Virus record (IMG/VR): IMGVR_UViG_3300047321_000262
Location: 1-33,900 of that record
From: a virus
DNA length: 33,900 nucleotides
Strand: one strand, 5' to 3'
In this document: positions 1 to 33,900 of the stretch, piece after piece
Layout of the letters: each line of letters begins with the position of its first letter
Numbering within the stretch: the first letter of the stretch is position 1
The notes under the pieces: model-generated
Databases searched by the model: none
What the model was told of the DNA's origin: nothing
What the model saw: only the letters and a program-made list of their open reading frames with translations
Position numbers and translations under genes: made by a program

Positions 1-4
1 ACCG

Positions 5-175
5 ATGTCTGAGCCGAAGGTGAAGCTCACGCTCTGGGAGAAGGCCCGCATCGTCGCCATCGAGGCGCACGGCGTGAAGCGTGCCGCCGCTGGCATCGAG
101 AACCAGCCCGACATCGACCGCCGCGTCAACCGCGTCCGCGAGCAGGCCCGCAAGAGGGCCGCGCGCGGCGAGTAG
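5..175 (+). CDS. Small basic helical protein, DUF6257-like
   Basis: Encodes 56 residues from ATG at 5 to TAG at 173. The protein is charged and probably all helical, with a basic second half (VNRVREQARKRAAR). It resembles small Streptomyces proteins of the DUF6257 type that lie next to transfer genes of integrative elements; this is recognition from memory, not a search. It sits 86 bases upstream of the FtsK/TraB-like gene and on the same strand, so it probably belongs to the same operon. If the window is circular, the gene cut at the right edge would end at 21-23 and overlap this start by 19 bases. Function unknown. Confidence 0.7.
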   Translation: MSEPKVKLTLWEKARIVAIEAHGVKRAAAGIENQPDIDRRVNRVREQARKRAARGE

Positions 176-181
176 CTCCAC

Positions 182-225
182 CCCGGGGACGGCGTCCTAC
201 CGCCAAGCAGACCGCCGTCCCCGGG
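182..225 (+). other. Strong hairpin between small gene and FtsK/TraB-like gene
   Basis: A perfect 13-bp inverted repeat: CCCGGGGACGGCG at 182-194 and its complement at 213-225, with an 18-base loop. No T-run follows, so it is not a classical intrinsic terminator. It could attenuate transcription, be an RNA-processing site, or be a protein-binding dyad controlling the translocase. The heptamer GGCGTCC overlaps the left arm (191-197) and the right arm (224-230). Confidence 0.6.
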
Positions 226-261
226 CGTCCCAGCCCCAGCAAGAGGCAGGAAGCCACCAGC

Positions 262-2373
262 ATGACGGACACCACGATCCAACTCCACAAGGACGCCCCC
301 CAGGACGCCCCCCAGGACGCCCCGGACGCCCCGATCCCCAAGGCGTCCTCCACCCGTCCCGAGGCGTCCCGACCGAAGCGCCGCGTCCGCATCGACCACC
401 TGCGCCGGGTCGTCGTCGAGACCCGCTCGAACCCCACCTACCGTTTCACCATCCGCCACGGCGCCTACATCGTCGGCGGCACCCGCGTACTCACCCGGCG
501 TACCTGGGACGCCCGCACGACCGCCCGGCACGAGCGGATGATGCGGATCGCCGAAGCCTCCGGCAACGAGCAGATCGCCCGCGACTGGGAGCAGCGCGCC
601 TACATCTTCCGGCAGTCCCGCCACCGCCGGCGGATGGAGCTGCTGCAGCTCGCCATCAACGCGCCGAAGGCCATCGCCATGGGCACCGTGGGCGGGGCGG
701 GCGTCCTGCTGACGCTCGGCATCATGCTGGCCTGGGCAAACCACGACGTCCACGACGTCCTTGTCCCACTCAAGGCCACCGTCTCGCTTGTGTCCTGGGT
801 CGCGTTCCTCGCCGGGGTCATTTGGGATCCGCTGCTGGTCGCCCTGCCGTGGATCGCCCTCGCCGGGGTGTGGGCCGTCGGTCGGCACCGTCAGACCGCC
901 CCGACCTGGGCACTGCCCGTCGACGGCGACGAGCGGGACGTCGTGCCGGATGAGAACGCCATCCTGCGGGCCCTGGGCAAGCTCGGCATCGCCCCGCTGA
1001 ACGCGGCCCTCAAGGAGGGCTGGAAGCCCCGCTGGGTGCAGCCGTCCACCCGTTCCGGGAACGGGTGGCACGCGCAGCTGCAGCTCCCGGAGGGCGTGCC
1101 CGTCGAGATGATCGCCGACAAGAAGCAGATCCTCGCGCACAACCTGATGCGCAAGCCGATCGAGGTGTGGCCGACCGAGCCGCGCGACCAGGCCGGCGTG
1201 CTGGACCTGTGGGTCGCCGACCCTGGTGTACTCACCAAGCCGGTTCCGTCCTGGCCGCTCCTGACAGAGGGAACGACCGACTTCTTCAGGGGCGTGCCCG
1301 TCGCACTCAACGCGCGCGGCGAGCAGGTCATCGGGCGGCTGATGGCTGCGAACTACCTGATCGCCGGGATCATGGGTTCGGGTAAGTCGTCGCTGGTCGT
1401 CGCCCTGCTCCTCGGCGCGATGCTCGACCCGCTGGTCGAGATCGACGTGCACGTCCTGGCGTACAACAGCGACTACGACCCGATGCGGCCCCGCCTGCGG
1501 AGCCTGGTCAAGGGCGACGACACCGAGCACGTGGTTGCGGCCATGGACACGCTGCGGTCCCTGGCCGGTGAAGTGTCCCGCCGGGGGCAGGAGCTGGAAC
1601 GCCTCGGCACGGACACCAAGGTCACTCGCGAGATGGCGGAACGCGACCCGTCCATGCGGCCTCGGATCGTCGTGTTCGACGAGGTCCACGAGCTGTTCGG
1701 GCACCCGGAGCACGGCAAGGAAGCCAAGGAACTGGCGCTGAAGGTCACCAAGAAGGCCAGGAAAACGGCCATCATGCTGCTGTGGATCACCCCGGATGCA
1801 GATGCGGCGAGCCTGCCGCGCGGGATCTCCAAGACTGTGTCCCACCGGGTCGCGTTCGCGATCAACGACCACCAGGGCAACGACGCGATCCTCGGCACCG
1901 GCATGCACAAGAACGGGTACTCGGCGACAACTCTCGTCGCAGGTGAAGACGTCGGCACCGCCATGGCCGCGGGCTTCGGGAAGACTCCCGGGCTGATCCG
2001 CTCCTACTACGTGCGGAAAGAGGCAGGCATCGACGAGGTGACGCCGGTCGTCGAGCGGGCCATGGCGCTGTACAAGGGCACCGGGCCGGTCGACGCGCCG
2101 GCGTTCGCTCCGGTCGACCACCTCGCCGACATCGCGGCCGTCCTCGGTCACGAGACGAAGATGCTCACGATGGACGTCCTGCGCGGCCTCCAGGACCTCA
2201 ACCCGGTCGCCTACGGCAGCTGGTCTTTCCGGAATCTGCGGGGAGTTCTCGACGACGCCGGGCACGGCGAGTACAAGACCGGCGGCAAGATGCACGTCAG
2301 TCTCGACCGGATCCTCGAAGCCATCGCGGGCCGCGAAGACGACCTCGACGACGAGGGAGGCGACGAAGACTAA
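262..2373 (+). CDS. FtsK/SpoIIIE-type DNA translocase, TraB-like
   Basis: A 703-residue membrane-anchored DNA-pumping ATPase. The N-terminus is a low-complexity DAPQ repeat and a basic stretch, followed by hydrophobic segments at about 137-159 and 173-207. The FtsK motor domain has Walker A at 369-377 (GIMGSGKSS) and Walker B at 469-474 (IVVFDE). The last 70 residues (about 634-690) look like a winged helix, then an acidic tail. This layout and length match the Streptomyces conjugative translocase TraB, which moves double-stranded DNA between hyphae and reads 8-bp repeats through its C-terminal winged helix. True FtsK is usually longer, with four membrane segments. A cluster of octamer repeats begins inside its 3' end, as the clt site does next to traB. 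The TraB role is inferred; a phage-specific segregation or packaging role is the alternative. ATG at 262 was chosen because it begins just after the hairpin; its ribosome site (gaggcagg) is weak. Confidence 0.85.
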   Translation: MTDTTIQLHKDAPQDAPQDAPDAPIPKASSTRPEASRPKRRVRIDHLRRVVVETRSNPTYRFTIRHGAYIVGGTRVLTRRTWDARTTARHERMMRIAEASGNEQIARDWEQRAYIFRQSRHRRRMELLQLAINAPKAIAMGTVGGAGVLLTLGIMLAWANHDVHDVLVPLKATVSLVSWVAFLAGVIWDPLLVALPWIALAGVWAVGRHRQTAPTWALPVDGDERDVVPDENAILRALGKLGIAPLNAALKEGWKPRWVQPSTRSGNGWHAQLQLPEGVPVEMIADKKQILAHNLMRKPIEVWPTEPRDQAGVLDLWVADPGVLTKPVPSWPLLTEGTTDFFRGVPVALNARGEQVIGRLMAANYLIAGIMGSGKSSLVVALLLGAMLDPLVEIDVHVLAYNSDYDPMRPRLRSLVKGDDTEHVVAAMDTLRSLAGEVSRRGQELERLGTDTKVTREMAERDPSMRPRIVVFDEVHELFGHPEHGKEAKELALKVTKKARKTAIMLLWITPDADAASLPRGISKTVSHRVAFAINDHQGNDAILGTGMHKNGYSATTLVAGEDVGTAMAAGFGKTPGLIRSYYVRKEAGIDEVTPVVERAMALYKGTGPVDAPAFAPVDHLADIAAVLGHETKMLTMDVLRGLQDLNPVAYGSWSFRNLRGVLDDAGHGEYKTGGKMHVSLDRILEAIAGREDDLDDEGGDED

Positions 2374-2517
2374 GGGAGATCTCCCTACCTGCCTCCCTGT
2401 ACTGCCTCCCTCCGCGCGACCTGCGGAAACGGCCGTCGAGGGAGGCAAGGGAGCCAAGGGAGGCGGGCAGCAGGAAACGGGAAACAGGCACGTCATCATC
2501 CCCTCCGGCGCCTCCCT
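2354..2517. repeat. Octamer cluster AGGGAGGC, clt-like
   Basis: Six exact copies of AGGGAGGC or its complement lie in 164 bases: plus orientation at 2354, 2439 and 2457; minus orientation at 2391, 2404 and 2510. A one-mismatch copy (AGGGAGCC) at 2448 makes a run of three units spaced exactly 9 bp (2439, 2448, 2457). A perfect 14-bp palindrome AGGGAGATCTCCCT covers 2373-2386 and starts in the TAA stop of the translocase. In Streptomyces plasmids the TraB recognition repeats (8 bp) lie in clt at the 3' end of traB; position and unit length agree. Single copies also occur elsewhere (5536, about 10486, 22057), two of them as ribosome sites, so it is the clustering that matters. Confidence 0.75.
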
Positions 2518-2537
2518 CCCTGCCGCATCATGGGGTC

Positions 2538-2738
2538 ATGGAGTCGCAGATCATCAGGCCCGGCCACCTCACCGCCCACCAGGTCGCCAGGCAGCTCGGC
2601 ATCACCCTCGGAGGCGTCCGCCTACTCGTCCACCGCGGCCAGCTCACCCGCTCCGGCGGCACCGTCGGACAGCCCTGGTACACCGTCAAGGACGTCACCG
2701 CCCTCGCCGCCAAACGACAGACCCGCAAGGCCGCTTGA
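2538..2738 (+). CDS. Small HTH DNA-binding protein (MerR/excisionase-like)
   Basis: A 66-residue protein with a single predicted winged HTH (LTAHQVARQLGITLGGVRLL, then a wing with LTRSGG and YTVKDV). Such small proteins act as excisionases, transfer or plasmid regulators, or recombination directionality factors. It is the last gene before a strong terminator and directly follows the octamer cluster, so it could bind those repeats or act as the directionality factor for the serine integrase; neither can be shown here. ATG at 2538 is chosen over the out-of-frame ATG at 2530. Confidence 0.7.
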   Translation: MESQIIRPGHLTAHQVARQLGITLGGVRLLVHRGQLTRSGGTVGQPWYTVKDVTALAAKRQTRKAA

Positions 2739-2805
2739 CCGCAGGTCAGCGACGTGTAACGCTTTCGGCGTACAACTGTGCCCTCAACTGGCACCACAGA
2801 CGCAC

Positions 2806-2842
2806 ACGAAGCCCCAGCCAATCCCCCCGGCTGGGGCTTCGT
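2806..2842 (+). terminator. Intrinsic-type terminator closing the early/transfer operon
   Basis: A perfect 14-bp stem (ACGAAGCCCCAGCC at 2806-2819, complement at 2829-2842) with a 9-base loop. The T-run is poor, as is common for actinobacterial terminators. It stands 68 bases after the HTH gene and before the next gene. Confidence 0.75.
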
Positions 2843-2929
2843 CGTGTCACAACCCTGTCGCAGCGCTCGCCCGGCCACCCGCACGGCGCCACACTGAGCC
2901 CCTCATCACCACACTCCAAGGGGGGAACC

Positions 2930-3190
2930 ATGGGGTTCATCAACAACGCCAAGGCCAAGGGCGCCACAGACGAGGCACGCAAGGCCTACACCGAGGGCCG
3001 CAGCGTCCTCGTGTACAAGTTCATCGAGGCCAACAAGACCAGCATGACCACCGCGCCGATGACTGGCGTCGGCGAGCAGATCGAGGCCGTCGAGGCCGAA
3101 GGCTGGACGCTCGCCAACATGGCGGCCGCAGAGAGCAAGACCCTCGGCGGCGAACGCGCTGCTGTCATCTGTCTGTTCCGCCGCCGCTGA
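2930..3190 (+). CDS. Conserved small protein of unknown function
   Basis: Encodes 86 residues from ATG at 2930, preceded by a strong ribosome site (aaggggggaa). The longer reading frame upstream lacks support because it runs through the terminator. The sequence begins MGFINNAKAKGATDEARKAY and ends in a basic, strand-like LFRRR. It resembles small proteins found widely in Streptomyces chromosomes and mobile elements; I know of no assigned function. It is isolated from the transfer operon by the terminator and precedes the HNH gene, so it may start the next transcription unit. Confidence 0.75.
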   Translation: MGFINNAKAKGATDEARKAYTEGRSVLVYKFIEANKTSMTTAPMTGVGEQIEAVEAEGWTLANMAAAESKTLGGERAAVICLFRRR

Positions 3191-3254
3191 ACATCCACCA
3201 CCCGGCCCGGCCCGCACCATGCGCGGCCGGGCCGGCGCATGCCAGGAGGTGGGC

Positions 3255-3548
3255 GTGGCCACCGACCGCGGCGAACTCACCAGCTACAAGTTCCGGCAGA
3301 TGCGCGCCCGCATCCTCACCACATCCGACGTGTGCATCGTCTGCGGCCACGGTGCCGCCGATGCCGTCGACCACATCCACCCTGTCAGCAAGGGCGGCGC
3401 ACGCCTCGACCCCGACAACCTCGCACCCATCCACGGAGTGAACGGCTGCCCCGTCTGCCTGCGTAAGTGCAACAGCGAGAAGGGCAGCCGACCGCTGGCC
3501 GAGCTGACCCAGCTGGTCACCTCGGTCGACTGGTTCGCCGGGCCATGA
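3255..3548 (+). CDS. HNH endonuclease
   Basis: A 97-residue protein with a Cys-coordinated HNH (beta-beta-alpha-metal) nuclease motif: CIVCG, then AVDHIHPVSKGG with the central His, then LAPIHGVNGCPVCLRKCNSEKG with the final Asn/Lys. Phage HNH proteins encoded next to terminase assist cleavage at the cos packaging site in several siphoviruses; its position one gene upstream of the small terminase fits that role. GTG at 3255 is preferred over the earlier ATG at 3219 because AGGAGG lies at 3244-3249 with ideal spacing. Confidence 0.9.
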   Translation: MATDRGELTSYKFRQMRARILTTSDVCIVCGHGAADAVDHIHPVSKGGARLDPDNLAPIHGVNGCPVCLRKCNSEKGSRPLAELTQLVTSVDWFAGP

Positions 3549-3736
3549 GGGCAGCGGCTCAGGATGAAACCGCAGGTCAGAGGGATTTGATCTCGTTAAA
3601 TCGGATCGATCAAATCCAAAATGATCTGGGATCTTCCAAGATTTTTTAGAAATCGGACATTTCGCAACCCCACGCCCAGCTTTTATTTTTCTCTCCCCGG
3701 GCCGATTCCGTCGGAACGATCTTGGAAGGGGGCGGC
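3549..3736. other. AT-rich, GATC-rich gap upstream of terminase: candidate packaging site
   Basis: About 190 bases without a gene, with much lower GC content than anything around. It contains the 19-bp repeat (3566-3584), a perfect 10-bp inverted repeat GGATTTGATC/GATCAAATCC (3583-3592, 3608-3617, 15-base loop), GATC at 3589, 3604, 3608, 3623, 3630 and 3718, the palindrome ATCTTCCAAGAT followed by a T-run (3631-3647), and a second T-rich run near 3680-3690. Cos or pac sites commonly lie between an HNH gene and the small terminase gene. A late promoter is an alternative or additional content. No gene is seen here. Confidence 0.5.
3566..3584 (+). repeat. 19-bp direct repeat, copy 1
   Basis: GAAACCGCAGGTCAGAGGG occurs here and identically at 23286-23304. 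Both copies are followed by a dyad and then a related block (TTCCA, AAGAT, TTTTAG), ending at about 3649 here and 23349 there. The two sites may therefore be diverged copies of a 65-85 bp element. A 12-base partial match (ACCGCAGGTCAG) lies at 2738-2749. Confidence 0.85.
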
Positions 3737-4012
3737 ATGGGCCCCGTCGAGAAGGCCGTCCGTGATGACGTCGAGCAGCTCGGCGACCTGGCCGGCATCG
3801 AGCCATCCCTGTCTGAGATGGCGTACTCGCTGGCCCGCCGGATCGACACCGCGGCGACCGGGCAGTGCGACACGTGCGGGGAGGCGGTGGCCGTCGAGGA
3901 CAAGCTGCTCCCCCAGTTGAACCGCGAGCTCCGTCAGACGCTCGCCCAGCTCCTGGAGGGACGGGCGCCCGACGATGACGACGACCTCGGAGACCTGGCG
4001 TCCCCCGACTGA
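3737..4012 (+). CDS. terS: Terminase small subunit (probable)
   Basis: A 91-residue acidic protein starting MGPVEKAVRDDVEQLG, with a helical body, a CDTC pair near the middle and a poly-Asp C-terminus. Its size and the phrases 'VEKAVRDDVEQLG' and 'LARRIDTAA' resemble small terminase subunits of actinobacterial siphoviruses, which recognise the packaging site and regulate the large subunit. It lies directly upstream of, and overlaps by 38 bases, the large terminase gene. ATG at 3737 follows a good ribosome site (ggaaggggg at 3724-3732). Confidence 0.75.
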   Translation: MGPVEKAVRDDVEQLGDLAGIEPSLSEMAYSLARRIDTAATGQCDTCGEAVAVEDKLLPQLNRELRQTLAQLLEGRAPDDDDDLGDLASPD

Positions 4013-5537
4013 ATTCGCCGAGGGCCTCCGGGAGCGGTACGGGCTGGAGTGCCCGCCGCTGTGGGGTACGCCGCGCCATCCAGACCGGCCGTCGCTGGGG
4101 CCGAAGCTGTGGAAGGTCATGGCGAAGCTCGGCGCTCCGCCGATGCCTTGGCAGAAGTACGTCAGTGACGTCGCCCTGGAGATCGATCCTGAGACGGGAC
4201 TGTTCGCTCACCGCGAGGTCGGCATCAGCGTCTCGCGGCAGCAGGGCAAGACGGAGCTGTGCCTCGGTGCCCAGGTGCACCGTGCGCTCGCCTGGCAGCA
4301 GCAGAACATCGTGTACGCGGCACAGACCCGCGGCATGGCGCGGCAGCGGTGGGAGGACGAGTTCTGGGAGAAGATCTCGGGCTCGGACCTGGCCAGGATG
4401 GCGCGCATCCGGAAGTCGAACGGCAACGAGGCGATCCTGTGGGGCCGGACGCGCTCCAAGATGGGCATCACTGCGAACACCGAGAAGGCCGGCCACGGAC
4501 CGCCGCTGGACATGGGGTTCATCGACGAGGCGTTCGCGCACGAGGACGACCGCCTGGAGCAGGCGTTCAGCCCGGCCATGCTCACGCGGAAGATGGCCCA
4601 GCTGTGGTGGGCGTCCGCGGGCGGCACCACCAAGTCGGTGTGGCTGAACAAGAAGCGCGAGGCCGGCCGGAAGCTCATCGAGGCGTTGTTCGCCGCCCTC
4701 GCCGAGGACGCTGCCGCTTCCCGTCCCCGAGCGGCGTACTTCGAATGGTTCGCGCCCGAGGACATGCCGCGTGATGACCCGGCGACCTGGTACGCGACGC
4801 TGCCCGCACTCGGACACACGGTCACCGTGGACGTGATCCGCGCCGAGCTGGAGAAGATGGACCCGGCCGAGTTCGACCGGGCGTTCCTGAACCGGACACG
4901 GAAGCCGACACCGCCCACGGACCCGAACGTGCCCAAGGCCAAGTGGCCGGGCCTGGTCGACGCCGACAGCAAGCCGGTGCCGGACAGCGTGGCGCTCGCC
5001 ATCGACGTCTCGCAGGACCGCAGCTACGCATCCATCGCGGCCGCGTCCAAGCGGGCCGACGGACGCGTGCACGTCGAGGTCGTCGCCCGCCGACCAGGCA
5101 CGGACTGGCTGGTGCCCGCCGTGGTGAGGCTGCGCGACCTGTGGAAGCCGGTTGCTGTGGCCATCGCGTCGTCCGGGGCGCCGGCCGGATCGCTCATCGA
5201 CGACCTGATCGCCGCGGGCATCGACGTACCGAAGGACAAGGAGCATCCGGAGCGCGGCGACCTGGCCGTGATGCGTAACGGGGACATCGTCGAGGCGTGC
5301 GGACAGATGGCCGACGCCATGAACCAGGGCACCGTCCGGCACACCGACCAGGTGCCGCTCACCGCCGCGGTAAACGGCGCCAGGACGCGCCGGAACGGCG
5401 ACGCCTGGACGCTCGACCGCACCAGCTCGCTGACCGAGATCAGCCCGTTCTGCGCCGTCACCTTCGCCCGCTGGGCGCTGCTCATCCGGGGCCCGCAGGT
5501 CGAAGAGGACTACGACGTCAGCGATTCGTTCGCGTAG
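3975..5537 (+). CDS. terL: Terminase large subunit
   Basis: A 520-residue packaging motor and headful/cos nuclease. The ATPase domain shows a Walker A variant SRQQGKT (87-93) and Walker B MGFIDEAF with Asp184-Glu185. The C-terminal RNase H-like nuclease begins with the acidic motif LAIDVSQDRSY (Asp344). Length and order fit the family. It docks at the portal and uses ATP to fill the prohead. The start overlaps the small subunit gene, suggesting translational coupling. Confidence 0.95.
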   Translation: MTTTSETWRPPTEFAEGLRERYGLECPPLWGTPRHPDRPSLGPKLWKVMAKLGAPPMPWQKYVSDVALEIDPETGLFAHREVGISVSRQQGKTELCLGAQVHRALAWQQQNIVYAAQTRGMARQRWEDEFWEKISGSDLARMARIRKSNGNEAILWGRTRSKMGITANTEKAGHGPPLDMGFIDEAFAHEDDRLEQAFSPAMLTRKMAQLWWASAGGTTKSVWLNKKREAGRKLIEALFAALAEDAAASRPRAAYFEWFAPEDMPRDDPATWYATLPALGHTVTVDVIRAELEKMDPAEFDRAFLNRTRKPTPPTDPNVPKAKWPGLVDADSKPVPDSVALAIDVSQDRSYASIAAASKRADGRVHVEVVARRPGTDWLVPAVVRLRDLWKPVAVAIASSGAPAGSLIDDLIAAGIDVPKDKEHPERGDLAVMRNGDIVEACGQMADAMNQGTVRHTDQVPLTAAVNGARTRRNGDAWTLDRTSSLTEISPFCAVTFARWALLIRGPQVEEDYDVSDSFA

Positions 5538-5546
5538 GGAGGCCGT

Positions 5547-6767
5547 ATGGGCATCTGGGACAGGATGCGACGCACCGTCACCCGCGACGCGAACATCGTC
5601 ACCGCCGAGGACCTGCTGAACCTGGCCCGCGAGGGCCGCCTCGGCGGCAAGAGCGTGCACGTCACCAACGACACGGCGCTGCGGCATTCCGCGGTGTGGG
5701 CGGCGTTGCGGCTGCGGGCCGACCTGGTGTCGATGATGCCGATCGACGTGTACCGCAAGGTGCAGGGCCTGCAGGTGGAGGTGCCCAAGCCGCCCGTCCT
5801 GGTCACCCCGGGCGGGCAGGAGGTCGGCATCAAGGAATGGATGTACTCCACCGAGTTCGACCTGGACCGCGCCGGGAACTGCTTCGGCCTGATCACAGAA
5901 CGCACGGGCGTGATCGGCCCGGACGGGCGCGGCCTGCCCGGCCGTATCGACCTCGTGGAACTGAGCGAAGTCACCGTCCGCGCCAACGGTTCACAGATCA
6001 AGAAGTTCAAGATCTGCGGCACCGAGTACGACCCGTGGGAGGTGTGGCACGAGAAGCAGTACACCGTCGCCGGATTCCCGCTCGGCCTGTCCCCGGTGGC
6101 GTATGCGGCGTGGACGATCGAGGAGTCCTTGAACGCACAGCAGTTCGCCCGGGACTGGTTCGGGGCCGGCATCATCCCGTCGGGCACGCTGAAGAACGTC
6201 AGCAAGACGATCAACCAGAAGAACGCGCGGGAAGCCAAGGAGGCGTTCCGGGCGGCTGTCTCCAACGGGGACGTGTTCGTGCACGGCTCGGACTGGGAGT
6301 ACAAGCCGATCCAGGCCGTGGCGCAGCAGGCGCAGTTCATTGAAGCCCGGCAGTTCGGCATGGGGGACATCGCCCGGTTCTTCGGCGTACCCAGCGACCT
6401 GATCGACGCTGCGGTGTCGGGCAGCAGCGTCACCTACGCCAACATCAGCCAGCGCAACCTGCAGTTCCTCATCATGCACCTGGGGCCGGCCGTGGGCCGC
6501 CGCGAGGACGCATTCAGCCGGAAGCTGGTGTCCAATCCGCGTTACGTGAAGCTCAACACGGACGCGCTCCTGCGGATGGACCCTGCGGCTCGTGCTCAGA
6601 CGCTGAAGACCCAGATCGATTCGCGCACGCTGGCGCCGTCCGAGGCGCGGGCCCTCGAGGAGCGGCCGCCGTTCACCGAGGAGCAGCTCGCCGAGTTCGA
6701 CAGGCTGTTCGGCTCGCGTTCCGTTCCTGCCCAGCCCACGACCGCCGTACCGGGAGCTACGTCATGA
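5547..6767 (+). CDS. Portal protein, HK97 family
   Basis: A 406-residue protein with the HK97-type portal signature: an N-terminal region reading ALRHSAVWAALRLRADLVSMMP, a central GNCFGLI strand, WHEKQY, and the segment GMGDIARFFGVPSDLI followed by YANISQRNLQFL near the C-terminus. Twelve copies form the ring at one capsid vertex through which DNA is packaged and to which the tail joins. The ribosome site AGGGAGG precedes ATG 5547 by a short spacer. Its stop overlaps the protease start (ATGA). Confidence 0.95.
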   Translation: MGIWDRMRRTVTRDANIVTAEDLLNLAREGRLGGKSVHVTNDTALRHSAVWAALRLRADLVSMMPIDVYRKVQGLQVEVPKPPVLVTPGGQEVGIKEWMYSTEFDLDRAGNCFGLITERTGVIGPDGRGLPGRIDLVELSEVTVRANGSQIKKFKICGTEYDPWEVWHEKQYTVAGFPLGLSPVAYAAWTIEESLNAQQFARDWFGAGIIPSGTLKNVSKTINQKNAREAKEAFRAAVSNGDVFVHGSDWEYKPIQAVAQQAQFIEARQFGMGDIARFFGVPSDLIDAAVSGSSVTYANISQRNLQFLIMHLGPAVGRREDAFSRKLVSNPRYVKLNTDALLRMDPAARAQTLKTQIDSRTLAPSEARALEERPPFTEEQLAEFDRLFGSRSVPAQPTTAVPGATS

Positions 6768-7435
6768 CCGCACCCACGCTCGCCGCCGCCGCGGCGGCCC
6801 GAGCCCAGAATGTGCGCCAGCGCGCCGACCGGCCCTCGCAGCGCCGTTGTGCCGAGCAGACCGGATCCCGCGCCACGGTGCGCGCCGCTCTGTCCGGCGT
6901 GCAGGTCCGCGAGGCTGCGGACACGGGCGCGCTGGAGCTCCTCGGCCACGCATCGGTGTACGAGCAGGCCTACGAGATGTGGGACATGTTCGGCCCGTAT
7001 ACCGAGGTCGTCACCGAGGGCGCGGGCTCCGATTCCCTGGCCCGCGCGGACCTCGACGTGCCGCTGGTCCTGGGGCACGACCAGCTGCGCCGCCTGGCCC
7101 GCACGACCACCGGGACGCTGTTCCTCGCCGAGGACGCCAACGGTCTGTCCGTGCGTGCCCCGCAGCTGGACCCGGCGGACTATGACGTCGCGTACATCGC
7201 GCCGAAGCTGCGCTCGGGCCTGATCGACGAGATGTCGTTCGCGTTCCGCATCGACTCGGGCCAGTGGTCCCCGGACTACACCGAGTACCGCATCAACCGG
7301 TACGACATCCACCGCGGCGACGTCGCGATCGTCGGCTACGGCGCCAACCCGTACACCGGTGCGAGCCTGCGGCAGCCCGCGGGCGCTTCGCCTGGCCGGG
7401 CCCGCGCGCTCCTGGAGATCGCGCTCGCCCGCTGA
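6764..7435 (+). CDS. Prohead maturation protease, HK97 family
   Basis: A 223-residue serine protease that cleaves the scaffold domain of the capsid protein during maturation. The catalytic His is at about 105 (LGHDQ) and Ser at 158 (DEMSFAF), with the conserved RVDSG-like strand here as RIDSG. The first 45 residues are Ala/Arg-rich and unstructured, a usual self-cleaved region. The gene overlaps the portal stop by 4 bases, so the two are probably translated together. Confidence 0.92.
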   Translation: MTAPTLAAAAAARAQNVRQRADRPSQRRCAEQTGSRATVRAALSGVQVREAADTGALELLGHASVYEQAYEMWDMFGPYTEVVTEGAGSDSLARADLDVPLVLGHDQLRRLARTTTGTLFLAEDANGLSVRAPQLDPADYDVAYIAPKLRSGLIDEMSFAFRIDSGQWSPDYTEYRINRYDIHRGDVAIVGYGANPYTGASLRQPAGASPGRARALLEIALAR

Positions 7436-7573
7436 CCCCTTATCTTCCCGCCGTCCGGCGGGAGCTACTGCCCTGCGCTCGCGCGCACGAGCCCACCCGG
7501 CGCTGAGGCCTCGGGTGGCCGTCTGACCTGGACCGGGGCGTCTGGAATCCATCGACCAAGGAAGGGCAGAGCC
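7436..7573 (+). other. Leader of the capsid gene with two hairpins
   Basis: A 138-base gap before the capsid gene. Hairpin 1 is TCCCGCC/GGCGGGA (7446-7452, 7457-7463) with a 4-base loop. Hairpin 2 is CCACCCG/CGGGTGG (7493-7499, 7512-7518). No T-runs follow. They may protect or process the capsid mRNA, or partly terminate the protease message. The ribosome site aaggaaggg lies near 7558-7566. Confidence 0.5.
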
Positions 7574-8965
7574 ATGACTCTTGCCGACCTGATCGCCCAG
7601 GCGCGCACCGCGCTGGAGACGGCGATCACCACCCGCCAGCAGGAGCAGGACGCGCTGGTCGCGCTGCGCTCCGACCCCAACCTCACCGAGGACGCCGTCA
7701 CGGCGCGGGTCGCCACCCGCGACGCTGCGGACGCCGAGGTCACCCGGCGTCAGGGCGCCCTCGAGGAGCTGCTCGCCGAGCAGGCCCGCGAGGCCGAGAT
7801 CGCCGCCCTGTCCGCGCGCACCACCCCGGCGGCCAACCGGGCGCCGGCCTACGACCAGGTCGCCCGCGTCGGCCAGGAAGAGCGCACCTACCGGCCCGAC
7901 CAGGACCGGCGCGGCCAGAACTTCGAGCGCGACGTGGCGGCGGCGTTCCTGGGCGACTACGAGGCCCGTGACCGGCTGGCCCGGCACATGTCCGAAGAGC
8001 GCGTCGAGCGCGGCGACCAGCTGGAGCGTGCGGCCGGTACGGGCGCGTTCTCGGGCCTGGTGGTGCCGCAGTACCTCACCGACCTGTACGCCCCGGCCGC
8101 CGCGGCCCGACGGCCCTTCGCCGACGCGATCCGCCGCCACGATCTGCCCGCGCAGGGCATGACCGTGAACATCTCGCGGATCACCACGCCGACGAGCACG
8201 GCGCTGCAGGCTTCGGAGAACACTGCGGTGTCCGCGCAGGACATCGACGACACGCTGCTCACCATCCCGGTGCAGACGATCGCGGGCCAGCAGACGCTGT
8301 CCCGGCAGTCGATCGAGCGCGGCGCGGGTGTGGAGCCGATCGTCCTGGACGACCTGTTCCGCCGCTACGCGACCACGCTGGACTCGACGCTGCTCAACCA
8401 GGCAACGACCGGGCTGGCCGCCTCGGCGACCGCCATCACGTACACCTCGGGCAGCCCGACGGTGGTCGGGGCGTACCCGCAGGTCATCGCTGGTCTGGCT
8501 GGCGTCGAGGGCGCGATGCTCGACATGGCGTCCGGCGAGAACATCGTCGTGATGCACTCGCGGCGCTGGTACTGGCTCCAGAACGGCCTGTCGTCGACGT
8601 GGCCGCTCATCAGCCAGCCGGGCATCGCCGCGCAGATGGGTGGCACCAACCTCGGCGCCTCCTACGGCTCCGGCGTGCGTGGTGTCCTGCCGAACGGCAC
8701 TCCGGTGATCGTCGACAACAACGTTGTGACGAACCTCGGCGGGGCCACCAACCAGGACGAGATCTACGTCGCCGACCGCAACGAGTGCCACCTGTGGGAG
8801 GACCCGTCCGCCCCGATGTACATCAGGGCGGAACAGCCGGCCGTGGCCAGCCTCGGCGTGCTGATGGTCGTGTACGGCTACGCCGCGTACACGCACTCCC
8901 GGTACGCGCAGGCCCAGAAGATCACGGGCACCGGCCTGGTCGCGCCCGCCTTCACCGGCGCCTGA
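7574..8965 (+). CDS. Major capsid protein, HK97 fold, with scaffold domain
   Basis: A 463-residue capsid subunit. Residues 1 to about 85 are coiled coil (ADLIAQARTALETAITTRQQ onward), the delta scaffold domain that the protease upstream would remove; then a linker; then the HK97 fold from about 150 (AAGTGAFSGLVVPQYL) through the E-loop and P-domain to the C-terminal strand (ASLGVLMVVYGYAAY). No separate scaffold gene is present, in agreement with a fused one. Start at ATG 7574 with a clear ribosome site. Confidence 0.94.
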   Translation: MTLADLIAQARTALETAITTRQQEQDALVALRSDPNLTEDAVTARVATRDAADAEVTRRQGALEELLAEQAREAEIAALSARTTPAANRAPAYDQVARVGQEERTYRPDQDRRGQNFERDVAAAFLGDYEARDRLARHMSEERVERGDQLERAAGTGAFSGLVVPQYLTDLYAPAAAARRPFADAIRRHDLPAQGMTVNISRITTPTSTALQASENTAVSAQDIDDTLLTIPVQTIAGQQTLSRQSIERGAGVEPIVLDDLFRRYATTLDSTLLNQATTGLAASATAITYTSGSPTVVGAYPQVIAGLAGVEGAMLDMASGENIVVMHSRRWYWLQNGLSSTWPLISQPGIAAQMGGTNLGASYGSGVRGVLPNGTPVIVDNNVVTNLGGATNQDEIYVADRNECHLWEDPSAPMYIRAEQPAVASLGVLMVVYGYAAYTHSRYAQAQKITGTGLVAPAFTGA

Positions 8966-8979
8966 TTCCTCGCCGCGTA

Positions 8980-9005
8980 GGGCCCGCCTCGACTGGGGCG
9001 GGCCC
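8980..9005 (+). terminator. Hairpin after capsid gene
   Basis: A 9-bp GC stem GGGCCCGCC/GGCGGGCCC (8980-8988, 8997-9005) with an 8-base loop, just after the capsid stop. No T-run. Such hairpins often terminate part of the transcripts, giving more capsid than connector message. Confidence 0.65.
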
Positions 9006-9040
9006 TCGTGGTCCATCCCCTGAACTCCCGGGAGCAAGCA

Positions 9041-9250
9041 ATGGCTACCGAAGACCCGATGGTCGCCGCGCTGCTGCGCGAACGCGAGGGCCTGGTCCAG
9101 AGCGGCCTGACGGACCGCGTCGCCGACGTCGACGAACAGCTCAAGCTGCACGGCTACGAGCCGGCGGACGAGACGGCCGGCGCCGCTAAGCCGTCGTCCC
9201 GGTCGACGCCGCCCAAGGGCCGCAAGACGCGGAGCGCGGAGACCACCTGA
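9041..9250 (+). CDS. Small protein between capsid and connector
   Basis: Encodes 69 residues from ATG 9041, with a ribosome site (cgggagc). The first half is a helix (VAALLREREGLVQSGLTDRVADVDEQLKL), the second a Lys/Ser/Pro-rich tail. Proteins of this type occur between capsid and head-tail connector in actinobacteriophages; function unknown, possibly a head-associated or assembly factor. It is spaced 1 base from the next gene. Confidence 0.75.
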   Translation: MATEDPMVAALLREREGLVQSGLTDRVADVDEQLKLHGYEPADETAGAAKPSSRSTPPKGRKTRSAETT

Positions 9251-9251
9251 T

Positions 9252-9857
9252 ATGGCCAGCGAGTACGCCACCCGCGACGACCTCAAGGCGCAGCTGGGCA
9301 TCGAGGTGGACGACACCACCCGGGACGCGCTGCTGGACAAGGCGCTCAAGTCCGCGTCCCGCGGCATCGACCGGGCGACCGGGCGCCGTTTCTGGCTGGA
9401 CACCGCCCCTGTCGCGCGCACCTACCGGCTGCACCAACGTGTCGTCCGCGAGGGAGACGGTGACGTACTCCTGGTCGACGACATCGGCGACACCACCGGC
9501 ATGACGGTGGAGAGCGCATCGACCGGCGGCGGCTCGTTCGCAGCCGTCACTGGCAGCTACGAGACAACCCCCGAAAACGCGCTGGCCGACGGGTACCCCG
9601 TCACCGGGCTACTGCGGGCCAACAGCATCTGGGGCACGGCCTTTACCCGTATTCGGGTCACCGCGAAGTTCGGATGGCCGGCCGTCCCCGACGACGTCGC
9701 CTCGGCCTGCCTCATCCAGGCCACCCGCCTGTACAAGCGCAAGGACTCCCCGGAGGGCATCATCGGCTCGGCCGAGTGGGGCGTGCGCAACCTGTCCCGC
9801 CGGGACCCGGACGTGTGGAACCTGATCGAGCCGTACATCCTGCCGGGCTTCGGATAA
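9252..9857 (+). CDS. Head-tail connector protein (adaptor)
   Basis: A 201-residue protein with the adaptor pattern: N-terminal helical region (YATRDDLKAQLGIEVDDTTRD, then ALKSASRGIDRATGRRF), a beta-rich middle, and C-terminal helices (PDDVASACLIQATRLYKRKDSPEG). The helical ends with a central insertion match gp6/gp15-type connectors, which sit under the portal. Position after capsid agrees. Confidence 0.85.
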   Translation: MASEYATRDDLKAQLGIEVDDTTRDALLDKALKSASRGIDRATGRRFWLDTAPVARTYRLHQRVVREGDGDVLLVDDIGDTTGMTVESASTGGGSFAAVTGSYETTPENALADGYPVTGLLRANSIWGTAFTRIRVTAKFGWPAVPDDVASACLIQATRLYKRKDSPEGIIGSAEWGVRNLSRRDPDVWNLIEPYILPGFG

Positions 9858-9867
9858 GGGGGCGGCC

Positions 9868-10317
9868 GTGCAGATCTCGAACGTGCGCAATGCGATCGCC
9901 GACGCTGCGAGCGCCGTGGTGCTGCCCGAGGGCATCGGGAAGCTGACGTGCAGCGGCTACACCCCGGACTCTGTCGTCGCCCCGCACTTCTTCGTCGCCG
10001 AGTACACCCAGGAGTACGACAAGGCGATGGGGCGGGCCCTGGACGAGCTGGAGTTCACCTGCCGCGTGCTCGTCTCCACCGCCGATGACAGGGCAGCCCA
10101 GCGGATCCTCGACTCGATGCTGTCCGGCTCCGGCACGGCGTCCCTGAAGACGGCGATCGAGGCGGCCCGCGGAGCGCCCGGCGAGTACGCGCTCGGCGGC
10201 CTCGCCCACGACCTGCACGTCATGCGGGTGCAGGGCTACCGCTGGTACGAGCACCAGGGCGCCGAGTTCGTGGGCGCCGAACTGATCGTGAAGGTCATCG
10301 GGGACGGGAGCAGCTGA
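9868..10317 (+). CDS. Tail terminator / tail-completion protein (probable)
   Basis: A 149-residue protein from GTG 9868, preceded by aaggggg. Alpha/beta composition with an N-terminal helix (ISNVRNAIADAASAVV) and a C-terminal strand GAELIVKVIG, like small proteins that cap the tail tube at the head end. Assignment rests on size, position between connector and tail tube, and pattern, not on a motif. The stop overlaps the next start. Confidence 0.6.
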   Translation: MQISNVRNAIADAASAVVLPEGIGKLTCSGYTPDSVVAPHFFVAEYTQEYDKAMGRALDELEFTCRVLVSTADDRAAQRILDSMLSGSGTASLKTAIEAARGAPGEYALGGLAHDLHVMRVQGYRWYEHQGAEFVGAELIVKVIGDGSS

Positions 10318-10499
10318 TGCGGATTCGGATGCTGGTGCAGATGCCTCCGGGCGCCCTCAGGAACGGCCAGCCGTGGCCGGCCGAAGGCGAGACCGAGGAC
10401 ATCCCGACCGGCGAGGCCCTACACCTGGTGGCCTCCGGGGTCGCCGAGAACGCCGAGACGGCCGCGCGCCGCCCCAAGAGCAAGAGGGAGGCCGCCTGA
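10317..10499 (+). CDS. Small head-tail region protein
   Basis: A 60-residue protein coupled at both ends (TGATG at 10315-10319 and at 10497-10501). It reads like the short proteins with an AEGETEDIPTGEALHLVASGVAE core that lie before tail genes in phages; many contain a similar 'region below the capsid' fold. The C-terminus is basic. Function unknown. Confidence 0.75.
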   Translation: MRIRMLVQMPPGALRNGQPWPAEGETEDIPTGEALHLVASGVAENAETAARRPKSKREAA

Positions 10500-11233
10500 T
10501 GGGCAAGTTCGTGTTGACCAACGTGCGGCTGTTCACCGGAGGCGTCGACCTGACGAGCGCCTCCAACAAGGTGGAGCTCACCACGAAGATCGAGGAGAAA
10601 GAGACCACCAACTACGGCAGCCAGGGCTACAAGGAGCTGCTGGGTGGCCTCGCCTCCGCCGAGATTCAGGGCGAAGGCCAGTGGGAGGCAGGTGACCTCA
10701 CCAAGGTCGACGACTCCACCTGGGTGCAGCTCGGCGGGGTCGGCGCCTGGTCCGTCGGCCCGAACGGCGCCTCGGTGGGCAATCTGGCCTATCTCACGAA
10801 GGCGCTGCGCTGCGACTACAAGCTCGGTGACGCGGTCGGCGAGGTCGCCCCGTGGACGTCCAGCGGCAAGAGTTCCTGGCCGCTGGCGCGTGGGCAGTTC
10901 GCCCACCCGCCGGGGACCCCGAGGACCGCGACCGGCACCGGCACCGGCATCAACCTGGGGGCCGTCACCCTCGGGAAGCGGATGTACGGCGCCTTGCACG
11001 TCCTGTCCGTGGCTGGCACCACGCCCAGCATCACCGCGCGCGTGGAGTCCTCCGTGGACAACACCTTCGCCAGTCCGACGACTCGTCTGACGTTCACGGC
11101 GGCCAACACGGTGAGCGGCGAGATTCTGCGGACCGACGGCACGGCCATCACGGATACGTGGTGGCGCGTCGCCTGGACCATCACGGGCACCACGCCCTCG
11201 TTCCTGTTCGCATCCACCCTAGGGATCTGGTGA
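10499..11233 (+). CDS. Tail tube protein paralogue 1, with C-terminal extension
   Basis: A 244-residue protein. Its first 55 residues match the next gene product closely (for example EEKETTNYGSQGYKELLGG here and EEKETTTYGSQGWKEVLGG there). After about residue 85 it differs, with a linker and a beta-rich domain that looks like a carbohydrate-binding or Ig-like decoration. I read it as a duplicated tail tube protein that gained a surface domain; it could form part of the tail or replace some subunits. Start at ATG 10499, coupled to the previous gene. Confidence 0.75.
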   Translation: MGKFVLTNVRLFTGGVDLTSASNKVELTTKIEEKETTNYGSQGYKELLGGLASAEIQGEGQWEAGDLTKVDDSTWVQLGGVGAWSVGPNGASVGNLAYLTKALRCDYKLGDAVGEVAPWTSSGKSSWPLARGQFAHPPGTPRTATGTGTGINLGAVTLGKRMYGALHVLSVAGTTPSITARVESSVDNTFASPTTRLTFTAANTVSGEILRTDGTAITDTWWRVAWTITGTTPSFLFASTLGIW

Positions 11234-11239
11234 TCTGTC

Positions 11240-11650
11240 ATGCCCAAGATGGTTCTGCTGGCCGAGTACGTCGCCCTGAACGGCACGGACTTGTCCGCCT
11301 ACACCAAGAAGGCCGAACTCACGGCGAAGGTCGAGGAGAAGGAGACCACGACCTACGGCAGCCAGGGCTGGAAGGAGGTCCTGGGCGGCCTGAAGTCCGG
11401 CGAGCTCGGCCTCGACTTCCTGCAGGACGTCGCCATCGCGGCCCTCGACTCGATCATGTGGCCGCTGCTGGGCACCGTCGTCACGTTCGAGGTCCGCCTG
11501 AGCAACTCCGCGGCCAGCACGTCCAACCCGAAATACACCGGCAGCGTCCTCATCAACGGTTGGAACCCGATCCAGGGGTCCGTCGGCGACGAGGCGTCCG
11601 TCGGCGTCAGCTACCCCACCTCCGGCGCCGTCACCCGAGCGACGGCCTGA
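11240..11650 (+). CDS. Major tail tube protein (paralogue 2)
   Basis: A 136-residue protein of the size of a minimal siphovirus tail tube protein. The N-terminus (VLLAEYVALNGTDLSAYTKK) and beta-rich middle fit the tube fold, which stacks in hexameric rings around the tape measure protein. It is paralogous to the upstream gene over its first 50-odd residues and lacks that gene's extension, so it is the better candidate for the main tube subunit. Its stop overlaps the next start (TGATG). Confidence 0.78.
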   Translation: MPKMVLLAEYVALNGTDLSAYTKKAELTAKVEEKETTTYGSQGWKEVLGGLKSGELGLDFLQDVAIAALDSIMWPLLGTVVTFEVRLSNSAASTSNPKYTGSVLINGWNPIQGSVGDEASVGVSYPTSGAVTRATA

Positions 11651-12150
11651 TGGCCGGCCCGCCGTTCGAACTGCGGGCCACGCACGAGGGCCTCGACGCA
11701 CTGGTGCGGTCCCTGCGCCAGGAGGAGGACGGCAAGCAGCTGCGCAAGGACCTCGCGAAGAACATGCGCGAGGCCCTGAAGCCGGGTGCGGCGCAGGCGA
11801 AGTCCTCGATCATGGGCATGGTCTCGCTGCACAGCGCCCAGCCCGCGCTGCGGTCCTCGATCGCCCGGAAGATCCGGCCCGAGGTGAAGCTCGGCGGCCG
11901 CTGGTCCGGCGCCCGCGTGAAGGCGTTCAAGACCAAGAACATCCGGGGCTTTCCCAACGCCCCGAAGCGCACCAACAGCGCGCGCGGCTGGCGCCACCCC
12001 GTCTACGGCAGCCGGGAGAACTGGGTGCACCAGCGGGGCAAGCTCGAATGGTTCGACAAGGCGTTCCGTGGCCGTGAAGGCATGTACAAGCAGGCCGTGC
12101 ACGACGCCATGGAGGACATGGCCCGACGCATCGCTTCCCGGGTCCGATAG
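11650..12150 (+). CDS. HK97 gp10-like head-tail/tail-completion protein
   Basis: A 166-residue basic protein with the gp10-like pattern: N-terminal helix (GLDALVRSLRQEED), a middle with ARGWRHPVYG, then WVHQRGKLEWFDKAF and a C-terminal helix (AVHDAMEDMARRIASR). These proteins help join head and tail. In most phages the gene is before the tail tube gene; here it follows it, which is unusual. Confidence 0.75.
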   Translation: MAGPPFELRATHEGLDALVRSLRQEEDGKQLRKDLAKNMREALKPGAAQAKSSIMGMVSLHSAQPALRSSIARKIRPEVKLGGRWSGARVKAFKTKNIRGFPNAPKRTNSARGWRHPVYGSRENWVHQRGKLEWFDKAFRGREGMYKQAVHDAMEDMARRIASRVR

Positions 12151-12162
12151 GAGAGAACGGCC

Positions 12163-12564
12163 GTGTACCTGGTCTACGAGCCCGAAGGGGCCGAGGAGCC
12201 GCAGCGCTTCCAGTACAAGCCACAGAAGCTGATGAGCGCCGAGCGGGAGGCCCTCGAGCGGCGTTCCCGCCTGGACTTCGCGGACTTCACCAAGGGCGTC
12301 CTGAACGGCAACGCCGTCTGCCGGCGGGCCCTGCTGTGGGTGATGCTCAAGCGGCAGCACCCGACCACGAAGTACGAGGACGTCGACTTCGCCTGGGATG
12401 AACTGCGCCTGGAGTACTCCAAGCAGGAGTACGAGCTGATGCGCGACAACCTCATCGAGGCCGGCAACGCCGACCCGGAGCAGATCGACCAGCTCAACCG
12501 GGAGATCGCGACCGCGATCGACGAGGAGTCCGAGGGAAAAGCCCTGCCGCCGATCGCCGTCTGA
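12163..12564 (+). CDS. Tail assembly chaperone, short form (gpG-like)
   Basis: A 133-residue protein from GTG 12163 (ribosome site aggagag). Acidic and helical, it occupies the place of the lambda G gene just upstream of the tape measure gene. It coats and folds the tape measure protein during tail assembly. Its reading frame ends at 12564; a slippery site at 12534-12540 allows a longer product, described separately. Confidence 0.85.
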   Translation: MYLVYEPEGAEEPQRFQYKPQKLMSAEREALERRSRLDFADFTKGVLNGNAVCRRALLWVMLKRQHPTTKYEDVDFAWDELRLEYSKQEYELMRDNLIEAGNADPEQIDQLNREIATAIDEESEGKALPPIAV

Positions 12565-12710
12565 GGCAGCTGGGCAACGCCGCGCACCTGCTGCACATCC
12601 GTCCCTGGGAGTGGGCCCTGCTCACGGTCGGCGAGACGGACGCGGTCCTGGACTGGCTGGACGACTACAAGCAGCAGATGGACGAGGCGCGGGCCGACCT
12701 CGACAACTGA
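12163..12710 (+). CDS. Tail assembly chaperone, -1 frameshift product (gpGT-like)
   Basis: The long form shares the first 126 codons and shifts back one base at GGGAAAA (12534-12540; codons GGA AAA). It then reads AGC CCT GCC onward to TGA at 12708-12710, adding 56 residues, about 182 in total. The added part includes QLGNAAHLLHIRPWEWALL and a C-terminal helix DDYKQQMDEARADL, which look like the T domain that binds the tail tube. No start codon or ribosome site was seen for the second frame, so frameshifting is the natural explanation. Confidence 0.85.
12534..12540 (+). promoter_or_regulatory. Programmed -1 frameshift slippery site GGGAAAA
   Basis: The heptamer is in the correct register (G GGA AAA) and 24 bases upstream of the short form's stop. 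The A4 run stands out in this GC-rich gene. Confidence 0.85.
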
Positions 12711-12732
12711 ACATCCTGGGAGGTGATTCCCC

Positions 12733-14979
12733 GTGGCGTCGGACACCTCCCTCGTTTTCAACCTGGTGGCCCGCGATCGGGCGTCCGAAGTGCTCGGCTC
12801 GCTGAAGGAGAAGTTCTCATCGGCCGGTGACGCCATCGGCGCGGCGCTCGGCGTCGGCGTCGGCGCCTCGTTCGTGTCCGCCATGGACGTGGACGCCGCC
12901 AACGACAAGCTGGCCGCCCAGCTCGGCGTCGGGCAGGCGGAGGCCACCAAGCTCGCGAAGGTCTCGGCGAACGTCTACAAGAACGCGTGGGGCGAGTCGA
13001 CCGAGGACGTCAACGACGCGATCCGCGGCGTCTACCAGAACATCGGGGACGTCTCGAAGGCCGAGGGCGGCCTGGAGGGCATCACCACGAAGGTGATCGC
13101 GCTGCGCGACACCTTCGACCAGGACCTGGGCGGGGTGACCGCGGCGGTCGGGCAGATGCTCAAGACCGGTCTGGCGAAGAACGCGGACGAGGCGATGGAC
13201 ATCGTCACCAAGGGCTTCCAGTCCGGGGTGAACAAGGCCGACGACTTCCTGGACACGCTGAACGAGTACGGAACCCAGTTCCGTGACCTGGGCCTGGACG
13301 GGGCGACGGCGACCGGCATCCTCAAGCAGGGCCTGGAGTCCGGCGCCCGGGATGCCGACCTGGTCGCCGACGCCATGAAGGAACTGAACATCCGCGTGCA
13401 GGACCAGTCCGCCGCGAAGGGCCTGAAGTCGCTGGGCCTCAACGCGCACGACATGGCGGAAGCGTTCGCCCACGGCGGCCCGAAGGCGCGGGAGGCGCTG
13501 CAGACCATCACGGACAAGCTGCGCGGCGTCACGGACCCCACCAAGCGGTACGCGCTCGCCCAGCAGCTGCTGGGCACCCAGTCGGAGGACCTGTCCAAGG
13601 CGCTGTACTCCATCGACCCGTCCACGGCCGTCAAGGGCCTGGGCGACGTGGCGGGCGCCGCCGACAAGATGACCAAGACCCTCGGCGACAACCCGAAGGC
13701 AGCGCTGGAAGGCTTCCAGCGGACTGCGACCATGACCGCCACGCAGGTGGCGGGCACGTTCATCACGTTCGCCATGAAGAACAAAGAGATCTTCGGCCCG
13801 CTCGCCGGGATCCTCGCCGGCGTCGCCGTCGCCGTCCTCGCGGTGTCCGCGGCACAGAAGGTGTACGCCGCCTACACGGCCATCGCCTCGGCCGCGCAGA
13901 CCATCTGGAACGCGGAGATCTGGGCGTCCACTGCGGCCCTGCTCGCGAACCCGATGACGTGGATCGTGATCGGCATCGTCGCGCTGGTCGCCGCGATCGT
14001 GCTGATCGCCACGAAGACGACGTGGTTTCAGCAGATCTGGACAGCGGCCTGGGGGTGGATCAAGGGCGCCGCTTTCGCGGTCTGGGACTGGATCAAGACG
14101 AACTGGCCCTATCTGCTCGGGATCATCGCTGGCCCGATCGGTCTTGCGGTCGGCTGGGTGATCAAGCACTGGGACACGGTCAAGCAGGGCACGGTCACCG
14201 CCTGGCGTGCGGTGGTGAACTTCGTGAAGGCCGTCCCCGGCCAGATCGTTTCGTTCTTCCTGAACTGGACGCTGCCCGGGCTGATCATCAAGCACTGGAA
14301 CAGCATCAAGTCCGGGACGATCCGCGTCGCGACCGCGATGGTCAGCTGGGTGCGCGGTCTGCCGGGGCGCACGATCGATGCCCTGTCCACCCTGGGGGGG
14401 CGCCTCTACTCGACCGGGTCGGCCGCGTTCAACCGGTTCCGGTCCGCCGTCGTCAGCCGCGGAACGTCTGCGGTCAGCTGGGTGCGCGGCCTGCCTGGGC
14501 GGGCTCTCAATGCCCTCGGCAACCTGGGCAGCTACCTGTACAACTCGGGCCGCAGCCTGCTGCAGGGTTTCGTCAACGGCATCAAGTCCATGATCGGCGC
14601 CCCTGCGAACGCGGTGAAGGGCGCCCTGTCCAAGGCGCGGAACCTGCTGCCGTTCTCGCCCGCGAAGGAAGGCCCTTTCTCGGGGCGTGGCTGGACGCTG
14701 TACTCCGGCCACTCGCTGATGTACGGGCTCGCCCAGGGCATCAAGGACCGTTCCGGCGACGCGCGCGACGCGATGTCCAACGCCCTCGGCTCGACGGCCG
14801 CAGGCGGCCAGCAGGCCATGGCAGTCCCGCAGGCGGCGCCCATGGGCCGTGGCGTGGGCGGTGGGCTTGTCCTGGTCCGCTTCGAGATGGCGGGCGCCGA
14901 GGACGACTTCCACAAGCTCATGCGCAAGATCACCCGGGTTAAGGGTCGCGGCAGCGTACAGACCGCCTTCGGGCAGTAA
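12733..14979 (+). CDS. Tape measure protein
   Basis: A 748-residue protein from GTG 12733 (ribosome site gggaggtg). The N-terminal half is helical (SLVFNLVARDRASEVLGSLK onward). The middle, about residues 335-520, has several hydrophobic segments (AGILAGVAVAVLAVSA, WIVIGIVALVAAIVLIA, YLLGIIAGPIGLAVGWV). A Trp-rich repetitive part contains VSWVRGLPGR twice. The C-terminus has LLPFSPAKEGPFSGRGW, a common end motif of tape measure proteins. It sets tail length and helps DNA cross the host envelope. It is short for the family, suggesting a fairly short tail. Confidence 0.95.
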   Translation: MASDTSLVFNLVARDRASEVLGSLKEKFSSAGDAIGAALGVGVGASFVSAMDVDAANDKLAAQLGVGQAEATKLAKVSANVYKNAWGESTEDVNDAIRGVYQNIGDVSKAEGGLEGITTKVIALRDTFDQDLGGVTAAVGQMLKTGLAKNADEAMDIVTKGFQSGVNKADDFLDTLNEYGTQFRDLGLDGATATGILKQGLESGARDADLVADAMKELNIRVQDQSAAKGLKSLGLNAHDMAEAFAHGGPKAREALQTITDKLRGVTDPTKRYALAQQLLGTQSEDLSKALYSIDPSTAVKGLGDVAGAADKMTKTLGDNPKAALEGFQRTATMTATQVAGTFITFAMKNKEIFGPLAGILAGVAVAVLAVSAAQKVYAAYTAIASAAQTIWNAEIWASTAALLANPMTWIVIGIVALVAAIVLIATKTTWFQQIWTAAWGWIKGAAFAVWDWIKTNWPYLLGIIAGPIGLAVGWVIKHWDTVKQGTVTAWRAVVNFVKAVPGQIVSFFLNWTLPGLIIKHWNSIKSGTIRVATAMVSWVRGLPGRTIDALSTLGGRLYSTGSAAFNRFRSAVVSRGTSAVSWVRGLPGRALNALGNLGSYLYNSGRSLLQGFVNGIKSMIGAPANAVKGALSKARNLLPFSPAKEGPFSGRGWTLYSGHSLMYGLAQGIKDRSGDARDAMSNALGSTAAGGQQAMAVPQAAPMGRGVGGGLVLVRFEMAGAEDDFHKLMRKITRVKGRGSVQTAFGQ

Positions 14980-14991
14980 GGAGGCGGCACT

Positions 14992-17900
14992 GTGGCGTTC
15001 CCCCAGACCCCGCTGGACGTGCGGATCGACCTCCAGATCAACGGCATCTGGACCGACATCACCACGGACGTCTACACCACCGAGAAGATCACCATCACGC
15101 GGGGGAAGGCCGACGAGGGCTCCCGCGTCGACCCGGGCAAGTGCGCGCTGACCCTCAACAACCGGCTGGGCAAGTACTCGCCCAGGAACCCCCTGTCGCC
15201 CTACTACCAGCTGATCGGCCGCAACACCCCCATCCGCGTCACCGTCCCCGTGGGCAGCCCGTTCCTCGATCTCCCCACCAATACGGCCGACCAGGTCACC
15301 ACCCCGGATGCCGTCCCCCTCGACATCACCGGCGACCTTGACCTGCGGTGGGAGGGGGAGGCTGACTGGTACGCGTCCGGCGCGCAGATCCTCGTGGGTA
15401 AGTGGGGCGCGGCGGGTAACCGCAGCTACCACCTGCGCCTCCAAGACGGGAATCTGATCCTGCACACCACGCAGGACGGCACGTCTGGGTGGTCCGCGTT
15501 CGTGACGCTGCCCGCGCAGTTGCCCCGCAGTGCGGCGGTGCGCGGCACGTTCGACGTCAACAACGGTGCAGGCGGCAACACCTTCCGCATGTACTGGGCT
15601 CCGTCCACCGCGGGCCCGTGGACGCAGGTGGGCACCGACATCGTCAACGCGGGCACGACCGCCATCTTCGCGGGTACCGCGCCCCTGACGATCGCCCCGC
15701 AGCAGCTCGACCTCGTCACCCCGCCGCGCCGCGCCGTCTCGGGCAAGGTGTACCGGATCGAGGTCCGTTCCGGGATCGGCGGCACGGTCGTGGCCGCCCC
15801 GGACTTCACGGCGCAGGCCCTGGGCACAACCAGCTTCACCGACAGTGCCGGCCGTACCTGGACCGTGGGCGGGACCGCGTCCATCACCAACCGGCGGGCG
15901 CGGTTCGTCGGCGAAGTGTCGTCCTGGCCGTCCCGCTGGGACGTGTCCGGCAAGGACGTGCGGGTGCCCATCGAGGCCGCGGGCATCCTGCGCCGCCTCG
16001 GGCAGGGCGCAAAGCCACTCGCCTCCACGCTGCGCCGCCGCGTGCCCTCCTATGCGCCTCTGGCGTACTGGCCGATGGAAGAAGGCGACCAGGCGAGCCA
16101 GGCCTACAGTCCCATCGACGGCGTCAGCCCTCTGTCCCTGACTCAGGCCACCTGGGCGAGCGCGAACACCCTGCTCTCGTCCGGCCCGCTGCCCGTGCTG
16201 GCCTCCAACGGCGGGGCCCTGGCCATCATGGCGGGCCGCGTGCCCGCCCCGGCCACGGCCCTGACGTCGTGGCACGTTCAGTGGGTGTACCGCCTCGACA
16301 CCGCCCCGGCCACGCAGCGCACCTTCCTGCGGATCCAGTCCACGGGCACGATCGCCGACTGGTACATCCAGTCGGGCACGAGCGGCTCCACCGTGTTCGG
16401 CAGGGACTCCGACGGCACCACGGTGTTCACCCAGGGCATCGCCACAGGCTCGGACCTCTTCGGGCAGTGGATGCGGGTCAAGTTCGAAGCCGTGCAGAGC
16501 GGCGGCAACGTCAACTGGAACATCACCTGGACCGACGTCGGCGGCGACGCGGCAGGCAACGGCGGCTCGTTCGCGGGCAGCGTCGGCCGCCCGACCACCG
16601 TGGCCTCACCCACCGGCGGCTACTCCTCCGACCTGGACGGCATGGCCATCGGGCACATCTCCGCATGGCCCACGAACACGACCGCCGCCTACGACCGGGC
16701 CATCGACGCCTGGGCCGGTGAGACCGCCGGTGCGCGCATGAACCGACTCGCCACCGAGGAGGGCGTGCCTTTCGCCCTGTGGGGCGTCGACGACGATCAG
16801 GAACCGGTCGGCGCGCAGCTCCCCAACACTCTGGTGGAACTGCTGGAGGACGCCGCGGACGCCGACGGAGGCATCCTGTACGAGCGGCGCGAGCGCCTCG
16901 GCCTCGCCTACCGCGACCGCATCTCTCTGTACAACCAGCCCGTCGGCCTCGCCCTGGACTACACGGCTGCGGGGCATGTCGCGCCGCCTCTGGAACCGGT
17001 CGACGACGACCAGAAGGTCCGCAACGACGTCACCGTCCAGCGGGAGGGCGGCGCTTCCGGCCACGCCGTCCTGGAAGAGGGCCCGATGTCCACGCTGGCA
17101 CCGCCGGACGGTGTCGGCGTCTACAACGAGTCGCTCACCCTCAACCTGTTCAGCGACGACCAGGCCGAGCCGCACGCCAACTGGCTGCTGCACCTCGGCA
17201 CCTGGGACGAGGCCCGCTATCCGGTGCTGAACGTCGACCTTGCGGCGGCGCCCAGTCTCATCAGCCAGGTGACCGCGCTGGAGGCCGGCGACCGCATCCA
17301 GATCGCCAACCCGCCCGCGTGGCTGCCGCCCGGCCCGATCGACCTGCTCGCCCAGGGCTACACCGAGGTCATCGGCCACCCCAACGACTGGGACTTCCAG
17401 TTCAACTGCACCCCGGCCGGAGAGTGGACGGTCGCGGAGGCCGCCATCATCGAGGACTTCGAGGACACCGCCTACGAGGTCACCATCACCGACGGCGGCA
17501 ACCTGCCGTGGACGCGGTCGCAGGTCCACTTCAACACCGGTACGTGGTCGCTGCGCTCGGGCGCCATCACCAACAACCAGACCTCGGACGCGGCCATCAC
17601 GGTACCCACCGGGTCCACGTCGCTGACGTTCTGGTACTTCACCTCGTCCGAGGCGTCCGGCGCGGGCTTCGAGGGCGACCGGCTGGTGGTCCTCGTCGAC
17701 GGGGTCCAGGCGCTGCGCGCGCAGGGCGCCACGCCGTGGACATCGGCCACCATCAACGTCACCGGCGCGACCACGGTCACCTTCCGCTACATCAAAGACA
17801 ACTCCACCTCGGTCGGTGAGGACGGCGTCTGGATCGACGACCTGACGTTCAAGCGCAGGGCGCCGGGACGCGCCGACACCGACGGCAGCCAGCTCGCACT

Positions 17901-18750
17901 GTCCGCCACTTCGGCCGCGACCAGCCTGACCGTAGCGACCACCACCGGCCTGCCGTGGGTCACGACCGCCGCCTACCCGGCCGAGTTCCCGTTCGATGTC
18001 ATCTGCGGCGGGGAGGTCATGACCGTCAACGCGATCAGCCCGGTCATCGTCGACGCGTTCGGCAGGACCTCCACCGACACGTGGGGCAACGCCGACAGCG
18101 GCCAGACGTGGACGAACTCCGGCGCCACGGCCGTGGACTACGACGTACTGTCCGGCTACGGCCGCCACATCAACCAGGCCACATCGGCCGGCCACCACTC
18201 CGTGATCTCAGCCGTGCAGCCCGACTTCGACGTCTACTGCGACATCACCACGGCCGCCCTGTCGACCGGGGCATCGCAGTTCGCCGGACTCCTCGCCCGG
18301 TTCACCGACGCGGACAACCTGTACGAGGCCCGCGTCGAATTCACCACCGGCAACGCGATCAATCTGACGATCCGCAAGCGGGTGGCGACCGTGGAAACGC
18401 AGCTCGGGACGTTCACCGCGCCGCTCACCCATGCGGCCGGGACCTACGTCCGCGTCCGCTTCCAGGGGGCCGGGACTGCCCTGAAGGCCAAGATCTGGCT
18501 GGCGGGGTCGGCGGAGCCTGGCTGGGCGATCGAGGTCACAGATTCATCCCTAACCACCGCCGGAAGCGTGGGCGTCAAGTCCGTCCGCAACGCCGGAAAC
18601 ACCAACACCAACGCGGACATCCGGTTCGACAACTACCAGCTGGTCAACCCGCAGACGTTCACCGTCACCCGGTCGACCAACGGCATCGTCAAAAGCCAGA
18701 CCGCGGGCACGGATGTACGGCTCGCGGCCCCGGCAATCGTTCCACTCTAA
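14992..18750 (+). CDS. Large minor tail protein with lectin-like domains
   Basis: A 1252-residue protein from GTG 14992 (ribosome site aaggagg). The N-terminal 80 residues (DVRIDLQINGIWTDITTDVY) look like a distal-tail adaptor domain. Two beta-sandwich (LamG-like) regions follow: one around 105-200 (LRWEGEADWYAS) and one around 350-560 (APLAYWPMEEGDQASQ). Then a baseplate-hub-like region (about 570-800), and two further beta-rich domains at about 820-955 and 1015-1220. It is a probable fusion of tail-tip and host-surface-binding modules, and so a likely host-range determinant. Domain limits are approximate. Confidence 0.85.
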   Translation: MAFPQTPLDVRIDLQINGIWTDITTDVYTTEKITITRGKADEGSRVDPGKCALTLNNRLGKYSPRNPLSPYYQLIGRNTPIRVTVPVGSPFLDLPTNTADQVTTPDAVPLDITGDLDLRWEGEADWYASGAQILVGKWGAAGNRSYHLRLQDGNLILHTTQDGTSGWSAFVTLPAQLPRSAAVRGTFDVNNGAGGNTFRMYWAPSTAGPWTQVGTDIVNAGTTAIFAGTAPLTIAPQQLDLVTPPRRAVSGKVYRIEVRSGIGGTVVAAPDFTAQALGTTSFTDSAGRTWTVGGTASITNRRARFVGEVSSWPSRWDVSGKDVRVPIEAAGILRRLGQGAKPLASTLRRRVPSYAPLAYWPMEEGDQASQAYSPIDGVSPLSLTQATWASANTLLSSGPLPVLASNGGALAIMAGRVPAPATALTSWHVQWVYRLDTAPATQRTFLRIQSTGTIADWYIQSGTSGSTVFGRDSDGTTVFTQGIATGSDLFGQWMRVKFEAVQSGGNVNWNITWTDVGGDAAGNGGSFAGSVGRPTTVASPTGGYSSDLDGMAIGHISAWPTNTTAAYDRAIDAWAGETAGARMNRLATEEGVPFALWGVDDDQEPVGAQLPNTLVELLEDAADADGGILYERRERLGLAYRDRISLYNQPVGLALDYTAAGHVAPPLEPVDDDQKVRNDVTVQREGGASGHAVLEEGPMSTLAPPDGVGVYNESLTLNLFSDDQAEPHANWLLHLGTWDEARYPVLNVDLAAAPSLISQVTALEAGDRIQIANPPAWLPPGPIDLLAQGYTEVIGHPNDWDFQFNCTPAGEWTVAEAAIIEDFEDTAYEVTITDGGNLPWTRSQVHFNTGTWSLRSGAITNNQTSDAAITVPTGSTSLTFWYFTSSEASGAGFEGDRLVVLVDGVQALRAQGATPWTSATINVTGATTVTFRYIKDNSTSVGEDGVWIDDLTFKRRAPGRADTDGSQLALSATSAATSLTVATTTGLPWVTTAAYPAEFPFDVICGGEVMTVNAISPVIVDAFGRTSTDTWGNADSGQTWTNSGATAVDYDVLSGYGRHINQATSAGHHSVISAVQPDFDVYCDITTAALSTGASQFAGLLARFTDADNLYEARVEFTTGNAINLTIRKRVATVETQLGTFTAPLTHAAGTYVRVRFQGAGTALKAKIWLAGSAEPGWAIEVTDSSLTTAGSVGVKSVRNAGNTNTNADIRFDNYQLVNPQTFTVTRSTNGIVKSQTAGTDVRLAAPAIVPL

Positions 18751-18762
18751 GGAGGTCACCAG

Positions 18763-19233
18763 ATGGTGACATGGTTGCCGGGCATGCGGATCACCGCTGC
18801 ACGCCTGAACCAGATCAGCCCCACCGACTTCACCCCGTACACACCGACCGTCACCAACGGCGGAGCCGCGACGTTCACCGTTCAAAGCGGCTGGTACACG
18901 AAGACCGACAAGATGGTCACCGTGTGCGTGTACCTGACGATCGGCACCGCGGGCACCGGCACCGGCGTCGTCACCATCGACATGCCGTCCAACGTGGACC
19001 GCTCCATCCGCCAGGCGCTGACCATGCACACGGAGACGATCGGCTCCGGCGGCAACGCCTCCAGCCACATCGCCGGCGGCGAATGCGTGTTCTTCACCAG
19101 CGGCAGCGGCGCCCGCTCCGACCGTCTGCGCGTCGACGAGGGCGGCACCACAAGCCGGGAGAACAACATCCAGGGCGCCGACTTGATCTCGGGCGGCCTG
19201 ATCACCATCGAAGGCACATACCGCGAGGCGTAG
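18763..19233 (+). CDS. Minor tail / receptor-binding protein
   Basis: A 156-residue protein beginning MVTWLPGMRITAARLNQI, a usual start for short tail-fibre proteins of Streptomyces phages. It is beta-rich and ends in a repeated strand pattern (SGGLITIEGTY). It lies between the large minor tail protein and the endolysin, with ribosome site taaggagg. It probably trimerises at the tail tip; this is inferred. Confidence 0.75.
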   Translation: MVTWLPGMRITAARLNQISPTDFTPYTPTVTNGGAATFTVQSGWYTKTDKMVTVCVYLTIGTAGTGTGVVTIDMPSNVDRSIRQALTMHTETIGSGGNASSHIAGGECVFFTSGSGARSDRLRVDEGGTTSRENNIQGADLISGGLITIEGTYREA

Positions 19234-19251
19234 TCGCCGTCCGCCTGTTCT

Positions 19252-19280
19252 GCCCCGAGCCCGCTGGCCGGGGCCTTTTT
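19252..19280 (+). terminator. Intrinsic terminator after the tail genes
   Basis: GCCCCG/CGGGGC with an inner GCC/GGC pair and a bulged A, loop CGCT, stem 19252-19274, followed by TTTTT at 19276-19280. It would separate tail from lysis transcription, or allow read-through. Confidence 0.85.
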
Positions 19281-19302
19281 CATGCCCAGATTGGGGGGCT
19301 CA

Positions 19303-20094
19303 ATGAAGCTCGTCACGAGAGATCAGCTCGGCTGGCCTGCGTCGGCCGCGCCGACACAGACGTCCACGAAGGGCGTCAAGGTCCACTACGAGGGCACCGA
19401 GGTGAGCACCAAGCTGCTCACCGACCACGCCGAGTGCCTCGCCGAGTGGCAGGCCATCCGCAAGAGTCACCTGGCGAACACCAAGGAGGGCTACTCGGAC
19501 ATCGCCTACAACTACGGGGCCTGTCCGCACGGCTATCTCCTCGAGGGCCGCGGCATCGGCCACCGCACGGGCGCAAATGGCAACCAGCCGCTGAACCGGG
19601 CGCACTACGCCATCGTCGGCCTCGTCGGCAGCGAGGGCCTCACCAAGCCGACGGACGCCATGCTCGGCGCGATCCGCGACGGCATCGAGCTGCTGCGCAA
19701 GCACGGCGCCGGAACGGAGATCAAGGGCCACAGGGACGGCTACGCCACCGAGTGCCCCGGCGGCCCGCTGTACGCGTGGGTGCAGAAGGGGGCGCCGCGA
19801 CCGGCCGGAACTGGCGCCACCGAACCCGTCCACGAGCCGTTCCCCGGGGCCGCGTTCTTCATGAAGGGAACGAAGCCCGCACTCGGCAAGAAGTCGAAGA
19901 TCTTCACCGCGATGGGGAAGCGGCTCGTCGCCGTCGGCTGCGGCCGGTACAAGGTCGGTCCCAGCGACACCCTCGGCCAGGCCGACGTCGACTCCTACGA
20001 GGCGTTCCAGCGGAAGTGCGGATACACCGGCACGGCCGCCAAGTGGCCGCCCGGCAAGACCACCTGGGACGAGCTCCAGGTCCCCAACGTCTGA
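19303..20094 (+). CDS. Endolysin: N-acetylmuramoyl-L-alanine amidase with peptidoglycan-binding domain
   Basis: A 263-residue zinc amidase that cuts the bond between N-acetylmuramic acid and L-alanine to lyse the host. The amidase domain spans about 20-165; zinc ligands are likely His28 (KVHYEG), His143 (KGHRDG) and Cys151 (TECPGG). The C-terminal 75 residues (FPGAAFFMKGTKPALG, then YEAFQRKCGYTG) form a peptidoglycan-binding domain common in Streptomyces phage lysins. ATG 19303 follows ggggggc; the earlier ATG at 19282 lies in frame but has no better ribosome site and falls within the terminator tail. No signal peptide, so export needs a holin. Confidence 0.92.
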   Translation: MKLVTRDQLGWPASAAPTQTSTKGVKVHYEGTEVSTKLLTDHAECLAEWQAIRKSHLANTKEGYSDIAYNYGACPHGYLLEGRGIGHRTGANGNQPLNRAHYAIVGLVGSEGLTKPTDAMLGAIRDGIELLRKHGAGTEIKGHRDGYATECPGGPLYAWVQKGAPRPAGTGATEPVHEPFPGAAFFMKGTKPALGKKSKIFTAMGKRLVAVGCGRYKVGPSDTLGQADVDSYEAFQRKCGYTGTAAKWPPGKTTWDELQVPNV

Positions 20095-20109
20095 AAGGAC
20101 CGAACACCC

Positions 20110-20331
20110 ATGGCTGCACCCGTAGAGAAGAAGGTGACCGCGGCAACCGCGGGCGCCTACGTGGCGAGCACCGGGCTGCTCGCCAGCCTGGAAGCGGTCC
20201 AGGGCCACGCCGACCTCGTCGGCTGGATGCCGTCCGGCCTCACGCCGTTCGTACTGGCCCTCGTGCCTGCGGCGATCACTTTCGTGTCCGGCTGGAAGAC
20301 GAGGCACACCCCGAGAGGTTCGGCCGAGTGA
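20110..20331 (+). CDS. Holin (probable)
   Basis: A 73-residue protein with a hydrophobic N-terminal half (ATAGAYVASTGLLASLEAV), a short turn, a second hydrophobic segment (FVLALVPAAITFVSGW) and a charged tail. Two membrane spans, small size and position directly after the endolysin fit a holin, which forms membrane holes that release the lysin. Its stop overlaps the next start (GTGA). Confidence 0.8.
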   Translation: MAAPVEKKVTAATAGAYVASTGLLASLEAVQGHADLVGWMPSGLTPFVLALVPAAITFVSGWKTRHTPRGSAE

Positions 20332-20588
20332 CCAGCCCGGACACGGGCGTGTTCATCAGCTCTGCCCAGATGTATCAGGAGGTGAGGGACCTGGCTCAGA
20401 CGGTCGGCCGCATCGAGTCCAAGGTGGACAGTTTCCTCGACGAGGCCAAGGACATCCGCGGCGATCTCCAGGACCACGAGCTCAGGATCCGCACCCTCGA
20501 ACGGGCCCGCTGGCCCATGCCCACGATCGGTGTCCTCGCCGGCGTCGCGGGCGCGGCCACCGGCGCCATCGCCCTCTTCGCTCGCTGA
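20328..20588 (+). CDS. Membrane-anchored coiled-coil protein, second lysis protein
   Basis: An 86-residue protein from GTG 20328. A coiled coil (about 15-60, QTVGRIESKVDSFLDEAKDI) is followed by one C-terminal membrane span (IGVLAGVAGAATGAIALFA). It resembles DUF2746-type proteins that accompany holins in actinobacteriophages. It may be a second holin or a holin regulator. Confidence 0.75.
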   Translation: MTSPDTGVFISSAQMYQEVRDLAQTVGRIESKVDSFLDEAKDIRGDLQDHELRIRTLERARWPMPTIGVLAGVAGAATGAIALFAR

Positions 20589-20590
20589 CT

Positions 20591-20627
20591 GCGGCCCCGC
20601 CTTCCTTCGGGAGGGCGGGGCCGCTTT
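20591..20627. terminator. Terminator with TTCG loop between converging genes
   Basis: A 15-bp stem (20591-20605 and 20610-20624, one G-T pair) closed by a TTCG tetraloop and followed by TTT. It ends the late operon and probably also the minus-strand cassette that stops at 20641. Confidence 0.88.
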
Positions 20628-20640
20628 GTCGTGTCCGGGG

Positions 20641-21492
20641 TCAGCTCAGCGCTTCGATGGCCTTCAGGATCAGGGCGCGCGCCTCGGCCCCGTACACGGC
20701 CATGCCGCGCAGCTCCTCGAACGCTGCGAGGTACAGGGCGATCTCGCTGGGCTGCGTGATGTTCACCTGCGCGGACAGCAACTCGACGGAGACCAAACTG
20801 TCGTCGTAGACGTGGAACAGCTCCTGCGGCCACAGCAGCCGCTGCGGGGTGGCGTCCGGGATGATGCCGAGCGAAACCGAAGGGAGCACCCCAGCCGTGA
20901 GCAGGTACCCCAGTTGGGCGGCCATGGTGTCCTGGTCTCCCAGCTGGTAGCGCAGAACACCCTCTTCGATGACCAGGACGAAGCGGTGCCCCGGCTCGTG
21001 GATGACCTTGGACCGCTCGGCTCGTGCAGCCGCGGCGGCCTCGGCATCGTCCGGGATGTCGAGCAAGCGCGCGTTGCTGCTGAGTAGGGCGCGGCTGTAG
21101 CCCTCCGTCTGGAGGACTCCGGGCACGAGGGTCGGCGAGTAGATCCGGAACAGGCCGGTGGAGCGGAACAGCTGTACGTAGCTGTCCTGCAGTTGGCGCA
21201 GGCCGATGCGGGTGCGCCGACGCCACTCGGTGTACATGGACTCCGCGTTGAGCGACGCGGCCACGAGGTCGTCGGCTCGTCCCTCGGCCCGGCAGGTGGC
21301 GCACCAGCGGCGGATGTCAGTGGGTGAGGGCGGAGTCTTGGCGTTCTCGATGCGGGATGTCTTGGCGTGATGCCATCCGCACCGGTTGGCCAGCTCTGCG
21401 ACCGTCAGGTCGGCGTCCTTACGGATGGCGCGCAGCTGTGCGGCCACGCTTTCGCGGGCGGCCTGAGCTGAGGACGACGGAGAGAGGGGCAT
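20641..21492 (-). CDS. XRE-family regulator with DUF5753 domain, WhiJ-like
   Basis: A 283-residue protein. An N-terminal XRE HTH (about 15-70, LTVAELANRCGWHHAKTSRI) is followed by a C-terminal DUF5753 domain (about 100-280, including YSPTLVPGVLQTEGYSRALL). This is the domain pair of WhiJ-type regulators, which in Streptomyces are often encoded with small acidic partner proteins and affect development and antibiotic production. Start at 21492 chosen because the upstream extension overlaps the DUF6879 gene. It may bind the GTGCAC repeats upstream of the cassette, as an inference. Cargo gene rather than core phage function. Confidence 0.9.
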   Translation of the reverse strand: MPLSPSSSAQAARESVAAQLRAIRKDADLTVAELANRCGWHHAKTSRIENAKTPPSPTDIRRWCATCRAEGRADDLVAASLNAESMYTEWRRRTRIGLRQLQDSYVQLFRSTGLFRIYSPTLVPGVLQTEGYSRALLSSNARLLDIPDDAEAAAAARAERSKVIHEPGHRFVLVIEEGVLRYQLGDQDTMAAQLGYLLTAGVLPSVSLGIIPDATPQRLLWPQELFHVYDDSLVSVELLSAQVNITQPSEIALYLAAFEELRGMAVYGAEARALILKAIEALS

Positions 21493-21517
21493 GAGCTGGC
21501 CTGTCCGATGCTTCCTG

Positions 21518-22051
21518 TCAGTGGATCTGGTACTGGTCGTGGGGAGTGGCGCGTTCCCAGACGGCTTCGAAGGCGTCGCCGCACTGCTTGGCGATGCCCG
21601 GCTCCGTGCGGAGTTCGAGCGGTGGGTCTGCCCAGTCGCCGTCGCCGCTGAAGTGGTTGAACAACACTCGGGATCCGTCGAAGATCCACAGGTCGCAGCC
21701 GGGCAGCAGAAGGTCGACCGCGTAGCGCCGGGGAAGCCACCGGACCTGTTCGCCGGCGAACACGTTGACGCTGGCGCCAGCGTGTTCATAGCGGATGTAG
21801 TCGGTGACCGGCTCGGAGACGATGCGTGCCCGGCGCACGGTGACGCCGCGGGCGGTGGTCCGCTGGATCAGATCGACCCACGGGGCCCAGTAGGCCGAGC
21901 CGGGGTCGGAGTCCCTCCAGCCCGTGTCCTTCCACTGCTGGAAGTCGTCCGCCTCGTCGCCGACACCGTAGGCGTCGCGCATCTCCAGGTGGACGGCGGA
22001 GTGTTGGGCGGCTTCGAGGAGATCGTTAAAGCGCAGCTCGCTCTGCGGCAT
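21518..22051 (-). CDS. DUF6879-like protein
   Basis: A 177-residue protein reading RFNDLLEAAQHSAVHLEMRD at the start, a middle WAPWVDLIQRTTARGVTVRR, and WLPRRYAVDLLLPGCDLWIF. These phrases are typical of the DUF6879 proteins encoded beside DUF5753 regulators in Streptomyces. Biochemical role unknown; it may work with the regulator. It overlaps the upstream gene by 26 bases and is 25 bases from the downstream one, so the three form an operon. Confidence 0.85.
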   Translation of the reverse strand: MPQSELRFNDLLEAAQHSAVHLEMRDAYGVGDEADDFQQWKDTGWRDSDPGSAYWAPWVDLIQRTTARGVTVRRARIVSEPVTDYIRYEHAGASVNVFAGEQVRWLPRRYAVDLLLPGCDLWIFDGSRVLFNHFSGDGDWADPPLELRTEPGIAKQCGDAFEAVWERATPHDQYQIH

Positions 22052-22283
22052 CGCAGGCCTCCCTCAGCAGCGGGACGAGGTGGACGGGGATCCGGATCAC
22101 GGTCTCGTGGGCGGGGATGCCCTTGTCGTGTCCGGGGGCGGTGTTCTCCACGCACTGCTCCCGTGTCTGGGCATCGGCGGTGTAGCTCTGGAGCACGATG
22201 TCGGCGGTCTCGGTGTCGACCCATGCTGTGGGCGACCCGCTCTGTCCCGTCTCCGGGTCGATGCCGATGAACTGTAAGGCCAT
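22026..22283 (-). CDS. Small acidic protein, first gene of the regulator cassette
   Basis: An 85-residue acidic protein starting MALQFIGIDPETGQSGSPTA, a family common in Streptomyces and usually beside DUF6879 and XRE-DUF5753 genes. Start at 22283 has a strong ribosome site (ggggagg) on the minus strand. It is probably a partner of the regulator; function unknown. Its promoter lies in the GTGCAC-containing region. Confidence 0.85.
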   Translation of the reverse strand: MALQFIGIDPETGQSGSPTAWVDTETADIVLQSYTADAQTREQCVENTAPGHDKGIPAHETVIRIPVHLVPLLREACDAAERAAL

Positions 22284-22305
22284 GGCTTTCCTCCCCTGAT
22301 GCTGC

Positions 22306-22352
22306 GTGCACTGATGTGCACCAACGTCACCCGCGTGGGCAGCGGCGGTCAA
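22306..22352 (-). promoter_or_regulatory. Leftward promoter with GTGCAC operator pair
   Basis: On the minus strand, TTGACC (22352-22347), a 17-base spacer and TGACGT (22329-22324) make a plausible promoter with a start near 22317. Two GTGCAC palindromes at 22306-22311 and 22316-22321, exactly 10 bp apart, cover the start point, where a bound repressor would block it. Confidence 0.55.
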
Positions 22353-22389
22353 GACCGCGAACCAGCCGCATCGCATTACGGGGCGCTGT

Positions 22390-22440
22390 GTGCACATCGG
22401 TGCACAACTCTGGCAGTGGTGCACATCACGCTTCTAGCGT
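22390..22440 (+). promoter_or_regulatory. Rightward promoter with GTGCAC operators
   Basis: CTGGCA (22410-22415), a 19-base spacer and TAGCGT (22435-22440) form a possible promoter for the small genes at 22509. GTGCAC lies at 22390, 22400 and 22419. The first two repeat the 10-bp spacing of the leftward pair and the third sits between the two promoter boxes. Confidence 0.5.
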
Positions 22441-22508
22441 CGGGAGACACAGAGAACCCCGGCGGCCGCGTGAACGGCCCCGGGCGTGGCCGACTGACTG
22501 GAGTCGAC

Positions 22509-22706
22509 ATGCCAGAGACTACGCACACCCCACCACCCAGCACAGACCAGTCGCAGACCGGCCACCGGTGCGACTGGCACAAAGGGCCATCCGAGACCGC
22601 GGTCATCGTCGACGCGATCGAGCGCAACAGCGCCCCGCCCGTCGCCCTGTGGGCCTGCGCTCCCTGCCGCGAGCAGCGCGGCCTGGTCCCGCTCGCCGAC
22701 CGATGA
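22509..22706 (+). CDS. Small Cys/His-rich protein
   Basis: A 65-residue protein from ATG 22509. After a disordered, Thr/Pro-rich start it has HRCDWH and, 30 residues on, WACAPCRE, a spacing suitable for one zinc site. It begins a three-gene coupled unit (ATGA, then GTGA junctions). Function unknown; such small zinc proteins are frequent in Streptomyces near XRE regulators. Confidence 0.7.
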   Translation: MPETTHTPPPSTDQSQTGHRCDWHKGPSETAVIVDAIERNSAPPVALWACAPCREQRGLVPLADR

Positions 22707-22933
22707 CCTGGAAACCGAAGCCGCCCCGGGTCGCTGATCTGTCCTATGCCCAGTACTCGGGGTGGGACTGCTGCTGGTGCGGCAAGCGGCTCACCCACGG
22801 GGCCCGGTCCGTCGGCCGCGCGCAGGGCTCCATCGGCGCCCACGACCTGAGCGTCGAGGTCTACAAATGCGGGCCGCGCTGCCCCAAGCGGCCTCGGCGC
22901 CCCACATCCTCACGACAGGGAGATGACCAGTGA
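22703..22933 (+). CDS. Small zinc-ribbon-like protein
   Basis: A 76-residue protein with WDCCWCGKRL and, 40 residues on, VYKCGPRCPKRP, consistent with a zinc ribbon. The C-terminus is basic. Its start overlaps the previous stop (ATGA at 22703). Function unknown. Confidence 0.7.
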   Translation: MTWKPKPPRVADLSYAQYSGWDCCWCGKRLTHGARSVGRAQGSIGAHDLSVEVYKCGPRCPKRPRRPTSSRQGDDQ

Positions 22934-23151
22934 ACATCTGTGCACGGTGCGACGAGCCGATCCTGCCCGGTAAGGGTAGGACGTACCCCATCGATTCAGG
23001 GTCGGCCGCTGCCGCCGACGTCACTGTCCACGCTCGCCTGTGCGAGATGCCTGACCACCAGACGGCGCCAGCTCTGACCCGCTCTCAGCAGTTCGAGGAG
23101 CGACTGGAAGTCATGCGGTCGCGACAGAGCAGGTTCGCGGCGACAAGGTGA
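22930..23151 (+). CDS. Small Cys-containing protein
   Basis: A 73-residue protein from GTG 22930 with NICARCDEPI and later HARLCEM, a possible zinc site, then a helical, charged C-terminus (QQFEERLEVMRSRQSRF). It ends the three-gene unit and is followed by two hairpins. Function unknown. Confidence 0.7.
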   Translation: MNICARCDEPILPGKGRTYPIDSGSAAAADVTVHARLCEMPDHQTAPALTRSQQFEERLEVMRSRQSRFAATR

Positions 23152-23152
23152 T

Positions 23153-23233
23153 CCGCCCGCCCCGTACCCCGTGCCCGGGGGGCGGGCGGGACCAGGCCCC
23201 GACCGGACGCCGACCTGGTCGGGGCCTCTTTTT
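23153..23233 (+). terminator. Double terminator upstream of the integrase
   Basis: Hairpin 1 has an 11-bp GC stem (23153-23163, 23179-23189). Hairpin 2 has an 11-bp stem AGGCCCCGACC and its complement (23194-23204, 23217-23227) followed by CTTTTTG. Together they insulate the integrase from upstream transcription. Confidence 0.85.
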
Positions 23234-23285
23234 GTGCCCAACCTTGGATTCGAAGGCGATCACGAAAGTCACGGGAGAGCGGAGA

Positions 23286-23304
23286 GAAACCGCAGGTCAG
23301 AGGG
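23286..23304 (+). repeat. 19-bp direct repeat, copy 2
   Basis: Identical to 3566-3584. It is followed by a dyad (CTTTTCG...CGCGAAAG) and TTCCAGCAAGATCCTTTTAG (23330-23349), related to the tail of copy 1. The candidate attP starts where this similarity ends. Confidence 0.85.
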
Positions 23305-23347
23305 CATCTTTTCGGGATCGCGAAAGACATTCCAGCAAGATCCTTTT

Positions 23348-23401
23348 AGTGGTGGCACGACCACATATTGGGGTTGCCGAACCCCGGACAGAGACACCAC
23401 T
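23348..23401. other. attP: Candidate attP site for the serine integrase
   Basis: About 54 bp just upstream of the integrase with nested dyads: outer arms AGTGGTG (23348-23354) and CACCACT (23395-23401), inner GGGGTT/AACCCC (23370-23375, 23380-23385) around a GCCG centre. Serine integrase attP sites are about 50 bp, roughly symmetrical and often next to the gene. The central crossover dinucleotide cannot be fixed by reading. Confidence 0.5.
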
Positions 23402-23420
23402 GTTGGGCCACACTCGGAGG

Positions 23421-24914
23421 ATGAAGCCCACTCCAACAGCGGTCAGCCGGACGCGCGCGGTCATCTACGTGAGGATCAGCCAGGACCGGACGGGCGCCGG
23501 CCTCGGCGTCGACCGGCAGCGCGAGGACTGCGAAGCCCTCGCGGAACGTAACGACTGGGACGTCGTCGAGGTGTACGTCGACAACGACGTGAGCGCCTAC
23601 AAGAAGGGCAGCAAGCGCAAGGACTACCAGCGCATGCTCGCCGACCTCGATCAGGGCACGGCCACCGTGGTCATCGCCTGGCACACCGACCGCCTGCACC
23701 GCTCGCCCACCGAACTGGAGGGCTACATCGACCTGTGCGACAAGCGCGGCGTGTCGACTCACACCGTGCAGGCCGGGAAGCTCGATCTCGCCACGTCGTC
23801 CGGGCGCATGGTCGCGCGGATGCTCGGCGCGGTCGCCCGCCATGAATCGGAACACAAGGGTGAGCGCGTGGCCCGCGCCCGGCAGCAGAGGGCCATGGCC
23901 GGGCAGTGGGCTGGAGGCGTCCGGCCGTTCGGGTGGGGCGTGCCCACCGACGAGACCCGCAAGAAGGTCGATCGGAAGACGAGCGAAGAGACCGTGGTGC
24001 CCGTCCTCGACATGAGCAAGGCCGTACCCGAGGAGGCCGCCGCGGTCCTGCACTGGACGGACACTCTCCTGTCCGGCGGGTCCATCAGGGGGTGCGTGAA
24101 GTGGGCGGCGGGCAAGGGCCTCACGTCGACGCGCGGCAACCCGATCACGCACACCGACGTGCGCGAGATGCTCATGCGCCACAGGAACGCCGGGATCGCG
24201 GTCTACAGGGGCGAGGAGGTCGGCCGCGGGAAGTGGGAGCCGATCGTCCCCGAGGAGAAGTTCAGGGCCGTCGTAGCGGTCCTGAAGGACCCGTCACGGA
24301 CGTCGAACGCGGGCGCCCAGCCCAAGTGGGTCGGCTCGCTGCTCCACCTGTGCGGCCGGGACGCCTGCGGCGAGGGCATGACCGTCACCCAGTCCGGCGG
24401 CCGCCAGTACCCGAGTTACAGGTGCCCGACCGGGCACGGTGGCGGCCGCAGGGCGGAGATCGTGGACCAGTACGTCGAGGACACGATCGTCGAGCGGCTG
24501 TCCCGGGACGACGCGGAGGACCTGCTGCTGCCCGGGCCGGACGACGTGGACGTGGCCGGGCTGCAGGCGGAGAGCGAGCGGATCCGCCGGCGCATGACGG
24601 ACCTGGCGGGCCTGTTCGGTGCGGGGCAGTTGGAGCTGGGGCCGTTCACGGAGGGCATGGACACGGCCCGCGGCCAGCTGGAGGGCGTCACCAAGCAGCT
24701 GGCACGTGCGGCGACGATCGATCCGCTCGTCGGCCTGGTGGGCGCGCCGGACGTGCGGAAGGCGTGGCGGGCACTGGAGCTGGAGCGGCAGCGCAACGTG
24801 CTGCGGGCCCTCGTGCAGGTCACGCTGACCACACCCCGTCCCGGGCGGATGCCCGACGGCGGGTACTTCGACTACGAGGCCGTGAAGTTCGAGTGGAAGC
24901 GAGGCAACGCATAA
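23421..24914 (+). CDS. int: Large serine integrase
   Basis: A 497-residue serine recombinase that inserts phage DNA by attP x attB recombination. The resolvase domain has the catalytic motif YVRIS with Ser20 and the HTDRLHRS motif (Asp90, Arg91, Arg94). A recombinase domain follows (about 180-300), then a zinc ribbon (LHLCGRDACG and YRCPTGHG, about 310-340), a coiled coil (about 370-430) and a C-terminal tail. It is about the length of R4- and TP901-type integrases and shorter than phiC31's. ATG 23421 is adjacent to cggagg, so spacing is tight; the message may be weakly translated or start differently. Confidence 0.95.
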   Translation: MKPTPTAVSRTRAVIYVRISQDRTGAGLGVDRQREDCEALAERNDWDVVEVYVDNDVSAYKKGSKRKDYQRMLADLDQGTATVVIAWHTDRLHRSPTELEGYIDLCDKRGVSTHTVQAGKLDLATSSGRMVARMLGAVARHESEHKGERVARARQQRAMAGQWAGGVRPFGWGVPTDETRKKVDRKTSEETVVPVLDMSKAVPEEAAAVLHWTDTLLSGGSIRGCVKWAAGKGLTSTRGNPITHTDVREMLMRHRNAGIAVYRGEEVGRGKWEPIVPEEKFRAVVAVLKDPSRTSNAGAQPKWVGSLLHLCGRDACGEGMTVTQSGGRQYPSYRCPTGHGGGRRAEIVDQYVEDTIVERLSRDDAEDLLLPGPDDVDVAGLQAESERIRRRMTDLAGLFGAGQLELGPFTEGMDTARGQLEGVTKQLARAATIDPLVGLVGAPDVRKAWRALELERQRNVLRALVQVTLTTPRPGRMPDGGYFDYEAVKFEWKRGNA

Positions 24915-24917
24915 AGG

Positions 24918-25772
24918 TCACTCCGCAGGCGAGTCCTTGCCTTTTTCGTCGACCTTTTCCGAAAGCCGTGCGACTTCGTTGGACAGCTTTCGAAGTTCTT
25001 GCAGGACTTCAGCTGAGGTAGTTCCACCCACCACTGGATTTGGGTCAGCAGTTCCCGCGTGACGGTCTAGGCGGAACATACCTTGACCATCCCCTCCCCT
25101 CAGCTGCCTGCGCTCTCGATCCGCGTCAAGTACTCGATCTTCCCGGGTTCGTCGCAGCATTGGGTCCATGCGCATAGCCGTCTGCCAGCGCGCCAGGTGA
25201 CCGGGGTCGCGAGAGTAGCCCAGAAATTCGGCCGGACGGCCGGTCAAGTCGATGATCAGAGCTTCGACAGCTTCCTCGTACCCCTGCACAATCGCCTCGT
25301 CCGCACCGAAGTCGCGAGCCCTCCGACCGAACGATAGAACCCCTTCCAGGCCCGCTCGAACACGCCTCGGCAGGCGGGCGAGGGCTTTCGACCGGGCGTG
25401 ATTGCTCAGAGGTTCCTCGTCGGCATTTGGGAACCCTTCTGACTCCGTCTCACCCACTGCAGGGAAAAGGGACGCCTGATCTCGCACCCTCGCATGGGGC
25501 GAAAAAAGATCGAGCCTTGACCCGGGTTCCCCGCCGTCGAGAATTCGCAGCATGCTGTCCGGTTCCCAGCGGAGCGCGGCCTCGATCAGGCGTAGGGACT
25601 GCGGCCACCTGGCCCGCGGCGTCCGGCCTTCCTCGGCCACCTGAATGCTCTTCTCGGAAACGCCCGCAACTTCACTCAGCTGCCTACGGCTCATGCCGAG
25701 CGCTTCACGCTGCTCGCGGATCTTGGCCCCAAGCCTGGCCCAGGCCTCGGGGTCCTGCGTTACGGCGGCCAC
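24918..25772 (-). CDS. Phage repressor, XRE HTH with C-terminal coiled coil
   Basis: A 284-residue protein. The N-terminal HTH (about 14-70, LGMSRRQLSEVAGVSEKSIQ) is followed by an alpha-helical middle and a C-terminal leucine-zipper-like coiled coil (LQELRKLSNEVARLSEKV) for oligomerisation. I see no S24 protease motif, so it is not LexA-like and induction would need another trigger. It is divergent from a Cro-like gene, the classical immunity arrangement. GTG at 25772 follows aggaggg at good spacing. It converges with the integrase with only 3 bases between stops. Confidence 0.85.
   Translation of the reverse strand: MAAVTQDPEAWARLGAKIREQREALGMSRRQLSEVAGVSEKSIQVAEEGRTPRARWPQSLRLIEAALRWEPDSMLRILDGGEPGSRLDLFSPHARVRDQASLFPAVGETESEGFPNADEEPLSNHARSKALARLPRRVRAGLEGVLSFGRRARDFGADEAIVQGYEEAVEALIIDLTGRPAEFLGYSRDPGHLARWQTAMRMDPMLRRTREDRVLDADRERRQLRGGDGQGMFRLDRHAGTADPNPVVGGTTSAEVLQELRKLSNEVARLSEKVDEKGKDSPAE
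24927..24946 (+). terminator. Short terminator for the integrase transcript
   Basis: AGGCGA/TTGCCT stem (one G-T pair), loop GTCC, followed by TTTT. It lies inside the 3' end of the opposing repressor gene. Confidence 0.5.
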
Positions 25773-25945
25773 GGCGCGGCCCTCCTGTCAATGATTGGCA
25801 ACGGTTACAGCCTAGGACTCTGGCAGCGATGCGGCGTCGTGTCCACACCTTCACGGCGACGTGACCAGAAATGGTGGGTGACGATTCCAAAGTGCTTGGA
25901 GTCAACGCTTGGCATCAACGCCAGGCGACGTGTACGGTCATCGCC
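25773..25945. promoter_or_regulatory. Immunity control region, divergent promoters
   Basis: A 173-base gap between the divergent repressor and Cro-like gene. Rightward: TTGGCA (25909-25914), 18-base spacer, TACGGT (25933-25938). The transcription start would fall at about 25945, at the ATG, so the Cro-like message is probably leaderless; no ribosome site is seen. Direct repeats TCAACGC at 25902-25908 and 25915-25921 bracket the -35 box and are candidate operators. A leftward promoter could not be assigned (weak TAGGCT near 25815). Confidence 0.5.
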
Positions 25946-26254
25946 ATGAAGACGGACGGACGCCTGATCCGGCGCAAACGGATTGGGATGGGTCACGGCA
26001 TGAACCGCTTCGCCGCACTGGTCGGCATCAGCGGCGCCGCTCTCAGCCGCATCGAGAACGGCCAGCGCAACCCCAGGCCCGAAACGCTCAAGAAGATCAC
26101 TGACGCACTCGGCTGCCAGATCTACGAGGTCATCGCCGAGGAAGACGGCACCGCTCCCGAGGTCCAGTCGGGAGCGACTGCCACCAGGAACGACGAAGCG
26201 GCCGGGGTCCAGCCGGCCGCCTCTGTCGAGCACAGCACCGCATCCACGCATTAG
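25946..26254 (+). CDS. Cro-like XRE HTH protein
   Basis: A 102-residue protein with an XRE HTH at about 16-72 (MNRFAALVGISGAALSRIEN), and a disordered Thr/Ser tail. It is the first gene rightward of the repressor and presumably the early regulator competing with it. ATG 25946 is preferred over upstream GTG codons, because they lie in the promoter region. Probably translated from a leaderless message. Confidence 0.85.
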   Translation: MKTDGRLIRRKRIGMGHGMNRFAALVGISGAALSRIENGQRNPRPETLKKITDALGCQIYEVIAEEDGTAPEVQSGATATRNDEAAGVQPAASVEHSTASTH

Positions 26255-26269
26255 GAACGGAACGCACTC

Positions 26270-26725
26270 ATGGCGCCAGTATCCGCGACTTCAAAGACGC
26301 AGTCGACTCCCATCGAGCAGAGCATCAACGTCACCCTCACCGCCGAGATCATGCACGACCTCGACGACAGGCAGCCCACGCTGGTCGCGGCCACTGAGGC
26401 CAACCTCGGCGACCTCCGCGAGATCAGCGCCGCCCGCCTCCTCGGCCTCGTCGCCGACACCCGCGCCAAGCTCGACCAGATCGAGCGCCTGGCCCGCGAA
26501 TACGAGGCCCGCGACACTCTCCGCGCGATCATCGCCGAGCACGGCCTGGTGCTCGAAGAGCTCGACACCGACACGCTCTTCCCCGAGCACCTCCGCGGCA
26601 AGCTCAAGGCCTGGTACGGCGAGATCGACGGCACCCGGATCGTCGCCGTGCCCGCCGGACAGGACCCCATCGAGCGGGTGAACGTAGTCGCCGACCTCGT
26701 CAATGACCTCCAGGCCCAGGCGTGA
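26270..26725 (+). CDS. Early phage protein of unknown function
   Basis: A 151-residue acidic, mostly helical protein (LVADTRAKLDQIERLAREYE, then AIIAEHGLVLEEL), followed by a beta-strand part (DGTRIVAVPAGQDPIERVNV). I do not recognise it. It is the second early gene and coupled to the next (GTGA at 26722). It could be a replication accessory or antirepressor; there is no motif to decide. Confidence 0.75.
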   Translation: MAPVSATSKTQSTPIEQSINVTLTAEIMHDLDDRQPTLVAATEANLGDLREISAARLLGLVADTRAKLDQIERLAREYEARDTLRAIIAEHGLVLEELDTDTLFPEHLRGKLKAWYGEIDGTRIVAVPAGQDPIERVNVVADLVNDLQAQA

Positions 26726-26928
26726 CCGCGCAGCCGAGCGCCGCGACGTCCGGGGGTGTAGCTACACCTGCCCCCGGGCGCCCGGTCCGCTTCAAGGACC
26801 CGAAGAAGAACGCGGCCTACTGGGCTCGCATCGACCGCATCGTCGACCAGGCTCCGCCGCTTACGGACACCCAGCGGGCGATCATCCGCACCGCGTTCCA
26901 CGCGCCCGCAGCACGGGAGGCGGCGTGA
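26722..26928 (+). CDS. Small early protein
   Basis: A 68-residue protein from GTG 26722 with a disordered start and a helical core (KNAAYWARIDRIVDQAPPLT, then QRAIIRTAFH). Such short proteins with an 'AAYWARIDRIV' core are common in Streptomyces elements; function unknown. Overlaps neighbours by 4 bases on each side. Confidence 0.7.
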   Translation: MTAQPSAATSGGVATPAPGRPVRFKDPKKNAAYWARIDRIVDQAPPLTDTQRAIIRTAFHAPAAREAA

Positions 26929-27116
26929 AGGACGACCAGCGGCCCGAATGCCGCCACTGGATCGGCAAGGAGCGGCGCCACTGCAAGGAAGTCGACGGCG
27001 TCCGCCTGTTCATCCCCGGCCACCGCTGTCCCGCGCACACGCCCAACGCCCTGCAGGGCAAGCCCGAGATCCCGGCCGGCCCCGGCTGGCCCATCTACCG
27101 CGAGGAGACGCCGTGA
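26925..27116 (+). CDS. Small Cys/His-rich protein
   Basis: A 63-residue protein from GTG 26925. ECRHWIG, RRHCKEV, PGHRCPAH give alternating Cys and His suitable for a zinc site. It is coupled by GTGA on both sides. Phage and plasmid proteins with 'CRHWIG' and 'RCPAHTP' are frequent in Streptomyces; function unknown. Confidence 0.7.
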   Translation: MKDDQRPECRHWIGKERRHCKEVDGVRLFIPGHRCPAHTPNALQGKPEIPAGPGWPIYREETP

Positions 27117-27376
27117 CGAAGCACAGCCCCGGACAGTGGCCCGTGACCGAGCCCGTCGACGTCGTCGCCCTCGGCGGTACTGAGGCCAGCCGCGACGAGC
27201 TGTACGTGAGGCGCGCGGCCGAGAAGGCGCTGCACGAGATGGTTCTCGACTCCATACGGCACGACCTGGAGCAGCAGCCGACTGGCCCGTCCGCCCAGGC
27301 CAAGGCCCGCATCTGGTGCGCCCATGTCCTCGCCATCGCCGACGACGTCGCCGAGGCCAAACGCCGAGCCGCCTGA
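27113..27376 (+). CDS. Small early protein of unknown function
   Basis: An 87-residue helical protein from GTG 27113 with a central ASRDELYVRRAAEKALHEMV and a C-terminal helix ending EAKRRAA. It is followed by a strong hairpin (27380-27418). Not recognised. Confidence 0.65.
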   Translation: MTKHSPGQWPVTEPVDVVALGGTEASRDELYVRRAAEKALHEMVLDSIRHDLEQQPTGPSAQAKARIWCAHVLAIADDVAEAKRRAA

Positions 27377-27379
27377 CCC

Positions 27380-27418
27380 GCGGGGCGGGCGCCGCACCCC
27401 CAACGGTGCCCGCCCCGC
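27380..27418 (+). other. Strong hairpin upstream of the primase gene
   Basis: A 14-bp stem (27380-27393, 27405-27418; one G-T pair) with an 11-base loop, just after the preceding stop. No T-run. It may terminate part of the early transcripts or protect the primase message. Confidence 0.6.
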
Positions 27419-27459
27419 CACACGAACCAGCTGGCCCAGCTCGAAGAAGAGGCACGTTC

Positions 27460-28320
27460 GTGACCACAGAAGCAATCGCGTTCAACCGGCTCGCTGACCT
27501 ACTCAGCGGCATGGGCGAACGCACCCGCTACCAGGGCGGAGCCCTGAGAGTGCGCGGCATCTGCCACGACGGTGACGCCCCCGGCACCGTCGCCATCCGC
27601 CGCGGCAACAACGGCGTCGTCATCCACTGCCACAAGTGCAACGACAACCAAGGGTTCCTCGATGCCATCGGCTGGACCACGGCCGACCTGTTCGACGAGC
27701 CGCTGGAGCGGCAGCGCGACCGGCCCGCCGACGACCTGTGGATCCCCTGCCGCGACCGCGGACACAAGCGCGTCGCCCAGTACCTGTACCGCGACGAGAA
27801 CGGGCGCGTCGTCCACGGCGTCACCCGCTGCGACGCAAAGTGCTTTGCCCAGTGGCGGCCCGACGACAGCACCAAGTCCGGGCGCCGCTGGAGCCTGAAC
27901 GACAAGGACGGCAACCGGCTCGTCAGGATCGTGCCGTTCCGGCTGCCCGAGCTCCTGAAGGCCAAGACCGAGGACCGGGTCGCGTTCATCTGCGAGGGCG
28001 AGAAAGACGCCCTGGCCCTCGTCGACCACGGCCTCGTCGCCACCTGCAACGCGGGCGGGGCGGGCAAGTGGACCGCCGAACACGCCCAGTTCCTCGAAGG
28101 CATGGACGTCACCGTCGTCGCCGACCGCGACGAGCCCGGCCAACGGCACGCACGCCACGTTGTGGAGACCCTTCGCGGCGTCGCCCGGTCCGTCTACGTG
28201 GTTCAGGCGCTCACCGGCAAGGACGCTGCCGACCACTTCGCAGCCGGCCACAAGGACTCGCAGTTCGTTCAGGTATGGGCCCCCGTCCCGTACCCCGGCG
28301 ACCCGGCGGTGTACGCGTGA
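27460..28320 (+). CDS. Toprim primase-like protein
   Basis: A 286-residue protein with an N-terminal zinc-binding part (GICHDGD, then IHCHKCNDNQGF) and a Toprim domain with FICEGEKDALAL and VVADRDEPGQ, the acidic motif set of DnaG-type primases. It would make RNA primers for phage replication. GTG 27460 is chosen because the preceding frame includes the hairpin region. Coupled to the helicase gene by GTGA. Confidence 0.88.
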   Translation: MTTEAIAFNRLADLLSGMGERTRYQGGALRVRGICHDGDAPGTVAIRRGNNGVVIHCHKCNDNQGFLDAIGWTTADLFDEPLERQRDRPADDLWIPCRDRGHKRVAQYLYRDENGRVVHGVTRCDAKCFAQWRPDDSTKSGRRWSLNDKDGNRLVRIVPFRLPELLKAKTEDRVAFICEGEKDALALVDHGLVATCNAGGAGKWTAEHAQFLEGMDVTVVADRDEPGQRHARHVVETLRGVARSVYVVQALTGKDAADHFAAGHKDSQFVQVWAPVPYPGDPAVYA

Positions 28321-29486
28321 ACGACGAGCCCAACTGGCAGCCCAACGTGGACGCCGAGAAGGAGGAGGAGACCGCCAGGCGGCTCGTCCTCACCCCGGCC
28401 TCGACGATCCGCATGCGTCGGGTGCGCTGGCTGTGGGACACGACCCCAAGCGGAGAGCCGCCCACCTCGCACGGGCGGATCCCGCTCAACTCCCTCGCCA
28501 TCGCGGCCGGAGGCCCCGGACTGGGCAAGTCCCAGTACGCGGTGTGGCTGACCGCACGCATCACCACGGGCACGCTGCCGGGCGAGCTACGCGGCAAGCC
28601 GCGCGGCGTGATCTACGCAGCGACCGAGGACTCGTGGGCGTACACCATCGCCCCCCGACTGGTGGCCGCAGGCGCCGACATGGACCTCGTCTTCCGTGTC
28701 GACGTGCGGGACGACGAGGAGATGCACGCCCGGCTGACCCTGCCCAAGGACATCTCCCTCATGGGCAAGGCCGCCGAGGCGTACAGCGTCGGCCTGCTGG
28801 TCGCCGACCCGCTGCTCTCGATGATCGACGCCAGCATCAACGACTACCGGGCGGCTGAAGTCCGCTCCGCCCTGGAGCCGTTGGTGGCGGCCGCGGACAG
28901 GCATCACTTCACCATCCTCGGCCTGGCCCACTTCACGAAGGCAGGCGGCGCGGACCCTCTTAGCCGCATCGCAGGATCCGGCGCGTTCGGCCAGCTCATC
29001 CGCTGCCTCATCGCGTTCGCCAAACAGGAAGGAGAAGACGGCGTGGACGAGTTCGTCATGAGTCTGGAGAAGAACAACCTCGGCCGCCTCGGGCTGCCGT
29101 CCCACAGCTACGAGATCCAGCCCGTCACCGTCGACACCGACGAAGGCCCCACCTACGTCTCACGGTTTGTCCTCGGCCCCGAGTCCACGACGTCTGTCCG
29201 GGACGTCATGCGGGCCGAGACGAACGGCGACGCGGGCGGCTCGGGCAGCGAGGTGGCCGAGTGGCTGCAGGGCTGGCTCACAGACCTCGGCGGCTCGGAC
29301 GAGGCGCGCGAGATCAAGAAGGCCGCCAAGAAGGAGAGCTTCAGCGAGTCGGCCGTCGACCGCGCCAAGAAGAAGCTCGGCATCAAGTCCAAGCAGCAGG
29401 GATTCGGCCGCGACCGGACGTCGCACTGGTACCTGCCGGAAGCGTGGGAACGAGAGGTCGTCGCCGACCTCCCCCGTACAGCCTGA
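28317..29486 (+). CDS. RecA-fold replicative helicase / RepA-like ATPase
   Basis: A 389-residue protein. Walker A GGPGLGKS (65-72) and Walker B LLVADPLL (Asp164), with AHFTKAGGADP in the motor core, match the AAA_25/RepA-type hexameric helicases of plasmids and phages. The C-terminal 90 residues look like a winged helix (EAREIKKAAKKESFSESAVD), suitable for origin binding. The iteron cluster starts 7 bases after its stop. Primase plus helicase plus iterons suggests a complete origin unit. Confidence 0.85.
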   Translation: MNDEPNWQPNVDAEKEEETARRLVLTPASTIRMRRVRWLWDTTPSGEPPTSHGRIPLNSLAIAAGGPGLGKSQYAVWLTARITTGTLPGELRGKPRGVIYAATEDSWAYTIAPRLVAAGADMDLVFRVDVRDDEEMHARLTLPKDISLMGKAAEAYSVGLLVADPLLSMIDASINDYRAAEVRSALEPLVAAADRHHFTILGLAHFTKAGGADPLSRIAGSGAFGQLIRCLIAFAKQEGEDGVDEFVMSLEKNNLGRLGLPSHSYEIQPVTVDTDEGPTYVSRFVLGPESTTSVRDVMRAETNGDAGGSGSEVAEWLQGWLTDLGGSDEAREIKKAAKKESFSESAVDRAKKKLGIKSKQQGFGRDRTSHWYLPEAWEREVVADLPRTA

Positions 29487-29492
29487 CGTACA

Positions 29493-29678
29493 TGACGAGA
29501 TTGACGGGATTGGGCCTGACCTGCGGGTTCTCCACAGGGTGTGGCTGACGAGATTGGTGAGATTGGTGACGCGAATGGGGCCTGCATTCTCACCAATCTC
29601 GTCACCCCGAATCGCATTCTCGTCACCAATCTCGTCACCACAAAACAGCAGGTCACATCCATTCTCATCAATCTCATC
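29493..29678. repeat. Iteron cluster, candidate origin of replication
   Basis: Ten copies of a 9-bp unit, roughly GRYGAGATT: forward at 29494, 29503, 29547 and 29556; reverse (AATCTCGTC and variants) at 29586, 29595, 29616, 29628, 29661 and 29670. Several are in exact 9-bp tandem. A perfect 16-bp inverted repeat TGACGAGATTGGTGAG (29546-29561) pairs with 29589-29604. TTCTCCACA at 29528-29536 differs by one base from the Streptomyces DnaA box TTGTCCACA. The stretch is less GC-rich than its neighbours. Position just after the helicase gene fits an origin. No convincing gene was found here. Confidence 0.8.
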
Positions 29679-29709
29679 AATCAAGTTTGTGTATGCGCGA
29701 GGAGGCGCC

Positions 29710-29748
29710 GTGACCGCCAAGCCCGACCCGAGTGGCGTCTTGCCATGA
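29710..29748 (+). CDS. 12-codon leader peptide (possible)
   Basis: GTG 29710 has a strong ribosome site (GAGGAGG at 29698-29704) and reads [12 protein letters not shown] to TGA at 29746-29748. This overlaps the ATG of the next gene as ATGA. The next gene's ATG lacks its own ribosome site, so the leader may load ribosomes for it. A third, shorter frame (ATG 29693 to TGA 29713) also overlaps. Confidence 0.5.
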   Translation: MTAKPDPSGVLP

Positions 29749-30251
29749 ACGTCGACGACGTCGTGGCCGAGAAGATCGCCGCCGCCGCGGCCCGAGTCGA
29801 AGCCGCCAAGCGACGGCGTGCCGCCTTCAAAGCCGCCCGGCAACGCGGCCTCGCCGCACGGCACGCCCAGAAGCTCCGCAACCTCAGTCGTGGCGATTTG
29901 GCCACGACTGCCCGCCCAGCCGTGACCGAGACGGACACAACTGTGGGGCAGAGCCCCAAGATCCAAGCCGACTGTGGGGATACGCCCACGGTTGCCGACC
30001 TGCATAGCCCAGACGGCAACGCAGCTGTGGGCGGGAGCCCCACAACTGCCGACGACGTCGTCATCGAGGTGACCGCGGCCGAGTTCCACGTCGCGGTGCG
30101 GACCTCCCTCGCCCGGCTCGGTCTCACCTACGCCGAGCTCGAAGACCAAGCCCGCCGCCGCGACTTCACCAGCGCCCAAGCCCACAGCCTGTGGGTGTCC
30201 ATCGGCGGCGCCGTCAACACCGACCTGCTCAACCCCAAGGAGACCCCCTGA
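29745..30251 (+). CDS. Basic/acidic early protein with hairpin-rich linker
   Basis: A 168-residue protein. The N-terminal 55 residues are a basic helix ([20 protein letters not shown]), suggesting nucleic acid binding. A low-complexity linker follows (about 50-105), then a C-terminal helical domain ([20 protein letters not shown]). Not recognised. Its linker coincides with several perfect or near-perfect DNA hairpins. It lies between the iteron cluster and SSB. Confidence 0.65.
29885..30049. repeat. Array of four hairpins within a coding region
   Basis: Hairpins: CAGTCGTGGC/GCCACGACTG (29885-29894, 29901-29910); TGGGGC/GCCCCA (29944-29949, 29953-29958); ACTGTGGG/CCCACGGT (29971-29978, 29985-29992, one G-T); GCAG-TGTGGG/CCCACA-CTGC (30021-30049, one mismatch). 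The last three share CTGTGGG at 29941, 29972 and 30025. They code for the unstructured linker. Confidence 0.6.
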
Positions 30252-30739
30252 TGTCCGGAGAGACCGTCATCACGATCGTCGGCAATCTGGTCGACGACCC
30301 CGAGCTGCGCTTCACTCCTTCCGGGGCCGCGGTCGCCAAGTTCCGCATCGCCTCCACCCCGCGCGTCTTCGACAAGCAGACGAACGAGTGGAAGGACGGG
30401 GAGAGCCTGTTCCTCACCTGCTCGGTGTGGCGACAGGCCGCTCAGAACGTGGCCGAGTCCCTCACTCGCGGCACCCGGGTCATCGTCCAGGGCCGCCTGA
30501 AGCAGCGGTCCTACGAGGACAAGGAGCAGGTGAAGCGGACCGTGTACGAGATCGACGTTGACGAGGTCGGCCCGACGCTCGCCCGCGCCACCGCCACCGT
30601 CACCAAGAACCCCAGCAGCGGCGGGCAGCGGGCGAGTGTTCCAAATGGAACAGACGACCCGTGGGCGAACGCCAAGCCCGCGAACGGCCAGCAGCCCGCC
30701 GCCCAGGGCACCGGCTACACCGACGAGCCCCCGTTCTAG
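30251..30739 (+). CDS. ssb: Single-stranded DNA-binding protein
   Basis: A 162-residue SSB. The OB fold spans 1 to about 112 ([20 protein letters not shown], then [18 protein letters not shown]), with a Gly/Pro/Gln-rich linker and the acidic tip DEPPF, which recruits replication partners. Start ATG 30251 overlaps the previous stop. It belongs to the early replication operon. Confidence 0.95.
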
Positions 30740-30757
30740 GCCAGGAAGGACGCGACC

Positions 30758-30970
30758 ATGAGTGACCACGACATCCAGCTCGTCGCCCTCGGTATCGCTG
30801 CGGGCATGGACTTCATGCTGCTCGTCCAGATGGCTTTCGGTCTCCTCGACGACCGCCGCGACCGCAAGGCCGTCCGCGCCGCCGAGGCGGAGCTCGCCGC
30901 ACGCCGGGAGCCCGACTTCGTTGACACCTACGCCAACCCCGCGATCATCGGGAAGGCGGGCCGCCCGTGA
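30758..30970 (+). CDS. Small membrane protein
   Basis: A 70-residue protein with one hydrophobic segment (LVALGIAAGMDFMLLVQMAFGLL), followed by a charged helix (DDRRDRKAVRAAEAELAARR). Ribosome site aggaagga. Function unknown; it may be an early transfer or membrane-associated factor. Confidence 0.7.
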   Translation: MSDHDIQLVALGIAAGMDFMLLVQMAFGLLDDRRDRKAVRAAEAELAARREPDFVDTYANPAIIGKAGRP

Positions 30971-31587
30971 ACGCCTGCGGCCTGTGCGAGCGCGACCTCG
31001 AGCACGGCGTGCTTTGCCCCGGGGACACGCTCGCCCTGGCCGAGCGCCTCGGCCGCGTGCCGAAGCTGTACGAGGCGCTCGCCGGGTTCCTCGCCCCGGC
31101 CAGCGCCCCGCCCGGGGAACGCGTCAGCGGCTCCGGCGGCTCCCGGCTCCCGGTGAACGAGGCCGTCCTTGACCTCCGCTACGGCGGCATCGCCCTCGTC
31201 CTGGAGTCCTGGCTGTCCGACGTCCAGGCGTCCCGCGGCTGGGGGCAGCCCGCCATCCAGGGCGGGATCGAGGACCGCGTCAGGAGGGCGGCCCGGTCCC
31301 TGTCCGCGAACCTGGAATGGATCGCCGCCAGCTACCCGGCCGCCGGCGACCTCGCCCGCGAGATACGGGAGATGGAAGGGGCGGCGCTGTCCATCGTCGG
31401 CGCTACCCGGGAGCGCGGCCGGCGGATCGGGCAGTGCGTGGCGGTCGACGTGTCGGGCGTGGTGTGCGGGTCGACGATCCGGCACCTGCCCGGGGAGACC
31501 AAGCTCGTGTGCCCGTGGTGCGAATACGTGTACGAGGAGCGGGAGTTCCTCACCCTTGCCCGACTTCAGCCGCGGGAGGATGCGTGA
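30967..31587 (+). CDS. Zinc-ribbon protein of unknown function
   Basis: A 206-residue protein. CGLCERDLEHGVLCPGD at the N-terminus and VCGSTIRHLPGETKLVCPWC near the C-terminus each suggest a zinc ribbon, with a helical middle (VNEAVLDLRYGGIALVLESW). Proteins with this 'CGLCERDLEHGVLCPG' start are common in Streptomyces phages and ICEs; function unknown. GTG start overlaps the previous stop. The stop overlaps the -35 box of the next promoter. Confidence 0.75.
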   Translation: MNACGLCERDLEHGVLCPGDTLALAERLGRVPKLYEALAGFLAPASAPPGERVSGSGGSRLPVNEAVLDLRYGGIALVLESWLSDVQASRGWGQPAIQGGIEDRVRRAARSLSANLEWIAASYPAAGDLAREIREMEGAALSIVGATRERGRRIGQCVAVDVSGVVCGSTIRHLPGETKLVCPWCEYVYEEREFLTLARLQPREDA

Positions 31588-31612
31588 CTATAACGGCCCC
31601 CCGTGATAGTCT
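31584..31612 (+). promoter_or_regulatory. Leaderless promoter with 26-bp operator dyad
   Basis: GTGACT (31584-31589), spacer and TAGTCT (31607-31612) place the transcription start at the GTG of the next gene (31620). The dyad GACTAT-n-ACGG, 4-base centre, CCGT-n-ATAGTC covers 31586-31611, spanning both boxes, so a bound protein would shut the promoter. Confidence 0.65.
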
Positions 31613-31619
31613 CACCGTT

Positions 31620-31832
31620 GTGACCGAAGAACCCTGGCGGGTTCGGTTCAGGCGCGAGGAAGAGCTGGTGGAACAGCTCCAATCGCAACTGGCCGAAGCC
31701 CTCAAGCGGCGCGGCAAGGCGCTCGCCGACGGCAAGGCCGAACTCGGCAGCGCCTACAAGGTCGCGAAGGACGTCGGGAGGAGCTACACCTCCATCAACG
31801 ACGCGATCAAGAAGTACTCGACAACCGAATAG
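31620..31832 (+). CDS. Small HTH protein, probably leaderless mRNA
   Basis: A 70-residue protein from GTG 31620. An N-terminal coiled helix (REEELVEQLQSQLAEALKRR) is followed by an HTH-like segment (SAYKVAKDVGRSYTSINDAI). There is no ribosome site, but the promoter places the start of the message on the GTG. It may repress its own promoter through the 26-bp dyad. It could control the genes beyond it (31958 onward, transfer module). Confidence 0.7.
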   Translation: MTEEPWRVRFRREEELVEQLQSQLAEALKRRGKALADGKAELGSAYKVAKDVGRSYTSINDAIKKYSTTE

Positions 31833-31957
31833 AAGCGGGGCCGGACAGCAGCTCCCGGGTGGTGGAACACCCGAGGCGCGCGCGCCGCCCGACCCCTAAC
31901 GCACCGGAGCGCTGACACGCCCCGGCACTTGATCACGAGAGAGACGGAACCTCGCTC
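31833..31957 (+). other. Intergenic gap with small hairpin
   Basis: 125 bases. CGGGTG/CACCCG (31856-31861, 31868-31873) forms a 6-bp hairpin with a 6-base loop and no T-run. The rest shows a ribosome-site-like gagagagacgga upstream of 31958. No gene seen. Confidence 0.5.
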
Positions 31958-32119
31958 ATGACCCAGCAGAACCCTAGCGCGCCGCCGTGCGCGCAGGTCA
32001 GCCCCGCCCGACGCCTCATCGCCGCAGGCATCATCCGCCGCAGCCCCGGCCGCACCATCACCGTGCGCGTCACCCAGGCCGGCGCCACCGGAGTCATCGC
32101 CAAGCAGGTGACCCGATGA
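31958..32119 (+). CDS. Small basic protein
   Basis: A 53-residue protein (MTQQNPSAPP then SPARRLIAAGIIRRSPGR and TITVRVTQAGATGVIAKQ). Basic, partly beta; not recognised. It starts a run of four ATGA/GTGA-coupled genes that leads to the DUF2637 gene. Confidence 0.65.
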   Translation: MTQQNPSAPPCAQVSPARRLIAAGIIRRSPGRTITVRVTQAGATGVIAKQVTR

Positions 32120-32334
32120 GCACCTCCTACGACCCGCTGCACGGCCCGGACGAGGAGCCCCCGTTCCCGGCGTCCCTCGACATCGAGCTGAAGCTGACCC
32201 GCGACTACCTCGACAAGGTCGCCACCGCCAACATCCACGACCACACCGCGATGCTGAAGGCCGCGACCGGCCTCAACTACCGGATCCGCTCCCTCGTCGC
32301 CGCCCTCGACGCCGAACGGGGTGAGCGCCGGTGA
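32116..32334 (+). CDS. Small helical protein
   Basis: A 72-residue protein; ATG overlaps the previous TGA. A helical core (SLDIELKLTRDYLDKVATAN, then LKAATGLNYRIRSLVAALDA). Not recognised; found in a coupled run with putative transfer genes. Confidence 0.65.
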   Translation: MSTSYDPLHGPDEEPPFPASLDIELKLTRDYLDKVATANIHDHTAMLKAATGLNYRIRSLVAALDAERGERR

Positions 32335-32711
32335 GCACCGAGCCCCGTACCGTCCAGGTCAGCATCCTCGTCACCAAGTCGCTGGAGATCGACGAACCCG
32401 ACTGGTGCACCGGACACCGCGACGACCGCGCCCAGTTCCGGCCCGACCTCACCCACAACGGGCCCGAGATCGCCGCCAGCTTCGAGACGCGCCTCGGCGC
32501 CGTCGACTACCTGCGCGCCTGGATCTCGCACGCGCCCTACGCCGAGCTGACGGCCGAGCTGCTGCCCGTCATCGCCGTCGAGATCGACGCCGAAGTCGTA
32601 TCCCTCGACCCGGCCGGCCTCCGCGCGTTCACCGCCACCACCCGCGCCCACCTCGACGCCCTCGACCGGCTCGCTGACGAGGCCGAGCACATCCGCGGTG
32701 AAGCCCGATGA
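32331..32711 (+). CDS. DUF6907-like protein
   Basis: A 126-residue protein from GTG 32331. The core DEPDWCTGHRDDRAQFRPD and LTHNGPE matches the pattern of DUF6907 proteins (PxWCxGH, then HxGPE), common in Streptomyces elements. A C-terminal helix follows (LRAFTATTRAHLDALDRLAD). Function unknown; it may bind metal through Cys/His. Coupled to the DUF2637 gene. Confidence 0.75.
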   Translation: MSTEPRTVQVSILVTKSLEIDEPDWCTGHRDDRAQFRPDLTHNGPEIAASFETRLGAVDYLRAWISHAPYAELTAELLPVIAVEIDAEVVSLDPAGLRAFTATTRAHLDALDRLADEAEHIRGEAR

Positions 32712-33496
32712 GCCGCCCCAACGCCCGCGACGGCCTCGCCGTCGGCGCCGCAGTCGTCACCGTCCTGCTCACCGCCGCCGCGTTCTGGCTGTCCTACGAA
32801 CACCTTCACGACATCGCCAGCGGCAACGGACTCGGCGGCGCCCGCGCCTGGGCCTGGCCCGCGACCGTCGACCTGTTCATCGTCGCCGGGGAGCTGCTCA
32901 TGCTCCGGGCGTCACTCGGCCGGCGCGGCATGGACTGGTGGGCCGTCGCCCTCGCCGCCTTCGGATCCCTCGGCTCCATCGCCCTCAACGTGGCTGGGGT
33001 CGGGTACGGGGCGGCCCCCATGGAGTACGTCGTGGCCGCCGTACCACCCTCCGCGGCCCTCGTCGCGTTCGGCGCCCTCATGCGGCAGATCCATGAACGG
33101 CTGGCCCAGGACGCCCAGGACGCGCCCGCGTCCCCGGCCGTCCCGAGCGTCCCGCCCGCCCGTGAGGTCGTCCCGCCCGGCGTCCGCCTCCTGCCGATCA
33201 CGGCCCGGCCACAGCCCACCGTGACCCTCGAACGCGAGGACGCGCGGGACGCCACCGGGACGCCCGAACTCCCGCCCGGGACAGACCAGGACGCCGAGGA
33301 CGCCGACGACGGGCCGCGTCCCGAGCCGCCTCTCATGACGACCGCCCAGGTCGCCGAGCACTACGGCGTCGACCCGTCCACCGTCCGCAACTGGGTGGCG
33401 TCAGGACGCCTGCTCGTCTTCACCAAGGACGGCAGGGGACGCAACCTCTTCCACCGCGAGCAGATGAACGCGCCCTACGTGGGGGTGGGCTCATGA
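32708..33496 (+). CDS. DUF2637 membrane protein fused to an HTH domain (Spd-like)
   Basis: A 262-residue protein. Residues 1-135 hold four membrane spans typical of DUF2637 (AVVTVLLTAAAFWLSYEHLH, then ATVDLFIVAGELLMLRASLG). Residues 140-205 are a Pro/Asp/Ala-rich linker. The C-terminus (about 212-258) is an HTH (MTTAQVAEHYGVDPSTVRNW) of the MerR/excisionase type. DUF2637 proteins are encoded beside TraB in Streptomyces integrative conjugative elements and are regarded as spread (Spd) proteins. The HTH would let a membrane protein hold DNA. The role is inferred from family context. Confidence 0.85.
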   Translation: MSRPNARDGLAVGAAVVTVLLTAAAFWLSYEHLHDIASGNGLGGARAWAWPATVDLFIVAGELLMLRASLGRRGMDWWAVALAAFGSLGSIALNVAGVGYGAAPMEYVVAAVPPSAALVAFGALMRQIHERLAQDAQDAPASPAVPSVPPAREVVPPGVRLLPITARPQPTVTLEREDARDATGTPELPPGTDQDAEDADDGPRPEPPLMTTAQVAEHYGVDPSTVRNWVASGRLLVFTKDGRGRNLFHREQMNAPYVGVGS

Positions 33497-33669
33497 TGCG
33501 CATCCTGTTCGGCGCCATCCTCGGCCTGCTCGTCACGTACCCGGCACTGCTCGCCATCCTGCTGAGCATCGCCTCCGTGGTCCTGATGCAGCCCGTCGTC
33601 CTCGCGTTCGCCGCCGGGGCCATCCTGTGGCCGCCGCTCGCCCGCACCGTCCGGGGGTGGGCGCGATGA
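33493..33669 (+). CDS. Small two-span membrane protein
   Basis: A 58-residue hydrophobic protein (ILFGAILGLLVTYPALLAIL, then VVLMQPVVLAFAAGAILW). ATGATG start overlaps the DUF2637 stop; its own stop overlaps the next ATG. Small membrane proteins in this position accompany Spd/TraB genes in Streptomyces elements; inferred transfer accessory. Confidence 0.7.
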   Translation: MMRILFGAILGLLVTYPALLAILLSIASVVLMQPVVLAFAAGAILWPPLARTVRGWAR

Positions 33670-33900
33670 GCGACCCGCTCGCCAAGGCGGAAGCCGCGGT
33701 CACGGAGGCGCAGACGAACACCGTCGCCGTACAGCTGGCGCTCGCCGCCGTCGAGCTCGCCAAGGCCGCTACTGCCCAGCAGCAGACGGCCGCTCAGCAG
33801 CCCGCTCCCGTCTCGCCGTTCGACTCCCGGAAGTGGCTCACCATCGGCGGCCTCTGCATCGCGGGAGGCCTCGTCGGCGCCCTGTTCGCCGTCGCCGTCG
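33666..33900 (+). CDS. Membrane protein, cut by the right edge
   Basis: 78 complete codons are visible: a helical, Ala/Gln-rich part (ALAAVELAKAATAQQQTAAQ) then a hydrophobic segment (LTIGGLCIAGGLVGALFAVA). The frame is open at 33900. If the window is circular it would continue into base 1 and end at TGA 21-23, giving 85 residues. Probably a small Spd-like membrane protein. Confidence 0.65.
   Translation, partial: MSDPLAKAEAAVTEAQTNTVAVQLALAAVELAKAATAQQQTAAQQPAPVSPFDSRKWLTIGGLCIAGGLVGALFAVAV

Follow-up and report, generated by a model that had tools for sequence, protein, structure and literature searches.

A putative TraB/clt conjugation module in the genome of a temperate tailed Streptomyces phage

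Phages are generally classed apart from conjugative elements, which use a TraB-type pump and its docking site, clt, to carry double-stranded DNA from hypha to hypha. In chromosomal FtsK/SpoIIIE systems, a winged helix at the C-terminus generally reads octamers (KOPS/SRS). The TraB/clt plasmids pSVH1, pIJ101, pJV1, and pWTY27 encode an FtsK-type membrane motor with a C-terminal winged-helix region, and a short motif is repeated from the 3' end of traB into the intergenic region. The clt of pWTY27 spans 159 bp in addition to the final 16 bp of traA and has 7-bp repeats that were protected by TraA in a footprint (PMC3583192). According to the summaries in two citing papers (PMC3583192, PMC4170104), the winged helix reads the 8-bp TRS of pSVH1 through its helix alpha-3. 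Actinomycete integrative and conjugative elements (AICEs) are defined by Int, one of RepSA, RepAM, or Prim-Pol, and Tra (Ghinet 2011, PMC3218068); their archetype, pSAM2, had no described clt motif (PMC9513070). The locus described here has the membrane motor, a predicted winged-helix-like C-terminal region, and the run of repeats in common with the TraB/clt plasmids; unlike theirs, it lies on a tailed phage, and its octamers are arranged head-to-head around a core. Searches of open-licence PMC papers found no earlier report of TraB/clt on Streptomyces phages.

The window, the whole stretch of DNA analyzed, is a single 33.9-kb metagenomic viral record (IMGVR_UViG_3300047321_000262, positions 1–33,900). 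Its GC content is 69%, which corrects an earlier figure of approximately 72%, and no RNA families or tRNAs were found in it. In order along the plus strand, the window carries a DUF6257 gene (5–175), an FtsK/SpoIIIE-type gene (262–2373), a cluster of AGGGAGGC octamers (2354–2517), a gene for a 66-aa MerR/Xis-like HTH protein (2538–2738), an HNH gene, and the genes for the terminase large subunit (3975–5537), portal protein (5547–6767), prohead protease (6764–7435), major capsid protein (7574–8965), and tail. Regulators, a large serine integrase (23421–24914), replication genes with Toprim primase and AAA_25 helicase domains (27460–29486), a DUF6907 gene (32331–32711), and a gene for a DUF2637 protein with a C-terminal HTH (32708–33496) follow. 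Terminase, portal, protease, major capsid protein, and integrase, the hallmarks of a tailed temperate phage (Caudoviricetes), are all present. The window is a genome of the temperate siphophage type, and its host group is soil Streptomyces. The DUF6257 gene lies just upstream of the FtsK/SpoIIIE-type gene, as in plasmid NZ_CP108827 (spdB ... DUF6257-traB). The DUF6907 gene is part of a transfer neighborhood shared with other elements, and the DUF2637 protein is a candidate Spd-like helper.

The first ~160 bp of the window are nearly identical to those of L005, a record from the same assembly. Therefore, the window start is an assembly break, and a physical genome end or cos at position 1 was ruled out. 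Record IMGVR_UViG_3300047321_000087 and window positions 1–160 have the same starting base and nearly identical sequences within one metagenome; two contigs with the same start in one metagenome indicate that the sample contains several TraB phages related to one another.

The ORF at 262–2373 is a real gene of 703 aa, and profile matches, relatives, motor fold, and dN/dS mark its product as a TraB-like dsDNA translocase with an FtsK fold. Residues 361–466 match Pfam FtsK_SpoIIIE (E 4e-5; 23.6 bits, just below the cut-off of 24), and the protein matches PHROG 1358 (FtsK/SpoIIIE-like) with an E value of 1.7e-13. The RecA motor (residues ~225–606) contains Walker A (GIMGSGKSS) and Walker B (RIVVFDE) motifs, and its predicted structure matches that of FtsK (2iut) with a Z score of 30.1. 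The membrane segments (~138–194) correspond to hydropathy peaks at 138–156, 166–184, and 176–194, where the model places long helices with low confidence. The winged-helix-like C-terminal domain (~619–695) was modeled as helix-strand-helix-helix-strand-helix with a pLDDT of 77. Its matches to solved structures are weak, with Foldseek E values above 0.4 and a top Z score of 7; several of them are winged helices, and the best rows, at Z 5–7 with no E below 0.4, also include EF-hand and forkhead domains. The rows listed by this fold search did not include FtsK gamma. The first-pass annotation had described an FtsK-motor gene with membrane segments and a winged-helix-like C-terminus, and the ORF, the Pfam and PHROG matches, the hydropathy profile, and the model agree with it.

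The closest relatives of the protein are TraB-like proteins of mobile elements. There are 44 plasmid relatives, 38 of them from Streptomyces and including traB of pSVH1, the product of which has been studied biochemically, although the window and pSVH1 proteins are only ~27% identical over half the protein. Relatives in chromosomal elements belong to AICEs and prophages of Streptomyces and Pseudonocardiales, and others were found in viral contigs. Among 50,697 phage records, a tblastn search with the window TraB recovered no relative; the TraB of phage L106 had no isolated-phage relative, and the L096 TraB brought up nothing closer than distant FtsK-like proteins, from Karimac-type and other phages. 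Chromosomal FtsK/SpoIIIE with KOPS/SRS shares the motor fold with the window protein. However, in the window protein no gamma-domain model matched at E ≤ 0.1, and the octamers form one cluster instead of a polar, genome-wide distribution. The relatives and this octamer distribution argue against a chromosomal FtsK/KOPS system, which was rejected. The refuting condition set earlier, nearest kin in chromosomal FtsK with KOPS/gamma, was put to the test, and the hits were TraB-like genes of mobile elements and plasmids.

FtsK-type motors on phage genomes are also known from cluster J mycobacteriophages and Karimac-type Streptomyces phages, neither of which was recovered as a relative of the window TraB among the same phage records; their proteins resemble it only distantly. 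Unlike the window protein, the cluster J FtsK-like proteins have no membrane part; they resemble mycobacterial FtsK, and their role is unclear (PMC3706429). The Karimac FtsK-like gene, unlike that of the window, is not followed by repeats. In Karimac, which represents a group of large lytic Streptomyces phages, the product of L145:1346–3157 combines membrane segments with a C-terminal end that looks, by eye, like that of pSVH1 TraB.

The clt-like site (2354–2517) overlaps the final 20 bp of traB and contains six exact copies of AGGGAGGC and one degenerate copy. Six exact octamers in both orientations, after and partly in the gene, had been noted before, and they were located as follows. The first (2354–2361, plus strand) lies within the coding end of traB. 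It is followed by a 14-bp palindrome, AGGGAGATCTCCCT (2373–2386), also recognized earlier, which takes the imperfect form GGGAGTTCTCCC in relatives. Two inverted octamers (2391–2398 and 2404–2411, minus strand) are separated from the direct octamers by a conserved core, GACCTGCGGAAAC (2418–2430, plus strand). The direct octamers form a tandem triplet (2439–2464, plus strand), the 9-bp spacing of which is real as previously described; only the outer two copies (2439 and 2457) are exact, whereas the middle copy (2448) reads AGGGAGCC and has one mismatch. The outer octamer (2510–2517, minus strand) is kept even where the HTH gene is absent. The three stray copies reported elsewhere in the window are located at 5536, 10485, and 22057, bringing the total to nine in 33.9 kb, six of them in one cluster. 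The octamer is rare at random, as had been assumed: chance predicts 2.1 copies over the full 33.9 kb, and six exact copies occur within 164 bp. When the window was simulated 150 times with an order-2 Markov model, no octamer, whatever its sequence, exceeded four copies per 170 bp. The clustering is not due to chance.

Relatives keep the order of the site, which runs from the palindrome through a pair of inverted octamers, the core GACCTGCNNAAA, and the direct octamers to the outer octamer. At least four copies of a 7-mer within 160 bp were found at 72 of 109 distinct sites, a density reached by 1.6% of windows drawn at random and by 5.2% of the ends of other genes; in this count, ~14% of the relatives had no repeat above two copies. 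The core GACCTGCNNAAA follows 57 of 111 traB genes (46 of 55 in the AGGGAGGC class) and 2.7% of other gene ends. We know of no description of this core in the middle of clt-like sites. In the pSVH1 traB region, TRS octamers occur at the same place, and the core GACCTGCNNAAA adjoins them, appearing beside the TRS as GACCTGCGCAAAC; the octamer itself is GACCCGGA in pSVH1 and AGGGAGGC in the window. The window site has the geometry of the published clt sites of pWTY27 and pSVH1.

AICEs (Ghinet 2011, Choufa 2022) resemble the window in their TraB motor, which is up to 99% identical, the octamer site, the integrase, and the DUF2637/DUF6907 neighborhood. One AICE-like element (L029/L044) even has both replication domains, Toprim and AAA_25. 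Four Streptomyces elements (L021, L022, L026, and L027) have motors 93–99% identical to that of the window and the same repeats after traB, and no portal gene was found anywhere in their genomes; the site also follows traB in further Streptomyces elements with portal-free genomes. In Pseudonocardiales AICEs, the site is partly degraded and is followed by primase, rep, xis, and tyrosine integrase genes. Integrase and replication genes were confirmed in L029/L044, L036, L021/L042, and L047. Since the gene 3' of the site varies among the elements, the site belongs to traB. Unlike the AICEs, which lack terminase, portal, protease, and capsid genes, the window has a full phage structural module. 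The AICE definition admits tyrosine and serine integrases, and the window encodes the latter; its two scanned replication genes are of the Toprim and AAA_25 types and not RepSA, RepAM/DUF3631, or Prim-Pol. Having Int and Tra together with this replication pair, the window was not filed as an AICE. The AICE-like Streptomyces elements L021 and L029 have no portal gene near traB, and each encodes a large protein of the tape-measure type that includes an NlpC/P60 stretch (L021:17513–21769 and L029:16382–20911) and matches PHROG tail families at E < 1e-100. On a conjugative element, such a protein may belong to a phage tail or may serve conjugation as a cell-wall hydrolase.

Octamers of other types occupy the corresponding position next to other traB genes, namely the GGGGAGGC, TCAGTGAC, CCCGTCAC, GGGTGGAT, GCTAGCGG, and TAACTC types. 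Across 40 homologs, repeat similarity correlated with winged-helix identity (rho 0.81) more strongly than with motor identity (0.36), values uncorrected for shared ancestry. The partial correlations were 0.59 for the winged helix and 0.18 for the motor, and none of 2000 permutations, which likewise ignore shared ancestry, reached 0.59. Natural swaps point in the same direction. L038 has a motor 82% identical to that of the window, a winged helix only 35% identical, and a different octamer, whereas L010, L011, and L053 have motors 22–25% identical, similar winged helices, and the same octamer. A YK[TS]-wing was paired with GGGAGGC in 53 of 59 cases, a DGY-wing with AGTGA in 8 of 10, and a GN-wing with GTTAG in 14 of 21, with one cross-assignment; these three classes were defined post hoc, after inspection of the data, and the unbiased test is the 40-homolog correlation. 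Octamer identity thus tracks the C-terminal winged-helix domain of TraB, and neither the motor nor the 66-aa HTH gene. Its presence without phage head genes and the tracking of the TraB C-terminal domain indicate that the site behaves as a clt/TRS site.

On the sequence evidence, the TraB/clt identity of the locus is near certain. We consider it very probable that the gene encodes a TraB-type dsDNA conjugation translocase which, together with its clt site of TRS octamers, constitutes one module of a temperate tailed Streptomyces phage and is common to AICEs. The TraB-like kin, the site in elements without head genes, the octamer that tracks the C-terminal domain, and the tailed-phage genes support the first-pass proposal of a conjugation-type transfer module on a phage.

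A working role in transfer is likely, and the alternative of a relic, in which traB-clt was gained by recombination with an AICE and is no longer used for transfer, is unlikely. Mosaicism fits such an origin, as do the nearly identical AICE and phage versions. Head genes downstream differ among TraB phages, and the upstream module is common to them. Three related long records (G001–G003) carry integrase, replication, DUF6907/DUF2637-like, and small membrane genes, the FtsK gene, octamers, HTH gene, and structural genes, with similar upstream and divergent structural modules. G001 (L023) is a prophage of Streptomyces sp. WAC 04229. Another of them, G002 (L014 and L015), repeats its start exactly over 123 bp at its end and looks complete and circular, although it is classed as linear in the database; a terminal repeat of this kind, as in a complete circular assembly, indicates that the FtsK gene is part of the phage and not a chimeric join. 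However, the motor dN/dS of 0.03–0.14 against eight relatives indicates strong purifying selection on the gene, and the match between octamer and winged helix is maintained within phages. The module also recurs in dozens of viral contigs. A second IMG/VR scan yielded 76 viral loci with TraB, and a portal is also encoded in 27 of 49 further, longer TraB viral records tested; some of the other TraB records may be AICEs labeled viral by the database, and these numbers are therefore not a phage count. About half of the portal-bearing records place the portal 4–12 kb after traB, a layout similar to that of the window. At the end of traB, one 7-mer occurs three or more times in 24 of the 27.

It is also quite improbable that the motor serves segregation or partition, keeping an excised or replicating circle inherited along the multi-compartment hypha with no cell-to-cell transfer. 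The FtsK motor fold would suit this function, and in Streptomyces plasmids intramycelial spreading and stability are difficult to tell apart (PMC4170104). Against it, the octamers are concentrated at one site with no KOPS-like polar spread, the chromosomal FtsK gamma domain was not detected, and family members of known function are conjugation proteins.

The repeats might instead be a packaging start (pac/cos) or an operator of the adjacent 66-aa protein, acting as a small terminase or regulator. The HTH gene does lie directly after the repeats, ahead of HNH and terminase, and MerR-like folds occur in small terminases (lambda gpNu1). However, the site is retained by elements that lack the HTH gene and the head genes. 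Furthermore, the HTH proteins of phages L106 and L009 are 79–84% identical to that of the window, while their octamers are AGTGA-type, which argues that the HTH protein is not the octamer reader. It was rejected as the binder of the repeats, being absent from some sites and not covarying with the octamer, and the pac or operator function is very unlikely. The HTH gene, found 3' of the site in phage-type elements and missing from AICE-type elements, is a candidate small terminase, excision factor, or late regulator. Least probable of all are replication iterons: in Pseudonocardiales AICEs, the site is flanked by traB on one side and primase-polymerase/rep genes on the other, but the same octamer accompanies unlike replication genes (Toprim/AAA_25 in the window, DUF3631 in L036, and D5-like in L021) and changes along with the TraB winged helix.

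We propose a transfer pathway based on the TraB/clt reading of the module. The serine integrase would excise and circularize the prophage, and the circle would replicate. The TraB winged helix would bind the AGGGAGGC octamers, placed head-to-head around the conserved core, and the motor would assemble there as a membrane hexamer, pumping the circle of dsDNA through septa or points of contact between hyphae. The upstream DUF2637 and DUF6257 genes may assist as Spd-like helpers, and the head and tail genes would be retained for ordinary infection. If loading resembles that of FtsK, octamers that point outward from the core could send motors off in both directions, which is speculative. Octamer binding, hexamer loading, pumping direction, the helper role, and transfer itself are all steps that we infer.

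The comparative set adds a core element common to the sites and candidate clt sites for AICEs. It also makes TraB specificity directly testable through natural joint swaps of winged helix and octamer. More broadly, it seems reasonably probable that a widespread class of temperate tailed phages infecting filamentous actinobacteria is conjugative in addition to forming virions, with TraB and a phage-borne clt moving dsDNA between hyphae, the module being exchanged with AICEs, and a winged-helix/octamer code setting transfer specificity. Such phages may spread by conjugation besides infection. If this is true, a tailed phage with a complete TraB/clt would have two horizontal routes and could colonize the mycelium without lysis.
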